Below, one piece after another: positions 1 through 64,000 of a DNA stretch of 64,000 bases (position 1 is its first letter; each line of letters starts with the position of its first letter). The stretch is from Candidatus Methanoxibalbensis ujae (GTDB lineage: Archaea; Halobacteriota; Syntropharchaeia; Alkanophagales; Methanospirareceae), in contig JAOQIN010000006.1 of assembly GCA_026134085.1 (NCBI GenBank), positions 1 through 64,000 on the forward strand, read 5' to 3'. Below the pieces are notes generated by a model, which saw only the letters and a list, made by a program, of their open reading frames with translations, made no database searches and was not told where the DNA came from. Both the position numbers and the translations under genes were made by a program.

Positions 1-2
1 AA

Positions 3-323
3 AAGCGGGGAAATGAGAAAGAGCGTGGTGGAGAAGTGGCGGAGACGGCGGGGACAGCGGGGGAGGTTAATTATGAGCGAATAAGCAGTGATGCGTTCTT
101 CATGGGTCTCGGCGATGCTATAATTCCAGGTGTGCTTGCGGTCTCCGCATACACTTTCGTATCTCCTTTGACTGCGTTCTTCACAATCGCGGGAACACTT
201 GCTGGATACGCCTTCCTCTGCACATTTGCGGGAAGAGGGAAGCCTCACGCCGGGTTGCCCTTTCTGAACTCAGGTGCAATCGTCGGATTCCTCATTGGAT
301 TTGTGATTATGATTATGTCATGA
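3..323 (+). CDS. Presenilin-like (A22/PSH) intramembrane aspartyl protease, C-terminal part, truncated by window start
   Basis: Frame is open to the window edge; 'FMGLGDAIIPGVLAVSAY' (GxGD) and 'GLPFLNSGAIVGFLIG' (PAL-like) are the C-terminal motifs of archaeal presenilin homologues. Confidence 0.6.
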   Translation, partial: KRGNEKERGGEVAETAGTAGEVNYERISSDAFFMGLGDAIIPGVLAVSAYTFVSPLTAFFTIAGTLAGYAFLCTFAGRGKPHAGLPFLNSGAIVGFLIGFVIMIMS

Positions 324-546
324 TTATGTTATGAGATCATGTTATGATTATGATTTGTTATGATGATTTGTTACGATTATGAGGTAATTATCATGAAATA
401 TGATGATATGATCCTATGCATAATCATGCACATGCGGATCACGGCACAGCTTGCCGCTGAGCGATGGCCCGGTGCGCTGCTGAGACAACACTGGCAGCAA
501 ACAATAAAAAGTGAGAAATCAAAATCATTTTCTAAATGAAGGGGAG

Positions 547-618
547 GGGCTCGTGGTCTAGGGGTATGACGCCGCCTTCACGAGGCGGAGGTCGTGCGTT
601 CGAATCGCACCGAGCCCA
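547..618 (+). tRNA. tRNA-Val (anticodon CAC)
   Basis: Acceptor GGGCTCG/CGAGCCC, anticodon stem CCGCC-TTCACGA-GGCGG, T arm GTGCG-TTCGAAT-CGCAC, discriminator A. Confidence 0.93.
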
Positions 619-650
619 TTGAGCACTGAAGATGAATAGAAGGGAGGAAA

Positions 651-1670
651 ATGCCTTCTACAATTGTTGTCGGCGGATTCTTCGGTGATGAGGGGAAGGG
701 AAAGATAGTTGCGTATCTCGCGAAGAACGACAAGCCAGCGATAGCCGCTCGCGGTGGTGTGGGACCGAACGCAGGTCATACAGTTCAGATAGGAAACAGG
801 AAATATGCGCTCAGCATGGTTCCTTCAGGATTCGTGCACGAAAATGCTCGCCTCCTCATAGGAGCGGGAGTCCTTGTTGATGTGGATGTGCTGATGCGGG
901 AGATGTCAGAGCTGAACCTGCACAAACGCGTCGGCGTTGACTGGAGATGCGCCGTGATAGAGGAGAAGCACAAGGAGATTGATCAGAAAAATGCTGAACT
1001 GCACGATAAAATCGGAACAACAGGAACTGGATGCGGGCCTGCAAATGCTGACCGCGCATTGAGAAGGATAAAACAGGCGAAAGACATCGCTGCATTGAAG
1101 GATTACATATGCGATGTGCCGCTTGAGATAAACAGCGCACTTGATGATGGCAGGAATGTGCTCATTGAGGGGACGCAGGGTCTCGGAATATCTCTGTTCT
1201 ACGGCACCTACCCCTTCGTCACATCAAAAGACACCACAGCATCTCAAATCGCCGCGGATGTCGGTATTGGTCCCACGCGTGTTGATGATGTCGTCGTCGT
1301 GTTCAAATCTTTCCCGACAAGGGTGGGAGAGGGTCCTTTTGAAACGGAACTCCCGGATGAGGAGACCGCAAAACTCGGCATAGAGGAGTTCGGAACAGTC
1401 ACAGGCAGAAAAAGAAGGGTTGGTGTATGGGATTCCAATATGGCAAGATATGCAGCAATGATAAATGGCGCGACAATGATAGCATTAAGCGGCATAGACA
1501 GGCTGGATGCCTCATGCAAAGGCGCAAGAACTTATGAGGAACTCAGCAATAAGGTGAAGGAATTCATAGCAAAGGTCGAAGACGACACAGGAGTCCCCGT
1601 TACATTGATATCAACAGGTCCTGAAATATCTGAAATCGTGGATATACGGGAGGAAAAAAAGTGCATGTAG
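651..1670 (+). CDS. purA: Adenylosuccinate synthetase
   Basis: '[17 protein letters not shown]', '[11 protein letters not shown]', '[17 protein letters not shown]', '[24 protein letters not shown]'. Confidence 0.95.
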
Positions 1671-1679
1671 AACCGAATT

Positions 1680-1741
1680 TTGTTGTGTGATGTGTTGTGT
1701 GTTGTGTGGTGTGTGTCGTGTGTTGTGTGTTGTGTGATGAT
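1680..1741. repeat. TGTGTTG-type simple repeat
   Basis: Direct reading: tgtgttgtgtgttgtgtggtgtgtgtcgtgtgttgtgtgttgtgtg. Confidence 0.85.
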
Positions 1742-1824
1742 ATGATACAGCACGGAGCATCACTACCGCATCTCCATCTTCCTCCTCAGCAGAAGCGTGC
1801 ATCTTCAACGCAGCCGGACGCGGG

Positions 1825-2199
1825 CTATTTCAACCTGATTCCGACAGCTCGTTTTATGAGCAGGCTTATCTCATCAATCTCCTTCTCCATTGCTCCTTTT
1901 CTGTCAGGTATCTCAACGATGATGGGGGTAATGCCGTGTTTCATCTCATTGATGCTCCTTATTTTGGCCCTTATCTTTTCAGCAAATCTCTCTGTTATGA
2001 TGATAACAGCAAAATCATATACAATTTTATCAAGTATTTGTGATAAATCTTCTGCTGTTGCATCTTTTTCGCTCAACTCATATATGTTTTCAATGCCTGC
2101 GAGCCTCAACCCGGTTGCTGTGTCCTCATCAACAATTGCCGCGATCATGTCCCCTCCATCCATTTGCTTTTTCTTTTTTCCGCTCACGCTCATGTCCAC
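1825..2199 (-). CDS. atpF: V/A-type ATP synthase subunit F
   Basis: 'DEDTATGLRLAGIENIYEL...FAVIIITERFAEKIR...TPIIVEIPDRKG'; overlaps the end of the subunit E ORF. Confidence 0.85.
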   Translation of the reverse strand: MDMSVSGKKKKQMDGGDMIAAIVDEDTATGLRLAGIENIYELSEKDATAEDLSQILDKIVYDFAVIIITERFAEKIRAKIRSINEMKHGITPIIVEIPDRKGAMEKEIDEISLLIKRAVGIRLK

Positions 2200-2855
2200 A
2201 GTATTTTTGCAACACGCTCCCGCAGCAGCGGCATAAGTCTTTCCAGTCGCTTTTCGTATGTGTTGTTCACCTCCACTTTACCGTCTTCACGCCGGACAAC
2301 GACGCCGCCAAGCGATTTAATGCGCTCTGGTGCCACTGTTATCTGGGTTTTTACTCCTGTCTCTTTCGCAATTTCCTCTGAGATTTCAGAAAGTATATCA
2401 TCATCTATGAAATCAGCATCCTGCTCGCTGAGCAGCACTTCAATTTTTATGGTATCCTCCGGAGAAGACTGAGGATGTGTCTCAATGTATGCGATGCTCA
2501 TTGCAGCCTCTTTTATGAGGTTTGCGAGGATTTGGTTGTATGGTATGCCGGCGAATCCCTTCTCACGCACGATGTTGAGCCTCCTCTCCGCCTCCTCAAA
2601 TATCTGCTGCGTAAGTTCTTCCTCAGCTGCCCATCTTATGCGCCTTGCCTCAAGCCTTGCAGAGCGAATGATTCTTGCTTTTTCCTCCTCTCCTCTGCGC
2701 TCCTCGCGAGCGAGCACCTGATTTTTGTGCTTTTCCAGTGATGTCTTCGTATTTTCAATCATCTCCTCAGCACGCCTCTTCGCATCACTTATGATGCGCT
2801 GCCTTTCCTCCTCGGCAGACGCCCTTATCCTCTCCAAAATTTCTGTCACTCCCAT
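2190..2855 (-). CDS. atpE: V/A-type ATP synthase subunit E
   Basis: Long charged N-terminal helix 'RIRASAEEERQRIISDAKRRAEEMIE', C-terminal 'GGVVVRREDGKVEVNNTYEKRLERLMPLLRERVAKILW'. Confidence 0.88.
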   Translation of the reverse strand: MGVTEILERIRASAEEERQRIISDAKRRAEEMIENTKTSLEKHKNQVLAREERRGEEEKARIIRSARLEARRIRWAAEEELTQQIFEEAERRLNIVREKGFAGIPYNQILANLIKEAAMSIAYIETHPQSSPEDTIKIEVLLSEQDADFIDDDILSEISEEIAKETGVKTQITVAPERIKSLGGVVVRREDGKVEVNNTYEKRLERLMPLLRERVAKILWT

Positions 2856-2909
2856 ATCCCACCACCAATCTCACGCGCCACGCGATCCTCGCTGCGATGC
2901 ATCATGCAT

Positions 2910-3010
2910 CTTCCCTCATCTCTCCACTCTCTCATCTATCCGCTCCATCATCTCCTCGCTCCATTATCTCTCCTCTCTCTCATCTATCCACTCCATCATC
3001 TCTCCACTCC
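2910..3010. repeat. Degenerate pyrimidine-rich repeat (ctctctcatctatccrctccatcatctc...)
   Basis: Two near-identical copies of 'ctctcatctatccRctccatcatctc' separated by related sequence. Confidence 0.75.
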
Positions 3011-3322
3011 AAGAAGAATGGACAGAACGCTTTTCACAGCATCTTCATATCTCTCAAGTGCACGCTCCTTTCTCGCTTTCGCCTCTTCCATTGCCTCGGC
3101 AATTATCTTTTCCTTCTCAGCCTCTCCCTCCTGCACGAATCTCCGCATTATATCCTCCGCCATCTTACGCTCCTCCTCGTGTGCCCGTGCTTTCATCTGC
3201 CTGATGGTTTCCTCAGCATCCTTCAGAATCCTCGCAGCCTCCTCTCTGGCATCACTCACAATCCTTCTGGCTTCCTCCTCACACGCAATTATCTGTTTGA
3301 TTGCATCCACAGCATCTGCCAT
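2996..3322 (-). CDS. ahaH: V/A-type ATP synthase subunit H (AhaH-like coiled coil)
   Basis: 'AIKQIIACEEEARRIVSDAREEAARILKDAEETIRQMK...'; same strand and directly upstream of subunit E. Confidence 0.75.
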   Translation of the reverse strand: MADAVDAIKQIIACEEEARRIVSDAREEAARILKDAEETIRQMKARAHEEERKMAEDIMRRFVQEGEAEKEKIIAEAMEEAKARKERALERYEDAVKSVLSILLGVER

Positions 3323-3335
3323 TTCCTATAAATTT

Positions 3336-3935
3336 ATGCAAAATAAAAGAAATGCGACAGTGAAAATCATATCCATTGTCGGGGAGAAGAACTCAGGAAA
3401 GACATCGGTGATTTCTCAGCTCATACCTCGCCTCCTCAGATACGGCAGAGTTGGCTGCATAAAACATGCTGAGCATCTTGATGTCCCGCATGACGGGAAA
3501 CGCCGGAGCATGAAAATCGTGATGGGCAGCGACAGTAATAAAGACACGGAACGCATGCTTTCAGCAGGTGCTGATGTCGTCGTAGGCATCACCGAGGATA
3601 TGATGATGTGCATGCGCAAACTGAAGCAAAATGATGAGGTGACGGAAGCAACACTGATCACAGAAAAAATAAGGATGCAGCGAACGGAAGATATGCTGGA
3701 GAGATCACTTGATGTGATGAGATGTGAATGCGTTGATTTTGTCATTGTTGAGGGATTCAAAAGAAGCAAAATTCCGAAAATTGTTATAAGCAAAGATAAC
3801 AGCGGCATTTATGAGAATGTTGTCATGCACCTGCCCCCCTCACATTTTGAAGAAAAAGATGAAAACAACAGCGCCATTGATGAGGAGAAACTGGAGGATA
3901 TCATCAGTCTGATACTCTCCATTCCCGACTGGTGA
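3336..3935 (+). CDS. mobB: Molybdopterin-guanine dinucleotide biosynthesis protein B
   Basis: 'IISIVGEKNSGKTSVISQLIPRLLRYGRVGCIKHAEH' P-loop, 'CVDFVIVEGFKRSKIPKIVI'; in-frame ATG at 3336 chosen over the longer ORF. Confidence 0.85.
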   Translation: MQNKRNATVKIISIVGEKNSGKTSVISQLIPRLLRYGRVGCIKHAEHLDVPHDGKRRSMKIVMGSDSNKDTERMLSAGADVVVGITEDMMMCMRKLKQNDEVTEATLITEKIRMQRTEDMLERSLDVMRCECVDFVIVEGFKRSKIPKIVISKDNSGIYENVVMHLPPSHFEEKDENNSAIDEEKLEDIISLILSIPDW

Positions 3936-4094
3936 TGCGGTTCAACTGTCTTCAGCAGCGCATGGACGTTGACCTGATTGCAGAGCTAACCTAAACAACA
4001 GCCCACGCATGGCCCGGATGGGAGATATGGGAGATGTGGAGATGTGGGACGGGGATGAGCAACAGGGGGATGACAAAATATACAAAATATAATA

Positions 4095-5672
4095 ATGGGA
4101 ATGGGAAGGGATCTGCGAAAGTGGCAGGGAATTGAGCAGGAATTCAGGGTGGGGAAGCCGTTTGAGAGGACCGACATTCAGACGAGCATTGCACTGAGCA
4201 TGAACCTGTTTGATGCGCTGAAAAATCACAAGTTTTTCGGTTACTTGCCCGCGATCATTCATTCAAAGGACTATGATGGATTTTTGAGAAATGGCTCTCG
4301 CATTTATCTGTGCAACTTCTCATTTGAGATCGCAACGCCTGAGTGCAGAAATGCGTATGAACTGCTGAAATACGATAAAGCAATGGAATTTTATGTTCAG
4401 ATAGCAGCTGAGCGAGTTAACAGTCGCGGAGAGAAAATGGAACACGGACATGATGAGAAAATGGAAAAAATGGAGAGTGGCGGAGAGGCTGAGCGCGTGA
4501 GACATGCCGTACAGTGCTGGCGTGCGAACACAGAGCTTCATCCCGCATTCACAAGGGGCACTCATGAGAACTATTCGGTTTCAAGGGATTTCAACAAAGA
4601 GAACTTCATACCTTTTCTGATAATCAAACCAATCTTCTTCGGCGCCGGAGGTTATGTGAGCAAAGCATTTTGCAGCATGAGGGATATGATTGAATCTGCC
4701 GAATATGTGATATCGCCGAGAGCAATAGCGACAAAACACATTTACGGAGGCGCTGGCGTGCGCAAACATCCACTTTTCTCAATAAAAGGAATATCAAACA
4801 TGAGAATACATATAGATTCAGGTGAAGGATTGCGCGTTGAAATTGCAAGATTTCTGAACAACGCGATCACATCATTTGTCATACATGCGATAGAAGAGGG
4901 CATTATAAGAGATGTTGATGGCATAAACGAGCCTGTTGAGACTTTCAGAACGCTCTCAAGAAACACAGAAGGTGACTGGAAGCTCAAAACGAAAAGCGGA
5001 ACGACTATCAATGCTATGGATATTATGAGCTCATACATAGACGCAATAGAAAATCTTTTTGACGAGAAGTCGGCGGATAACCTGGATATATATGCGCTTA
5101 AAACATTTGAGAGGATTCATGATAAGATGAGTATGGGACTGCTTGAGGATGATTTTCTGATGAAAAGCGTTGAATGGCTTCTCAAATTGAATATTATAGA
5201 GAGGGGAAAATTCATTGAACTTGACAGTCTGCGTGAATCTGTTGATTATGCGATGCGGGATGTGCTTGAGAAAGATGCGAATATTATTGATGCAATGAGT
5301 GAGAGAGATAAAATGAGTGATGCGACGGAGGACAGGATGATGAAGATATCCGCGTGCTTCGCGTTTTCAAATGTCTGTGATGAAGATTTTTACGAGAGTG
5401 TTGCCTGCTGCGCAGGCGTTGAGCGCATGCTGACGGATGAGGAGATAGGGGAGTCTCTCATTTATCCGCCTCCAGAGTCAAGGGGTGCGCTTCGTGTTAT
5501 GCTGCTGGATGCGCTGAGGGATATTGGAGTTCCTCCTGAAAACATACTGGTGAGGTGGAACAGGATAGTCTGTCCGCCGACGAGAGACAGAGTTGTTGAT
5601 TTTGACGATCTTGACGAGTGGAGTGAGAGGAAGATGCGCGATCTCGTGAAAAGAGTGAGAGAGACTTTTTAG
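4095..5672 (+). CDS. PafA/Dop (Pup-ligase/deamidase) family carboxylate-amine ligase-like protein
   Basis: Collinear with remembered actinobacterial PafA: 'GIEQEFRV', 'FLRNGSRIYLCNFSFEIATPEC...DKA', 'GTHENYSVSRD...FIPFLIIKPIFFGAG', 'NMRIHIDSGEGLRVEIARFLNNAITSFVIHAIEEGI', C-terminal 'TDEEIGESLIYPPPESRGALR'. Confidence 0.8.
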   Translation: MGMGRDLRKWQGIEQEFRVGKPFERTDIQTSIALSMNLFDALKNHKFFGYLPAIIHSKDYDGFLRNGSRIYLCNFSFEIATPECRNAYELLKYDKAMEFYVQIAAERVNSRGEKMEHGHDEKMEKMESGGEAERVRHAVQCWRANTELHPAFTRGTHENYSVSRDFNKENFIPFLIIKPIFFGAGGYVSKAFCSMRDMIESAEYVISPRAIATKHIYGGAGVRKHPLFSIKGISNMRIHIDSGEGLRVEIARFLNNAITSFVIHAIEEGIIRDVDGINEPVETFRTLSRNTEGDWKLKTKSGTTINAMDIMSSYIDAIENLFDEKSADNLDIYALKTFERIHDKMSMGLLEDDFLMKSVEWLLKLNIIERGKFIELDSLRESVDYAMRDVLEKDANIIDAMSERDKMSDATEDRMMKISACFAFSNVCDEDFYESVACCAGVERMLTDEEIGESLIYPPPESRGALRVMLLDALRDIGVPPENILVRWNRIVCPPTRDRVVDFDDLDEWSERKMRDLVKRVRETF

Positions 5673-5684
5673 CGTTGTTCAGCT

Positions 5685-6401
5685 CTAGCGCTTTCTGTCA
5701 GCATATTCGCATATCTGCCTGAACTCACAGAACCTGCATTCCCATTCCGGTGGTCTCTCGATCTCAAAACCCTCAAAATCTTCAAAAGAGGGAGGTCTTT
5801 CATCCTCAAGCGCCTCAAAAAGTATCTTAGCACGAGTCACATAATTACGGACGACATCAGTGAGATCATGCATTTTCACATCAAACGAGATGTGAGTGCT
5901 GTTCAGCACCTCCATCACAATGCCCCTCTTCAAACTCAGTATGAACTCATCAACGCTCCCATCATATTTTACAGGAGGTGAAATCTTGTAATAAAGAAGC
6001 TTTGCACGCTTCAGATCCGCCATATATGCATAAAACTTAACCTGATTCACATCTCTGGTTAGAGGACCGTATTGTGAGATTCTTTTTAAATCTCTCTTTG
6101 ATTTGAAATCAATTGCAGTATCTCCAACAATTGCATCTATCTTTCCGGCAATAATGCCCTTTCCCGTGTCATAAGTGACAGATACTTCTGTGTTTTCATA
6201 ATCTTTTTCTATGTATAAGTGGAAAAGACGGCCTATGAACATTCTCAATGCGCTTTCAAAATCAGGCATTTTTGGGAAACGGCGCTTATACCAGGCCTTC
6301 CGGATGCATGAGCCGAGCTCTGAAACTCCCACTCTGTGGTCGGAATAAGTTCCGCCCACTTCACTCAGGACATATGCGCGTATCTCATCCGGGATCTCCA
6401 T
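5685..6401 (-). CDS. Cas4/Dna2-like PD-(D/E)XK nuclease, probable Fe-S cluster
   Basis: N-terminal 'LGSCIRKAWYKRR', 'GIIAGKIDAIVGDTAIDFKSKR' (GKID...DFKSK), C-terminal 'WECRFCEFRQICEY'. Start placed at the internal Met because the longer ORF overlaps bud32. Confidence 0.75.
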   Translation of the reverse strand: MEIPDEIRAYVLSEVGGTYSDHRVGVSELGSCIRKAWYKRRFPKMPDFESALRMFIGRLFHLYIEKDYENTEVSVTYDTGKGIIAGKIDAIVGDTAIDFKSKRDLKRISQYGPLTRDVNQVKFYAYMADLKRAKLLYYKISPPVKYDGSVDEFILSLKRGIVMEVLNSTHISFDVKMHDLTDVVRNYVTRAKILFEALEDERPPSFEDFEGFEIERPPEWECRFCEFRQICEYADRKR

Positions 6402-7011
6402 GATCACCACCTCTCCCTCCACTTCTCCTCTCCACAAATCTTCCGCGAAGCCATATTTCATCCGCACGCCTTATAACGGCATCGGCATCTCCGGCAAAAA
6501 AACGCCTGTAGCCTCGCAGGAATGCGTGTCTGAAGGAGTGTTCGTGAGATGCATGTGTCCCCCGGAGGCATTGAAAGAAGACGTGAATGTCAACACCGCG
6601 AGATTCTGTTGTTGTGTCAAAGAAAGAGAGACCGAAATCTATGAGGTATACACGTCCGTCACAGCCGACTATGAAATTTGATGTTGTCAGGTCTCCGTGA
6701 ATTATGGACGCGTTGTGAAGCTTCGCCACTGTTTCTCCCATTTTTTCACATATTTCCTCATCAAGCACATCACGTGCGATCTTTCCATGTATGCGCTCCA
6801 TCACAATTTCATAATCATCCACATCAAAGATGATCGGTGTTGGAACGCCGTGCCTTCGCGCTTCCGAAATAGTTTTTGCCTCCATCCTCGTGCGCTCGCG
6901 CCTCAACCTCTCATCAAGCACAGGCAGTCTGTATCTTTTCGGTATTCTCCGCTTGCACACAGTTTCGGAATGGAGTTCAACAACAGCCTCAGCACATTGC
7001 TCTCTCTCCAT
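6385..7011 (-). CDS. bud32: KEOPS complex kinase Bud32 (standalone)
   Basis: 'KRRIPKRYRLPVLDERLRRERTRMEAKTISEARRHGVPTP', 'IIHGDLTTSNFIV', 'VYLIDFGLSF', 'ESRGVDIHVFFQCL'. Confidence 0.92.
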   Translation of the reverse strand: MEREQCAEAVVELHSETVCKRRIPKRYRLPVLDERLRRERTRMEAKTISEARRHGVPTPIIFDVDDYEIVMERIHGKIARDVLDEEICEKMGETVAKLHNASIIHGDLTTSNFIVGCDGRVYLIDFGLSFFDTTTESRGVDIHVFFQCLRGTHASHEHSFRHAFLRGYRRFFAGDADAVIRRADEIWLRGRFVERRSGGRGGDHGDPG

Positions 7012-7047
7012 CTCTCTCCATCTCCATCTCCATCTCACTCCTCTCCT

Positions 7048-7142
7048 TTCTGCTCAGCATTCTCCGTTCTGCTCAGCATTCTCCTTTCTGCTCAGCACTC
7101 TCCTTTCTGCTCAGCATTCTCCTTTCTGCCCAGCATCTGCAT
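7048..7142. repeat. 19-bp tandem repeat (ttctgctcagcattctcct), about 4 full copies plus a partial
   Basis: Direct reading: units starting at 7048, 7067, 7086, 7105 and a degenerate one at 7124. Confidence 0.9.
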
Positions 7143-7156
7143 CACTCACTCATTGA

Positions 7157-8335
7157 TCAACACTGCTCTTCGCACACACACTTTAAATCGGCGAGGAAAT
7201 CGCTCACAGTTTCCTCCTTCACATGAGGCATTATCACGAGGCGCAACGCTTTTGGTTTTCTCGTGACAGATGTTATCCAGCCACCACGCTCTCTCAGTGC
7301 GGATGAAACTCTTTCGGCATCCCCCACATCCAGTGCGACGACGTTCATCACTGGCTCTATGACTGTGTGAACACCCAATGAGCGGGCGCCATAGACGAGC
7401 ATTTTGGTGATGTCCATGCATTTTCTCACTATGCGACGCATCCCCTCAACGCCCAGGAACTTCATCACAGCATATGTTGCGGCAGCAGCGGCACCGCTCC
7501 TCGTTCCTGTGAGCGAGAACTGCGTCTTCGTCGTGAGATATGGAGTCTCAACAGACAGCATTTCCATAAGCTCATTCTCCCTGAAAAGTACGCATCCCGC
7601 TGGAATAGTTGATGCGAGCATTTTGTGAGGGTCCACTGATATTGTTGAGACTCCTTCAACCGAAAAATCAAACTCATATTTTTTATCAAGAAATGGAATG
7701 ACAAATCCACCGAAAGCCGCATCAACATGCAGAAATATTTCATTGCGAATCGCAATATCTCCCATCTCCTTTATGGGGTCTATCTGACCGAACTCTGTTG
7801 TTCCTGCAATGCCCACCAATCCTATTGTCTTATCGTCAATCAACGCCTCAACATCGCTGAGGTCGACCCTCAGTTCATCGTCAAGCTGCGCTTTCCTGAC
7901 ATCAATGCAGAGCATATCAGCAATCTTTTCAAAGGAGAAATGTGCGGACTCAGGCACGACAATGTTCATTCTCTCTCCCTCGCGCGGAGTGCCCCTCCAT
8001 TCACGCATCTTGAAGTTCCTGAAGGCCCTCACAGCCTGAATATTTGACTCAGTTCCGCCCGTTGATATGTAACCGCACGCATTCTCTTCGCCGAGAAGTG
8101 CACCTGTCATGCGCACAACTTCCTCTTCCATCTCACTCGTCCCCGGAAACAGACCGCTGTCGCCGAGGTTCGCTTCTATGAACATCATATGTGCTTTGAG
8201 CGCGATGTCATGCGGATATGTGCACATTGAGCTCAGTATCCTGTCATATCTCCTGTCCTTCCTCTTCTTCTCATTCAAAATAACAAGCACTTCTTCCTCC
8301 TTCATACCCTTCTCATTCATCTCTCCCACCTTCAT
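7157..8335 (-). CDS. mfnA: L-tyrosine/L-aspartate decarboxylase MfnA
   Basis: 'CTYPHDIALKAHMMFIEANLGDSGLFPGT', 'GYISTGGTESNIQAVRAFRN', PLP lysine 'TISVDPHKMLASTIPAGCVLFR'. Confidence 0.92.
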   Translation of the reverse strand: MKVGEMNEKGMKEEEVLVILNEKKRKDRRYDRILSSMCTYPHDIALKAHMMFIEANLGDSGLFPGTSEMEEEVVRMTGALLGEENACGYISTGGTESNIQAVRAFRNFKMREWRGTPREGERMNIVVPESAHFSFEKIADMLCIDVRKAQLDDELRVDLSDVEALIDDKTIGLVGIAGTTEFGQIDPIKEMGDIAIRNEIFLHVDAAFGGFVIPFLDKKYEFDFSVEGVSTISVDPHKMLASTIPAGCVLFRENELMEMLSVETPYLTTKTQFSLTGTRSGAAAAATYAVMKFLGVEGMRRIVRKCMDITKMLVYGARSLGVHTVIEPVMNVVALDVGDAERVSSALRERGGWITSVTRKPKALRLVIMPHVKEETVSDFLADLKCVCEEQC

Positions 8336-8423
8336 CTCCCTTCATCTTTCTCCGCTGGAGTGAAAGGATGAATGCATAGAGTGAAAGGATGAATGCATAA
8401 ACTCACTCCGTCACCCACCTCAT

Positions 8424-8969
8424 TTATTCACCTTTCACATGAGACTCAGAGGAAGAGGCACCGAGAACCTCATCATAAAGTTTTTTGGCGCGCTCAATGG
8501 CGGGATGATCATCTCCGAGCTTTGCCCGCATCTCAGCGAGAGACTCCTCAATGCTGATTCTTCTGTCTCCGTTTATGAGGTTATCAGCGCATGCGACGAT
8601 TTTCTCCTCAACTGTCCTTGGCACGAGATCTGTGTTGGGCAGTCCGAGTCTTTTTGCCTCATCTGCTGTGATACCTGCGCCCACATGCCGCTCTATTATT
8701 TTTACGATCTTCTCATCAAGACCAAGTGACCTTGCGATCTCACCGCCAACGATTCCATGTGCAATTCCGTGCGTTTTTGAACGTCCTATGTCATGGAGCA
8801 GTGCTCCTCTGAGCACAACTTCCTCATCAACATCATCATAATTTTTCGCGATTTCAACTGCGAGATCTGCAACTGCAATGCAATGTCTTATCACATTTTC
8901 TGGGCATCCCTGTTCACGCAGTATTCCGATGCATTCCTCTTTTATTCGCCTCTCAGTCGCCTCATCCAT
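8424..8969 (-). CDS. HDIG-domain metal-dependent phosphohydrolase
   Basis: 'RHCIAVADLAVEIA...VVLRGALLHDIGRSKTHGIAHGIVGGEIAR...IIERHVGAG'. Confidence 0.88.
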   Translation of the reverse strand: MDEATERRIKEECIGILREQGCPENVIRHCIAVADLAVEIAKNYDDVDEEVVLRGALLHDIGRSKTHGIAHGIVGGEIARSLGLDEKIVKIIERHVGAGITADEAKRLGLPNTDLVPRTVEEKIVACADNLINGDRRISIEESLAEMRAKLGDDHPAIERAKKLYDEVLGASSSESHVKGE

Positions 8970-9445
8970 TGCTCCAATGAGGCAATTTCCTCTTCAAGCT
9001 CTTTTATCTCCTTTGTGTTGTCCTTGTATTCAAACTGAGAGCCGCAGAGGTCGCACCAGAAATTCAGAGATGCGGCCTCCTCAAATGTGATCCGCCTGCA
9101 TTTGCACTGATAGAACATCCCTCTTCGCTCCCTTGTGAGCTGTCTGCGTATTTCCTCTATCCTGTGCTGTATGTCATTCTCAATTATGTGGCGCACCTTG
9201 CTTATGTCTATCTTCCACCAGTATGTTATCCAGCCACTCTCGTCGTCACGCTCGGTGCGATATTCCGCTATCCTCTTCTCATAAAGCGCATACAGAACCT
9301 TCCTCACTGAGGTGAGCTTCATATCTGTTATCTTTGCGAGCTCCTCATCTGTTATCTCACCATCAGGTATGCCCTCTATCACCCTCAGACCTTCTTCACC
9401 TATGAGTGTTCTGAAAAATTCCCTCACAAGGTTCGTGTCTGACAT
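8942..9445 (-). CDS. tfe: Transcription initiation factor E subunit alpha (TFE)
   Basis: 'ITDEELAKITDMKLTSVRKVLYALYEKRIAEYRTERDDESGWITYWWKID', zinc ribbon 'YQCKCRRITFEEAASLNFWCDLCGSQFEYKDN'; start at a Met preceded by GGAAGG. Confidence 0.9.
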   Translation of the reverse strand: MSDTNLVREFFRTLIGEEGLRVIEGIPDGEITDEELAKITDMKLTSVRKVLYALYEKRIAEYRTERDDESGWITYWWKIDISKVRHIIENDIQHRIEEIRRQLTRERRGMFYQCKCRRITFEEAASLNFWCDLCGSQFEYKDNTKEIKELEEEIASLEQWMRRLRGE

Positions 9446-9716
9446 GCCGACCTTCCGCCACACCGACAAGTCCGTCATCATTTTCAGATTGTTTTAGCAT
9501 AAATTAAAATTTTCTATCGCCGAGTGTCTCCCGTCTCAATTCAATAATTCAATCAATGTGCATGTGAGGTGAGAGGGCGCATCAGTCGGGATGAGCTCCG
9601 GTTGTCAGCGGGGTGATGGTCAGTGATGGTCAGTATGCAGGGCCAGGTGTAGAAGCAAAGTTTCGTTAAGAGATAATCATTAAAAACGGAAGCGGGAAGA
9701 TAAGAGGTGGGGGATT

Positions 9717-10595
9717 ATGAGGGAGAACTTCAATGAGCGTGCAAACGCGCTCGCGATGGAGTATTGGAGATTGAAACATCTGCTGTCAAAAAAGGATGAT
9801 GAGGAGAGACTTGAGGAGATAGAGCGGCTTCTGGAAAGAGGAATAAGTGGTAAATTGCGTGAAAGACTTGAAGCCGAAGCGCGTGTATTGAGAAAGGATA
9901 GGGAAGAAAGGATGAATGCAATGAAAAATCTTGAGATCATAAGCGGAGAATTGCTTGAGCTGACGGCAGAATTTGCACCTAATTTGGATTTTAATGGCAA
10001 TTTCTTCCCGTATGACAGTGAACATGACCAGCTTTCTGAAGATTTTTTCAGAGCGATCACCGATATTTTTTTTGGAAACCCGTTGCGCAGAATTGAACTG
10101 CGTGATGCTGTGTTCTCTTCTGAAGGCATAAAGGTGAATTCAGATGAATCACCGCTGCGCGTGCTCGACCGTGTGATTTCTCTCATACAGGAGACAGCGA
10201 AGAAGAAAATGGGCATGCAGAACTTGATAGACGACATATGGCGAAGGCTCAGTCAGAACGAATATGCGTTCATAGTTTTGAGCGTGCTCGTGTCCGCGGG
10301 AAGAGCGCTCAGCAAAGAGGAGATAAAGGAGATTTCATGCAGAAGGGACAGCGAATACAAAGAACTTGTGAAGGATTATGACAAAAAGCTGATGGCTGCT
10401 CTGTCTTTCCTCGTGAGCGACGGCTGGGGTCATGATATAGTCCGTGAAAACGGTGGAAAATACGAGATCACCGGATTCGGCGAGTGGATATGGAAAGTAT
10501 GCAACTCGGAAAGAGGTAAGAGAAACAGAAACTCTCAAAACAACGCAGACAGCATGAGCAGTATGCGCAGGATAGTGAGGTTTTTCAGAAGGTGA
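9717..10595 (+). CDS. Hypothetical protein, N-terminal coiled coil and C-terminal winged-helix-like region
   Basis: Long ORF with codon use like its neighbours; 'IVLSVLVSAGRALSKEEIKEIS...AALSFLVSDGWGHDIVRENGGKYEITGFGEWIW' looks wHTH-like. Confidence 0.6.
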   Translation: MRENFNERANALAMEYWRLKHLLSKKDDEERLEEIERLLERGISGKLRERLEAEARVLRKDREERMNAMKNLEIISGELLELTAEFAPNLDFNGNFFPYDSEHDQLSEDFFRAITDIFFGNPLRRIELRDAVFSSEGIKVNSDESPLRVLDRVISLIQETAKKKMGMQNLIDDIWRRLSQNEYAFIVLSVLVSAGRALSKEEIKEISCRRDSEYKELVKDYDKKLMAALSFLVSDGWGHDIVRENGGKYEITGFGEWIWKVCNSERGKRNRNSQNNADSMSSMRRIVRFFRR

Positions 10596-10659
10596 GAACT
10601 CTCTTCTCATCTCTCATGTCTCATATCACATCTCTCTTCTTATCTCGTTTTATCCATAC

Positions 10660-10762
10660 TCGCTCTCCGTCAGTGAAATCTCTCTTCATCCATCTCTCTT
10701 CATCCATATTCGCTCTCCGTCAGTGAACACCGTCAGAGAGAACCGTCAGAGAGAACAGGAGA
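10660..10762. repeat. Short direct repeats (atctctcttcatccat; tcgctctccgtcagtga)
   Basis: 'CTCGCTCTCCGTCAGTGAA' / 'TTCGCTCTCCGTCAGTGAA' and duplicated 'ATCTCTCTTCATCCAT', then two copies of 'CCGTCAGAGAGAAC'. Confidence 0.8.
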
Positions 10763-10797
10763 AAAGTGAAATGAATGATAATAAGTGATGATAAGCG

Positions 10798-11634
10798 ATG
10801 AGGCTGAGAATGAGGAAGGGCATAGATAAGGAGAAAGTGATTGCATACAGGCGCTCAAAACTTTTCCCGTGGAATTTCATATTTGAGGATGTTGACGAGC
10901 GTGCGATAGAATATTTCGCTCCTTATGCTGTTCAGATTCTCGGCGGGAGGCATGATCAGAAAAAAGAGGAGAGTGCGCAGCGAAGCCTCAGGGAGCATGC
11001 TGAAGCTGGCGTTAAACGGGGGGTTTTTCACTCAGGAGGAGGCTCAGGTGCGGAGGAGCGTTCTGTTGACAAGGAGTATCTGAGGAGGCGCATTCGTGAG
11101 GAGGTCAGCGCTGTGGTCTCTGATTTTTTGTTTGATACTGATGATGAGGATGCGATAAAGATGCACGGCGATTTTGCACAATTTTTTCCATTTGCATTCT
11201 CTCAGTGTCTCGTGCAGGCAATGCTTCACAGAATGAACATGAGGCTTGAAGATGTGATAGATGTGAATGCGATAAGTGAGTTGATGGGAACAAATGTGAA
11301 TGAGATAAGGAGAAGGGAGGATTTGATAAGGGATCTGATAAACAAAAAGCGAAATTTGAACTTGTCCGGCAGGAATTTGCTCGGCAAAAAGGTGATGTCC
11401 GAGTCTGGTGAGTATGTGGGCAATGTGAGTGACATCATTTTTGACGATAAATCCGGCGTTATGAAAGGTCTGCGAGTTGCGGTGAAAGGTGGTGGGAGGC
11501 GTGTCAGCGAGAGGCTGAACAACGCGTTTGGGCGCGCTGGAAGCGTCCGCATGAGAGGGGGGGAGATTGAGATACAGATGCAGGAAGTGCGTTTCAATTC
11601 GTATAACTGCGGTTTTGTTTTGAAAGGTGTATAA
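10798..11634 (+). CDS. PRC-barrel domain protein
   Basis: C-terminal 'SGRNLLGKKVMSESGEYVGNVSDIIFDDKSGVMKGLRVAVKGG' matches the PRC-barrel pattern. Confidence 0.7.
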   Translation: MRLRMRKGIDKEKVIAYRRSKLFPWNFIFEDVDERAIEYFAPYAVQILGGRHDQKKEESAQRSLREHAEAGVKRGVFHSGGGSGAEERSVDKEYLRRRIREEVSAVVSDFLFDTDDEDAIKMHGDFAQFFPFAFSQCLVQAMLHRMNMRLEDVIDVNAISELMGTNVNEIRRREDLIRDLINKKRNLNLSGRNLLGKKVMSESGEYVGNVSDIIFDDKSGVMKGLRVAVKGGGRRVSERLNNAFGRAGSVRMRGGEIEIQMQEVRFNSYNCGFVLKGV

Positions 11635-11784
11635 AAGAGCGAGCAAAAAAGAGCGAGCAACCGGAAGCAGGAGAGCGTGAGTTGGAAAGGGATATTCCTG
11701 ATGAGACAAATCTTTTATGTGTATGGGATGTGATTGATGTGAGGAGGGGGAGCAGGAATCCTCAGAGGAGTGAGGGGAGCTGAG

Positions 11785-12963
11785 ATGAAAGTATTTGTGA
11801 TCGGTTTTGGGCAGGCAGGTGGGAAAGTTGCAGATCTTTTCCTGAAATTTGACCGTGAAATGCGGATGAACTGCGTTGTGAGGGTTTTGGCGATAAACAC
11901 GGCAAAACCTGACCTTATGGGATTGGAACATATTCCGATTGAGGACAGGCTGCTCATAGGCGAAGCGATCACGAAAGGTCATGGCATAGGTGCTGACAAC
12001 GAGCTCGGTGCAAAGATAACATCAGAGGAAATACACACGATACAGAGCGCGATAGACAGGAAAGGCACACATCTAATTGATGCTTTTCTCATTATAGCGG
12101 GTCTCGGAGGTGGAACCGGTTCTGGAGGCGCCCCTGTTCTCGCACGCAGGCTGAAAATGCTGTATGATGAGCCGGTTTATGGACTTGGCATACTTCCCGC
12201 ACGTGATGAAGGCGGCTTATATGCGCTCAACGCAGCCCGCAGCCTGAAGACATTTGTGAAGGAGGTTGACAACCTGCTGCTGTTTGACAATGATGCGTGG
12301 AAGCGTTCTGGAGAGAGTGTTGTGGAGGCACATAAATATATGAACATTGAGATAGTCAGGAGACTGAGCATACTTTTCGGTGCCGGAGAGTCGGATGTTG
12401 TTGGGGAGATGGTTGTTGATGCTGCTGAGGTCATAAACACGCTGAGAGGAGGTGGCATATCCGTCATAGGATATGCAGCGGAGGAGATAGAGGAGAACAG
12501 TGGAACGAGCAGTGGCGGAGGAATATTCAAAAAGGTGTTCGGCGGGAAGAAGAAAACGAGCATAGATACAATGGACGGTGTCACACGTATTATGTCGCTC
12601 ACAAAACGCGCAATTGTGGGAAGACTGACGATACCCTGCGATGTCACAACGGCTGAGCGCGCGCTCATAATAGTCGCGGGACCTCCGGAATACATAAGCA
12701 GGAAAGGTGTTGAGAGTGCGAGAAAGCGCGTGGAAGAGCTTATAAGAGGGACGGAGGTCAGAGGTGGAGATTTCCCCATACCAAAGAGCAAGCATGTCGC
12801 AGCACTCACTCTGTTCTCCAATGTGTCTGATATTCCGCGTGTGAGAGAGCTTCAGGAAATGGCAGTTGAAGCGCAGGAGAAATTGAGGGAAATAACTGAG
12901 GAGAAAGAGCGCGAATATAAAGAGCTGCTCGAGAGCAGGGAGGAGATAAAGCCTCTTTTCTGA
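11785..12963 (+). CDS. cetZ: CetZ-type tubulin/FtsZ superfamily GTPase
   Basis: 'VFVIGFGQAGGKVADLFLKF', 'AINTAKPDLMGLEHI', tubulin signature 'IIAGLGGGTGSGGAPVLARRLK', 'LYALNAARSLKTF'. Confidence 0.9.
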   Translation: MKVFVIGFGQAGGKVADLFLKFDREMRMNCVVRVLAINTAKPDLMGLEHIPIEDRLLIGEAITKGHGIGADNELGAKITSEEIHTIQSAIDRKGTHLIDAFLIIAGLGGGTGSGGAPVLARRLKMLYDEPVYGLGILPARDEGGLYALNAARSLKTFVKEVDNLLLFDNDAWKRSGESVVEAHKYMNIEIVRRLSILFGAGESDVVGEMVVDAAEVINTLRGGGISVIGYAAEEIEENSGTSSGGGIFKKVFGGKKKTSIDTMDGVTRIMSLTKRAIVGRLTIPCDVTTAERALIIVAGPPEYISRKGVESARKRVEELIRGTEVRGGDFPIPKSKHVAALTLFSNVSDIPRVRELQEMAVEAQEKLREITEEKEREYKELLESREEIKPLF

Positions 12964-12969
12964 GGAGGT

Positions 12970-13812
12970 GTGCACATGCGTGCTCTGGCAATTGCTGTTG
13001 TTCTGATTGTTGTTCTGATTGTCGCAGCATCCGTGCCGCTCGCAGTGTCAACGGCTGAAAAATCAGTATTCATGAACAGCAACTTCTCCATATATTTCAG
13101 GAAAAGTGATGCGCAGAATTTCTGGAACACCTACGGAATGCTGCTAAACGGCAGTGAGTTCACGGTTGAGGTTCTTATAACACCCACAAACTACAGCAAA
13201 GAGCTCGGAAACACCGAACTGCACATTGAATCATATTTCATTGATAAAGGCGTTGAGCCCGCCATACTCATAGATGGCAGAAATGTTGAATATCGTAACC
13301 CACTGCCCATAAATCCTGAGAACATAAATGAGATAAAAATACTGTTGACCGCCGAAGCGGTGAACAATGTGAAAATGAGAATGCCCATCACACTGATAAA
13401 AATCACTCAGAGGACATCAGAAGGCGAGTATATGATTGAAAACAGGGAGACAAATGTGTCTTCATGGCTCATAGAAGAAGCAATAAAATATATGGAGGAG
13501 GCAAAACAGAAGATAAAAGAGGCGGAAAAGATTGTGTCCGGACTTGTGAATGCGGAGAGAGAATTGGAGAACGCAAGATCACAGCTGAGCCATGCTGAAA
13601 ATCTCTACATGCAGGGAAAACCTGAGAGGGCACTGGAAGAGGCGAAGAGCGCACTTGAGAACGCGAAAATTGCTGTTGAAAGCGCGGGATCTTCGAGAAG
13701 AATGGGAGATGTCATGAGGTATGTGCTCGCCGCGGTTGTGCTCGTCATTGTGGCGGTTGTCGCATTTGTGTGGTTCAGAAAAAGACAGAGGGAGCGCGGC
13801 AAACTCGGATAG
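12970..13812 (+). CDS. Membrane-anchored extracytoplasmic protein with juxtamembrane coiled coil
   Basis: N-terminal hydrophobic signal, helical 'EEAIKYMEEAKQKIKEAEKIVSGLVNAERELENARSQLSHAENLYMQGKPERALEEAKSALENAK', C-terminal TM 'YVLAAVVLVIVAVVAFVWFRKRQ'; starts 7 nt after the cetZ ORF. Confidence 0.7.
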   Translation: MHMRALAIAVVLIVVLIVAASVPLAVSTAEKSVFMNSNFSIYFRKSDAQNFWNTYGMLLNGSEFTVEVLITPTNYSKELGNTELHIESYFIDKGVEPAILIDGRNVEYRNPLPINPENINEIKILLTAEAVNNVKMRMPITLIKITQRTSEGEYMIENRETNVSSWLIEEAIKYMEEAKQKIKEAEKIVSGLVNAERELENARSQLSHAENLYMQGKPERALEEAKSALENAKIAVESAGSSRRMGDVMRYVLAAVVLVIVAVVAFVWFRKRQRERGKLG

Positions 13813-13878
13813 GCTTCATGCGTCATGATTTCGTCCCGTGATGTGATTCATGATGTCAGGGCCTGGAGATGATGACAT

Positions 13879-14646
13879 ATGTTGAGGACCCCAGCGCTTG
13901 TGTGTGTGTTGAGAAGTCTATCGGTGGAGAAAGCGTTGAATGCGATAATGCGAGGGGCTGATGCTGTTGAGCTGCGTGTCGACTTGCTCAGGAGAGATGA
14001 GCGAGATGTTGCGAGGGTGCGCGACTTTGTCAGCGTTTTTAAAGATTTCAGGTGTGATGCGCATGTCATACTCACAAATCGTGCTGCGGGTGAGGGCGGC
14101 AGTTTTGAAGGCACTGAGGAGGAGCGCATGAATCTGCTCGCCGAATTGATGGAGGTTGTTGATGCGGATGCCGTTGACGTTGAATTCATGGCGGAGCATG
14201 AGATGAGGTCGGAGATAATGAGGATCGCGCATGACAGAAACGCATCTGTCATACTCTCATTTCACGACTTCAGCGGAATGCCAGCCGCAGACAGCATTGA
14301 AAATATGGCACACGAGATGCACGCAGAAGGCGCAGATATTGCAAAGATAGCGGTGACGCCCAAAACGGCTGAGGATGCACTCACACTCCTCAGGATAACA
14401 CTGAAACTCTCTCACTCCTCTCTCAACGACTCTCTCAACGACAGAAGCGGCGCACATGCGAGAAATGCGAGAAATGAAAAGAAAGTTGCGATAATAGGCA
14501 TGGGAAGGATCGGAAAGCACACACGCGTCATTGCACCCATATACGGCTCAGCGCTCACATACGGATTTCCAGATGACGACGAGGAAGTTGCACCGGGTCA
14601 GCTCAGCATATCAGCAATGAGAGGGATGCTCAACGCGCTTTCTTGA
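13879..14646 (+). CDS. aroD: Type I 3-dehydroquinate dehydratase
   Basis: 'GADAVELRVDLLRRDE', 'DAVDVEFMAE', 'VILSFHDFSGMP', 'GADIAKIAVTPKTAEDALTLL', 'IGMGRIGKHTRVIAPIYGSALTYG'. Confidence 0.9.
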   Translation: MLRTPALVCVLRSLSVEKALNAIMRGADAVELRVDLLRRDERDVARVRDFVSVFKDFRCDAHVILTNRAAGEGGSFEGTEEERMNLLAELMEVVDADAVDVEFMAEHEMRSEIMRIAHDRNASVILSFHDFSGMPAADSIENMAHEMHAEGADIAKIAVTPKTAEDALTLLRITLKLSHSSLNDSLNDRSGAHARNARNEKKVAIIGMGRIGKHTRVIAPIYGSALTYGFPDDDEEVAPGQLSISAMRGMLNALS

Positions 14647-14829
14647 TTTGTGCTGTGCTGTGCTGTGCGTTGGTGGATTTTTTGTCTTGTGTTTTTTCTT
14701 GTGTTTTTTCCTGTGTGCAACGGAAAATGGCTCGCTGATTCAATTATAAGCTTTCTATCTGAGTGAGCTGGTATCTGAGTGAGCTGGGTGTTCACTGTGA
14801 AAAAAATGAGGGAATAGGAGGATGAGGAA

Positions 14830-17814
14830 ATGGCAGAGAGGGAAGGAGGTAGGCGGCGTGAGGAGATTGATAGAGAGGAGAGAAGAGGAAGCATAATGCG
14901 CATAGCCGGCCCGCTTGTTGTTGCGGATAACATGCGGGGCTGTGAGATGTATGAGGTGGTGCGTGTCGGTGATGAGGGTCTGATGGGCGAGACAATACGA
15001 CTTGAAGGTGACCTTGCATACATTCAGGTTTACGAGGACACCACGGGTCTCAAACCTGGCGAGCCTGTCATCGGAACTGGTGCGCCGCTCTCAGTTGAGC
15101 TTGGTCCCGGCATATTGAAAAACTTCTACGACGGCATTCAGCGCCCTCTTTCGGCGATAAAGGAGAAAGCAGGCGGCGATTTCATCACGAGAGGCATTTA
15201 TGTTGATGCGCTTGACGCCAGTTGTAAGTGGGATTTCAAGCCCACAGTTGATGAAGGCGCTTCAGTTGCTGGTGGCGACATAATAGGCGAAGTGCAGGAA
15301 ACCAAAGTAATTACACATCGCATACTCGTGCCTCCGAGGATTGAGAGAGGAAAGCTTCTGGAGATAAGGAGTGGAAAGTTCACGGTTAACGATGTCATCG
15401 CCCGCATTGAGACAGAAAGCGGCAGGGAGATAGAGTTGCGCATGAAACATCGCTGGCCCGTTCGCAAAGGCAGACCTTACAGGGAAAAGCTTGACCCCAC
15501 AGTCCCTCTTCTGACAGGTCAGCGCGTGTGCGACACATTCTTTCCGATGGCAAAGGGAGGGACAGGCGCAATACCCGGCGGATTCGGAACGGGAAAATGT
15601 GTAACTGGCGACACACCAGTCCTGCTCGCTGACGGAAGCATAAAGAAAATAAGGGAGATATATGAGGCAAACAGGCTCAAAGGAGAGAGAGAGGAGCTCA
15701 AAGGAGAAAGAGAGAGGAGAGAAGAGAGAAGAGAGAGAGAAGAGAGAGGAGAGAGAAGAGAGAGAAGAGAGGGAGAGAGAGAAAAAAACGAGGAGATAAC
15801 ATTCCTCACGCACAAAATAGGAGTTTTCTCGCTCAACACTAAATTGAAAATTGAAAGATCGTGTGCAAATGCTGTCTTCAAAGGCAGAACAGACAGAATA
15901 TACAGAATAAAAACAAAAACTGGCAGAAAAGCAGAGGTGACACCGTCTCACAGGCTTTTCGTCCTCAGGAATGGAGCTGTGTGCGAAGTGCCGGCAGCAT
16001 ATCTGAAGGTCGGAGACCTCATGTTATTACCGAGAAGAATACCATTCTGTGAGCTGCAGCACTTGCGCATTGCGGGGAAACCTTTTGATGGTGATTTCGC
16101 AGAATTGATCGCATTCATCATCGCTGATGGCAAATTGAGAGGAGAGGACATCCTCTTTTACAGCGATGAGAGGCAGTTGATTGAGCGTGTGGCATCGTTG
16201 ATCAAGCGTCTTTTTGGAGTTTCTGCAGATGTATTTCGGAAAGGTGTGCGCGTGAGGAGTGCCGCTCTCGCAAGTGCGCTGCGCAGTATAATCAGAGGTC
16301 ACTGTGTTCCTGAGATTGTGATGAGGTCTCCGCTGCATGTGTGTGCGCGCTTCATATCAGCGCTCTTCGCATGTGAGGGAGTGATAAGATGTGATGAGGC
16401 ACTGATAATCGGAAGCAGGGAGATGCAGCTCGGACTGAGCTATCTGTTGCTGCGCTTCGGCATCATGCACGCGCTCCGTGATATCTCAGGAGGAAAGGGA
16501 GCTGTGGTCATACATGACCTTCCCGAATTCCACGGCATGTTCAAGCCGGAATTCCCGTCTGAGAGGTTCAGGAAGCTTGAGGAGATTCTGGGCGGTGAGG
16601 CGAGACGATGTTGTTCTGCATATGTGTCCGCGGATGTGTTCCTGGATGAGGTTGTTGAGGTGGAGGAGATAGAGGGCGAGCTGGATGTTTATGACCTGAC
16701 AGTGCCTCTTTTCCACAACTTCATAGCGGGTTTCGGTCCGATGTTCCTTCACAACACAGTCATGCAGCATCAGCTCGCGAAATGGTCGGACGCGAGGGTC
16801 ATCGTTTACATAGGATGCGGTGAGCGAGGGAACGAGATGACAGAGGTTCTTGAGGATTTCCCCAAGTTGATTGACCCATACAGCGGTGAAAAGCTTATGG
16901 AGCGCTCAACGCTAATTGCGAACACATCAAACATGCCCGTGGCAGCGCGTGAGGCATCCATATACACGGGAATCACAATCGCAGAGTATTACAGGGACAT
17001 GGGTTACGATGTCGCGATACAGGCGGATTCAACATCAAGATGGGCTGAGGCGTTGAGAGAGATTTCAGGCAAGCTTGAGGAGATGCCCGGCGAGGAGGGA
17101 TATCCGGCATATCTCGCCGCACGCCTCGCGGATTTCTATGAGAGAGCGGGAAGGGTAAAAACTCTCGGAAGCGAGCCCCGCATCGGAAGTGTGACTGTTG
17201 TGGGCGCTGTGTCACCGCCGGGAGGAGACTTCTCAGAGCCAGTAACGCAGAACACTCTTCGTGTTGTGAGGGTTTTCTGGGCGCTTGACACCTCGCTCGC
17301 ACACAGAAGACATTTCCCCGCAATATCCTGGCTGCGAAGCTATTCGCTTTATACCGAACACCTCAGAGAATGGTTCAGCAGGAATGTGGCACCTGATTTC
17401 ATAGAGCAGCGTGATGAGATGATGGCAATACTCCAGAATGAGGCGCAGCTTCAGGAAATCGTGCAGCTCGTTGGCGCTGATGCACTGCCCGAGCGTGACC
17501 GCCTCATTTTGGAGGTCGCTCGTATGATCCGTGAGGACTTCCTCCAGCAGAACGCATATCACAACATAGACTCATTCTGCTCGCTTGAAAAGCAGTATCT
17601 GATGGCTAAAATAGTATTGGAATGGTATGCAATGGCGAGAGATGCAATGGAAAGCGGCGTTGGAATTGCTAAAATAGCAAGAATGCATGTTAAAGATGTG
17701 ATTGCTCGTATGAAATATGAGAGGAACGAGACATTCAGAGAGAAATATGAGGAGATAATGAGAGCAATGAAGGACGAATTTGAGCAGTTGAAGAGGGAAA
17801 GTGGAAAAATGTGA
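14830..17814 (+). CDS. atpA: V/A-type ATP synthase catalytic subunit A, intein-containing precursor
   Basis: Exteins 'IPGGFGTGK' and '[32 protein letters not shown]', '[53 protein letters not shown]'. Confidence 0.96.
15598..16755 (+). other. Intein within the atpA P-loop (386 aa), LAGLIDADG-type
   Basis: Splice blocks: A '[14 protein letters not shown]', B '[15 protein letters not shown]', F '[16 protein letters not shown]', G 'MFLHN' followed by Thr; two LAGLIDADG-like helices '[11 protein letters not shown]' and '[12 protein letters not shown]'. Confidence 0.93.
15672..15790. repeat. Polypurine GAGA-type low-complexity tract in the intein coding sequence
   Basis: Nearly pure A/G run encoding '[37 protein letters not shown]'. 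Confidence 0.9.
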
Positions 17815-17816
17815 CT

Positions 17817-17900
17817 TTCTCCCCTTTTTTTTGTTTTTTTGTTTTGTTTTGTTTTATTTTGTTTTGTTTTATTTTTATTTTATTCTGTTCTGTTTATTGC
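17817..17900 (+). terminator. T-rich tract (TTTTG-type repeat), probable intrinsic terminator of atpA
   Basis: Long U-rich run (tttttttttgtttttttgttttgttttg...) directly after the atpA stop. Confidence 0.65.
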
Positions 17901-18076
17901 CGTAGAATAATCCCGCACCTGGCAAACTCCATTCTGTGCCTTCACTTCATCATCGCATGGAGAATAGGGTTTGGGCTTTCCTTCCTGCCACCCTGCCACA
18001 CAGCAACAGCACAGCTTGCGACAGGCATTGCGACAACGGAATAATTAATAATAAAGAATGTGCGGGCGTAATTGAG

Positions 18077-19237
18077 ATGATGTGGATGGAGAAGCACCGT
18101 CCCAGGGAGATAGAGGAGATAGTTGGTCAAAAGCATGTGAAGGCCCGGGTGAAAGCGTTTCTGGACATGCGCACGGTGCCCAATCTTCTCCTCTACGGAC
18201 CTCAGGGAACCGGGAAGACATCTCTCGCATTTGTGATTGCGCGCTCACTGTACGGCGATTTCTGGCATGAGAACTTGCTTTATGTGGAGTGTGCGGATTT
18301 CATTGAGCACAGAAAGGCATGGCTAAAACAGAATGAGCATTTTCGCATATTTTACGATGAATATAAATCCGCAGTTGAAATATTCAATCAAGTCATAAAG
18401 GAATATGCAGGAATTCCGCCTATGGATGCGGATTTCAGAATTATTTTTCTTAAAAATGCAGATTTATTGCCTGCTAATATACAACAATCACTTCGCAGAA
18501 TGATTGAGAAATATAACAGAACATGCAGATTCATTTTTTCAGCGAAAATGCCCGCGAGAATTATACAACCAATAAGATCAAGATGCCTTCCTCTTCATTT
18601 CAAGCCGCTTGACAGGCAGAAAGAGCGCATTGAATCATTTTGTCCATTTTCTTCAAACAGTGAAATGCGCGGATATGAAATGGAGCGCGGAGAGGGTGAC
18701 GGAGGAGAGTGTGAGAGAAGTGCACTGCAGCAGCTTCTTCTTCGCATATTCAGAAAGGAGGGTTTCAGTGTGACGGAGGAAGCGTTGAAGACGATTGAGT
18801 ATTGTGCCCGGTGTGCTGGCGGAGGAGCGGCAGATGCTGGCGTGGCAATATGCATAGGTGAGGCTGCAAGTGCAGTTGTTTCCTGTGATCTCATAGATAA
18901 AAGTGCTGTGGAATCTGTTGCGGAGCACATCCTATCGCATCGTGAGCACATCAGAAGAATGCTGAACGCAGCATTTGAAGGAAAGGCGATCGCGGCGCAG
19001 CGCGGCGCTGATATCGGCGAGATATATGAAGAGATGCGGGAGTTGCTACGCGCGACAGGAACTGAAAGGGATTTTGCGAGGCTTTTCCTCCTCCTGTCCG
19101 AAACAGATTTTGATATCAGAGATGCGTTCAATGAGATCATTCATATTGAGCACATGCTTATGCAGTTCAGCAGAATATGCCGCCGGCGGAGCATATGTAA
19201 GTTCAAAGCCACAGATGCAACTGCGCATTTTTTATAA
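18077..19237 (+). CDS. Replication factor C small-subunit-like AAA+ clamp loader
   Basis: 'WMEKHRPREIEEIVGQKHV', P-loop 'LLLYGPQGTGKTSLA', 'NIQQSLRRMIEKYNRTCRFIFSA', 'IIQPIRSRCLPLHF'; start at in-frame ATG 18077. Confidence 0.87.
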   Translation: MMWMEKHRPREIEEIVGQKHVKARVKAFLDMRTVPNLLLYGPQGTGKTSLAFVIARSLYGDFWHENLLYVECADFIEHRKAWLKQNEHFRIFYDEYKSAVEIFNQVIKEYAGIPPMDADFRIIFLKNADLLPANIQQSLRRMIEKYNRTCRFIFSAKMPARIIQPIRSRCLPLHFKPLDRQKERIESFCPFSSNSEMRGYEMERGEGDGGECERSALQQLLLRIFRKEGFSVTEEALKTIEYCARCAGGGAADAGVAICIGEAASAVVSCDLIDKSAVESVAEHILSHREHIRRMLNAAFEGKAIAAQRGADIGEIYEEMRELLRATGTERDFARLFLLLSETDFDIRDAFNEIIHIEHMLMQFSRICRRRSICKFKATDATAHFL

Positions 19238-19258
19238 AAAGTATTTTTATTAATTCAC

Positions 19259-19465
19259 ATGCCCCTGTACATTTTCGGGGAGGATGCTCGCAGATTTTTG
19301 AGGGCACAGGGCTCAAATCTCCGAATAAATGATGATTTCTGCATTGAAATAGATGAGCATGGGGAATGGTATGTGCGCGCTACAAAAAACATTGTGAAGA
19401 AGATGATGGATAAGAGAAGGAGTGGTGGGGGGATTGGTGAGATATGCTTCATATTCCTACAATGA
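19259..19465 (+). CDS. Hypothetical small protein
   Basis: 68-aa ORF directly downstream of the clamp-loader gene; no recognised domain. Confidence 0.35.
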   Translation: MPLYIFGEDARRFLRAQGSNLRINDDFCIEIDEHGEWYVRATKNIVKKMMDKRRSGGGIGEICFIFLQ

Positions 19466-19519
19466 CCGTTGAGAGAGAGCAGAGAGAGAGCAGACTGAAA
19501 CTCTCACCACGACTTCAAA

Positions 19520-19855
19520 CTAACTGAGCTCATTTTTCAGCTCCTCAAGTCTCTGCAGCAGAGACTTGCCCTTTTCCGTTATCACATACTCCGAGGAGTT
19601 TTCATGCTCTTTTATGTATCCCTGCTCAACAAGCATGCTGAAATATTTCTGAAAATTGCGCCAATCAATGTTCGCATAATGCATTATATGCGTCTTTCTC
19701 ATACTGCCGCCCTCGTTTAATCCGTAGAGTATCTCAAAGATAATATCCCATCTGCTCCTCCTCCTCCTGACTTTCCTCCCATATCTCATTTTCAAGCGCT
19801 GCTTACCATTTTCAGATCCGATGTCCATACGCTCATCTGGAAGAACAAACTGCAT
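19520..19855 (-). CDS. Winged-helix DNA-binding protein (archaeal wHTH regulator)
   Basis: 'SRWDIIFEILYGLNEGGSMRKTHIMHYANIDWRNFQKYFSMLVEQGYIKEHENSSEYVITEKGKSLLQRLEEL'; start at internal Met. Confidence 0.75.
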   Translation of the reverse strand: MQFVLPDERMDIGSENGKQRLKMRYGRKVRRRRSRWDIIFEILYGLNEGGSMRKTHIMHYANIDWRNFQKYFSMLVEQGYIKEHENSSEYVITEKGKSLLQRLEELKNELS

Positions 19856-19975
19856 TGCAATAACAAGTATTAATAATAAAATATGAATATCATCACATAA
19901 GTGCAGAGTGCACATCGGGAGCGAGGATGTCGGGAGAGGAGATACACATTTTTCTGCCCTCCAATATAAGAGGGG

Positions 19976-21259
19976 ATGACAACCGACAGCGACAGGGACA
20001 GGACACTGCTTCCGTTTATCGCATCTCACGGACTTATCCACGGTCTGTCAGCATCGCTTCCCGCACTGCTTCCTCTCATAATGGAGGAATTCAATTTGAA
20101 TTACACTGAAGTGGGCATTTTATCCTTCTCCCTGGGCGCCTCCATAGGCATGATGAGCATATTAACAGGAATATTATCTGATATTATGAGAAATAAGATC
20201 AATATACTTGGATATGCGCTTCTTTCAACAGGTATTTTTTCATTTTTTATTATTTTCACAAGGGATTATATTTCTTTACTTTTTTATATGGTTATATTGG
20301 GCTTTTTGTTGAGTTTTTATCATCCACTTGCGCTGTCGTATATTGCAATTTTTTTCAGAGGGGAGAGGGGGCGAGTGTTTGGCATGCATGAGATAGGTGC
20401 AAACCTGGGGCTCGCCGCTGCTCCTGCAATTGCTGGATTTCTCGCGCCGCAGGTGGGATGGAGGGTGTCGTATGCGGTATTGGCTATGCCAGCTGTCTTT
20501 TCCGCGCTGTTCATATTGAGCATGAACGGTGCGCGTGTCAGGATGCGTGTCAGGAAGGAGAACGCTCTGAAGGAGAGCGCCACAAGCGCTGAGAGCGCTG
20601 AGAGCGCTGAGACGAGTATGTGTGATGATCGTGATGCGGATGGTGGAGGATGTGACGGTGCTGTGCGTGCTCGTGGTGGCGTCATATGTGCGATTTGCGA
20701 TGATCTGTGCGATTTCGTCAACCAGATGAGGGGTCGTTTTATCCGCCAGTTATACATTGCGGAGGGCATTTTCGGATTTGTTGTGGGCGGTGTATCCACA
20801 TTTATACCGTTGTATCTTGTGGCTGAGGGTTTCAGTGTGGCATTTGCAGGTGTTGTGACAGGTGTGTTTCTGGCATTCGGCGCGATTGGCAAATATTTAG
20901 GAGGCGTGATCTCAGATATTTTCGGCGGAAGATCTGCGGTTTCCATAGGATTTCTTCTGGCTGCGCCGCTTTTCCTCGCCGTCCCACTGATGCCGTGCGG
21001 ATTTCTTTCGCTTGTTCCTCTTGTTCTTGCAGGTATGACATTTCCGATGGCGCTGTCTGCAATAATAACATGCATATCCTCCGAAATACCTCATTCACGA
21101 ACGGGAATAGCATTCGGCTTCATGATGTTCGCGGGATTCGGATTTGGCTCTCTATCACGACCGATACTCGGATTGGCGGGGGATACGCTCGGAATTTCCT
21201 CCATATTCTTCATCATAAGCGCCGTATCGCTCATAGGTGGCGCCATCATACGGGCATGA
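19976..21259 (+). CDS. MFS transporter
   Basis: About 12 hydrophobic segments; 'GLIHGLSASLPALLPLIMEEFNLNYTEVGILSFSLGASIGM', 'GIAFGFMMFAGFGFGSLSRPILGLAGDTLG'. Confidence 0.85.
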   Translation: MTTDSDRDRTLLPFIASHGLIHGLSASLPALLPLIMEEFNLNYTEVGILSFSLGASIGMMSILTGILSDIMRNKINILGYALLSTGIFSFFIIFTRDYISLLFYMVILGFLLSFYHPLALSYIAIFFRGERGRVFGMHEIGANLGLAAAPAIAGFLAPQVGWRVSYAVLAMPAVFSALFILSMNGARVRMRVRKENALKESATSAESAESAETSMCDDRDADGGGCDGAVRARGGVICAICDDLCDFVNQMRGRFIRQLYIAEGIFGFVVGGVSTFIPLYLVAEGFSVAFAGVVTGVFLAFGAIGKYLGGVISDIFGGRSAVSIGFLLAAPLFLAVPLMPCGFLSLVPLVLAGMTFPMALSAIITCISSEIPHSRTGIAFGFMMFAGFGFGSLSRPILGLAGDTLGISSIFFIISAVSLIGGAIIRA

Positions 21260-21369
21260 AGTGGTGCATGAAGAATGAATGCTGAGCTTGTATAATGATT
21301 AGGTGATTGCTCAAAACATTCCACCGTGGTATAATGAGATGTGACATCAGGGGGTGAACATAGTAAAGC

Positions 21370-22000
21370 TATCATAATAGCAGAGGAGTTTCTGAGAGAG
21401 GTGGGGATTTTAAGGAGTCAGAGTGATGGGAACAAGGAAAAGTGAGAAGAAATTTTTATAAATGCTATCGGTGTAAGCGAGAATGGGGCATAAGGAAAGT
21501 GTTCTGGAAGGACTCGAAATTTAAGTTTGTTTTAGCCCTTATGTTTGAATTGGAAGTTCCTGTTTTAAGTGAGATATAATACAGTTCACAGATTATGCTG
21601 TGAGAGGGAATATATCAATATCAGAAGGCCAGCGAGGATGACTATCGGGGGAATTAGAGGCAGATGGGAGTTGGGAGGGTTATGGAGGGAAGAGAAAGGA
21701 TAGGAGAGGCATAGGAGCTAAAAAATATCTTGGGATATTGGAAAGTGGAGGGAAATAAAGGTAGAGATGAAGAAGTTAAGACGGATACATGAGGCTGTAA
21801 AGAAGGTGAGAAGAGGGGGTCTGATTTGGTTTAATTATGATGGACTTGTTATGTCTGGGTTCAGACATGGGAGGATAGACCTAAGAGACCAATGGGAATG
21901 TTTATATAGGAGAGTTTTTGGAGTTTTGCTGGAGTTTTGCTGAGGGGAAATTGTTGAAGTTTCATGGTCTATCACCGGATAAGTTTCCGTTTAGAGTTCT
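21370..22000 (+). pseudogene. Decayed IS1595-like transposase relic
   Basis: No continuous ORF; fragments 'FYKCYRCKREWGIRK' (zinc-ribbon-like), 'ERIYQYQKASEDDYRGN', then 'ESFWSFA...RGKLLKFHGLSPDKFPF', like the C-terminus of IS1595-type DDE transposases. Confidence 0.5.
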
Positions 22001-22090
22001 AATATAATAAGAAATAAGTTTATTTGAAAAATAGTTTTATTAAAAAGGAATAATAAAAAATTATTGATAAAATAACAACAAAAATAAAAC

Positions 22091-22756
22091 TCAGATTAAA
22101 AGGTCGTTTGGCGTGTTTATGTTTATGAATGTGCACAATTCAGCATCTATTTTCCTTATCTCTGCGACATCCACAAACTTCGTATTTCGCAAATATGCGA
22201 TGGCTGAAGATATTCTGCGCTCTCCCTTTTTTATCGTGTTTTCAGCTGCTTCAATCATCGCATCACGCCGATATATCGCATGGAGTGGCTCTATCATGCC
22301 GTTCTCCCACGCTGGAACTACAGCGTCAAATCCATTTGCCTCCTCAAACAGGAAAGCAACGACTTTCGCATTTAGAAATGGCATATCGCAACCTGTCACA
22401 AACACAAATTCGTGCGAGGCGCTGCGCAACCCTGAAAGAATACCTGCGAGCGGTCCAAAATCTCTGATGATGTCGTATGTGATGAACAATTTTTTTTCTG
22501 ATCCTGTTGATGATGTTGCGTTTGATGTTGCGTATTTTGATGATGTTGCGTTTGATGTTGCGGCGTCAGCAGCTGCGTGGTATATCGCGTTTCCCTGCTC
22601 CTGATCCCTTGCGACGATTATGATTTCAGATGCAATGGGCGATATGCGATGGACCACATGCCTCACCAGCGGCTTCTTTCTGAATATTGCGATGCATTTC
22701 TCAACAGGGAAGAAGCGCTGCCCATTTCCACCCGCGAGTATGACAGCTGAGAGCAT
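22091..22756 (-). CDS. mobA: Molybdenum cofactor guanylyltransferase
   Basis: 'SAVILAGGNGQRF...KPLVRHVVHRI', 'DFGPLAGILSGLRSASHEFVFVTGCDMPFLN'. Confidence 0.88.
   Translation of the reverse strand: MLSAVILAGGNGQRFFPVEKCIAIFRKKPLVRHVVHRISPIASEIIIVARDQEQGNAIYHAAADAATSNATSSKYATSNATSSTGSEKKLFITYDIIRDFGPLAGILSGLRSASHEFVFVTGCDMPFLNAKVVAFLFEEANGFDAVVPAWENGMIEPLHAIYRRDAMIEAAENTIKKGERRISSAIAYLRNTKFVDVAEIRKIDAELCTFININTPNDLLI
22508..22562. repeat. Two exact 25-bp copies at 30-bp spacing, in frame inside mobA
   Basis: tgatgatgttgcgtttgatgttgcg at 22508-22532 and 22538-22562; encodes the repeated peptide ATSNATSS. Confidence 0.92.
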
Positions 22757-23037
22757 CTTCTCCCGTTCTCCCTTTACTCATCAGGACAGTCAAGACCATC
22801 TCATTCATGAGAATTCACGATCGGGCATATCAATCTGCCTCTTTCGTTATCAGCTTCACGATCTCACACCGAATCTCACGATCTCACACCGAATCATCAT
22901 ATTTAATAAGTTCGGGATTATTTAAACATTGTGCCTCTGGATCTCAGCCCAGAGGAGGAAGATAAAATGAGTGGGAGAATTGAAGAAAAAAGAAGGGTGT
23001 AAGCTCCTCCTTCAGGCATAGGCGGAATATGGGTTGA

Positions 23038-23100
23038 GATGGTAAAAAAAGAAAGAAAAGGAAAAGAAAAGGAGAGAGAGGAAGATAGGAGGGAGAGGCG
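23038..23100. repeat. Polypurine leader tract
   Basis: ggtaaaaaaagaaagaaaaggaaaagaaaaggagagagaggaagataggagggagagg just upstream of the 23101 ORF. Confidence 0.8.
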
Positions 23101-23418
23101 TTGCATATGGAGGCGAAGGACATTATATTTGCAGTTGTGATGGTTTGTGCTGCGTTTATCCTCTCATTGCGCGTGCTCAGTGTGTATCGGAAGGATGATC
23201 CTGTGATCGTGCTTTCTGTCGTTCTGCTGACAGGGATGATAGCATTGCTTTTTTTGAGTGTTGAGGAGAGATTGAAGCGCGTGGAGGAAAGCATTTCAGA
23301 GAAAGAGCGATCAATTCGCGTGAGCATGCAGTCTGTTGAAGATGAAGTTCGTGGCAGAGTGAGTGAAGCCACAAACAAAATGGATGAGATTCTGAGGATA
23401 ATGGGCAGAAGGTATTGA
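23101..23418 (+). CDS. Small membrane protein with two TM segments and a coiled-coil tail
   Basis: Hydrophobic 'IIFAVVMVCAAFILSLRVL' and 'VIVLSVVLLTGMIALLFLSV' then charged helix. Confidence 0.6.
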   Translation: MHMEAKDIIFAVVMVCAAFILSLRVLSVYRKDDPVIVLSVVLLTGMIALLFLSVEERLKRVEESISEKERSIRVSMQSVEDEVRGRVSEATNKMDEILRIMGRRY

Positions 23419-23473
23419 TCTCCTGAAAATTATAGAAGAAGCGTATATATGAAGGAGTGAATGGCGGAGGAGG

Positions 23474-24001
23474 ATGTGGTCGGATATAATGAAAAAGTTT
23501 GAGCGAGCACCTTCGCAGCGTAAAGTGGTTGCGCTTATGCTTGAGCGCGGCTTTGGTGTGAGTCCTGAGGGCAAGGTTTCTGTGAACGGCATAGAGATAC
23601 CGCATATGCATATAGCCAGGAATGTCAATGTGGACAGGCGTGTTGTGGATGCGGCGGTTGCACGCATATTGAGCGATGAGGATTTGAGAAGAATATTTGA
23701 GAACATTCGCACGATACCTTTCCTCGTGGAGATCGCACCGATGCTCGGCATGAGTGTTCTTGTCATACAGGCAGTTGATCCGAAGGAGCGCGGCATACTC
23801 GGTGAGGTGGCGGCTAAGATCGCAGATCGCGGCATAAGCATACGGCAGGCTGTCAGCGATGACCCTTATTTCGTTGAAGATCCAAGACTGACGATAATCA
23901 CTGATAAATTGCTTCCAGGCGACCTGATTGAGGACATAATGCGATTGAAAAATGTGAAAAGCGTCCAGATATATCAGCCAGAAACCGAGAAAAAGAAATA
24001 A
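23474..24001 (+). CDS. ACT-domain regulator of amino acid metabolism (COG2150-like)
   Basis: 'RKVVALMLERGFGVSPEGKVSVNGIEIP' and ACT-like 'GILGEVAAKIADRGISIRQAVSDDPYFVEDPRLTIITD'. Confidence 0.72.
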   Translation: MWSDIMKKFERAPSQRKVVALMLERGFGVSPEGKVSVNGIEIPHMHIARNVNVDRRVVDAAVARILSDEDLRRIFENIRTIPFLVEIAPMLGMSVLVIQAVDPKERGILGEVAAKIADRGISIRQAVSDDPYFVEDPRLTIITDKLLPGDLIEDIMRLKNVKSVQIYQPETEKKK

Positions 24002-24018
24002 CCGGTGATGGCGGAGGT

Positions 24019-25173
24019 ATGAAAATGGATTTCTGGATCGTGCCGCCTGACGATATAAGAAGTGGCAGAACAACAGATGTATACTTCATACGAACGGAAG
24101 AGATCATGCATGCCAGAGGCATAAATCCGCATGTGGTCGCGGAGGTGGTGGCATCAGGTCTTGAAGGTGGCTGGGGCGTTCTTGCAGGTGTTTCTGAAGT
24201 TTCTGTGCTTCTTGAGGGCAGGGATTTAGATGTGTATGCGATGCCAGAAGGCACCATATTTTTTGAGGAGGAGCCTGTTCTTCGCATAGAAGGTCGCTAT
24301 TTGGAGTTTGCCCGCTTTGAGACGCCGATTCTCGGATTTCTCTGCCACGAATCTGGTATTGCAACAAAAGCAGCACGCATCAAAAAGAAAGCGGGAGATG
24401 TCCCTGTGATCTCATTCGGCACGAGAAGACAGCATCCAGCACTCGCAGCAGTGATTGAGAAATGCGCTTACATGGGCGGAATGGACGGCGTCAGCAATGT
24501 CGCAGGCGCATCTCGACTCGGCATTCAACCGGTGGGGACGATGCCTCACTCGCTCATCATATGCTTCCGCTCGCAGCAGGACGCCTGGAAGGCTTTTGAT
24601 GAGATTATGCCCGAGGATGTGCCACGCATATGCCTATGCGACACCTACTGCGATGAGAAGACAGAAGCGGTCATGGCTGCGGAGACGCTCAAGAGACTGA
24701 ACGCAGTTCGCTTGGACACTCCTTCATCAAGAAGAGGGAACTTCAGAAAAATTGTTGAGGAGGTTCGCTGGGAGCTTGACATAAGAGGCTTCAAAAATGT
24801 CGGAATTTTCGTCAGCGGAGGCATAGACGAGGCGGAAATTGAGGAATTGCGAGACATTGTCTCAGGATTCGGCGTCGGAACAAGCGTGGCAAATGCGAAA
24901 TGCATAGATTTTGCTCTTGATATTGTTGAGATTGAGGGCGAGCCTTGTGCAAAGCGAGGGAAAAAAGGTGGGAAGAAGCAGGTTTATCGCAGGAAGACGG
25001 AGAAGGGGTTTGAGGATTTCGTTGCAATTGAGAACTCAAAGCAGCATTTTGAAGGAGAGCCACTGCTGAAACCTCTCATTCTCGGCGGAAGGATTGTTGA
25101 AGATTTTCCACTCTCGCTGGAATCTGCAAGGAAGAGGGTGCTTGAGCAGTTGAAAGTGGTTGAAATGGATTGA
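24019..25173 (+). CDS. Nicotinate phosphoribosyltransferase-like protein
   Basis: 'SGRTTDVYFIRTEEI', 'ISFGTRRQHPALA', 'MDGVSNVAGASRLGIQPVGTMPHSLI', 'GIFVSGGIDEAEIEELRD...FGVGTSVANA'. Confidence 0.88.
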   Translation: MKMDFWIVPPDDIRSGRTTDVYFIRTEEIMHARGINPHVVAEVVASGLEGGWGVLAGVSEVSVLLEGRDLDVYAMPEGTIFFEEEPVLRIEGRYLEFARFETPILGFLCHESGIATKAARIKKKAGDVPVISFGTRRQHPALAAVIEKCAYMGGMDGVSNVAGASRLGIQPVGTMPHSLIICFRSQQDAWKAFDEIMPEDVPRICLCDTYCDEKTEAVMAAETLKRLNAVRLDTPSSRRGNFRKIVEEVRWELDIRGFKNVGIFVSGGIDEAEIEELRDIVSGFGVGTSVANAKCIDFALDIVEIEGEPCAKRGKKGGKKQVYRRKTEKGFEDFVAIENSKQHFEGEPLLKPLILGGRIVEDFPLSLESARKRVLEQLKVVEMD

Positions 25174-25239
25174 AATAGAAATAGAGTTGATTGTTCTGTT
25201 TTTGTTTTTTTATCATGCAAGGCATTCGGCGGTAGTATT

Positions 25240-26373
25240 GTGGAAGCGGATATTCAGAACAGGATGGCAGAGAGGGGAGGATTGAGAAATTTTGAGAAGA
25301 AGGAAATTTTTGAGAAAAAGGAAAGGAGGAGGACGTGTTTTCATGACAGGGAAAGAGAAATAGAGGAGATAATGAACATCTTAAATACTGAACCTACTTT
25401 GATTACTTTCATATATGGTCCTATAAATTCAGGTAAAACTGAACTTATTGACCATCTGGCTGAGCAATTACCTGAGAATTATGTTGTATTCAATGTGAAT
25501 TTGCGCGGTAAATTTATATCAGATTACAGAGATTTTGTGCGTGCTTTATTCAAAATAGAAAGAGAGAAGACATACAAAGACATAATCAGGAAAATATCCG
25601 AAGTCTCTGTGAAGGCATTGAAATTTGTAGGCATTCCAGTAACGGAAGATATATTGAATTTACTGTTTAAGGAGCGGACTTATGAGGATGTTTTTGAGTT
25701 TCTTGAGGATTATTTTATGAAAATAGGTGAGAATAAAAATTCCGTATTGATTTTGGATGAGTTACAGGTGATAAAGGATGTAAAAGTGGATGAACTGCTC
25801 AAGCTTTTTAATTTCTTCATTCGCCTGACGAAGGAGTTGCATTTGTGTCATGTGTTCGCAATAACATCTGATTCGCTCTTCGTTGAACGCATTTACAGAG
25901 AGGCGATGTTGCAAGGGCGCTGCAGATACTTATTTGTGGATGATTTTGACTATGAAACGGCGATGGCCTTCCTGAATAAATATAACTTCGGAGAAAAGGA
26001 GAGGGAAATGGTATGGGAGTATGTGGGCGGTAAGCCAGTTTATTTGGTTGAGCTTGCGAATGCGAAAATGAATGGAAAGGACATAGAAGAGGAAGTGAAG
26101 AAGTTGTTGAAGATTAGAACAAATCAAATACTTTCAATATTTGACGAAATATCGCTTCGTAAGGTCAAATATTCGGAGGAGGCAATAATGGAGGAATTCA
26201 GGAAATTTGAGAGGGAGGAGATAATACAGTATGATAGGATGAACAAAGAAAAAATATTTCTTGTTGAAAGGAACATTCTGTTCATTGACCCGACACAAAG
26301 AACAGTAAAACCACAGTCAAAATTGGACTTGCTTGCCATAAGGAATGTGTTAAAGTGCGAGAGGAAAAAGTGA
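25240..26373 (+). CDS. Archaeal STAND-like AAA ATPase (PF01637-type)
   Basis: 'FHDREREIEEI', 'TFIYGPINSGKTELIDHL', Walker B 'NSVLILDELQVI', 'GGKPVYLVELA'. Confidence 0.8.
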   Translation: MEADIQNRMAERGGLRNFEKKEIFEKKERRRTCFHDREREIEEIMNILNTEPTLITFIYGPINSGKTELIDHLAEQLPENYVVFNVNLRGKFISDYRDFVRALFKIEREKTYKDIIRKISEVSVKALKFVGIPVTEDILNLLFKERTYEDVFEFLEDYFMKIGENKNSVLILDELQVIKDVKVDELLKLFNFFIRLTKELHLCHVFAITSDSLFVERIYREAMLQGRCRYLFVDDFDYETAMAFLNKYNFGEKEREMVWEYVGGKPVYLVELANAKMNGKDIEEEVKKLLKIRTNQILSIFDEISLRKVKYSEEAIMEEFRKFEREEIIQYDRMNKEKIFLVERNILFIDPTQRTVKPQSKLDLLAIRNVLKCERKK

Positions 26374-26441
26374 AAGACATGAGAAGAGAAATTAGAACGG
26401 GAAACAATTTTGATTTTGCCTGCAGTATTGATCATGATGGA

Positions 26442-26783
26442 TTAATTATGAGATATTAATTCCAGGATTTCAACCATTCTCCGCCCAAAATCTGTGAGAT
26501 AGTATATCAGGAATTTCCCTTTCCGCTCAAAATCTATCAAGTTCGCATCTTTCAGTAGTTTCAGATGGTAAGAGAGCGCTGAGTATTGAATATTTGAGAG
26601 TTCAATGAGGACGCAAACGCACACACTCTCTTCCTTCAACACTCTTAATATCTTCAGACGGAGCGGGTCGGAAAGCACCTTAAATATTGAAGCCTCCTGC
26701 GACACATCTTTGCTGAAAATCCTTCTCAGTTTCTCAAGCGTCTTCGCAGGAATCTCGTATGATGGCGGAATTTCTGACGGCAT
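26442..26783 (-). CDS. arsR: ArsR-family metalloregulator
   Basis: 'FKVLSDPLRLKILRVLKEESVCVCVLIELSNIQYSALSYHLKLLKDANLIDFERKGKFLIYYL'; CxC in the metal-sensing position. Confidence 0.87.
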   Translation of the reverse strand: MPSEIPPSYEIPAKTLEKLRRIFSKDVSQEASIFKVLSDPLRLKILRVLKEESVCVCVLIELSNIQYSALSYHLKLLKDANLIDFERKGKFLIYYLTDFGRRMVEILELISHN

Positions 26784-26793
26784 TTCTTATTCA

Positions 26794-27768
26794 TTATGCA
26801 AGGAAACTTTCAATTTTAGGGGAGAGGTGAAGAAAGAGCAGCATAATCGGCATTTGAAGCAGAGGGGCGACAGCAGCGGGCAAGACAGCGAGCGTTCCGT
26901 GGAATGCGGTGACTGCAATGCCGATGGTAATTGCGTGGTTCTTTGCGGTAACGCTGTATCCGAGAGCCATGCAATCGCCGAATCCGATGCGAAGTGCTTT
27001 TGAAATGAAAATTACGAGGAGGAAGTTCAGCGGATACAGCGTTGCGATGCCCAATAAGACAAGGGAAACATAGTGGAAGTTCGGAATAATTGTTCTTGCT
27101 TGCGTTGAAATGATTGTGAAAATCATGATTAACATGCCCGATGTTGAAACTGCCGGGAAATCGGGGGATATTTTGCGGTATTTTTCCATGCCTATCTTGC
27201 GAATGAGCATTTTTCTTGTGATTGAACCTGCGACGAGCGGCAGAATTATGATGAAAAAAATCTTCTGAAGTATCATAAAAGGGTCAATGCTCACATATAT
27301 CCTTGCGAGCAGCCACATCCAGAAAGGCACGAGGGGAATGGCGAGCAGAAGGCTCAACGCAACAATTATGAGCGCAGTTTCCACCTTTCCCCTTGCGTAG
27401 CCCGTCCATGCGGCGACCATTCCACTGCAAGGCACAACGATTTTCAGAATGAAGCCCGTTGCGAGATATGGGTCAGTGTTTCGCAGTAGAATGAACGCCC
27501 AGAGCGCACCGAGCAGAGGAGCGAGCAGGAAATTCATTAAAAGTGCGATAGAAATGATTTTTGGCGACTTCGCCGCCTTCACCACATCCTCAATCTTCAA
27601 ATTTATCATCATCGGATACAGCATTACAAATAAGAAGAAGGGAATAAGCGGCTTTAACTTGCTTATTTCGGGGTAAAAATAGCCAATTATGAGCGCAAGA
27701 CTTATTGAAATTGCCACCCATATCGGTAAAAATTTCCGAACAGCTTCCGCCCAACGCATACTGACCAC
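26794..27768 (-). CDS. ACR3/bile acid:sodium symporter-type arsenite permease
   Basis: Polytopic; 'FFLFVMLYPMMINLKIEDVV', 'IVVPCSGMVAAWTGYARGKVETALI', 'YSVTAKNHAITIGIA'. Confidence 0.82.
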   Translation of the reverse strand: MVSMRWAEAVRKFLPIWVAISISLALIIGYFYPEISKLKPLIPFFLFVMLYPMMINLKIEDVVKAAKSPKIISIALLMNFLLAPLLGALWAFILLRNTDPYLATGFILKIVVPCSGMVAAWTGYARGKVETALIIVALSLLLAIPLVPFWMWLLARIYVSIDPFMILQKIFFIIILPLVAGSITRKMLIRKIGMEKYRKISPDFPAVSTSGMLIMIFTIISTQARTIIPNFHYVSLVLLGIATLYPLNFLLVIFISKALRIGFGDCMALGYSVTAKNHAITIGIAVTAFHGTLAVLPAAVAPLLQMPIMLLFLHLSPKIESFLA

Positions 27769-27853
27769 TCCTCCACCTCTTCCTCCTTCGCTTCTCCACG
27801 CTTTTGCCCCTCACTTTTGGGCGTTCTCGTGTTCTACTGCTCTTTCTCTGCGT

Positions 27854-28702
27854 TCATATCGGCAGTTTTATTCCGAGACCCGTCTCAATCATTTTCCAGC
27901 CCATGTAGAGCATCACTATAATGAACACATATCTGAGCTGCTTTGCTGGCAATTTATGTGCAGTTCTGGCGCCTACTTGAGCCATCAATACGCTCGTTGC
28001 CGCGAGTAGAATCCATGATTCAAGGTTCATGTATCCCAGCATGTGAAGATTGTGGAACACGAATGGTATGTCCGCTTTTAAACCGTTATAGATGTAGCCG
28101 AGCAGTCCGCCAATTGATGTGAAAATCATCAAAGCGGTGGAAGTGCCGACTGCAAGATGTATTCCGAATGAAAGAGCAACGACCATCACGGGAACCATGA
28201 GGACGCCGCCGCCGATGCCGATGATGCCTGTGACGATGCCGAGCGGGAAGCCCCACGCCGCCCAAACAAGTGGGTTCTCAACAGGCTTCTTACCAGTCTC
28301 TTCAGGTGGCTTCGCAGTGAGCATTCTGACCGCACCCAGAATGATTGCGCAGCCGAAGGCGATGCTTAAATACTTTCCGGGCGTTATTGATGCGATTGTT
28401 GAGCCTATTACCGCGCCTATTGCACCTGTTACGCCGAGAATTACTGCCGCTTTCCACATTACCGCACCTTTCTTTGAGTGTCTGTAAGCACCACTCATAG
28501 CAGTAGGAAGAACAACAGCGAGATTCGTGCCGAAAGCAACCTTTACCGCCGTGTTCAAGTCCATTCCCATCGCCGTATATACCCATACCTGAACAGGAAT
28601 CATGATGAAGCAGCCGCCGACGCCGAGAAGACCGCTTGCGAAGCCCACGCCGAGTCCCGCCAAGAGCAGAACAACCGCAGCAGTCAAAAAACTGATTGGC
28701 AT
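27854..28702 (-). CDS. TSUP family (TauE/SafE) permease
   Basis: 'GFASGLLGVGGCFIMIPVQVW', 'GIVTGIIGIGGGVLMVPVMV'. Confidence 0.9.
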   Translation of the reverse strand: MPISFLTAAVVLLLAGLGVGFASGLLGVGGCFIMIPVQVWVYTAMGMDLNTAVKVAFGTNLAVVLPTAMSGAYRHSKKGAVMWKAAVILGVTGAIGAVIGSTIASITPGKYLSIAFGCAIILGAVRMLTAKPPEETGKKPVENPLVWAAWGFPLGIVTGIIGIGGGVLMVPVMVVALSFGIHLAVGTSTALMIFTSIGGLLGYIYNGLKADIPFVFHNLHMLGYMNLESWILLAATSVLMAQVGARTAHKLPAKQLRYVFIIVMLYMGWKMIETGLGIKLPI

Positions 28703-28829
28703 TCGTTCACCTCCCTCTCACATCTCTCACGCCACTCACACCTCTCACGCAGACACCGAGACACATAATTTCAAAAATTTTTGAAATATATAAAAAGGCT
28801 TTCGTTTTTTCTTCTGATCTCTCAGCTAA

Positions 28830-29640
28830 AAGGCGTCTCAAAGCAGTTTGTTGACCTGAGTCTGCGCTGAGGTGCCTGCGAGCCCCTTTCAATCAGCGTC
28901 AATCCCAAACCGCATCTTCTGCGCACCATAATTTCACCCATGATGCCTGTATATTTCCGCATTATGAACAACCGCATCTTCAAACAGATTCACTTCCCTT
29001 TTCACAATTTCCCCGAGTTCATCGTCCCCTTTCATGAATGGGGACAAACTCTGTAAATCCACCTGTCTCTTGCTGTATTATTTTGAAAATATGCTCTATC
29101 CCTTCCTCAATACTTTCAATATGGTCATGCATCATCGTCGCAGTAGTTGGTATTTTCAAGCGATGTGGTCTTAATAATACTTTCCCACTTTTTTGTTCGC
29201 ACTTTCAGGCATATCGCCCATCTCAATCTCATCTCATCATTCAGTATTTCCGCAGCGGTTCCGGGTATTGAATTGATGATGCCTTCAATTCCCTCAGAAC
29301 TTTCTCACAATTCATACAGAGCTGCGTGAGGGAAAATTTCCATCAGGGAGAATGCATAAGCACATCAAATTCAGACTTTATCCGCTCAAGCATTTCACAG
29401 TGGAAATCTATTGTTAAGTCCGGATGAAGACCTCATATTTCTGTCGCCTCAGGAGACACAGCTTCCTTAATTTTAAAATATTCTCAATCCTCAATTCGCC
29501 CGGCGCAGAACTTGCACGGGCATTCGTGGCTTCTGTTCATGACACACGCAAAGACCAGCACTCAAGATTGCTTCAACTGCGCCACATTTTGCAGACGAAG
29601 CGGAAGGGCGGAGCAGAAAATGCATGAGGATATGCCAGCC
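28830..29640 (-). pseudogene. Decayed cofH-like (FO synthase subunit 2) radical SAM gene
   Basis: Frame-broken fragments: 'CPCKFCAG', 'KVLRELKASSI', 'LKIPTTATMMHDHIESIEEGIEHIFKIIQQETGGFTEFVP', 'ASWVKLWCAEDAVW', in order on the minus strand. Confidence 0.7.
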
Positions 29641-29698
29641 CTCCTCTAAGCGGAGGAAGCAGGTCAGCTCTTTGCGTTTTAAAAGATAACGGATTCAA

Positions 29699-31087
29699 TC
29701 ACAGATTCAATCTCTCCTTCCAGTATTTTATCACCATTTCCACTTTTCTCTGCGCAATTCCTGTGTATTTTTCCGGATTAAAAACTATTTCCTTCTGTAT
29801 ATCAGTGAATTTTTGCAGGTAATAAGCGATTTCTTCATCCTGCATTGCTATCTGCCTGAGAGATTTTCCCTCTTTGTATGCTTTGAATGATAGAGTTCTG
29901 ACTTTTTCATGAGCATCAGGATGGCCGTGAAGTGCCAGCATTATGTACAGTGGTTCTGCGATAATGTCATCTCTTGAAATATTGAAGTTACGCCTCATTC
30001 GCTCTCTGTCCACTGTCAATCTCTCGGATATGCGCTTTAATCTTCGTATGCAGTGGTCAAAAGCGACAAGAAGTTCTGCGATGTATCGCTGTGATGCGGA
30101 ATTTGTGAGGTCTCTCTGATGTTCTGAAATCTGATCAAGGTGCATCGTCAATATCTGGGGCATAAAACGCTTCCATATGCTCTTAACATTTTCAAATCCG
30201 ACAGGGTTCCGCTTTTGTGGCATTGTTGAGGAGCCAACCTGCGTCTCATGAACTCGCTCACTTACCTCTGCTATCTCGCTTCTCTGGAGATGCCGCATGT
30301 CGTCACAGAAGTTTGCAAGAACAGAAAAACATGCGATAACCGCATGAACAACCTCCAAAATGTTCTCAGGCGGCACTATCTGCGTTGATATAAGCGCAGG
30401 CTTCAGATTCAACTGCTTCAAAACATCCCTTTCAAATGATTCTGCATCATCAAAAACCGCTGAAATCGCGTTGTAAGCTCCGACAGCACCTGAAAATTTC
30501 CCTTCCAAACTCTCAGCGGCGCGCTTCAAACGCAGTATGCATGTGCCCAGCCTGTGCACATAAACAGCGATCGCGAAGCCGAATGTGATCGGGATTGCGT
30601 GCTGACCGTGTGTCCTGCCTATCTGTAATGTGTCCTTCTCCTCAGCTGCAATGGATATCCAAACGCGCTCAAGTGCAATCAGATCGGGGATTATGACTTT
30701 CTCAAGAGCATCTTTGTAGCGAAGAGCGTTTGCTGTGTCCACAATATCATACGAAGTTGCGCAAAGATGCACATATGGTCTTGCCTCCTCGCTCACTCTT
30801 CTCCTTATCACATTCACCAACGCTCTTATGTCGTGTCTTGTGCGCTCCTCCTCCTCATAAACCTCGGCAGCGGTCACTTCATCACACGCTCTCACAATCT
30901 CCTCGCAATGTTCCTTCTTCATTATGCCCCGATCTGCAAGTGCGATCGCAAGTGCCGCTTCCACTTTCGCCTTGTATCTCACAAAAGCATCCTCTGAAAG
31001 ATACTCACGGAGATCATCAACTGCATACCTGTAATCCGTCGGTGAGAACATTGAAAATCTTGAAAATTTTGATTCTTTTGATTTCAT
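29699..31087 (-). CDS. purB: Adenylosuccinate lyase
   Basis: 'GRTHGQHAIPITFGFA', signature 'QVGSSTMPQKRNPVGFENV'; start uncertain (longer ORF to 31222). Confidence 0.93.
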   Translation of the reverse strand: MKSKESKFSRFSMFSPTDYRYAVDDLREYLSEDAFVRYKAKVEAALAIALADRGIMKKEHCEEIVRACDEVTAAEVYEEEERTRHDIRALVNVIRRRVSEEARPYVHLCATSYDIVDTANALRYKDALEKVIIPDLIALERVWISIAAEEKDTLQIGRTHGQHAIPITFGFAIAVYVHRLGTCILRLKRAAESLEGKFSGAVGAYNAISAVFDDAESFERDVLKQLNLKPALISTQIVPPENILEVVHAVIACFSVLANFCDDMRHLQRSEIAEVSERVHETQVGSSTMPQKRNPVGFENVKSIWKRFMPQILTMHLDQISEHQRDLTNSASQRYIAELLVAFDHCIRRLKRISERLTVDRERMRRNFNISRDDIIAEPLYIMLALHGHPDAHEKVRTLSFKAYKEGKSLRQIAMQDEEIAYYLQKFTDIQKEIVFNPEKYTGIAQRKVEMVIKYWKERLNL

Positions 31088-31184
31088 CTCCACGCTTTCC
31101 TTTTTTGTCCTTTCTTTTTGTCCTTTCTCGGACCTGTTGATTTTGAATCTTCCCGGTCTCAGTCCGGTCTCAAGTTTGGACATT

Positions 31185-32021
31185 TCACTCGCAGAACAGG
31201 CGTCGCTGTCTTGGGTCTTCAAGTGCTATGACCGTTTTCAACACCCACTCAATCCTGTTTCTCCATATGACATCATCCTCAGTGGCGCCTGTGTGTTTTG
31301 ACTCAAAAATGAAGTAAACCCTGTCCTTCATCAGCATTTCATCCCTGTCCATTGGCTTTTCCGCTCTCACATCATGTCCGAGGCAGACACGCTGATCGCA
31401 GAAGAACTGACAGCGGTCATCATAAAAATAGAAGCAGCGAAATCTCGGCTTCGTCATGCCGAGCGTCTTTCCATTCCATGCGCTCGTGTGCAGGAACTCT
31501 CCGCTTTCAGATGTGTTTTCTGCGATTTTCACACGCTCCCTCTCCTTCTCAACATGCTTTACAAAATTCAACTCGCCCACCCTTATGCTCTCCGGTCGCC
31601 TGTCGTCAAGTGGGAAGAACTCGCTTATCTCAGCATCAACAACATCCCACCTGCTCAGATGATCATCACGAATCGGGAACACACGCCTCAGATTTTTGTG
31701 CTCATCGGACGCTATTGCTGTTTCTCCATTCACATGTAATATGATGAAACGCATTCTCTCAGGCAGCATATCCGCGAACATGCCGCGCTCAAACCATTCA
31801 CGAAGTGCCCAGACGGTCTCCTTTCTGCCCTTTGGCTTGAACCTCACGAGACCTATGTCCCCCTGCAGCTTCTGCACATACACATGATAGGGAGCCTTCT
31901 GCCTGAGATTCCCGGATATCTCTCTTATCTCGCTCCATGTCAGCGGCTCCTCCTTCAGCGATAAAACCCTCTCAACCTCATTTTTGAACGCCTCATAACC
32001 CATACAGACACACCACCCCAT
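31185..32021 (-). CDS. Hypothetical protein, possible wHTH N-terminus
   Basis: Long ORF; 'EPLTWSEIREISGNLRQKAPYHVYVQKLQGDIGLVRFKPKGRKETVWAL'; no confident family. Confidence 0.55.
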   Translation of the reverse strand: MGWCVCMGYEAFKNEVERVLSLKEEPLTWSEIREISGNLRQKAPYHVYVQKLQGDIGLVRFKPKGRKETVWALREWFERGMFADMLPERMRFIILHVNGETAIASDEHKNLRRVFPIRDDHLSRWDVVDAEISEFFPLDDRRPESIRVGELNFVKHVEKERERVKIAENTSESGEFLHTSAWNGKTLGMTKPRFRCFYFYDDRCQFFCDQRVCLGHDVRAEKPMDRDEMLMKDRVYFIFESKHTGATEDDVIWRNRIEWVLKTVIALEDPRQRRLFCE

Positions 32022-32096
32022 GCTCCCCCATTCCCGCTCTCACATCACATCATACCATATCATCATATCATTATCCATTATCCATTCATTCTTCAT

Positions 32097-32522
32097 TCAT
32101 TCTGACGACATCACGCACATATGAATTGTTCTTATCACCTCATCAACAGAACGAACAACTGAGCCGCATAGCCATCTCACAAAGGGGTCCAATCTTCTCT
32201 CCCTATCCGTCCATATTCCCACGATCATCTTCCCCTTAGCCCGCGCATATCCTATCTCGCACATTGTGCCGGCATCCATTCCATCAAGAATGGCAACCAC
32301 AACATCACTTCTCTCTATGCATCGCAAGTCCTCCTCAAAAACCTCTGAGGAGCCGCTTTCAACATATCCTATGTCAAGCGGCGTTTTCACATGAGTGAAT
32401 CCTGCATTCTCCATCGCGGATTTCAAATCTCTCATGAACGCTTCCTCTGAGGTCGTGAAGAAAGGGCCTATGATGAAAATGTCTCGCTCTTTCTCACCAC
32501 TCATTACTCCCGCATTGGCCAC
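32097..32522 (-). CDS. Nucleoside 2-deoxyribosyltransferase-like protein
   Basis: 'IFIIGPFFTTSEEAF...FEEDLRCIERSDVVVAILDGMDAGTMCEIGYARAKGKMIVGIWTD'. Confidence 0.87.
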   Translation of the reverse strand: MANAGVMSGEKERDIFIIGPFFTTSEEAFMRDLKSAMENAGFTHVKTPLDIGYVESGSSEVFEEDLRCIERSDVVVAILDGMDAGTMCEIGYARAKGKMIVGIWTDRERRLDPFVRWLCGSVVRSVDEVIRTIHMCVMSSE

Positions 32523-33020
32523 GACATAAAAAAAGAAAGCGCTTCATAGCGAGCGCCCACTCCGTCCTCTCTCTCATGATACACGATCTCCAATAACACA
32601 CAATCTCCATGCAATCAAAAGCTCTTTTCACCCTGATTTGGAAGGGCGCATCTCGTGGCGAGCCGCACAACTGCACCCGTGATTGCATGGCTCGCATTGC
32701 TGCATTCTTCAATTTCAATCTTCAATTTCAATGATGCATTCTTCAATCTCAATGATTCGCCTGTCGTTATGTGTGTGGAGGTGTGCAGCCTGCCACTGGT
32801 GATTGTCATCGGCTCCGAGCATAAGAAAAAAGGCAATTTTTTCCTTTGTTTTCATATTCAATTATGCCCGCCTGCCATGCGTCTTCAGAGCGATGAGCGT
32901 TGGGAGCGATGATGAGGATTCCACAAGGCGGGCGACACTTTCCCTATCGTGTCTGTGAGTGTGTGTGTGAATGTGAAGAATGTGCGTAGTGAGTATGAGC
33001 AAGTATGAATATGACGGCAT

Positions 33021-34943
33021 TCATGGCACACGACATATAAGCGAGCGTCTCCTGCAGTGTTCTCGTATGATATCTGCTCTTGTGATTATTCCGAGAAGTT
33101 CAGCCTCTCCCCGCACGATTCCCTCAGGGGCTGCGCTGCTTTCTGATGGTTTTTGACGCTTCACGACCGGAAGCCTTCCGACGCCGAAATTTTCCATTCG
33201 CTGCAAAGCATCTTCAAGGAACTCATCGGGATATGCGACGACCACATCTCTTATGCATATCTCGCCGACCGTGCTGTTCATCCTGCAGTCTTCGCGTGCG
33301 CGCTCAAGGTCTGTGATTGAGACGATGCCCACCATCCTGCCGCGCTCGTTCACCACTGGATACACGATATGACCCTGCTCTTCAGCGAATAAAAGCGCAT
33401 CTGCAACACTCATTTTCTCGGGGATCGTGATTATGTCCTTTGTGCATGCATCTTTAACGCGAATTCCCTCAAGCAAGTCAACGAAAAACTCCCTGCGATG
33501 TGCGGGTGACTCTCTTCTTGTTTCAGTCTGCTCCGGGTATATGGTTATGTCTCCGCTCAGCATGTATGCGGGCACGATAGCGAGCAGCGCGGGCACAAAA
33601 AGCTCATAAGAGCCTGAAATTTCGCAGACAACGAAAAGCGATGTGAGCGGTGCATTCGCTGCAGCAGCGAAGAAAGCAGCAGCGCCAACAAGCGCAAAAA
33701 CCCCCGGCTCCGCATCATGAAATGTCTGAAGCGCTTCTCCCAGCAATCCGCCGAGCGCGGCACCTATGGTGAGTGATGGAACGAAGGAACCTCCACTTCC
33801 GCCGGAACCGAGAGTGAGAGATGTCGCAATTATTTTCGCAATCATAACACACATGAGCACAACAATCGTGAGCTCTCCGCGGAAAGCGAGCTGCAGGAAA
33901 CCGTAGCCACCGCCGAGAATGCCTGATGTGAAATCAATGCACGCTCTTTCATAATCACAAATCACCGTAAGCAGCATGATGAAAAGAAGAAAAATGACGC
34001 CAAACAACAGACCGCCGAGCGCGGGTTTCAGAAAATTCGGCACACTTTTTATTCCATAAAAAAAATGCTTGGCATATGCTGAAGTCTTCGCAAATAAAAA
34101 TGAGAGAGGAACACACAAAATTCCGAGAACGAGGAAGAAGAAGAGAGGAAGCGGTTTGAAAATGGAATCTATGTTGAAATGCATCTCATATATGTGCCCG
34201 AGACCGAAGAAGGAGCACGACACCACATATGCTGAGATCGCGCTTATTATCGCTGGAATCAACGCTTCAACCTCCATATCACGTCTGTAAAGCGTTTCAA
34301 TGCCGAAAAAAGCACCTCCAAGCGGTGATTTGAATATGGCGGCAATTCCAGCACCTGCACCAGCAACCACAAGCCTCCTGCGCTCCCTGCTGCTGAGTGA
34401 ACGCCTGAACTTACCCAATACCGAACCTATCGCAGCGCCGAGCATGGCACTCGGGCCCTCACGACCAGCACTGCCGCCTGTTGATATAGTGAGAACCGAG
34501 CATATACCACGTATAATGCCCTCCTTCGCTGAGATTTCACCCTGACGATTGTGAAAAGCATCTATGAAAACGCCTGTCTCGTGAAAATCCCACCACCTAT
34601 TGCGGAGGAAATGAGATTTCAGTATGCCCACTATAAGACCTCCAAATGCCGGAATCAATGCGAGAACAAGCATGAATAGGGGACTTGAGAACGCTCCCCT
34701 CCCCAGAAGCGCGTGAAAGCGAAAGAACTCCTTTTCATATGCGGGCATTGGCATCTCATAGGCGCCGAGATTCCCAATGTGATGAAGGAAGAAGGGAGAA
34801 AAAAAGCTCAATGCAATAAAAAACAGTGCTATCCCGAGACCAACAGTTATGCCGACAAGCGCATAATGAAATGTCAGCTTTCCCCATGTCTCCAGTTCCT
34901 TGAGCTCGTATGCCATCTCATCCACCCGCTTCGTCAGACTCAC
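33021..34943 (-). CDS. ClC-family chloride channel/antiporter with C-terminal CBS pair
   Basis: 'GGSAGREGPSAMLGAAIGSVLGK', 'GGAFFGIETLYRRD', 'TLGSGGSGGSFVPSLTIGAALGG'; CBS-like 'MSVADALLFAEEQGHIVYPVVNERGRMVGIVSITDLERA'. Confidence 0.93.
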   Translation of the reverse strand: MSLTKRVDEMAYELKELETWGKLTFHYALVGITVGLGIALFFIALSFFSPFFLHHIGNLGAYEMPMPAYEKEFFRFHALLGRGAFSSPLFMLVLALIPAFGGLIVGILKSHFLRNRWWDFHETGVFIDAFHNRQGEISAKEGIIRGICSVLTISTGGSAGREGPSAMLGAAIGSVLGKFRRSLSSRERRRLVVAGAGAGIAAIFKSPLGGAFFGIETLYRRDMEVEALIPAIISAISAYVVSCSFFGLGHIYEMHFNIDSIFKPLPLFFFLVLGILCVPLSFLFAKTSAYAKHFFYGIKSVPNFLKPALGGLLFGVIFLLFIMLLTVICDYERACIDFTSGILGGGYGFLQLAFRGELTIVVLMCVMIAKIIATSLTLGSGGSGGSFVPSLTIGAALGGLLGEALQTFHDAEPGVFALVGAAAFFAAAANAPLTSLFVVCEISGSYELFVPALLAIVPAYMLSGDITIYPEQTETRRESPAHRREFFVDLLEGIRVKDACTKDIITIPEKMSVADALLFAEEQGHIVYPVVNERGRMVGIVSITDLERAREDCRMNSTVGEICIRDVVVAYPDEFLEDALQRMENFGVGRLPVVKRQKPSESSAAPEGIVRGEAELLGIITRADIIREHCRRRSLICRVP

Positions 34944-35163
34944 TCAGCAGCCATCGTTAAATTACGCCTCGTCAATCGTTATTTTTATCCGCTTCTGTCC
35001 ACTTAAGATGTCTCATCAGTCATCAGAAAAAATTCAAACTCATGCTTCCATGCCTGATGTTACGGCGGAGCGGCGGAGGAGTCGGCACTGCTCGAAGCAG
35101 GTGCCTTTAAACGACTTTGAAGGTGAGAAATGATGAGAGCAGAAACGGCTGGTGACATGAGCT

Positions 35164-35201
35164 TGCATATGCAAGCATGCAAGCATGCAAGCATGCGAGC
35201 A
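35164..35201. repeat. Tandem 8-bp repeat GCAAGCAT built on palindromic GCATGC
   Basis: tgcatatgcaagcatgcaagcatgcaagcatgcgagc. Confidence 0.9.
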
Positions 35202-35219
35202 GGATGAGTGTTGGTCGCG

Positions 35220-36143
35220 ATGACAGTATGCAGCAGGAGGAATTGCAGTAAACCCGCAGTGATATACCAGAAATATTCAGGATTGCATCTATGCAGGGAG
35301 CATTTTCTTATTGATGTTGAGCGAAAAGTGAGGGATGAGATGCGCAAGCATGCGATGATAGGTAGAAATGAGCGAATTGCTGTTGCATTAAGTGGTGGAA
35401 AGGACAGTTCAGTGCTTCTTTTCATGCTGAAACGGATACTGAAAGAGAGAAGAGATCTTGAAATATTCGCAATTTCCGTTGATGAGGGAATTGGAGGATT
35501 CCGTGATAAGACGATTGAGAATGCGCGCCGTGTGGCTGAGGAGCTGGGTGTGCAGCATCACATATTCTCATTTGAGTCATATTTTGGACTCACAGTTGAC
35601 GATTTTGCATCTGCCGGATTTGAGCAGGCACCCTGCTCTTTCTGTGGAGTGCTGCGCAGGAAGTTGATAGAGAAAAAGGCGCGTGAGCTCGGAGCCACGA
35701 AGGTCGCAGTTGCGCATAACCTTGATGATGAGGCACAGACAATCATGCTGAACTACCTGAAGGGAGATTTTGAGAGATTGATCCGCCTGAACGCACGAAG
35801 AGAGGAGTTCATCCCCCGCATAAAACCACTTCGCTCAGTGCCTGAAAAGGAAATTGCGCTTTATGCGATCATTCGTAAAATACCTTTTACGACGGCTGAA
35901 TGTCCGTATGTGCGAAGATCATTGAGATTCTCTGTCAAAAAAATGTTGAATGATATGGAGCGCCTGCATGCGGGCATAAAATATTCGGTTGTGCGCGGAT
36001 ACGAGCGTCTTGTGAGGATGCTGCCCTCTCAGAAATACGAGCTCAGACACTGTGAAATATGCGGATATCCTTCCGCATCAGATATATGCAAATCCTGCGA
36101 AATGCTCACAAAACTGCGACAGCGACTTCAGCACGGCGACTGA
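35220..36143 (+). CDS. tRNA 2-thiolation enzyme (TtuA/Ncs6 family)
   Basis: 'CSRRNCSKPAVIYQKYSGLHLCREHF', PP-loop 'VALSGGKDSSVLLFML', 'PCSFCGVLRRKLI', 'AHNLDDEAQTIMLNYLKGD', C-terminal 'CEICGYPSASDICKSCEML'. Confidence 0.92.
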   Translation: MTVCSRRNCSKPAVIYQKYSGLHLCREHFLIDVERKVRDEMRKHAMIGRNERIAVALSGGKDSSVLLFMLKRILKERRDLEIFAISVDEGIGGFRDKTIENARRVAEELGVQHHIFSFESYFGLTVDDFASAGFEQAPCSFCGVLRRKLIEKKARELGATKVAVAHNLDDEAQTIMLNYLKGDFERLIRLNARREEFIPRIKPLRSVPEKEIALYAIIRKIPFTTAECPYVRRSLRFSVKKMLNDMERLHAGIKYSVVRGYERLVRMLPSQKYELRHCEICGYPSASDICKSCEMLTKLRQRLQHGD

Positions 36144-36964
36144 CCTCGCCTGATTATTTTGAGAAAATCATCCACAAAGGATAAAGCCTCAGGAAGTATC
36201 ATGAAAACTGCATAAGCAATTATGAAAAGCGACAGAAGCGTCAGTGATCTCGCGATATAGTCGTGCGCAATGTCAAAACTCTCAATAGGCGTGCATCCTA
36301 AGGATTCAAACCAGTTCTCAAAATATGCAGCGCAAACAAACACATTCCTCAAAATGTTCAGCACATATATCACCGGCACAGATATGAGAAATGCAATTAT
36401 CCTCCTCTTAATGTGAGCTGAAACGCCGAGCGTCAGACCGGCAAACAGCGCCATGCTCTGTATTGCGGTGCATGCGAGAATTATCGTCACAGGTCCGTAT
36501 GACTTATGAAAATCGCCTTGCGTGTATATGTTCGCCGGATACTCAGTGTATGTATGTGTTATAAAATTGAGAACACGGGATGTCAGCGATGCGGTTCCAT
36601 ATATTATCAGATCATTCATAAAAGGAATCTCGGCAAATGTGAAATATACAACTGATGCGATGAACGCAACTCTTGTAAGCGTCAAAAAAGTGTGTCTCGC
36701 ACCATCTGACCATCTGAACACAAATAAAAAACATGTAAAAACTCCAAATAGAACGAAAAAAATGCTCATTATCGCGTCAAATTCCTCTCCCTCGCTCGCA
36801 TATTGAGATGCCTCAACATATGCATACACGCATATCAGCATCCACGCGATTATGTTCATCGTCCTGAACGCACGCTCTTTTTTATGCGCGCCTTTTATTG
36901 CTGCGTCAAGCAGAAGCGATGTCCCGAACAGCAGAGATGCTGTGAATGATACAAAACCATACAT
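36128..36964 (-). CDS. artA: Archaeosortase (ArtA-like exosortase family)
   Basis: Polytopic with the Cys/Arg/His triad arrangement: 'TIILACTAIQSMALFAG', 'VIYVLNILRNVFVCAAYF', 'FDIAHDYIARSLTLL'. Confidence 0.83.
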   Translation of the reverse strand: MYGFVSFTASLLFGTSLLLDAAIKGAHKKERAFRTMNIIAWMLICVYAYVEASQYASEGEEFDAIMSIFFVLFGVFTCFLFVFRWSDGARHTFLTLTRVAFIASVVYFTFAEIPFMNDLIIYGTASLTSRVLNFITHTYTEYPANIYTQGDFHKSYGPVTIILACTAIQSMALFAGLTLGVSAHIKRRIIAFLISVPVIYVLNILRNVFVCAAYFENWFESLGCTPIESFDIAHDYIARSLTLLSLFIIAYAVFMILPEALSFVDDFLKIIRRGQSPC

Positions 36965-37636
36965 GCTGACATCCCTCCTCTCATTATGCTTCGTTTCATT
37001 TTTTTACCTTTTCAGTGAAATTCTGGTTTCTGCAACGCATGAGACATGAGTGAGCGTATGAGTGTGCGTCATTCTGCCCGGCGTTGTGAGCTTTCTGAAC
37101 GCAGCAGTGAGAGCTTGTTCTGCCGAAGTCCATCTTTTTCGCCTCAAGGCCATCTTTTTCGCCTCAAGGAGACTCCTCAGGGATCGGGAGGAATTGGGTA
37201 TATTAAAAGAGGATATATCACCATGACCATACATCTTGCCAGAAGCGTGACGACCGGGGATCAACCTGAATTTCCTTCTCTATATAATAATATATTCAAA
37301 TTACTATTACATCCTTGATTTCTATCTGTGTGGAAACAATGAATCTGAATCCTGCAAAAAAGGGAAAGTTTCTGTTTGCTCTGATATGAAGAAGGAGATG
37401 TTGTGGAAGTTTTAATTCATTCGAATCTGTTAGAAACAAAAAAGAGTTTAAAGGGAGCAGTAAACCTCGATTTTATCCTTTCGGTAAATGGACAGAAGGA
37501 TCGGTAATGAGAGGCGGAACTGTGCAAATGCATTAATGAATCCGTGATTGTTGCCGGGTTGCGTCACCCGCAGTGACATCAGCCCAGTAGGGGAGAGGTA
37601 GTCCATGTATCAGCATCAAATAATTATATAATTATC

Positions 37637-38314
37637 ATGTCAAACACAAAGCCCGGCAGGATGTTCATCGCGGCGGTTCAGCGGTTCTCACTCATTGAAT
37701 ATCCCGGCAAGATATCATGTGTGGTGTTCACTCAGGGCTGTAATTTCCGCTGCTCATACTGTTTCAATCCCGAACTCATACCGATTCGCAAAGGCATTAT
37801 CGCGGAGAGCGAAGTGCTTTCTTTTCTTGAACGCCGTCGTTCGCTGCTGGATGCTGTTGTTCTCACGGGAGGGGAGCCCCTGCTTCATGAGATCGCAGAC
37901 TTCATCAATGCAATAAAGCAAAATTTCCTTGTGGGACTCGTGACAAACGGATCATTTCCCGAGCGCCTCCTGCATGTCATTGATTCAATTGATTTTGTTG
38001 CGATGGATGTGAAGGCACCACCTCACAAATATGAAAATGTGGTTGGAGTGAAGATTTCACCTGAAAAAATCATGAAAAGCATATCAATCATCATGAAAAA
38101 GGCGAAGGATTATGAGTTCCGCACAACTGTCATAAAAACACTGAGTAAGGAGGATGTTATAGATATAGGAAGAATGGTGGAAGGCGCAAAGAAACTCGTG
38201 CTTCAGAGACCCCGATCGGCGAAAGGTGTTTATGTTTCGCCTCGTGAGAGCACTGAAATTGAGGAATTGCGTCGTAAACTGGAGAGATATGTGCAGAAAT
38301 GCATCGTTCGCTGA
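37637..38314 (+). CDS. nrdG: Anaerobic ribonucleotide reductase activating protein-like radical SAM enzyme
   Basis: 'FSLIEYPGKISCVVFTQGCNFRCSYCFNPELIP' (CxxxCxxC), 'DAVVLTGGEPLLHE'. Confidence 0.86.
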   Translation: MSNTKPGRMFIAAVQRFSLIEYPGKISCVVFTQGCNFRCSYCFNPELIPIRKGIIAESEVLSFLERRRSLLDAVVLTGGEPLLHEIADFINAIKQNFLVGLVTNGSFPERLLHVIDSIDFVAMDVKAPPHKYENVVGVKISPEKIMKSISIIMKKAKDYEFRTTVIKTLSKEDVIDIGRMVEGAKKLVLQRPRSAKGVYVSPRESTEIEELRRKLERYVQKCIVR

Positions 38315-38394
38315 TGCTTATTATGCGCAATATGCGATGTGAGGGGCGGCGCGAAGTGGCGCTGAAGGAAGTGGCGCGGATGAGTGGTTGAGGG

Positions 38395-39597
38395 ATGAAC
38401 AGACATTTGAAAATAAAAGGAACAATGAGAAAGATGGGCGCGGAGTGTGAAGTGCTGAGCATACTGAGGAAGCATGGCGTGGACACTGTTGCTGTGTTGC
38501 CTTGCGACAGGATAAGGCGCCTGATCTGGCTTTTGGAGCGTGATGAATCATTTGACAAGATACATCTGCTCAAGGAGGAGGATGGTGTTGGCGTCTGTGC
38601 GGGCATTTCGCTATGCGGCGGTCGTCCTGCGATGCTTATACAGAGCTCAGGTCTTGGGAACGCGTTCAACGCGATTCTATCGCTTTCAATGTTTTATGGT
38701 CTGCCGCTTCCCGTGATTGCGAGTTGGCGGGGTATTTATAAGGAGAAGATACCTGCGCAGATTCCATTCAACGAAAATCTGCCTGCAGTGCTTGATGCTT
38801 TTAAAATACCTTTCCGCGTGATGAGGCATGCAGAGGACATTGAGATGCTTGATGAGGTTTTAAATTACTCCTTTGATCATGAAGTTCCGTTTGTTTTGTT
38901 GATATCTCCGGAGTTTTGGGAGCAAAGCAATGAATTGGAGCAAAATGCTGAGCAGGATTATTTTTCTGCTCGTCCATCTCAAAGAAAATGGAAGCGCGTG
39001 CTTATCCCTCAGCGAGATGAGTTTGTGAAGCCGGAGATGACGAGGTATGATGCGATAAGGATAATCGCGTCTTTTTTGAGCGATGAGGTCGTCGTCTCAA
39101 ACATAGGTGTGCCCTCAAAGGAGCTGTTCGCCTCCCGTGACCGTGCGCTGAATTTCTACATGCTCGGCTCTTACAGTCAGGTTTCATGCATAGGTCTCGG
39201 AATCTCGCTCAGAACGAGGAGAGATGTGTTCGTCCTTGAGGGAGATGGCAGCATGCTCGCAACAAGCATATATCCGGTGATCGCAGAGAAAAATCCGGAT
39301 AACCTCACGATTTTCTGCCTTGACAACGGCACATTCGGCAGCACAGGAGACCAGCCGACGCATGCTCTCTCCGTAGTTGACCTTGAGATCGTGGCAAGAG
39401 GTTTTGGCATTGAAAACACAAAAAAAGTGAAGAGCGCTTCAGAGCTCACCCGGGTTATGGAGACAATTCACAGCGAAAAAGGCGCTAAATTCGTTCATAT
39501 TGTTTTGAAACCGGGTAATGCAGATGTGAAAAACATACCTCTCAAGCACTATGAGATCAAAGAGAGGTTCAAAGCAGCGGTGAAGGGGGAAAAATAG
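38395..39597 (+). CDS. comDE: Sulfopyruvate decarboxylase, ComD and ComE regions in one ORF
   Basis: N-terminal 'VAVLPCDRIRRLIWLLE...HLLKEEDGVGVCAGISLCGGRPAMLIQSSGLGNAFNAI'; C-terminal TPP site 'LEGDGSMLATSIYPVIAEKNPDNLTIFCLDNGTFGSTGDQPT'. Confidence 0.88.
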   Translation: MNRHLKIKGTMRKMGAECEVLSILRKHGVDTVAVLPCDRIRRLIWLLERDESFDKIHLLKEEDGVGVCAGISLCGGRPAMLIQSSGLGNAFNAILSLSMFYGLPLPVIASWRGIYKEKIPAQIPFNENLPAVLDAFKIPFRVMRHAEDIEMLDEVLNYSFDHEVPFVLLISPEFWEQSNELEQNAEQDYFSARPSQRKWKRVLIPQRDEFVKPEMTRYDAIRIIASFLSDEVVVSNIGVPSKELFASRDRALNFYMLGSYSQVSCIGLGISLRTRRDVFVLEGDGSMLATSIYPVIAEKNPDNLTIFCLDNGTFGSTGDQPTHALSVVDLEIVARGFGIENTKKVKSASELTRVMETIHSEKGAKFVHIVLKPGNADVKNIPLKHYEIKERFKAAVKGEK

Positions 39598-39665
39598 AGT
39601 GTTGTCCTGTTTCATTTCCGTAAACGCCCGGATCCACTTCTCACGGAGCTTCCTTTCACTGTAAC

Positions 39666-39768
39666 CGCAGCGGATGCGGCGGATGCAGCGAATGCAGCGA
39701 ATGCAGTGGATGCAGTGGATGCAGTGGATGTAGTGGATGCAGTGGATGCAGCGAATGCAGCGGATGTC
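39666..39768. repeat. 9-bp minisatellite (gcagYggat / gcagcgaat)
   Basis: About eleven contiguous 9-mers. Confidence 0.92.
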
Positions 39769-39838
39769 ACAGCAGTGTGTGAGGGGAGCAGTGTGTGAGG
39801 GGAAGTTTAATGTTATGCAGACACATTTCTTGAAGTAA

Positions 39839-40120
39839 ATGAAGATGCCAAACCGCGTTCGGACATATTGCCCGTTCTGTGGCAGGCACACCATACATGA
39901 TGTGGAGCGCGTGCGGAGGGGCAGACCTTCATCGCTGAAATGGATCGTCAGACAGAAAAAAAGGAAGCCGGGCAGAGGTAACAAGGGGAAGTTCTCAAAG
40001 GTTCCGGGCGGTGACAAGCCAACTAAGAAAGTATTTCTGCGATTCAAATGCACTGAATGTCGAAAAAAGCATCAGGGAGAGGGTTTCAGGGTTTCACGAT
40101 TTGAGCTTGTGGAGCATTAG
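39839..40120 (+). CDS. rpl44e: 50S ribosomal protein L44e
   Basis: 'MPNRVRTYCPFCGRHTIHDVERVRRG...LRFKCTECRKKH'. Confidence 0.96.
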   Translation: MKMPNRVRTYCPFCGRHTIHDVERVRRGRPSSLKWIVRQKKRKPGRGNKGKFSKVPGGDKPTKKVFLRFKCTECRKKHQGEGFRVSRFELVEH

Positions 40121-40158
40121 GCGGTGAAGTTTTATTCCTTCTCAATCCATATTCAGAT

Positions 40159-40347
40159 ATGATGAGAGCGCTGAGAAGAGAGACGAGGAGCAGGTTCTTG
40201 AGTGTGCGCTGCAGGGATTGCGGCAACAAGCAGATCATATTCAGTCATGCATCAACCATCGTGCGCTGTATTGTGTGTGGAAGCACGATAGCAAGACCTT
40301 CAGGGGGTAAAGCGATTATAAACGGCGAGATAGAGGAGATTCTTTGA
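40159..40347 (+). CDS. rps27e: 30S ribosomal protein S27e
   Basis: 'FLSVRCRDCGNKQIIFSHASTIVRCIVCGSTIARPSGGKA'. Confidence 0.95.
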   Translation: MMRALRRETRSRFLSVRCRDCGNKQIIFSHASTIVRCIVCGSTIARPSGGKAIINGEIEEIL

Positions 40348-40374
40348 GCTGAATCCGCCTTTGCATTTGCCTGA

Positions 40375-41214
40375 ATGTGGGAAAGGAGGATGAAAATGGA
40401 TGAGAGAAAGCGGGAGTGGCCTGAGAAGGGGGATCTTGTGATATGCACCGTGAAGAATGTTCAGAACTTCGGCGCTTTCGTCTCGCTTGACGAGTATGAT
40501 GGAAAGGAGGGCCTGATTCACATATCGGAGATCGCACATGGCTGGGTCAGAAACATCAGGGAGTTCATCCGTGAAGGGCAGCGAGTTGTGTGCAAGGTGC
40601 TTCATGTGGATGCGAGAAGGGGACATATAGACCTGTCACTCAGGCGAGTCGGTGAGGAGGAGAAGCGCAGGAAGATAAGAGAATGGAAGGATGAGGCTGC
40701 AGCGAAGAAGTGGCTGTCTCTCGCGGCATCTCAATCTGGAATGCAGGAGGAAGAGGTGAAACGCATAGAGGAATGCATGAAAGCCACATACGGGAGTCTG
40801 CGAGAGGCATTTGAGGAGATAGTCAGAGGAGGAAAGGAAGTCCTTCACAGGATGAACATAGCTGAGGAGCATGTAAATGCGATATATGATGTGGCAGTCG
40901 CAAATGTGAAGCTGCCATCAGTCAGGATAAGCGGGTTCGTTGAGCTGAGGTGCACGAAGCCGGACGGCATAGAAATACTGAAGGAGGCGCTGATAAGTGC
41001 TGAAAAAACTGTCAGCACAAAGTATGAAGATGTAAATGCTGAATGCATCTATGTCGGTGCGCCGAGATATGAAATACGGATAACTGCTCCAGATTACAAA
41101 AAAGCGGAGAGCGCACTCAGAGATGCTGCAAAAAAAGCAATAGAAATCATAAAACAGAACAACGGCGAGGGTGAATTCTTCAGAACAGCTGATGGTAAAT
41201 CAACAAGGGCTTAG
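40375..41214 (+). CDS. eif2a: Translation initiation factor aIF2 subunit alpha
   Basis: S1 domain 'EKGDLVICTVKNVQNFGAFVSLDEYDGKEGLIHISEIAHGWVRNIREFIREGQRVVCKVLHVD'. Confidence 0.95.
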   Translation: MWERRMKMDERKREWPEKGDLVICTVKNVQNFGAFVSLDEYDGKEGLIHISEIAHGWVRNIREFIREGQRVVCKVLHVDARRGHIDLSLRRVGEEEKRRKIREWKDEAAAKKWLSLAASQSGMQEEEVKRIEECMKATYGSLREAFEEIVRGGKEVLHRMNIAEEHVNAIYDVAVANVKLPSVRISGFVELRCTKPDGIEILKEALISAEKTVSTKYEDVNAECIYVGAPRYEIRITAPDYKKAESALRDAAKKAIEIIKQNNGEGEFFRTADGKSTRA

Positions 41215-41722
41215 CAGGGGGATTGCTTTTGATGGCATAATCCTCGTGAAGCTATCACTTCACTGTGCTGAGCTCACAGAGATCCATAAGTAGCTTTCTT
41301 CTTTTCTTTATCTCTCTCTCACTCTCTCATTCACACACTCACCGGATTTCCATTTCCGTTTTGGTCTCCGGTAACTTCAATCAATGCCATGAGCTTTCAA
41401 AAGCTGCGTCATGCTGAACCGGAACTGTGGATGTTGGGCTTGCTTTTATTTGATTTTGTGATTTTCCTTTCAATCAACGGGAATCAATCATTGGCATCGT
41501 TTCAGGATTTATATGGCGGATTTGGATTGGAATATTTGGCAATGGAGAGGACATCGTTACAACAGCTGAGGAACAGCAAGATAATGAGCGTCCTTTCCTC
41601 TTTGAGAGAGGAAACAGATTGAGCTTTAATTTGTGAGAGTGTGAACATTGCATGGGAGCCGTGTGCTCATTTCCATTTTTCCATTTTCACGCGCCAATGG
41701 CTGAGCGCAGCGAGTCACAGCG

Positions 41723-41800
41723 CGCTGTCTTTCGTTTGGCGTTGGGCTTATGCCAGACAGCGAATGCCCATGCCAGACAGCGAATGCCTATGCCAGACAG
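41723..41800. repeat. 20-bp direct repeats (atgccagacagcgaatgccY) with upstream complementary arm cgctgtct
   Basis: Repeats start at 41750, 41770 and 41790 (partial); CGCTGTCT at 41723-41730 is complementary to AGACAGCG in the repeats. Confidence 0.88.
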
Positions 41801-41921
41801 CATAAGAGATAAAAATGGGTGAGGAGAGTAGAGCGATTGTCGGGCGATTGAGAACGATTGATCAGTGTGAACGATTGTATGAGCGATTGTTTAATATATA
41901 AAAAGAGGAGAAGTGTGAGAC

Positions 41922-42614
41922 ATGTTGAGTGTTTTGACAGATCCAAATGATTTTTTCGAGAGGCGAATGGAGAGAGAGGAGCGTTTGGGAATTCCAGCGT
42001 TCATTGTTCTGCTGGGTGGTGCGCTGGGCGGTGTCAGCACATTTCTGATAATGAGTGTGCTTGTGGAAAGTTTGAGCGAGATTCAGGCGATGTCTGAGGT
42101 GGCATATGGTGCATTCGTGTCCGTGATGACATATGGCTCGCTTTTCTCAGCAGTGATTATTTCTCTCATCATGTGGCTTGTTGTCGCTGCTGTTTTTTAT
42201 GGAATTTCCGCGATTTTCGGAGGAAAAGGCTCTTTCAAGCGCATGCTTGAGTTCGTAGGCTACGGATGTATCCCCATGATATTTGGAGGAATCGTCGCAA
42301 TTGCAGTCACCCTCCAGCTTGTTCAGACGCTCACACCTCCTCAAATTCCCGCAGGAGCCTCCCCTGAGGAACTCTCTCAAATCATTCAGGAATGGTCCAT
42401 TGATGTGGCGAGGCAGCCTCTCTCTCAGCTTTCCTCCGCTCTGAGCATAATCTTCACGATATGGTGTGCGAACATATGGATTTTCGCGGTCAAGCACGCT
42501 CGTGGCATAACGACAAAAAATGCACTGCTCACAGTCGGAATTCCTGTAGGCGCTTACATCGCTTATGCTCTCTGGCAACTGTTGGGAGTGCTCGTGTCAG
42601 CAAGCGCATTATAA
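41922..42614 (+). CDS. Yip1-domain membrane protein
   Basis: N-terminal 'LTDPNDFFERRMEREERLGIPAFIVLLGGALGGVSTFLIM', 'KRMLEFVGYGCIPMIFGGIVAIAVTL'. Confidence 0.72.
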   Translation: MLSVLTDPNDFFERRMEREERLGIPAFIVLLGGALGGVSTFLIMSVLVESLSEIQAMSEVAYGAFVSVMTYGSLFSAVIISLIMWLVVAAVFYGISAIFGGKGSFKRMLEFVGYGCIPMIFGGIVAIAVTLQLVQTLTPPQIPAGASPEELSQIIQEWSIDVARQPLSQLSSALSIIFTIWCANIWIFAVKHARGITTKNALLTVGIPVGAYIAYALWQLLGVLVSASAL

Positions 42615-43834
42615 TGAGAGACATGACTGTGGGAGGAATGGTGGGAGGGAGGCATATGAGATTTGGTTTTTTTATCTTTTGTTTTGTGATTTTGATTTTT
42701 TGTTTTGTGATTCTCAGCTCGGCTGAAGGTTTTTCCGCTTCTGAGGAGGAAGCACATTTGCTTTCTGTCGTCTCGTGCGAGATGCACCCCGCGGTCTTCA
42801 TGCCCCGTGATGTCGGAACAATCACAGTCACGCTCGCTGCTGCTGGAGAGGCTGCGGGGGAGGGTGGTGTCGAAATAGAATCCGTGTATCTGTTGGGAAG
42901 AGATGTGAAAGTGCTGAGCGGACCTTATCTCAACATAGGCAGAATCGCTCCGGGCGAGTGCATGAACATCACATTCACAGTCAGAGCACCTTTCAATGAT
43001 GGCATTTACTACCCGAAGCTTCTCATTGAGACGGGAAGCGGCGATGTTCTCAGATATTCATTCCCCTTCCGTGTGGATGGTGCTGCGGTGCGCATGGCAG
43101 TTGCGGACATTCCCGAGGATATCATAATCAATGAGCGCACATCATTGAAGATTGCAGTCGGCAATGAGCGCCCCAACAGCGTCAGAGGCGTGATGATAAA
43201 AGCAGAAATCACGAAAGGCAGCGGCGAGGTGGTGCCATCTGAAATGTTCATAGGCACACTCGCACCCGACGACAGGAAAACCCTCTCCCTGAATTTCACC
43301 CCTCTCACGGAAGGAGCACACACACTTCTCCTCACACTCTCCTTCAAGAACGGCATGAACACGCACACATCAACACTGAGCGTTCATCTGAATGTCTCCT
43401 CCCAAAATAAGCGCCCTGATATAATCATTTCAGGCATTGAGTATGAGTCCGATCACAACACTCTCAGGATCACAGGCGACATAAGCAACGCAGGACTTTC
43501 AGCGGCGAGGGGAGTTGTCGTGCGTGTGGGCGATGGGGAGGGATTTGAGGCTGTTTATCCATATCCCTCCTACTTTGTTGGCTCGCTGAATCCTGATGAC
43601 TTCAGCAGTTTTGAGCTCAATGTCCGCGTTTTTAAAAATAAAACAACAATTCCAATAGAGATAGAGTTCAAGGATGAGGATGGAAACACATTCAGAAGGA
43701 CGGAATATGTGCGAATAAATGGTTCAGAGACGCAGAAACCATCAGCAGAAACTTCCCCCATTCTCAGTGTCGTCCTGCTTATCGCAGTTTTTGTGGTTGT
43801 GATATCCATTATATACTCGTGGAGGAAGCGGTGA
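42614..43834 (+). CDS. Secreted/membrane-anchored protein with CARDB/NEW3-like repeats
   Basis: Signal segment, Ig-like beta repeats ('DIIISGIEYESDHNTLRITGDISNAGLSAARGVVVRV'), C-terminal TM and RKR; start overlaps the upstream stop (TAATG). Confidence 0.75.
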   Translation: MRDMTVGGMVGGRHMRFGFFIFCFVILIFCFVILSSAEGFSASEEEAHLLSVVSCEMHPAVFMPRDVGTITVTLAAAGEAAGEGGVEIESVYLLGRDVKVLSGPYLNIGRIAPGECMNITFTVRAPFNDGIYYPKLLIETGSGDVLRYSFPFRVDGAAVRMAVADIPEDIIINERTSLKIAVGNERPNSVRGVMIKAEITKGSGEVVPSEMFIGTLAPDDRKTLSLNFTPLTEGAHTLLLTLSFKNGMNTHTSTLSVHLNVSSQNKRPDIIISGIEYESDHNTLRITGDISNAGLSAARGVVVRVGDGEGFEAVYPYPSYFVGSLNPDDFSSFELNVRVFKNKTTIPIEIEFKDEDGNTFRRTEYVRINGSETQKPSAETSPILSVVLLIAVFVVVISIIYSWRKR

Positions 43835-43835
43835 A

Positions 43836-44549
43836 ATGCGCAATAAGTATGCGGTTCGCCTGGATAATGTCACAAAAATATACAGGATGGGCAGAGGAAG
43901 CGTGAAGGCGCTTGACAGCGTGAGCTTGAGTTTTCTCACAGGCGATTTCGTGTCCATAATGGGCCCTTCAGGCTCCGGAAAATCAACACTGCTCAATATC
44001 ATAGGATGTCTGGACATTCCCACAAGCGGAGAAGTCTATATTGCCGGAGAAAATGTGAGCAAACTTGGCGAAAAAGAGCGAACAAAGATAAGAAGGGATA
44101 AAATAGGTTTTGTCTTTCAGCACTTCAACCTTATTCCCACGCTCACAGCACTTGAAAACATTGCATTTCCCATGCTGCTGCGCGGAGAACACAGATATGA
44201 GGAGCGGAGCAGGGAGCTTCTGAGAGCAGTTGGGCTCGATGAAGAGCTGGGAGAGCATAAGCCTGCGGAGCTGAGCGGAGGAGAGCAGCAGAGAGTTGCG
44301 ATAGCCCGTGCGCTTGCGAATGATCCTGAAATTATACTCGCAGATGAGCCAACGGGAAATCTCGACACGAAGACGAGCATGGAAATCATGGAACTCCTCG
44401 CAGCGCTGAACAGGAGGGGAAAGACAGTAGTCGTGGTTACGCATGACCCACTCGTTGCTGAATTCACAAAGAGAACATTGCGCATGCTTGATGGCAGAAT
44501 CCTCACAGACATCACGGACATCACAGACAGAATCACCGCAGCACGCTGA
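43836..44549 (+). CDS. MacB/LolD-type ABC transporter ATP-binding protein
   Basis: 'MGPSGSGKSTLLNIIGCLDIPTSG', signature 'LSGGEQQRVAIARALANDPEIILADEPTGNLD'. Confidence 0.95.
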   Translation: MRNKYAVRLDNVTKIYRMGRGSVKALDSVSLSFLTGDFVSIMGPSGSGKSTLLNIIGCLDIPTSGEVYIAGENVSKLGEKERTKIRRDKIGFVFQHFNLIPTLTALENIAFPMLLRGEHRYEERSRELLRAVGLDEELGEHKPAELSGGEQQRVAIARALANDPEIILADEPTGNLDTKTSMEIMELLAALNRRGKTVVVVTHDPLVAEFTKRTLRMLDGRILTDITDITDRITAAR

Positions 44550-44562
44550 TATATGCGTGGAA

Positions 44563-45699
44563 ATGAGAGCGGTTTTCCTGCGTTTCGCCATTCGCAACCT
44601 TGCCAGGCACAAATTGCGCTCTTCTCTCGCAGTTGTCGGTATTGTAATTGGCGTCCTTGCAATTTCATCGCTCGGCATCTTCGGGAACAGCATAAAACTT
44701 TCTTTCTCAGAGGCATTTTCAGCAGTTGGAAACGAGCTGGTCATATATCCGCGGAGTGAAAGCATGATTTCAGAGAAAATTCTGCGAGAAGTTGAGCGGG
44801 CAGCAGGTGCGGGAAGCGATGTCATACCTTTAAGACAGAAATATGTGCGAATCAATGATGTGCGAATCAATGGGCGAGTCGCTTTTTACGGGTTGAGATG
44901 CGAAGACATACCGTTGCTCGTCGATATAGAGAGAGGACGTGCTCCAAAACGAAGCGCTTCTGAGTGTCTTATAGGCGCAAAACTCGCATCAGACCACGAC
45001 ATGAAAGTTGGAAATCGCATGCATGCAGAAACATATGAGCTCAGAATCACAGGTATCCTCAAAGAGCGAGGAATAGGCTTTGATATAAATCCAGATGAGG
45101 CTGTTATCATTGATATGAAAACATTTGAGCGCATGTTCAACATTTCAAAATACAATTATCTCATAGTGCGCGTTGATAGCATTGAAAATGTTGAAAAAGT
45201 CAAGGAATCTATTGAAAAAAGGCTGAATAAGAGAGAGGAAAAAGTATCAGTGCTTGATTTAAGACGTTTAATGGAGACTTTTGAAGAAGCATTTGCAAAA
45301 ATATCAGTATTTCTGCTTGGAATTGGTGCTATTTCGCTTGTTGTAGCTGGTGTAAGCATTCTTAATGTGATGACCATGTCTGTTGTTGAGCGGACCAAGG
45401 AGATAGGCATCATGAGGGCGATAGGCACTTCTCGTATCGGGGTCATGTGTATGTTTCTCTACGAATCATTACTTCTTGGTCTTGCGGGCAGTGCGATCGG
45501 TGGCGTCCTGAGCTTCGGCGGCGGCTTCCTCATTCTCTCCTTCTGGATGCAGAAGACTTCATATCTTCTCGCTCCTTCTTCCATTTTGTGCATAATCTTC
45601 GGAATCTCTTTCGGCATCGCAACAAGTGTCCTCTCAGGTCTCTATCCCGCATGGAGGGCGTCAATGCTCAGTCCCATAGATGCGTTGAAATATGAGTGA
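44563..45699 (+). CDS. MacB/FtsX-type ABC transporter permease
   Basis: 'FAIRNLARHKLRSSLAVVGIVIGVLAI', 'VVERTKEIGIMRAIGTSR', 'GLYPAWRASMLSPIDALKYE'. Confidence 0.92.
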   Translation: MRAVFLRFAIRNLARHKLRSSLAVVGIVIGVLAISSLGIFGNSIKLSFSEAFSAVGNELVIYPRSESMISEKILREVERAAGAGSDVIPLRQKYVRINDVRINGRVAFYGLRCEDIPLLVDIERGRAPKRSASECLIGAKLASDHDMKVGNRMHAETYELRITGILKERGIGFDINPDEAVIIDMKTFERMFNISKYNYLIVRVDSIENVEKVKESIEKRLNKREEKVSVLDLRRLMETFEEAFAKISVFLLGIGAISLVVAGVSILNVMTMSVVERTKEIGIMRAIGTSRIGVMCMFLYESLLLGLAGSAIGGVLSFGGGFLILSFWMQKTSYLLAPSSILCIIFGISFGIATSVLSGLYPAWRASMLSPIDALKYE

Positions 45700-45735
45700 T
45701 TAGTGATGAGTGTTCTGGAGAACTGAGGATGAACT

Positions 45736-46698
45736 ATGCTGACGGAAGTAATGCTTGTCCTGATATCAATGATTGCGCTATGGCTCGGCGCGAGGCTGAC
45801 TGTTGACAATGCATCCCGCATCGCAAAATCAATGGGCATATCAGAGGTCATAATAGGGCTCACGGTCGTCGCGTTTGGAACATCGGCACCTGAATTCGCC
45901 GTCAGCATAGGAGCGGCTCTGAAGGGATACTCCTCCATATCCGTTGCGAACATCGTTGGCTCAAACATATTCAATCTCGGATTCATACTTGGAGGCATTG
46001 CAGTCATCACACACATAAAAACAACGAGAGAAATGGTGTATCGCGATTGCATGTTTCTCGCAATCACGACATTACTCCTCTCTTTTTTCCTGTATGACCT
46101 TGAACTGTCGCAGATAGAAGGTGCATTCCTCTTCTTATTGCTCTTCCTGTATCTATGTTATCTTCTCAAAAAGAGGAAAGCGGAAGTGAGAGGATTGGAG
46201 GAAGTGGAGAATGATGAAGAAAGCAGCGCAGGTGATGGAAGTGATGACAGCATCGCTCAAATCACAGGAAGTGCAGCTCTGCTGATATGCGGTCTGTCAG
46301 CAGTTGTCACGGGCTCGCATTTCCTCGTTGAATCAGCACGCACGCTTGCAAGAGCGGCTGGAATCTCAGAATGGATAGTCGGCGTCACGATAGTTGCAGC
46401 AGGAACTTCAGCACCAGAATTCGTCACTTCGCTCGTCGCCGCATTGAAAGGACACCACGAAATTTCTGCTGGAACACTCATAGGAAGTGACATATTCAAC
46501 TGCGTGGGCGTTCTCGGTCTGGCAGGCATGATACGTCCGCTGATTGTTGTGCCTCACGCAAGGGTGAGTGTTTGCATGCTCTCGCTGATGGTGTTCCTCA
46601 TACTCGTGTTCATGCGAACTGGCTGGAAGCTCTCAAGAGCTGAGGGGGCGTTCCTGCTCTCAATCGCAATCATACGCTGGATATTTGATCTCACATGA
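45736..46698 (+). CDS. Na+/Ca2+ exchanger (CaCA/YrbG family)
   Basis: Two alpha repeats: 'GLTVVAFGTSAPEFAVSIGAALKG...NIVGSNIFNLGFILG' and 'GVTIVAAGTSAPEFVTSLVAALKG...TLIGSDIFNCVGVLG'. Confidence 0.95.
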   Translation: MLTEVMLVLISMIALWLGARLTVDNASRIAKSMGISEVIIGLTVVAFGTSAPEFAVSIGAALKGYSSISVANIVGSNIFNLGFILGGIAVITHIKTTREMVYRDCMFLAITTLLLSFFLYDLELSQIEGAFLFLLLFLYLCYLLKKRKAEVRGLEEVENDEESSAGDGSDDSIAQITGSAALLICGLSAVVTGSHFLVESARTLARAAGISEWIVGVTIVAAGTSAPEFVTSLVAALKGHHEISAGTLIGSDIFNCVGVLGLAGMIRPLIVVPHARVSVCMLSLMVFLILVFMRTGWKLSRAEGAFLLSIAIIRWIFDLT

Positions 46699-47278
46699 AA
46701 ATAGACATGAGTTGGAGAGCTGTTCACATGAAAACTCACAGACTCACAGACTCACGGGCATGTCCGAATAAGCATAAAACAAAATAAATAATTTTTATGG
46801 TGACGGTATAGAAAACTGATTGAGTTACTGAATGAATTTGACATTGAAAGGAATAAAATCATCCAGATGGTTTATCAGGGAATGCATTGACAGCCTATTC
46901 CTTAAGTGCCTGGTGTGAGGTTGAAGAAACCATTCTTGATAAAATAGAATATCGTTCATTAAATGAAAGCATTGGAGAAAGGAGCCTGGTTGAGTCTTCA
47001 GCTCTTTCAAACAGGGAGCCGAGATTTTTTGCTCCATAACAGTCAAGGAAGAGAGAGGAAGAGTTTGGAAGTTTGAGGAGCTATGGCTGGAACAGGTCCT
47101 GCAGGATGTTCGCTCAACATGGTGAGGTGGTGTTATCAGAACACGTCGGACTCACAAACACAAACACAAACCGCTTGACGGGGGGAGTGGTGAACCTCCC
47201 GATCGGTCAGAAAATTGACACTCAGGATGAAAATTGGCCCTCATCATTCTCCTTTCCGCGAGGCGATATGATGCTGTT

Positions 47279-48928
47279 TCAACTGCTGACGCGTTTTATC
47301 CATATGATCTCCTCATATAGGGGAACATGCAGATGATAATCTGCGACATTCGCCTTTATTCCTATGTTATGAATGCCGCTCGTCATTGGTATCCATGTGA
47401 TGTTCATGCATCCCGGTATAACACCGTCAGCTATTGCATATTCGTCAACGATCACTGAATAATTGCCTTCCTTTCCGAAGGAGGATACATGCATTCCGAC
47501 GGGCGACCCTATGTATGAGGGCTGTGGCTTGCTGAGCGTGATTCCGAAATGAAGAATCACATCGACAGAAACATAAGGGAAGTGCGTTTTACGCTCTTCA
47601 CCGTCTTTGAAGTATGATGTATATGAGTCCTCTGACACCACATTCACGGTTTTTTCACCGTGCACCTCTATGCTGCATCCTGATGTTGATTCTGTGATGT
47701 CCGGTGCGACATCATCAAATGAAACTGAAGGCAGCACATCAAACTCAACACACCATGATCTGTTCTCATCGTTCAGATCGCCAACGAACCATTGCACTGT
47801 GTTTTCAGTTGATATGTCAGGAGCAACAGATGCGTTTCCAATGTATGTGACATTTGATGGCGGCACATAGACAACACGAACATTCTTTGCGGTCTCTTTT
47901 ATCTCCGTCACTATCTGATTGTATATCTCCACGAGGTCGTTGCTGTCAGGAGCAAAGTAGTAGTGGTCCTCTGATGTTGCGATCTCCTGCAATGTCTCTT
48001 CGTCCGCATCGCTTCCGAAACCTATCGCGTATATTATGATGCCCTCCGATTTTGCAGCATCAGCTGCCTTCAATGCAGCAATTCTCGCCGTCTGACTTCT
48101 GTCGGGAACCCAGTCGCTCGGCATGTATGCGAGGAGCGAATCGGGCTCTACAGGCGCCATGGTCGCAATGCCGTCCGACATAAGCACTATTACTTTCAAG
48201 TGGCTTGCATTTCCGGACTCATTGAACATTTTCCTCGCCGCATTTATACCACCTGCTATGTTCGTCCCTCCTCTGGCTCTGTAACTGCTCACAGTATTAT
48301 GCAGCAGTGCTTTATCTCTCGTGAAAACAGCATCTATATTTGCGTCTGAATATCCGTTACCATAGTAATCGTGATACTGCGAGGGACTGCATTTTGAAGT
48401 ATCGTTGAAACATTCATATGGATGAAAGGGAGATGATCCGTTGACCTCCTGTTCAACCCATCTGTCCCATGTATCCTCGCTGTACAGCCTGTCGGCATTG
48501 CTGAATGAAGCCAGTCCTATGTACATATCGTCTGACGCAAGGTCAATGAATGTGTGAAGTGCTTCTTTCGCCGCGTCTATCTTTCCGTCTCTGTTCATAC
48601 TCCCTGAAAGGTCAGTGACAAGAACAACATCCACTCCCCTGTATTCAGTGTCTGAGATCGTTGATTCAACACATAACCTCACCCTCACGCCACTTCCAAT
48701 ATCCGCCTCAGGTGGCATCACAGACGCGTTGACCGTGATGTTCCCGTCCCCCCCACCTCCATCAGTGAGAACCGCCGAGGATGGCGTCACAGCGATCAAT
48801 GATATCACAATTATAATCATGACAGGTGCAACAGCGGAAAACGCCGCCGACAAACGGCGCCCCTCACTCCCGCGGGCAAATCCCACAAAACACCTCATCA
48901 AAAAACCTGTTTTTCCCCTCATCATCAC
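47279..48928 (-). CDS. Secreted von Willebrand factor type A domain protein
   Basis: N-terminal TM/signal; MIDAS 'DVVLVTDLSGSMNRDGKIDAAKEAL', 'GGTNIAGGINAARKMF', 'KVIVLMSDG'. Confidence 0.88.
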   Translation of the reverse strand: MMMRGKTGFLMRCFVGFARGSEGRRLSAAFSAVAPVMIIIVISLIAVTPSSAVLTDGGGGDGNITVNASVMPPEADIGSGVRVRLCVESTISDTEYRGVDVVLVTDLSGSMNRDGKIDAAKEALHTFIDLASDDMYIGLASFSNADRLYSEDTWDRWVEQEVNGSSPFHPYECFNDTSKCSPSQYHDYYGNGYSDANIDAVFTRDKALLHNTVSSYRARGGTNIAGGINAARKMFNESGNASHLKVIVLMSDGIATMAPVEPDSLLAYMPSDWVPDRSQTARIAALKAADAAKSEGIIIYAIGFGSDADEETLQEIATSEDHYYFAPDSNDLVEIYNQIVTEIKETAKNVRVVYVPPSNVTYIGNASVAPDISTENTVQWFVGDLNDENRSWCVEFDVLPSVSFDDVAPDITESTSGCSIEVHGEKTVNVVSEDSYTSYFKDGEERKTHFPYVSVDVILHFGITLSKPQPSYIGSPVGMHVSSFGKEGNYSVIVDEYAIADGVIPGCMNITWIPMTSGIHNIGIKANVADYHLHVPLYEEIIWIKRVSS

Positions 48929-49090
48929 AATATTTTATCAAATATCTTATAAATAGCTTTCTATTAACAATAATATCACCTTAGCTGGAGGAAATAGTTA
49001 AATTATTTTTGAGAGTTTGAATCAGTTTCTTGTTGGAATAGGAGTTTAATTGTGAAATCGAATTGCGAACATTGGAAAATATAATGTAAA

Positions 49091-49327
49091 ATGTTCAAAA
49101 TAATGAGAATAATAAGCAGAATATCGGATCTGGATGGGTTGCTTGCGGTCTCCGAGGCATGGCGCATAGCGAGGGCGGGCGATCTCAGAGGCGGGATCAG
49201 AGAGAACCATTGGCTGCGCTGTCACACTCGCTCCTCATCCAATGCAGTTCAAGCTCAGCAAAAGCGGGTAGATGAGGGAGCACAAATAGAGGAAATGGAG
49301 GAAATGGAGGAGAGGAGAAAAAAATGA
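49091..49327 (+). CDS. Possible small leader protein upstream of rtcA
   Basis: Stop overlaps the rtcA start (ATGA); no recognisable domain, could be spurious. Confidence 0.25.
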   Translation: MFKIMRIISRISDLDGLLAVSEAWRIARAGDLRGGIRENHWLRCHTRSSSNAVQAQQKRVDEGAQIEEMEEMEERRKK

Positions 49328-50424
49328 TAGAGATTGACGGCTCTTTCGGGGAGGGAGGAGGTCAGATAATAAGAACAGCGGTTGCGCTATCCGCAATCAC
49401 CGGTGAGGAAGTGGAGATATACAACATAAGAGCGAATCGTCCTAATCCCGGGCTTCAGGCACAGCATTTGAATGCGGTTAAGACTGTTGCTGAGATGACG
49501 AATGCGAATGTTGAGGGCTTGAAACTGCGCTCAAAACGCCTGAGATTCTCGCCAGAGAGTCCGGAAGCGTTGAAAAAGGATATTGATATAGGAACTGCGG
49601 GCAGCATAACTCTGTTGCTTCAGTGCGTTGTTCCAGTTGCGTTATTTGCCAATGGGACAACTGAACTGACAGTAAGGGGGGGAACTGATGTGAGGTGGTC
49701 GCCTCCGATAGACTTTTATCGCTTTCTATTTGTGAGAGCGATTTCTGAGATGGGGTGTGATGTTGAGATTTCGCTTATAAAGCGGGGATATTATCCGAGG
49801 GGTGGCGGTGTTGTTCGCGTGCGTGTGAAGCCTGTGCGGAAGTTGAGCGGTTTCTTCGTGATGGAAGAGACCGTCAATGATGTGAGGGGAATCTCCCACT
49901 GCCGTGGATTGCCCGCGCATGTCGCATCCCGTCAGGCAAATTCCGCAAGAGAGATACTCAGTGAGCACGGATACCGCACCGACATTCTTGTGGAGACCTC
50001 CGATGAGAATGGCGGAGGACTCAGTGAGAGCGATGGTTATGGTGGTGGAAGCGTTGATAGGAGCGTCAGAGGGATGAGCGGGAGCAGAAAAAGAAAAAGT
50101 AAGGAAGGAGTGGGGAGCGGAATCACGCTTTGGCGAAATTACAAGAGTGGAAGTGCGCTTGGAGAGCCCGGAAAGCCAGCTGAAGAAGTGGGGAGAGATG
50201 CGGCATTCTCTCTTCTACGCGAATTGGAATCAGAATCAACAGTTGATGTGCATCTTGCGGACCAGCTCATACCGTATATCGCACTTTCAGATGAACATTC
50301 AGCATTCAAAGTTCGTGAGATAACAGGACATCTTCGCACGAATATATACATTGTGGAGAAGTTCCTGCAAAAGAAAATCAGCATAAAAAAGGAGGAGAGT
50401 TTCATCATTGAATGTTGTGACTGA
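49324..50424 (+). CDS. rtcA: RNA 3'-terminal phosphate cyclase
   Basis: 'IEIDGSFGEGGGQIIRTAVALSAITG', 'RPNPGLQAQHLNAVK', 'RGYYPRGGGVVRV', 'RGLPAHVASRQ'. Confidence 0.94.
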   Translation: MIEIDGSFGEGGGQIIRTAVALSAITGEEVEIYNIRANRPNPGLQAQHLNAVKTVAEMTNANVEGLKLRSKRLRFSPESPEALKKDIDIGTAGSITLLLQCVVPVALFANGTTELTVRGGTDVRWSPPIDFYRFLFVRAISEMGCDVEISLIKRGYYPRGGGVVRVRVKPVRKLSGFFVMEETVNDVRGISHCRGLPAHVASRQANSAREILSEHGYRTDILVETSDENGGGLSESDGYGGGSVDRSVRGMSGSRKRKSKEGVGSGITLWRNYKSGSALGEPGKPAEEVGRDAAFSLLRELESESTVDVHLADQLIPYIALSDEHSAFKVREITGHLRTNIYIVEKFLQKKISIKKEESFIIECCD

Positions 50425-50505
50425 ACATGGCTGTCCTCAACAGAAACAATTTTGACAAACAGCTGGCGGCAGGTGGACGCCAATGTGGCGTCAATGTGGT
50501 GAGTG

Positions 50506-51207
50506 TTATTCCTCAATGACCTTCACACCGAACTCCCGCATGAAAAAGGCGATCCCCTCCTCACGCGTTATCATATGTTTTCTCGGCAGTTTTCTGCGCT
50601 GTATCCTGCGATATTTTATTCTGAATCCTGCTCTTTTGAGCGATACTGAGACATCCATCCCCAGTATTCCGACAGCGGGATCGTATGGGATGCCGAGGTC
50701 TGTGTGCTCCTCAATTCCGAACGAGAGATTGCCAAAATTGTCAAACTGGCTCTCATAAATGCGGTTCTGTATCCTGAACACATCTCTCAAAAATTTCACC
50801 GCACGCTCCTTCCGCAGTGTCACCTTGCAGCCTATTGGCTCTCCTCTCTTTATGCCAAAGGGTTGAATTGTGCGCTTTGCAAGAGTCTCAACAGGCTTCT
50901 GACCTGTTATGCGCTCAAGTATTTTTTCAGCATTCTTCAACTTCTCACCGCTCTGCCCGACACCTATGTTTATGACAACCTTGTCTATCTCAACCCGTCT
51001 CATGGGATTCTCCTCCCTGCCCGCCTTCCTCTCAGCAGCTCTCTCATCGCTCACTTTCTCATCTTTCTGCTTCTCGCGCTCCTCAGCCTCCGCTGTGAGC
51101 TCCTCTGTGTCTTCAACAATCTCTTCAGCCTCTCTCTCAATTTCTTCATCAGACCCAATTTCCGCTGCATTCTCTTCTGAGACAGAGCTTCCTGCTTCTT
51201 CCGTCAT
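50506..51207 (-). CDS. rpl5: 50S ribosomal protein L5 (uL5) with acidic N-terminal extension
   Basis: 'KVVINIGVGQSGEKLKNAEKILERITGQKPVETLAKRTI...FGIKRGEPIGCKVTLR'; start at a Met preceded by GGAGGGAG. Confidence 0.92.
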   Translation of the reverse strand: MTEEAGSSVSEENAAEIGSDEEIEREAEEIVEDTEELTAEAEEREKQKDEKVSDERAAERKAGREENPMRRVEIDKVVINIGVGQSGEKLKNAEKILERITGQKPVETLAKRTIQPFGIKRGEPIGCKVTLRKERAVKFLRDVFRIQNRIYESQFDNFGNLSFGIEEHTDLGIPYDPAVGILGMDVSVSLKRAGFRIKYRRIQRRKLPRKHMITREEGIAFFMREFGVKVIEE

Positions 51208-51264
51208 CTTCCCATCTCCCTCCTCAGCGAGTTGCGCAAACATCCGCTCAGCACATCACGCATG

Positions 51265-52032
51265 TCACGCCAATGAGATGCCGGGCACTTCTATTTTATC
51301 AGTGCCTATCACAAACACATAGTCCTCTATCGTCTCAAACGCTCCAACAGCCCCCTCGCTGCCGCTCTCAGCGGACAGTCCCCTGCAGAATCCGAGACCT
51401 TCTATCCTCACGATGTTCGGTTCCGAGCTCCTCCTTATCTCCCGCGATATCACCCTGCCGATTCGCGTGGTATGCCTGCCGCCAAACACGATTACATTGC
51501 TTCCCTGTTTGAAAGGGAGATGTCTGACAACACTTCCGTCATCCAGAGAGATCAGCAGTGAATCGAGCGTCTTCACCTCCCTTCCAAATTCGTTATCGCA
51601 TATCATGTTCCTTCCATCATGCATATTCAACTGAATTCTTCCACCTTTCAGCACAACTTTACCGCGAACTTTGCACAGTTTCATATTGGCATCTTTTTCA
51701 TCTATGCCGATCAGTGTGAGAATGCCTCTTCTATCCATCAACATCACATAATGCTCATTCAATCGCGGTATGGAAATCACATCAAAAATGCCAACGGGAA
51801 ATTTGTAGTTCTTCCTGACTCTCCCGTTCACGATTATGTGACCCTCCACCAGTATTTTCCTTGCCTCTCTGCTGTTATCCGCGAGTTTCAGCACATCTCT
51901 GACCAACATAAGCAGAGGCATGCTCCTGTCCTTCGGATGAGGTCCTGGCATGGGCTTCACTGTCCAGTGGGATCTCTTCCTCTCCAGTGGCCAGCTGGAT
52001 GGTGCGGATATACGCTTCTGATGCCTGCTCAT
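51265..52032 (-). CDS. rps4e: 30S ribosomal protein S4e
   Basis: 'QKRISAPSSWPLERKRSHWTVKPMPGPHPKDRSMPLLMLVRDVLKLADNSREARKIL'. Confidence 0.96.
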   Translation of the reverse strand: MSRHQKRISAPSSWPLERKRSHWTVKPMPGPHPKDRSMPLLMLVRDVLKLADNSREARKILVEGHIIVNGRVRKNYKFPVGIFDVISIPRLNEHYVMLMDRRGILTLIGIDEKDANMKLCKVRGKVVLKGGRIQLNMHDGRNMICDNEFGREVKTLDSLLISLDDGSVVRHLPFKQGSNVIVFGGRHTTRIGRVISREIRRSSEPNIVRIEGLGFCRGLSAESGSEGAVGAFETIEDYVFVIGTDKIEVPGISLA

Positions 52033-52195
52033 ACATTCTTCATGTGATCTCCTATCTTAAAAAAATGTGCCACAGCAGACTCCAACAGCACAGGCGGCCT
52101 CCTCAAACTGATGATAAATCTCCTTTATGATCCCACAATTCTCTGATCTTCCGATCCTCCGATCCTGCAATCCCGTACAACAATCCCATACAGAA

Positions 52196-52295
52196 TTGGA
52201 AAATACAAAAAGAAACAAAAAGAAAAGAATAAAGAAGAGGAAAGGGAAAAAAGAAAAAAAGAAAGAGGGAAAGAGGAAGGGAGAGGGAGTGAGAG
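52196..52295. repeat. Polypurine leader tract
   Basis: Nearly uninterrupted A/G run upstream of the rubrerythrin ORF. Confidence 0.85.
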
Positions 52296-52299
52296 GGAA

Positions 52300-52872
52300 A
52301 TGGGGACGCTTGAGAATATTGTCAAGGCATTCACAGGGGAGAGTATGGCAAGGAACCGCTACACATTTTATGCTAAAGTGGCGAGAGATGAGGGTTTTGT
52401 TTTCGTATCAAATGTTTTCATTGAGACCGCGGACAATGAAAAGGAGCATGCTGAGACGCTTTTTGATATGATTCAGCGTTTGAAAAAAGAGTATTCGGCG
52501 ATTGCAGTGCCTGTGGAGGTTCCTTTGACACTGGGGAGCACTTCAGAAAATCTGAAGGCTGCGATAGAGGGGGAGAACTACGAGCATACGAAGATGTATC
52601 CTGAATTTGCCGATGAGGCGGAGCGGGAGGGGTTGAGCGACATTGCAGAGAAATTGAGGGCGATCGCAACAGCCGAGAAGCATCACGAGGATCGCTTCAG
52701 AAAAATTCTTGATGCAGTTGAAAGTGGAACAATGTTCAGGCGTGACGGGGAGATCGCCTGGGTCTGCCTTGAGTGCGGTTATATACATTATGGGACGGAA
52801 CCTCCTGAGGAATGTCCATCTTGCGGTCATTCACGGGATTATTATGTTGCGATGGAGTTTCTCTGCCTGTGA
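52300..52872 (+). CDS. rbr: Rubrerythrin
   Basis: Di-iron motifs (ESMARNRY, ETADNEKEHAE, EGENYEHTKMY, EKHHEDRF) plus rubredoxin-like 'WVCLECGYIHYGTEPPEECPSCGH'. Confidence 0.95.
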   Translation: MGTLENIVKAFTGESMARNRYTFYAKVARDEGFVFVSNVFIETADNEKEHAETLFDMIQRLKKEYSAIAVPVEVPLTLGSTSENLKAAIEGENYEHTKMYPEFADEAEREGLSDIAEKLRAIATAEKHHEDRFRKILDAVESGTMFRRDGEIAWVCLECGYIHYGTEPPEECPSCGHSRDYYVAMEFLCL

Positions 52873-52909
52873 TGCTGTGCGTAAAAAGTAGAGCAGCGGA
52901 GGTGCGAGC

Positions 52910-53425
52910 TCATAAGAGCTCTGCACCTTTTTCAATGACAATTTTGCAGGGAGTTGGAAGTTTGTAAGATGCACGCTTCAGCGCCTCTCTTGCAGACTCA
53001 TAGTTTTCAGGGTAAACACGCACGCTCATTATGCTCTGCCCGGCTTTGACGCGTGCGGCTGTTCCGACAGGTCTTCCGAACGCCCTTCGCATTCCGCTTG
53101 AAATTCTGTCAGCGCCCGCTCCCACTGCCAATTTGTGTTCACGCAGCACATGATGTGGATACACACGCACTTTGAAGTGGTAATTGTTGCGACCCACGCG
53201 GCGCATGAGATACTTGTTTGCTGAGATCCTCGCGGATTCAAGCGCGTTGTGTCTTATCTGACACGCTTCTTCAGAGACGAGTGATACCGTGACTGGAAAA
53301 TCGGCATTTGGATTGCCCATGTCAAAAATCATGATCTTGCTCCCCGGAACACCTCTCATATACTCTCTGCGCACATATGCCTTCCCATCAAGCCTTCTAT
53401 ACATGCGTGCTGGCTTCCTCGCCAT
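52910..53425 (-). CDS. rpl10e: 50S ribosomal protein L10e (uL16)
   Basis: '[29 protein letters not shown]', '[23 protein letters not shown]'. Confidence 0.95.
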
Positions 53426-53515
53426 CTATCTCGCCTCCTTTCCACTTCATCTTCCACATTTCCTTCTCCCTTCCCATTTTTCTCTTCTCATTTTAACTTT
53501 CTGTTGCTGCCAAGT

Positions 53516-53535
53516 CCCCTTGCGAAAGCGAGGGG
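53516..53535. repeat. Perfect 8-bp-stem hairpin with GAAA loop (one G-T pair), candidate IS200/605 left-end structure
   Basis: CCCCTTGC-GAAA-GCGAGGGG. Confidence 0.45.
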
Positions 53536-53609
53536 ATACAGCAGAGGAGGCGGAAGGGGGAAGGATGGATGTAAGTTTTATATTAGTTCAAGCAAGAAAA
53601 ATGTAACTA

Positions 53610-53975
53610 TGAAATACAAACTTAAGGAGCTCATTCAGTCCACTCTCTTCACTATCACCTCATCTTCGTAGTAAAGTATCGCAGAAAAGTATTCACAAAC
53701 GATAAAATCATTGATTTTCTCAAACAGAAAACGAAATTTCAGGGACTTTCGATGTTGAAGTTCTCGCAATAGAATGTGATGTCGATCACATCCATATCTT
53801 ATTCAAAACAAACTCTGGACATCCCTAAATCAACGCTCTGAAAACGATAACTTCAAGGGAGATAAGGCGGAAGTTCCCAGAAGAAGAAGCTGTGGAAAAA
53901 CGTCTTCTCGTCATACTTCTTAGCGACAACTGGACAGGTTACATTAGATGTTCTGAACGTGGAATCGCAAGGTGA
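53610..53975 (+). pseudogene. tnpA: IS200/IS605 TnpA (Y1 HUH transposase) relic
   Basis: Broken frames encode 'LAIECDVDHIHILFKT' (HUH), 'INALKTITSREIRRKFPEE', and out of frame 'SSYFLATTGQVTLDVL'. Confidence 0.8.
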
Positions 53976-55088
53976 AAACGATGCTGATTAGCTACAAATT
54001 CCGCATCTATCCTTCGAAGACAGCTGAAACAAGACTAAATGAACAGCTTGAGTTATGTCGCCGCTTATACAATAAGCTGCTTGAAGAAGTCAACAAGGCA
54101 AGAAAAAAGGGTAGAAAGATAAATTGGAAATATACTCAAGCTCTAATCGTAAAGCTGAAGCAAGAGAGGCCAGAGCTGAAGAATGCTCAAAAGTTTTGCA
54201 GATGGTGGATTATCAGCTAGGGTCAAATCGTTCAAAACCATGAACTTCAACCAGTCTGGCTTCAAAATTGAGAGAAAGAGGCTCATTCTTTCAAAAGTAG
54301 ATGAAATTCCGATAAAGCTTCATCGTCCGATTGATGGCAGGATCGGATAATCGTCAGGAGGACTAAAACTGGAAAGTGGTTCGCCATGGTGCAGGCTGAG
54401 GTTGATGAAGAACCTCTACCAAAAACGGGCAGAGTTGTAGCTTTGGACCAGGGTATTCATCACTTCTGCGTGGATTCAGACGGAATAGCTTTCGAGAATC
54501 CGAAGTTCATCGACAGAACGCTTGAGAAAATCAAGAAAGTTCAAAAAGAGCTGTCGAGAAAGCAGAAGGGATCACGAAAAAGAGAGAAAGTCAGGCTTAA
54601 GCTTGCAAAACTCCACGAGAAACTGAACAACCAGCGGTTGGATTTCCTGCACCTCGTTATTACATCAACAACTACGATGTAATCTGCGTTGAAGATCTGG
54701 ATGTGAAAGATTTAGTTGAAAATGGAAAATCCCCGACCCTGAACAGACACATTTACGATGCTGCTTGGTCCAAGTTCCTCTCACTGCTCGCCTTCAAGGC
54801 TGAAAGAGCTGGAAAGTGGTGAGGGTTGGGGCTGCAAATACTTCAAAGAGGTGTGCTAAATGTGGCTTTTTTGAGGATCTTTCTTTGAAAGATAGATGGT
54901 TTACCTGCCCAAGATGGGGAGGCGGACAGAGACTTCAACGCCTCCCTAAACATCTCAGATGTGGGGCTGGGACAGTCCCAACGCCTGTGGAGAGAGAACC
55001 TCTACCCTTCGTGATTCCCTATCGGAATGTGATCGAGGGGCAAGTTCTCTCTGTGAAGCGGGAAGCCCCTTCCGTCAGGGCGGGGTAG
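53972..55088 (+). pseudogene. tnpB: IS605-type TnpB relic with right-end sequence
   Basis: Three ORF fragments: 'MLISYKFRIYPSKTAETRLNEQLELCRRLYNKLLEE', 'GRVVALDQGIHHFCVDSDG...KKVQKELSRKQKGSRKREK', 'NTSKRCAKCGFFEDLSLKDRWFTCP'; ends 'gaagccccttccgtcagggcggggtagttcac'. Confidence 0.88.
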
Positions 55089-55093
55089 TTCAC

Positions 55094-55188
55094 TAACGCT
55101 TTGCGACGCCAATAACGCTTTGCGACGCCATTTGCGACGCCGACTCACTGAATCCGCTGTCACAATTACTGAATCCGCTGTCACAATT
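55094..55188. repeat. Two stacked tandem duplications (taacgctttgcgacgcc x2; actgaatccgctgtcacaatt x2)
   Basis: Copies at 55094 and 55113; exact 21-bp copies at 55147-55167 and 55168-55188. Confidence 0.92.
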
Positions 55189-55213
55189 AAATAAAACGCG
55201 AGGCAAATATAAC

Positions 55214-56044
55214 ATGATGAAGATAATAGGTGTTGATATAGGCGGCACGAACATAGATGTTGTTTTTTTCTCAGATGGGAAATATAGACATATAATGACT
55301 TTGCACACTGAAAATATTGATGATATCTGTGAAAAAATTCAGGAAACAGTGTCCATAATGGATGTTGATGCCGTCGGTATTGGTGTGGCTGCATGGTTGA
55401 AAAGCGGCAATATAATACATGCTCCCAATTTGCCATCGCCTGAAGCGCCTTTGAATCTCAGAGATGCGCTTGATGTCCCTGTGTTTCTGGACAATGATGC
55501 GAACTGCTTTGCTATGTTCGCACATGAGATTCTCGGTCATGCGAGCTTGCTCGCTGTCACTGTGGGCACGGGCATAGGCAGCGGCATAATAGTGAACGGA
55601 GAGATATACAGAGGTGGGGGGATAGCGGGCGAAATAGGACACTGGACAACGGGGAGAAGCTCGCGCTCTGACACTGGAAAACAGGAGAACCTGAGATGCA
55701 GATGCGGCGGAAAAGACCATCTTGAATGCTATTTCAGCGGATGGGCGCTTGAGCAGAAATATGGGAAGAGTGTGAAGGATCTCATGGCCGAAAATCGCAA
55801 TTTCATATATGAAACTGAGGGATTTGATGATTTTTGCAGAGCAATTGCGAACGCAGTCATGCTTCTTGATCCTTCAGCAGTTGTTTTTGGCGGCAGAATA
55901 GGGATGCAGTTTGATGCAAAAATTCTTGAAAACCGTATATATTGTTATCTAATGCGCGGTTTTCTGCCGAGAATAGAGGTATTAAAGGACGAAATTGCAG
56001 TTGCAAAGGGTGCATGCATACTTGCTGCATCCAGCATGCTGTGA
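55214..56044 (+). CDS. ROK-family sugar kinase
   Basis: 'IIGVDIGGTNIDVVFF', 'VFLDNDANCFA', 'VGTGIGSGIIVNGEIYRGGGIAGEIGHWT', 'CRCGGKDHLECY'. Confidence 0.93.
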   Translation: MMKIIGVDIGGTNIDVVFFSDGKYRHIMTLHTENIDDICEKIQETVSIMDVDAVGIGVAAWLKSGNIIHAPNLPSPEAPLNLRDALDVPVFLDNDANCFAMFAHEILGHASLLAVTVGTGIGSGIIVNGEIYRGGGIAGEIGHWTTGRSSRSDTGKQENLRCRCGGKDHLECYFSGWALEQKYGKSVKDLMAENRNFIYETEGFDDFCRAIANAVMLLDPSAVVFGGRIGMQFDAKILENRIYCYLMRGFLPRIEVLKDEIAVAKGACILAASSML

Positions 56045-56150
56045 TTGGTTGTGAGTGATGAGTGTGCTGCCGCTGTGTGAGTGAAATTGCTAAAGTATTT
56101 ATATGTTGAGTATATTGATAAATATTGTCCCATTTAGGAGGTGATAAATT

Positions 56151-57296
56151 ATGAGGACAGCGATTTTTGGGCAGGGATATGTGGCGTCTATACTTGCTGT
56201 GGGTCTTCAGCGTATAAAGGAGGGAGAGATAGGGTATGATGGCATACCTCTCACGGACATACCGAAGAGCATAGAGGACATTGAGATTGTGCTCTCGTTT
56301 GATGTTGATGAGCAAAAAGTCGGCAGGCGGCTTTCAGAGGTTGTGCGGTCGTATTGGAGTGTTGAGATGAGATTTGAGAACGATTACACGGTGAATATGG
56401 GTTATTCTCGGGGTTCTGCGAATGAGGATCTTGAGGAGACAGTGTGGCGTCTTGTTGATGAATACGAGCGTGCGGATGTGGAGATATTCGTCAACCTGAT
56501 AACAACGGAGAACGTGAGGCCCTTCTACAATGCCGCAGAGCTTGAGAAAGCGATAAAGGAGAATCTTTATGACAGAGTATCTCCATCACAGCTGTATTTT
56601 TACTCTGTCACGCAGTATGAGCGCCCATCGGTTTTCATAAACTGCATTCCAGCTCAGATAGCGAATGATCCCGCATGCGTTGATCTTGCAAGAAGGAACT
56701 TCTGCGTCATATTCGGTGATGACGGCGCAAGCGGTGCAACCCCTCTCACCGCTGACATCCTGGAACACATGCGGCAGAGAGGTCGGAGGGTGCTCTGCAT
56801 ATCTCAGTTCAACATAGGAGGGAACAGTGATTTCCTGAGTCTCATGGAGCCTGATAGGAATCAGGCGAAAGAGACAACGAAGAGCTCAATCGTTCGCGAT
56901 ATTCTGGGATATGATGTGCCTCACTTCATAAAACCAACGGGATATCTTGAGCCTCTCGGAGACAAGAAGTTCGTTGCGATGCACATACCGTACATCTCAT
57001 TCAACGGCGCTGAGGACGAGATAATGATAGTGGCACGCATAAACGACAGCCCGGCTCTCGCGGGCATGATAATAGACCTCATAAGACTCGGAAAAATAGC
57101 CATAGAGCGCGGTGAATACGGCACTATATATCCGATAAACGCGTTCTACATGAAAATGCCAGGTCCGAGGGAGGCCAAATCTATACCAAAAATCTTCGCA
57201 TTTGAGATGGTGAAATCGTGGATAGGCTATGAAAGCGTTGATATTGGCAGCAGGGAGAGGGAGGAGGTTGCAGAACCTGACAGCAGAGAAGCCTAA
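56151..57296 (+). CDS. ino1: myo-Inositol-1-phosphate synthase
   Basis: 'VASILAVGLQRIKEG', 'VIFGDDGASGATPLTADILEHM', 'QFNIGGNSDFLSL', 'KSSIVRDILGYDVPHFIKPTGYLEPLGDKKFVAMHI'. Confidence 0.9.
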   Translation: MRTAIFGQGYVASILAVGLQRIKEGEIGYDGIPLTDIPKSIEDIEIVLSFDVDEQKVGRRLSEVVRSYWSVEMRFENDYTVNMGYSRGSANEDLEETVWRLVDEYERADVEIFVNLITTENVRPFYNAAELEKAIKENLYDRVSPSQLYFYSVTQYERPSVFINCIPAQIANDPACVDLARRNFCVIFGDDGASGATPLTADILEHMRQRGRRVLCISQFNIGGNSDFLSLMEPDRNQAKETTKSSIVRDILGYDVPHFIKPTGYLEPLGDKKFVAMHIPYISFNGAEDEIMIVARINDSPALAGMIIDLIRLGKIAIERGEYGTIYPINAFYMKMPGPREAKSIPKIFAFEMVKSWIGYESVDIGSREREEVAEPDSREA

Positions 57297-58629
57297 ACCA
57301 TCAATAAAAGTGTGCGGCGTTCCCATACTCCTCCGCAATTTTTTAATATTGAAAAAACTTGGTTTTGATGTTGCGGTTGTCGCGGGATACAAATCAGAAA
57401 TCATAAAGGAGCTGCTCAAAGGTGAAGAAGTTGAATTTGTGCATAATGACAATATCGATCGTGGCAATGCTTACTCTGTTCTCTGTGCGGAGAAAATCCT
57501 CAAAAACGAAAATGTTTTCGTTGTGCTTATGGGGGATCACATATTCAGCGAAGAATTTCTGACGGCAGTCAGAGATTTCGCATTATCTGAGGAATCATCA
57601 GCGGCAGCACATTCTCCCCGTATGACAGCTATCGTATGTGACAGCGACGCAGCGCTTGATATTGAGGAAGCAACCAAAATACGCACGGAAGACGGCTCTG
57701 TCGCGGACATAGGCAAGAACATCCCGGATTGGACATACATAGACACGGGCGCATTCATATGCACACCTCATGTTTTCAATATACTTGAGCGCGCGTTCTC
57801 AAAGAAGGAAAAAGTTGAATGGTCGGAGATTGTCAGGGAAGCCAGAATGAAAACGCACAAAATAAATGCATTTTGGGCAGATATTGACACTGTTGAAGAC
57901 CTGAAAAATGCTGAAAATGAGATTCTTAAGAGTCTTGTGAAGCCTGAAGATGGCATAATTTCAAAATATCTGAACAGAAAGATTTCATTGCGCATATCAA
58001 AATGGCTGTGTTCATACGATATAAGTCCCAATGTGATCACCTCCATCTCTTTCATTCTCTCCATAATCTCCGCTTTCTTCTTCATGTCACATGCTTTCAT
58101 TCCATATTCTTATGTCATGGGGGGAATTATAGCTCAGATCTCCTCCGTGATTGATGGAGTGGACGGCGAGATAGCGAGACTGAAGATGAGAACAACAGGT
58201 TTTGGAGGATTTTACGATTCAGTTCTTGACAGATATGCCGATGTTTTCATCCTGTCAGCAATATTATTTGCTGCCAGTTATCACTTCACTCATCATTTAT
58301 CTCATCATGAAATGCTCATCAACATCTCACTTTTCATCGCAGCTCTCACAGGTGCATCGCTTGTCAGCTACACAGCATCAAAATTCGGCGAAATCTACCG
58401 CGATAAAATTGAAAAACATGAGGGAATTTTCAGATTCATACCTGCTAAGAGGGATGAACGCATATTTATAATATTCGTGTGCGCTATATTTGCTGAGTTT
58501 AACACAGTTTTCTTTCGTATTGCTTTTATTGCAATAGCCGTATCCACGAATTTGCGAACTCTGTGCAGATTATTTGTGGCGAGAAGTGAGAAACTGGGGA
58601 GATTGCAGAAACAGCGGCATGAGATATGA
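57229..58629 (+). CDS. Fused inositol-1-P cytidylyltransferase / CDP-alcohol phosphotransferase (IPCT/DIPPS-like)
   Basis: N-terminal 'MKALILAAGRGRRLQNLTAEKPKPSIKV'; C-terminal CDP-AP motif 'DGVDGEIARLKMRTTGFGGFYDSVLDRYAD'. Confidence 0.9.
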   Translation: MKALILAAGRGRRLQNLTAEKPKPSIKVCGVPILLRNFLILKKLGFDVAVVAGYKSEIIKELLKGEEVEFVHNDNIDRGNAYSVLCAEKILKNENVFVVLMGDHIFSEEFLTAVRDFALSEESSAAAHSPRMTAIVCDSDAALDIEEATKIRTEDGSVADIGKNIPDWTYIDTGAFICTPHVFNILERAFSKKEKVEWSEIVREARMKTHKINAFWADIDTVEDLKNAENEILKSLVKPEDGIISKYLNRKISLRISKWLCSYDISPNVITSISFILSIISAFFFMSHAFIPYSYVMGGIIAQISSVIDGVDGEIARLKMRTTGFGGFYDSVLDRYADVFILSAILFAASYHFTHHLSHHEMLINISLFIAALTGASLVSYTASKFGEIYRDKIEKHEGIFRFIPAKRDERIFIIFVCAIFAEFNTVFFRIAFIAIAVSTNLRTLCRLFVARSEKLGRLQKQRHEI

Positions 58630-59444
58630 TATCAAAAAAAGCAAGAGGATGGGAGAGGGATATGAAAAGGAGAGTTATAAGCGTTTCTGGCAAGGGGGGC
58701 TCGGGAAAAACAATGATATCAGCGCTTCTCATCAGGGAGATACTTGCTGAGTGCGACAGGAGCGGGGTCGGATGTTGTGTGCTTGCGATAGATGCTGACC
58801 CTGATGCGAATCTTGCAGATGCGCTCGGCGTCTCATATGAGAAGACCGTTGGGGACATAAGGGAGAAAATTCTGGAGGAGAAGCAGAGAGAAATAGGAAT
58901 GGACATCCGCATACGATTTGAGGCGAAGATTGCAGAGATAATGGTTGAGGAGCATGGATTTGACCTCATTGTGATGGGGCGTCCTGAGGGGCCCGGATGC
59001 TACTGCCCCGTAAATCACATACTGCGTGCAGCGATAGATGCACTCTCCCGGAACTACGATTTCACTGTCATAGACTGCGAGGCAGGTCTTGAGCATCTCA
59101 GCAGAAGGACAACGCAGGATGTTGATGTGATGATTGTCGTCATTGATGAAACAATGAAGAGCATAAGAACAGCGCTGAGATTGATTGAGATAGCGCGCGA
59201 ATTGGATGTTGATGTGAGAAACATGTTCTTCGTTGCAAACAAAATAACAACAGAAGAGACGAAGAAGCGCATAGAGGCTGCTGCTCGCAGGCATGGGATT
59301 GAGATATCCGCATTCATTCCATATGATCAGAGCGTCGCCCGTTTTGACATTGAGGGAATTCCTGTTGTCAATCTTCCCGATGACTCTCCTTCTGTGGTTG
59401 CGGTGCGCGGGATTGTGAAGATGGTGATGTCCGATGATTCATGA
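58626..59444 (+). CDS. cooC: CooC-like MinD-family P-loop ATPase (Ni/CODH maturation type)
   Basis: 'ISVSGKGGSGKTMISALL', 'VLAIDADPDANLADALG', 'VMGRPEGPGCYCPVNHILRAAIDAL', 'TVIDCEAGLEHLSRRTTQDVD'. Confidence 0.88.
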   Translation: MISKKARGWERDMKRRVISVSGKGGSGKTMISALLIREILAECDRSGVGCCVLAIDADPDANLADALGVSYEKTVGDIREKILEEKQREIGMDIRIRFEAKIAEIMVEEHGFDLIVMGRPEGPGCYCPVNHILRAAIDALSRNYDFTVIDCEAGLEHLSRRTTQDVDVMIVVIDETMKSIRTALRLIEIARELDVDVRNMFFVANKITTEETKKRIEAAARRHGIEISAFIPYDQSVARFDIEGIPVVNLPDDSPSVVAVRGIVKMVMSDDS

Positions 59445-59564
59445 GATGTTGCTGATGTCGCTGATGTTGCCGATATTGCCGATATTGCCATGCAACGCCA
59501 CTTGCGTGAGGTGATATGTGATGAGTAAAACTATAAAGAGGCGGAAAATGATGGATGATGGGGG

Positions 59565-60224
59565 GTGTGTGCATTGAAAATACTGTTTATCACTTCAAAT
59601 GTGCATAAATTTCGTGAGGTGCAGGATATAGTGAGGAATATCTCGCGGAGATCAGATATTGAGATATCACATCTCCCGTTGAAATATCCTGAAATTCAGC
59701 ATGAAGAAATTGAGTTTGTGGCGAAAAGCGCTGCATACTTCATCATGAAGGAGTGCTATGTGAGTGAACCATTCTTTCTGGAGGATTCAGGCCTTTTTAT
59801 CCCTGCATTGAAGGGATTTCCCGGTGCATTCTCTTCATTTGTGTTCAGCAAAATAGGAAATGAAGGTATTTTGAAGCTTATGAGTGGGCTTGAAGGTGAT
59901 GAGAGGCGCGCATTCTTCAAATCAGTCATCGCTTTCTCCTCTTCATCGCACGCATCAAATTCATCGCGCTCTTATGATTTTTTTGACATTTGCTCCGACG
60001 CTCGCGCTCACAATTGCATGCCCGCACCAGGTGATGTGAAGATATTTGTCGGCATAACGGAGGGCAGGATAGCCGATAGTGAGAGGGGTTCAGGCGGCTT
60101 TGGTTTTGATCCGATATTTGAATATGAGGGAAAGACATTCGCCGAGATGACGACTGAGGAGAAGAACAGCGTGTCTCATCGCGGAAAAGCCGTCAGGAAG
60201 TTCATCGATTATCTGATCGGTTGA
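59565..60224 (+). CDS. XTP/dITP pyrophosphatase (Ham1/RdgB)
   Basis: 'LFITSNVHKFREVQDI', 'FFLEDSGLFIPALKGFPGAFSSFV', 'GSGGFGFDPIFEYEGKTFAEMTTEEKNSVSHRGKA'. Confidence 0.94.
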   Translation: MCALKILFITSNVHKFREVQDIVRNISRRSDIEISHLPLKYPEIQHEEIEFVAKSAAYFIMKECYVSEPFFLEDSGLFIPALKGFPGAFSSFVFSKIGNEGILKLMSGLEGDERRAFFKSVIAFSSSSHASNSSRSYDFFDICSDARAHNCMPAPGDVKIFVGITEGRIADSERGSGGFGFDPIFEYEGKTFAEMTTEEKNSVSHRGKAVRKFIDYLIG

Positions 60225-60429
60225 GGTTGATCGGTTGAGGATACGATCGGTTGAGGAAGGGGCTGAGTCAACAGACCATGCCATTGAGAACAAGGGCTCG
60301 TTTCGTTTAATGATCCAGTCTGCATTCAGTTCAATCCCTCAAGGCGGACCCCGCTGCATCTCAAACTATTCAATGAACTGAGATAGATGATAACAAAAAT
60401 CTTGTTTTCTTACCTCAGCTCTGTCACTT

Positions 60430-60930
60430 GAAATCTTCAGCTTTTCCGACCTTCTATGTAATAGCCCACCCTCATTAACTTCTTCCCATAGAATTTCGGT
60501 CTTGGATTGGCGGTGAAAACGACAGTAGCTTATCTAAATCATCCAAATCAATAAACGCATTCTCGTATAATCTCAACTTCTTTCTCAACCGTTATGTGAA
60601 CGAACCAATCATTCTTCCTTCTCATCAGCCTCCTGATCTCCAAGTCATATTTATTTCGCAATTAACAGGTAGATTCAGCCTCCCATGTGTTTATATTCCG
60701 ATAGCCTGTTGCCGGTCACCATCATAGACGTCGTCTCTCAAAATAAGAGAATTTTCAATAAGAGGATTTTCAGTTTTCCACTGTTCCGCTTTCTGATTTT
60801 TCTTAACAGTTTTCTTAACAGCAGCTTGCTGTTTGGTTGCGGAATAAAGCTCTGCATCTCCCCCTCTCAAATCTTTCTGGAAGTCAGCGCATTCCCTCTC
60901 CAAAAAGCTTTCCATTATTTGCTTCATCCA
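60430..60930 (-). pseudogene. TnpB-like relic (second, distinct lineage)
   Basis: Multi-frame fragments 'QQAAVKKTVKKNQKAEQWKTENPLIENSLILRDDVYDGDR', 'NDWFVHITVEKEVEII', 'VVFTANPRPKFYGKKLMRV'. Confidence 0.5.
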
Positions 60931-61665
60931 TTATTTTACGATTGTTGCAACATGTGTCCATAGCGATGAGAGCTTAAGCAATTCAGAGCTTAAGCAATTT
61001 GGGAAACTATTTAGAATATTTCTCCTCTTTATCCTCTATTTTGTGGAATAATTGGATAAGCTGAAATAAGTGGAGATAATCTTGTGGCAATATTGAGAAC
61101 TTTGATCCCTGATTCATCGGCAACATCATAGATAATTTTCTCCGATCTTTCCTTGATTTTTCGATTAAAACGCTACGCTCAGGACACAAAACCAGACTGG
61201 ATGCGATATGCTTTGTTTCCTGAGTGTTGTATAACTTATCTTTCTGTTTCAACATGCGAAAGTGTGGCGAGGGCAGTCAGACTGAATCCAGTTCAAATAA
61301 GAGGAGTTTCATATTTTTAAGGATTGGGAGAGCATCTCCTGTCGCAATAATCTCTTTTCTGCACAGAAACACAGAAACACTTAAAAACTAAAAAACATGA
61401 AAGAATCAGAAAAAGATAGATAAAGCAGAATAGATTGAACGAAAAAATTATTCTGAAACCAAAGTATGGACCATCTGTCAAAGACTGAGGAAATTTTGCA
61501 AAATTGTAGAAACGGGCTCAGTCTTTGGAAGTGCATTGTAATGAAAAACTGATAATCATCGTAGCATATAATAAGCAGGTGAGGCAGCAATGGGGATTAT
61601 TTTAATTTGTCTTTCTCTCTGCGCATGTGGCGTTTAAACGATTCTCCAACAGTCTGCTCAGGCAT

Positions 61666-62579
61666 TTATGAGGCGCTCCTGAGTTTGCGCTTATTCAAGA
61701 TATAATGCGAGGGAGCCATCCACATCACGCCTGTCCTTCTGCATAGCAACCTCACCCTATTCACCGCAAACTGCCCTATCCGCTTCCCAAACGCATCCAT
61801 GACGCCTACGACTTTTTTCTTTCCAGGCAAACCGCACACCCAGCCTCTGTAAACCTTACCTGCTTCCTCAGCTTCCACGAAATATCCTTTCCTCCGCCGT
61901 TTGATGTTCCTCCGAAACGAGGTCTTATGCCTCCCTTTTATCTCTATGCAGACTCCTTCTCACAAGCTCAGGTCGCTGCCAATACCAGAATGAAGCTTCA
62001 CTGTTGACATTTCCATCACAAAGAAGGCATAGCAGCGCAACAGCATCGTTCGCATGGCTTTCTGGAGCAATAAGGTCTTTCTTTGTTGATTTCGCAATTT
62101 TGTATTTCTCTCTGGCTTCAGCGGTCTGCCAACCTTTGAAAGTTATGAGGTTGGCAATCTCCCTCAATGCCCTGTATAACATCGTTTTACCGTTTCAACC
62201 GTGCTGAAGTATTTTCCATCATTTCTCGTATAGTGGTGCAACATCCTCAACAGCTGTCCTCTTAATTGGGAAATCTTGCACAATGATGATTATTTTATCT
62301 GCAACCTTTGAAGGCATATTCGCCATTTCCTTGAGGATATCTCTCTCTATCAGTTCCAACCGCACTACCAGTTCTAACCGCATAGCCATCGTATTTGGAG
62401 CCTGGATCAACCGCAAGACTGACATCCTGCGTTCTGTCTCCAACTGGAATCAGCATTTGCACAATATCGAGCTTGTTGAATTTGCCGACCGCTACGCCAT
62501 CTCTCATAATCTTTCTCGCCTTCGCTGGCTTCGTGGGCATCAGAGGCTTTCCATCAACGCTCACAACTGGAACTCTCAT
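61666..62579 (-). pseudogene. IscB/IsrB-like RuvC protein relic (HNH-less), frameshifted and internally deleted
   Basis: 'MRVPVVSVDGKPLMPTKPAKARKIMRDGVAV' (PLMP), 'VSLAVDPGSKYDGYAV' (RuvC-I), 'TAVEDVAPLYEKW' (RuvC-II), 'LIAPESHANDAVALLC' (RuvC-III), 'RPELVRRSLHR', 'GIRPRFGGTSNGGG', 'VMDAFGKRIGQFAVNRVRLL', in order across broken frames. Confidence 0.8.
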
Positions 62580-62835
62580 CTCTCACCCCGTTTCACGCCG
62601 ATACTCGGCCGGGACGTGAAAACCCGTATCGGCCCCCTCGGGGCTGCCATCACTCGGACATCGGAGCGGGCAGGGTGCTCTTCTACAGCGCCTGGTCTTC
62701 TACAGCGCCTGTGACTGGGGGAGCATCCCGGTCTCCGCATGATGGCTGCTGCTCCTTAAAAAACAACCTGCGCACGACGGCGCAAGCATTCCACCCCCGC
62801 CTTCGGAGAGGAGTCGTTTACCATCATAAGCTGCT
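62580..62835 (-). ncRNA. Candidate omegaRNA-like structured segment upstream of the IscB/IsrB relic
   Basis: GC-rich ~250 nt directly 5' of the PLMP start; complementary arms CCGATAC/GTATCGG and GCCCC/GGGGC, pyrimidine/purine arms and CCGGGATGCTCCCCCAGTC; position matches omegaRNA loci of the IscB family. Confidence 0.5.
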
Positions 62836-62841
62836 CTGTGG

Positions 62842-63246
62842 TCATTGCTGCTCCCCTTCTATGCGCTCTACGAGAATTCCTTTTCCACGCACGACATCAA
62901 AATCAGGACATCCACATGCGGGACACCGTGAGAACGCATGTATGAGCTCCGGAAGGAAATGTATTGCCTCATTTTCCTCATCGTCTTCGCGCCTTTTGAA
63001 ATTCCATTCATTTCCGCAGTGTCTGCATTTGAATAATGCTTTCTCTTTTTCCCATGTTATCTTCATATCTGCGAAGCGCTTGCTGTCCTCCGCGATGGCT
63101 ATCTCATGCAACGCAGTGATGAAAATATCCATATCCATCTGATATAACTCGCCTATCCGCAGCTTCACGCACCTCACACGCCTCATTCCGTGTGATGCGC
63201 TCATCAGAAATGCTATAACCGCCTCTGCCAATGCCCACTCATGCAT
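62842..63246 (-). CDS. hypA: Hydrogenase nickel incorporation protein HypA
   Basis: 'MHEWALAEAVIAFL', 'VRCVKLRIGELYQMD', zinc site 'FKCRHCGNEWNF...CPACGCPDFDVVRGKGILVERIE'. Confidence 0.92.
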   Translation of the reverse strand: MHEWALAEAVIAFLMSASHGMRRVRCVKLRIGELYQMDMDIFITALHEIAIAEDSKRFADMKITWEKEKALFKCRHCGNEWNFKRREDDEENEAIHFLPELIHAFSRCPACGCPDFDVVRGKGILVERIEGEQQ

Positions 63247-63290
63247 GCTCCATGCTTCAAATCAAAATAAGATGTATGTTGCGATTGTTT

Positions 63291-63842
63291 TCAAACATTT
63301 AAATCAATAATCTCCTTTATCCTCCGCCGGAATTCCTCCAGAGAACAATTGTTTCTCACCACGATGTCTGCATTTCTCATCGCCTCTCTCATACCCCATG
63401 CATTCTCTCTCGCTTCTCTGCGCATGAATTCTTCAATGCTCAGCGCATCATCTCCACGACCTCGCTTCAAAATGCGTTCGTATCGTATTTCAAGAGGTGC
63501 ATCAATGCAAACCAGCAGGAAATCGCCGCCGAACTCCCTTTTTAAAGCCTCAACCTCAGCAATTCCACGAATACCATCTATCACAACAACATCCGAATAA
63601 CGAAGTGCACGCTTTATTTTTGGAATGCATCTTCTCGCTATCGCATCCATACCCTCCCTCGCACGCAGCTCTGACGCAACTCTCCCCGCATTCTCATCGC
63701 TGAGTGGTAATCCCCTGCGGTGAAGCTCCTCTCTTATCACATCTCCCATCACAACAACGGGGATGCCCTCCTCCCTCGCAACATCGGCAGCCTCTGTCTT
63801 GCCTGATGCTGGCGCACCGACAAACGCAATAATACGCACCAT
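63291..63842 (-). CDS. UPF0200-type archaeal nucleotide/dephospho-CoA-kinase-like P-loop protein
   Basis: 'IIAFVGAPASGKTEAADVAREEGIPVVVMGDVIREE', 'DVVVIDGIRGIAEVEALKREFG'. Confidence 0.87.
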   Translation of the reverse strand: MVRIIAFVGAPASGKTEAADVAREEGIPVVVMGDVIREELHRRGLPLSDENAGRVASELRAREGMDAIARRCIPKIKRALRYSDVVVIDGIRGIAEVEALKREFGGDFLLVCIDAPLEIRYERILKRGRGDDALSIEEFMRREARENAWGMREAMRNADIVVRNNCSLEEFRRRIKEIIDLNV

Positions 63843-64000
63843 TTCGCTCTGATCCCTTATTCCGATCCCTCATTCGCCCCTCATTCGCTTCACACTCCAA
63901 TTATTTTTCATTCTCCTCGGATATTATTACGAGGTCATTGGCAGCACGAGGTGCATAATTCATGAGGAGAGGTCGGCATATTCAACTGCTCAGAAACCTT

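Follow-up and report, generated by a model that had tools for sequence, protein, structure and literature searches.

A probable accessory Pup ligase of a putative, apparently undescribed pupylation system in an ANME-1 archaeon

Here we describe PafA2, a PafA-type Pup-ligase paralogue encoded on the forward strand (positions 4095 to 5672) of a 64,000-nucleotide stretch of the genome of Candidatus Methanoxibalbensis ujae, which in its whole length is referred to as the window. We consider the gene probably to encode an accessory Pup ligase serving a pupylation system of this ANME-1 archaeon, a kind of system that has apparently gone unreported in archaea. This reading is built on the family and fold of the protein, a Pup-type operon elsewhere in the genome, the distribution of both, residue changes at the active site and selection on the genes, all documented here from sequence. 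The hosts of the system are organisms central to methane consumption.

Identity and surroundings of the window gene

The open reading frame begins with ATG and specifies a protein of 525 residues, the one Pfam match of which is PF03136 (Pup_ligase; E 1.2e-40, scoring 140 bits where the cut-off is 25). Its TIGRFAM scores, 98 bits for Dop (TIGR03688) and 94 (93.5) bits for PafA (TIGR03686), lie under both equivalog cut-offs (551 bits for PafA), placing it in the PafA/Dop family as neither a standard PafA nor a standard Dop. Dop and PafA chains were the sole significant hits in a phmmer search of the PDB. In a fold search against the PDB with an AlphaFold2 model of the protein (pLDDT 67, pTM 0.72), the best match was the PafA-Pup complex 4bjr (E 8e-19), with Dop 4b0r at 2e-16 and the GCS2-type enzyme YbdK (1r8g) far behind at 5e-4. 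The profile and fold rankings thus rule out membership of GCS2 or GS, a closer kinship to GCS2 being what the initial annotation had named as evidence against its proposal; its recognition of a PafA/Dop-family enzyme in an archaeal genome holds, as do the motifs it had listed (GIEQEF, FLRNGSRIYLC..EIATPEC, THENY and TDEEIGE).

The GhExE, HxN, active-site Arg and strand-6 motifs of the family are all present (GIEQEF, HEN, R237 and HIDSGE). The GhExE Mg/ATP motif, as defined previously (PMC2588565), reads GIEQEF at residues 12-17 (4128 to 4145) and is invariant in our alignment A6. The stretch FLRNGSRIYLC..EIATPEC runs to residue 84, and the catalytic-loop motif SRIYLCNFSFEIATPEC (4296 to 4346) places Cys73 (codon 4311-4313) at the site of the essential Asp of PafA and Dop. 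The strand-4 motif THENY (residues 156-160; 4560 to 4574) provides the HxN of the phosphate/metal contact (PMC2588565) and retains HEN where the PafA of the operon described below reads HES. Further along, the alpha-loop region (4761 to 4790) reads RKHPLFSIKG in place of (S/T)RDEP, a replacement found in the alignment only in the paralogue clade, and is followed by RIHIDSGEGLRVE (4803 to 4841), which comprises the strand-5 Arg and the strand-6 His/acidic motif (PMC2588565), the acid being E, not D (HIDSGE). Motif search located TDEEIGE of the C-terminal domain, with PP after it, at residues 447-453 (5433 to 5453); PafA2 is without the greater part of the insertion that the operon PafA carries in its C-terminal region. 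Dop hallmarks are likewise missing, with Cys in place of Asp, RKHP in the alpha-loop, and no TTxxR...TRD loop.

Upstream of the gene lies mobB, with an NCBIfam match over its cut-off, and downstream a convergent gene for a PD-(D/E)XK nuclease (PF12705; 5685-6467). Both had been correctly named as the nearest genes; the Cas4-like label given to the nuclease corresponds only to a weak match, scoring 31 bits where the cut-off is 65. The mobB reading frame from its first ATG (window 2904-3935) is overlong, its true start probably lying near 3336, and the extra part is antisense to a reverse-strand reading frame (2996-3322) that is V-ATPase-subunit-like. The paralogue of a related archaeon, Methanophagales AOM70-1, also adjoins a convergent PD-(D/E)XK nuclease, 66% identical to that of the window, and no neighbour is common to the window gene and the copy in CR_Bin_179. 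A conserved operon partner across genera was rejected, only the nuclease being common to the window and AOM70-1. As first noted, the window holds no Pup-like reading frame and no proteasome gene: profile and sequence searches of it detected neither a gene for a Pup-like protein or a proteasome subunit nor another member of the PafA/Dop family, and no short partner ending in G[EQ] adjoins PafA2.

The Pup-type operon and its tag

From the lack of a Pup gene nearby it had been argued that the enzyme is Pup-independent, an argument that fails for the genome as a whole (1.99 Mb in 86 contigs, 89% complete and 0.7% contaminated), since it encodes a Pup-like protein, PafA, Dop and an Mpa-like ATPase in one operon, together with a 20S proteasome. 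Two further PF03136 genes stand in tandem on contig C44, in the order DNA polymerase DP2, Hdr-like Fe-S protein, PhoU, AAA ATPase (542 aa), PafA-like protein (599 aa), Dop-like protein (547 aa) and a reading frame of about 100 aa. This last frame closes the operon and ends in ...KKIMPYEIYATAGE, giving the short acidic protein a Pup-like C-terminus, ...IMPYEIYATAGE. A second Pup gene that might serve the window paralogue was considered and rejected, as the host genome has only one Pup-like gene. The two proteasome subunit genes, alpha and beta, map to C2 and C25, unlinked to the operon, and a canonical PAN is also encoded, on C1. For the AAA ATPase, sequence search against the PDB was uninformative because Cdc48 AAA domains dominate the matches. 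In a fold search with a weak model (pLDDT 58), the best 20 solved-structure matches were all Mpa, of the Mpa/ARC type that is marked by a coiled coil and tandem OB barrels, ahead of 26S Rpt subunits. Its C-terminus reads TGMH[FY] in nearly all copies.

The Pup-like protein measures 79-111 aa by first start codon, and is acidic in its N-terminal half but basic and rich in Lys in its C-terminal half. Its tail is nearly invariant (...KKIMPYEIYATSGE), with an SGE or AGE end, and once SGQ, in every copy examined. Its final 22 codons show saturation at synonymous sites (pS 0.89) and hardly any change in the protein (pN 0.04). The sole SGQ-ended protein (L119:7111-7368, the same gene as L045:1827-2084; codon CAG) would need deamidation by Dop and would provide a natural control for Dop function. 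Bacterial Pups span 50-90 aa and terminate in G[EQ] (PMC2588565). The archaeal protein goes unrecognised by the Pfam Pup model, the best match of which in the host genome has E 0.15 and lies at another place, and homology of the tag to bacterial Pup is accordingly unproven. Pupylation in these archaea is a prediction open to checking against proteomes of ANME-1 enrichments already in existence, for which the computed tryptic remnants on Lys are +1338.6166 Da (IMPYEIYATAGE) and +1354.6115 Da (IMPYEIYATSGE).

Catalytic residues, paralogue lineage and predicted function

Bacterial PafA depends on an Asp within the loop ..RLYLDVGSHPEYAT.., the D57N variant of M. tuberculosis being inactive (PMC5358908), and this conserved Asp is said to be common to PafA and Dop (PMC12288473). 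The residue, D64 in C. glutamicum and D57 in M. tuberculosis, falls in an ungapped alignment of the operon PafA with 4b0t (D) and 4bjr (N at the same site), in which the archaeal enzyme reads RIYICTGGHLEIATPEC. Cys occupies the site in all 55 archaeal ligase-type sequences, the window copy included, and Asp in all 45 archaeal Dop-type sequences; one extra Cys-bearing match to the Dop pattern is, judged by its sequence, the ligase-type copy of AOM70-1 on L130. The alpha-loop divides in the same manner, with archaeal Dop retaining TTxxR..NTRDQPHA where archaeal PafA carries TESPSQWPILSxRDEP, and the Dop of C44 has both the Asp and the TTxxR alpha-loop. Two conserved Thr and one Arg of the Dop alpha-loop point into the active site (PMC7947786), and in our reading of the alignment these would be the residues of the archaeal TTxxR. 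The pairing of Asp with TTxxR in the Dop type, and of Cys with the RDEP loop in the PafA type, supports a division of labour between ligase and depupylase.

Given the inactivity of the M. tuberculosis D57N variant, a ligase with Cys at the Asp site may work differently. Tentatively, and at unfavourable odds, ANME-1 pupylation may involve a mechanistically distinct class of ligase in which Cys acts as base or as nucleophile (through a Pup thioester), the window gene being a second such ligase with substrates of its own. If so, this would be a two-ligase Pup system, unlike that of bacteria, in which PafA is the sole Pup ligase. The natural Asp-to-Cys variant furthermore offers a test of the disputed PafA/Dop mechanism.

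Phylogenetic analysis joined the window copy with those of AOM70-1 and CR_Bin_179 in a clade (support 100/99) that in turn joins operon PafA (100/99); it may be sister to all operon PafA (81/68). On these sequence grounds the window gene is the third PafA/Dop paralogue of its genome, derived from the archaeal PafA lineage. In a tree with three bacterial sequences, a clade of archaeal and bacterial PafA was rejected (AU p 5e-4), long branches and the tiny sample allowing no conclusion on root or transfer. Between the window copy and that of AOM70-1, dN is 0.29 and dS 2.6, which denotes purifying selection, and the paralogue evolves about three times faster than operon PafA (dN 0.29 versus 0.11). 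Its occurrence is patchy, in about 7 genomes of several genera, and it has decayed in FWG147 and G312. All three intact copies (window, AOM70-1 and CR_Bin_179) are in genomes having a Pup-like gene, and the one copy found where the Pup-like gene, the AAA and the operon enzymes are all absent, that of G312, is frameshifted.

We infer that the tag is conjugated to proteins and that the AAA ATPase feeds the 20S proteasome. PafA with ATP would phosphorylate the terminal Glu of archaeal Pup, which should be ready for use without deamidation because it ends in -AGE or -SGE, and a substrate Lys would attack the resulting gamma-glutamyl phosphate. Dop would reverse the conjugation and also deamidate the single -SGQ form, and the Mpa-like ring would deliver tagged proteins to the 20S core. 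PafA2 would act on this Pup by identical acyl-phosphate chemistry, as its ATP/Mg and phosphate-contact residues are kept, and a different substrate set is suggested by the replacement of RDEP by RKHP and the absence of most of the C-terminal insertion. That the paralogue may use the same tag on another set of substrates is the weakest step of this scheme, the presumed use of Pup concerning a gene that is unlinked to the operon, patchy, fast-evolving and decayed in some genomes.

Being unlinked and divergent, the paralogue might instead have left the Pup pathway after duplication, to act as a Pup-independent carboxylate-amine ligase that joins a different carboxylate, be it free Glu, a peptide or some other small protein, to an amine. 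Its patchy occurrence and rapid evolution, the changed alpha-loop and the lack, across genera, of any conserved neighbour bar the nuclease common to AOM70-1 would fit such a role. We nevertheless regard it as unlikely: the host genome has a full Pup set, the nearest relatives of the protein are archaeal Pup-operon PafA rather than GCS2, no short G[EQ]-ended partner adjoins the gene, and the sole copy encountered in a genome lacking Pup is disrupted. Quite unlikely, too, is a function in Pup handling other than ligation, with PafA2 acting as a depupylase, a transpupylase or a regulator without activity that vies with PafA for Pup. PafA and Dop have a common fold and chemistry, and Dop becomes a ligase upon alpha-loop changes (PMC7947786); PafA2 has an altered alpha-loop and about equal PafA and Dop profile scores, all of which is consistent with such a function. 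Against it, neither the TTxxR...TRD loop nor the Asp, both retained by archaeal Dop, is present in the protein, and it clusters with archaeal PafA. An accessory ligase using the Pup of the operon is thus the reading we favour.

Distribution and comparison with known systems

Among the relatives of the host, which are named Methanophagales (ANME-1) and Alkanophagales and form an order of 53 genomes here, PafA/Dop homologues (PF03136) were identified in 52 genomes, and a Pup-like gene, by a profile of the short protein, in 48; the remaining 344 genomes of the phylum yielded neither. The order AAA-PafA-Dop-Pup is kept in most genomes. In a few, both Alkanophagales included, the Pup-like gene lies away from the operon and its product still ends in KKKVNKKIMPYEIYATSGE or something close to it; two members of genus g6 (L150, L151) have the gene relocated beside a ribose-phosphate pyrophosphokinase-like gene. 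AAA is present in three of the five genomes without a Pup-like gene, and the operons seen there sit on short contigs. G034 and G312 have neither AAA nor Pup-like gene, and their PF03136 matches are none or fragments only, a joint absence that could mirror one assembly gap, since the genomes are drafts and the genes are linked. PF03136 was not found in four archaeal control genomes. A scan of a contig collection was silent outside the order, the query being two narrow 8-residue patterns, so that absence is not proven. The one match in a collection of phage records was a remote PafA/Dop relative (MT835496.1:43826-44812; 24% identity, E 1e-12) on an unannotated contig from human faeces.

Several individual loci deserve mention. 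The Dop of AOM70-1 appears as two reading frames with a 4-base overlap (L083:8844-10154 and 10151-10786), representing either a real split or an assembly indel, and in G236:C191 the Dop and Pup matches occur twice, inverted and with identical scores, probably as an assembly artefact. This ANME-1 operon also occurs in public records under the titles Candidatus Nitrosotalea and Halobacteria archaeon (L095, L119), organism names that look wrong.

Bacterial contamination, raised as a concern at the outset, or a recent actinobacterial gene transfer, suggested by reports of PafA/Dop from bacteria only, is exceedingly improbable: this reading is refuted by the presence of homologues throughout the order, archaeal genes accompany the contigs (MfnA and Bud32 on C56, PolC DP2 on C44), and the operon enzymes are only about 30% identical to actinobacterial ones.

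The bacterial Pup-proteasome system is found in Actinobacteria and sporadically elsewhere, including Nitrospirae. Pupylation is described as bacterial, its emergence being placed in Actinobacteria, from which it would have reached a small number of further phyla (PMC7947786, PMC12288473). No report of archaeal pupylation was found in the open-access literature (bioRxiv and most subscription journals lying outside this coverage); the system is apparently new, and automatic database annotation of its genes may exist. Like its bacterial counterpart, the archaeal set comprises an AAA of Mpa-like fold, PafA, Dop, an acidic G[EQ]-ended modifier and a 20S proteasome. It differs in being stable across a whole order, in its unlinked 20S genes, in co-occurring with canonical PAN, in a tag that the Pfam Pup model does not recognise and in a Cys-type ligase, and it bears on the origin of Pup.

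At the level of the individual enzyme, the window protein resembles PafA of C. glutamicum (4b0t/4bjr) and M. tuberculosis as a carboxylate-amine ligase of GS fold with GhExE, HxN, Arg and His/acidic motifs and a C-terminal domain. Unlike PafA, to which it is about 18% identical in the fold alignment, it has Cys for Asp and a changed RDEP loop, and its gene, unlike that of bacterial PafA, has an archaeal host and no adjoining pup. With Dop (4b0r, 7oxv) it has the fold and most active-site motifs in common, and it lacks the Asp and the TTxxR loop, both of which are found in the archaeal Dop of C44. GCS2/YbdK (1r8g) belongs to the same superfamily, with a far weaker fold match. The SAMP/Urm1 system, a ubiquitin-like tag with E1-type activation, is unrelated to PafA chemistry. 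SAMP/Urm1 is, for its part, a form of archaeal protein tagging linked to proteasomes (PMC4895103, PMC4569737). If complete in nearly every ANME-1 and Alkanophagales genome, the Pup-type set would constitute a second proteasome-tagging route in archaea beside SAMP/Urm1.
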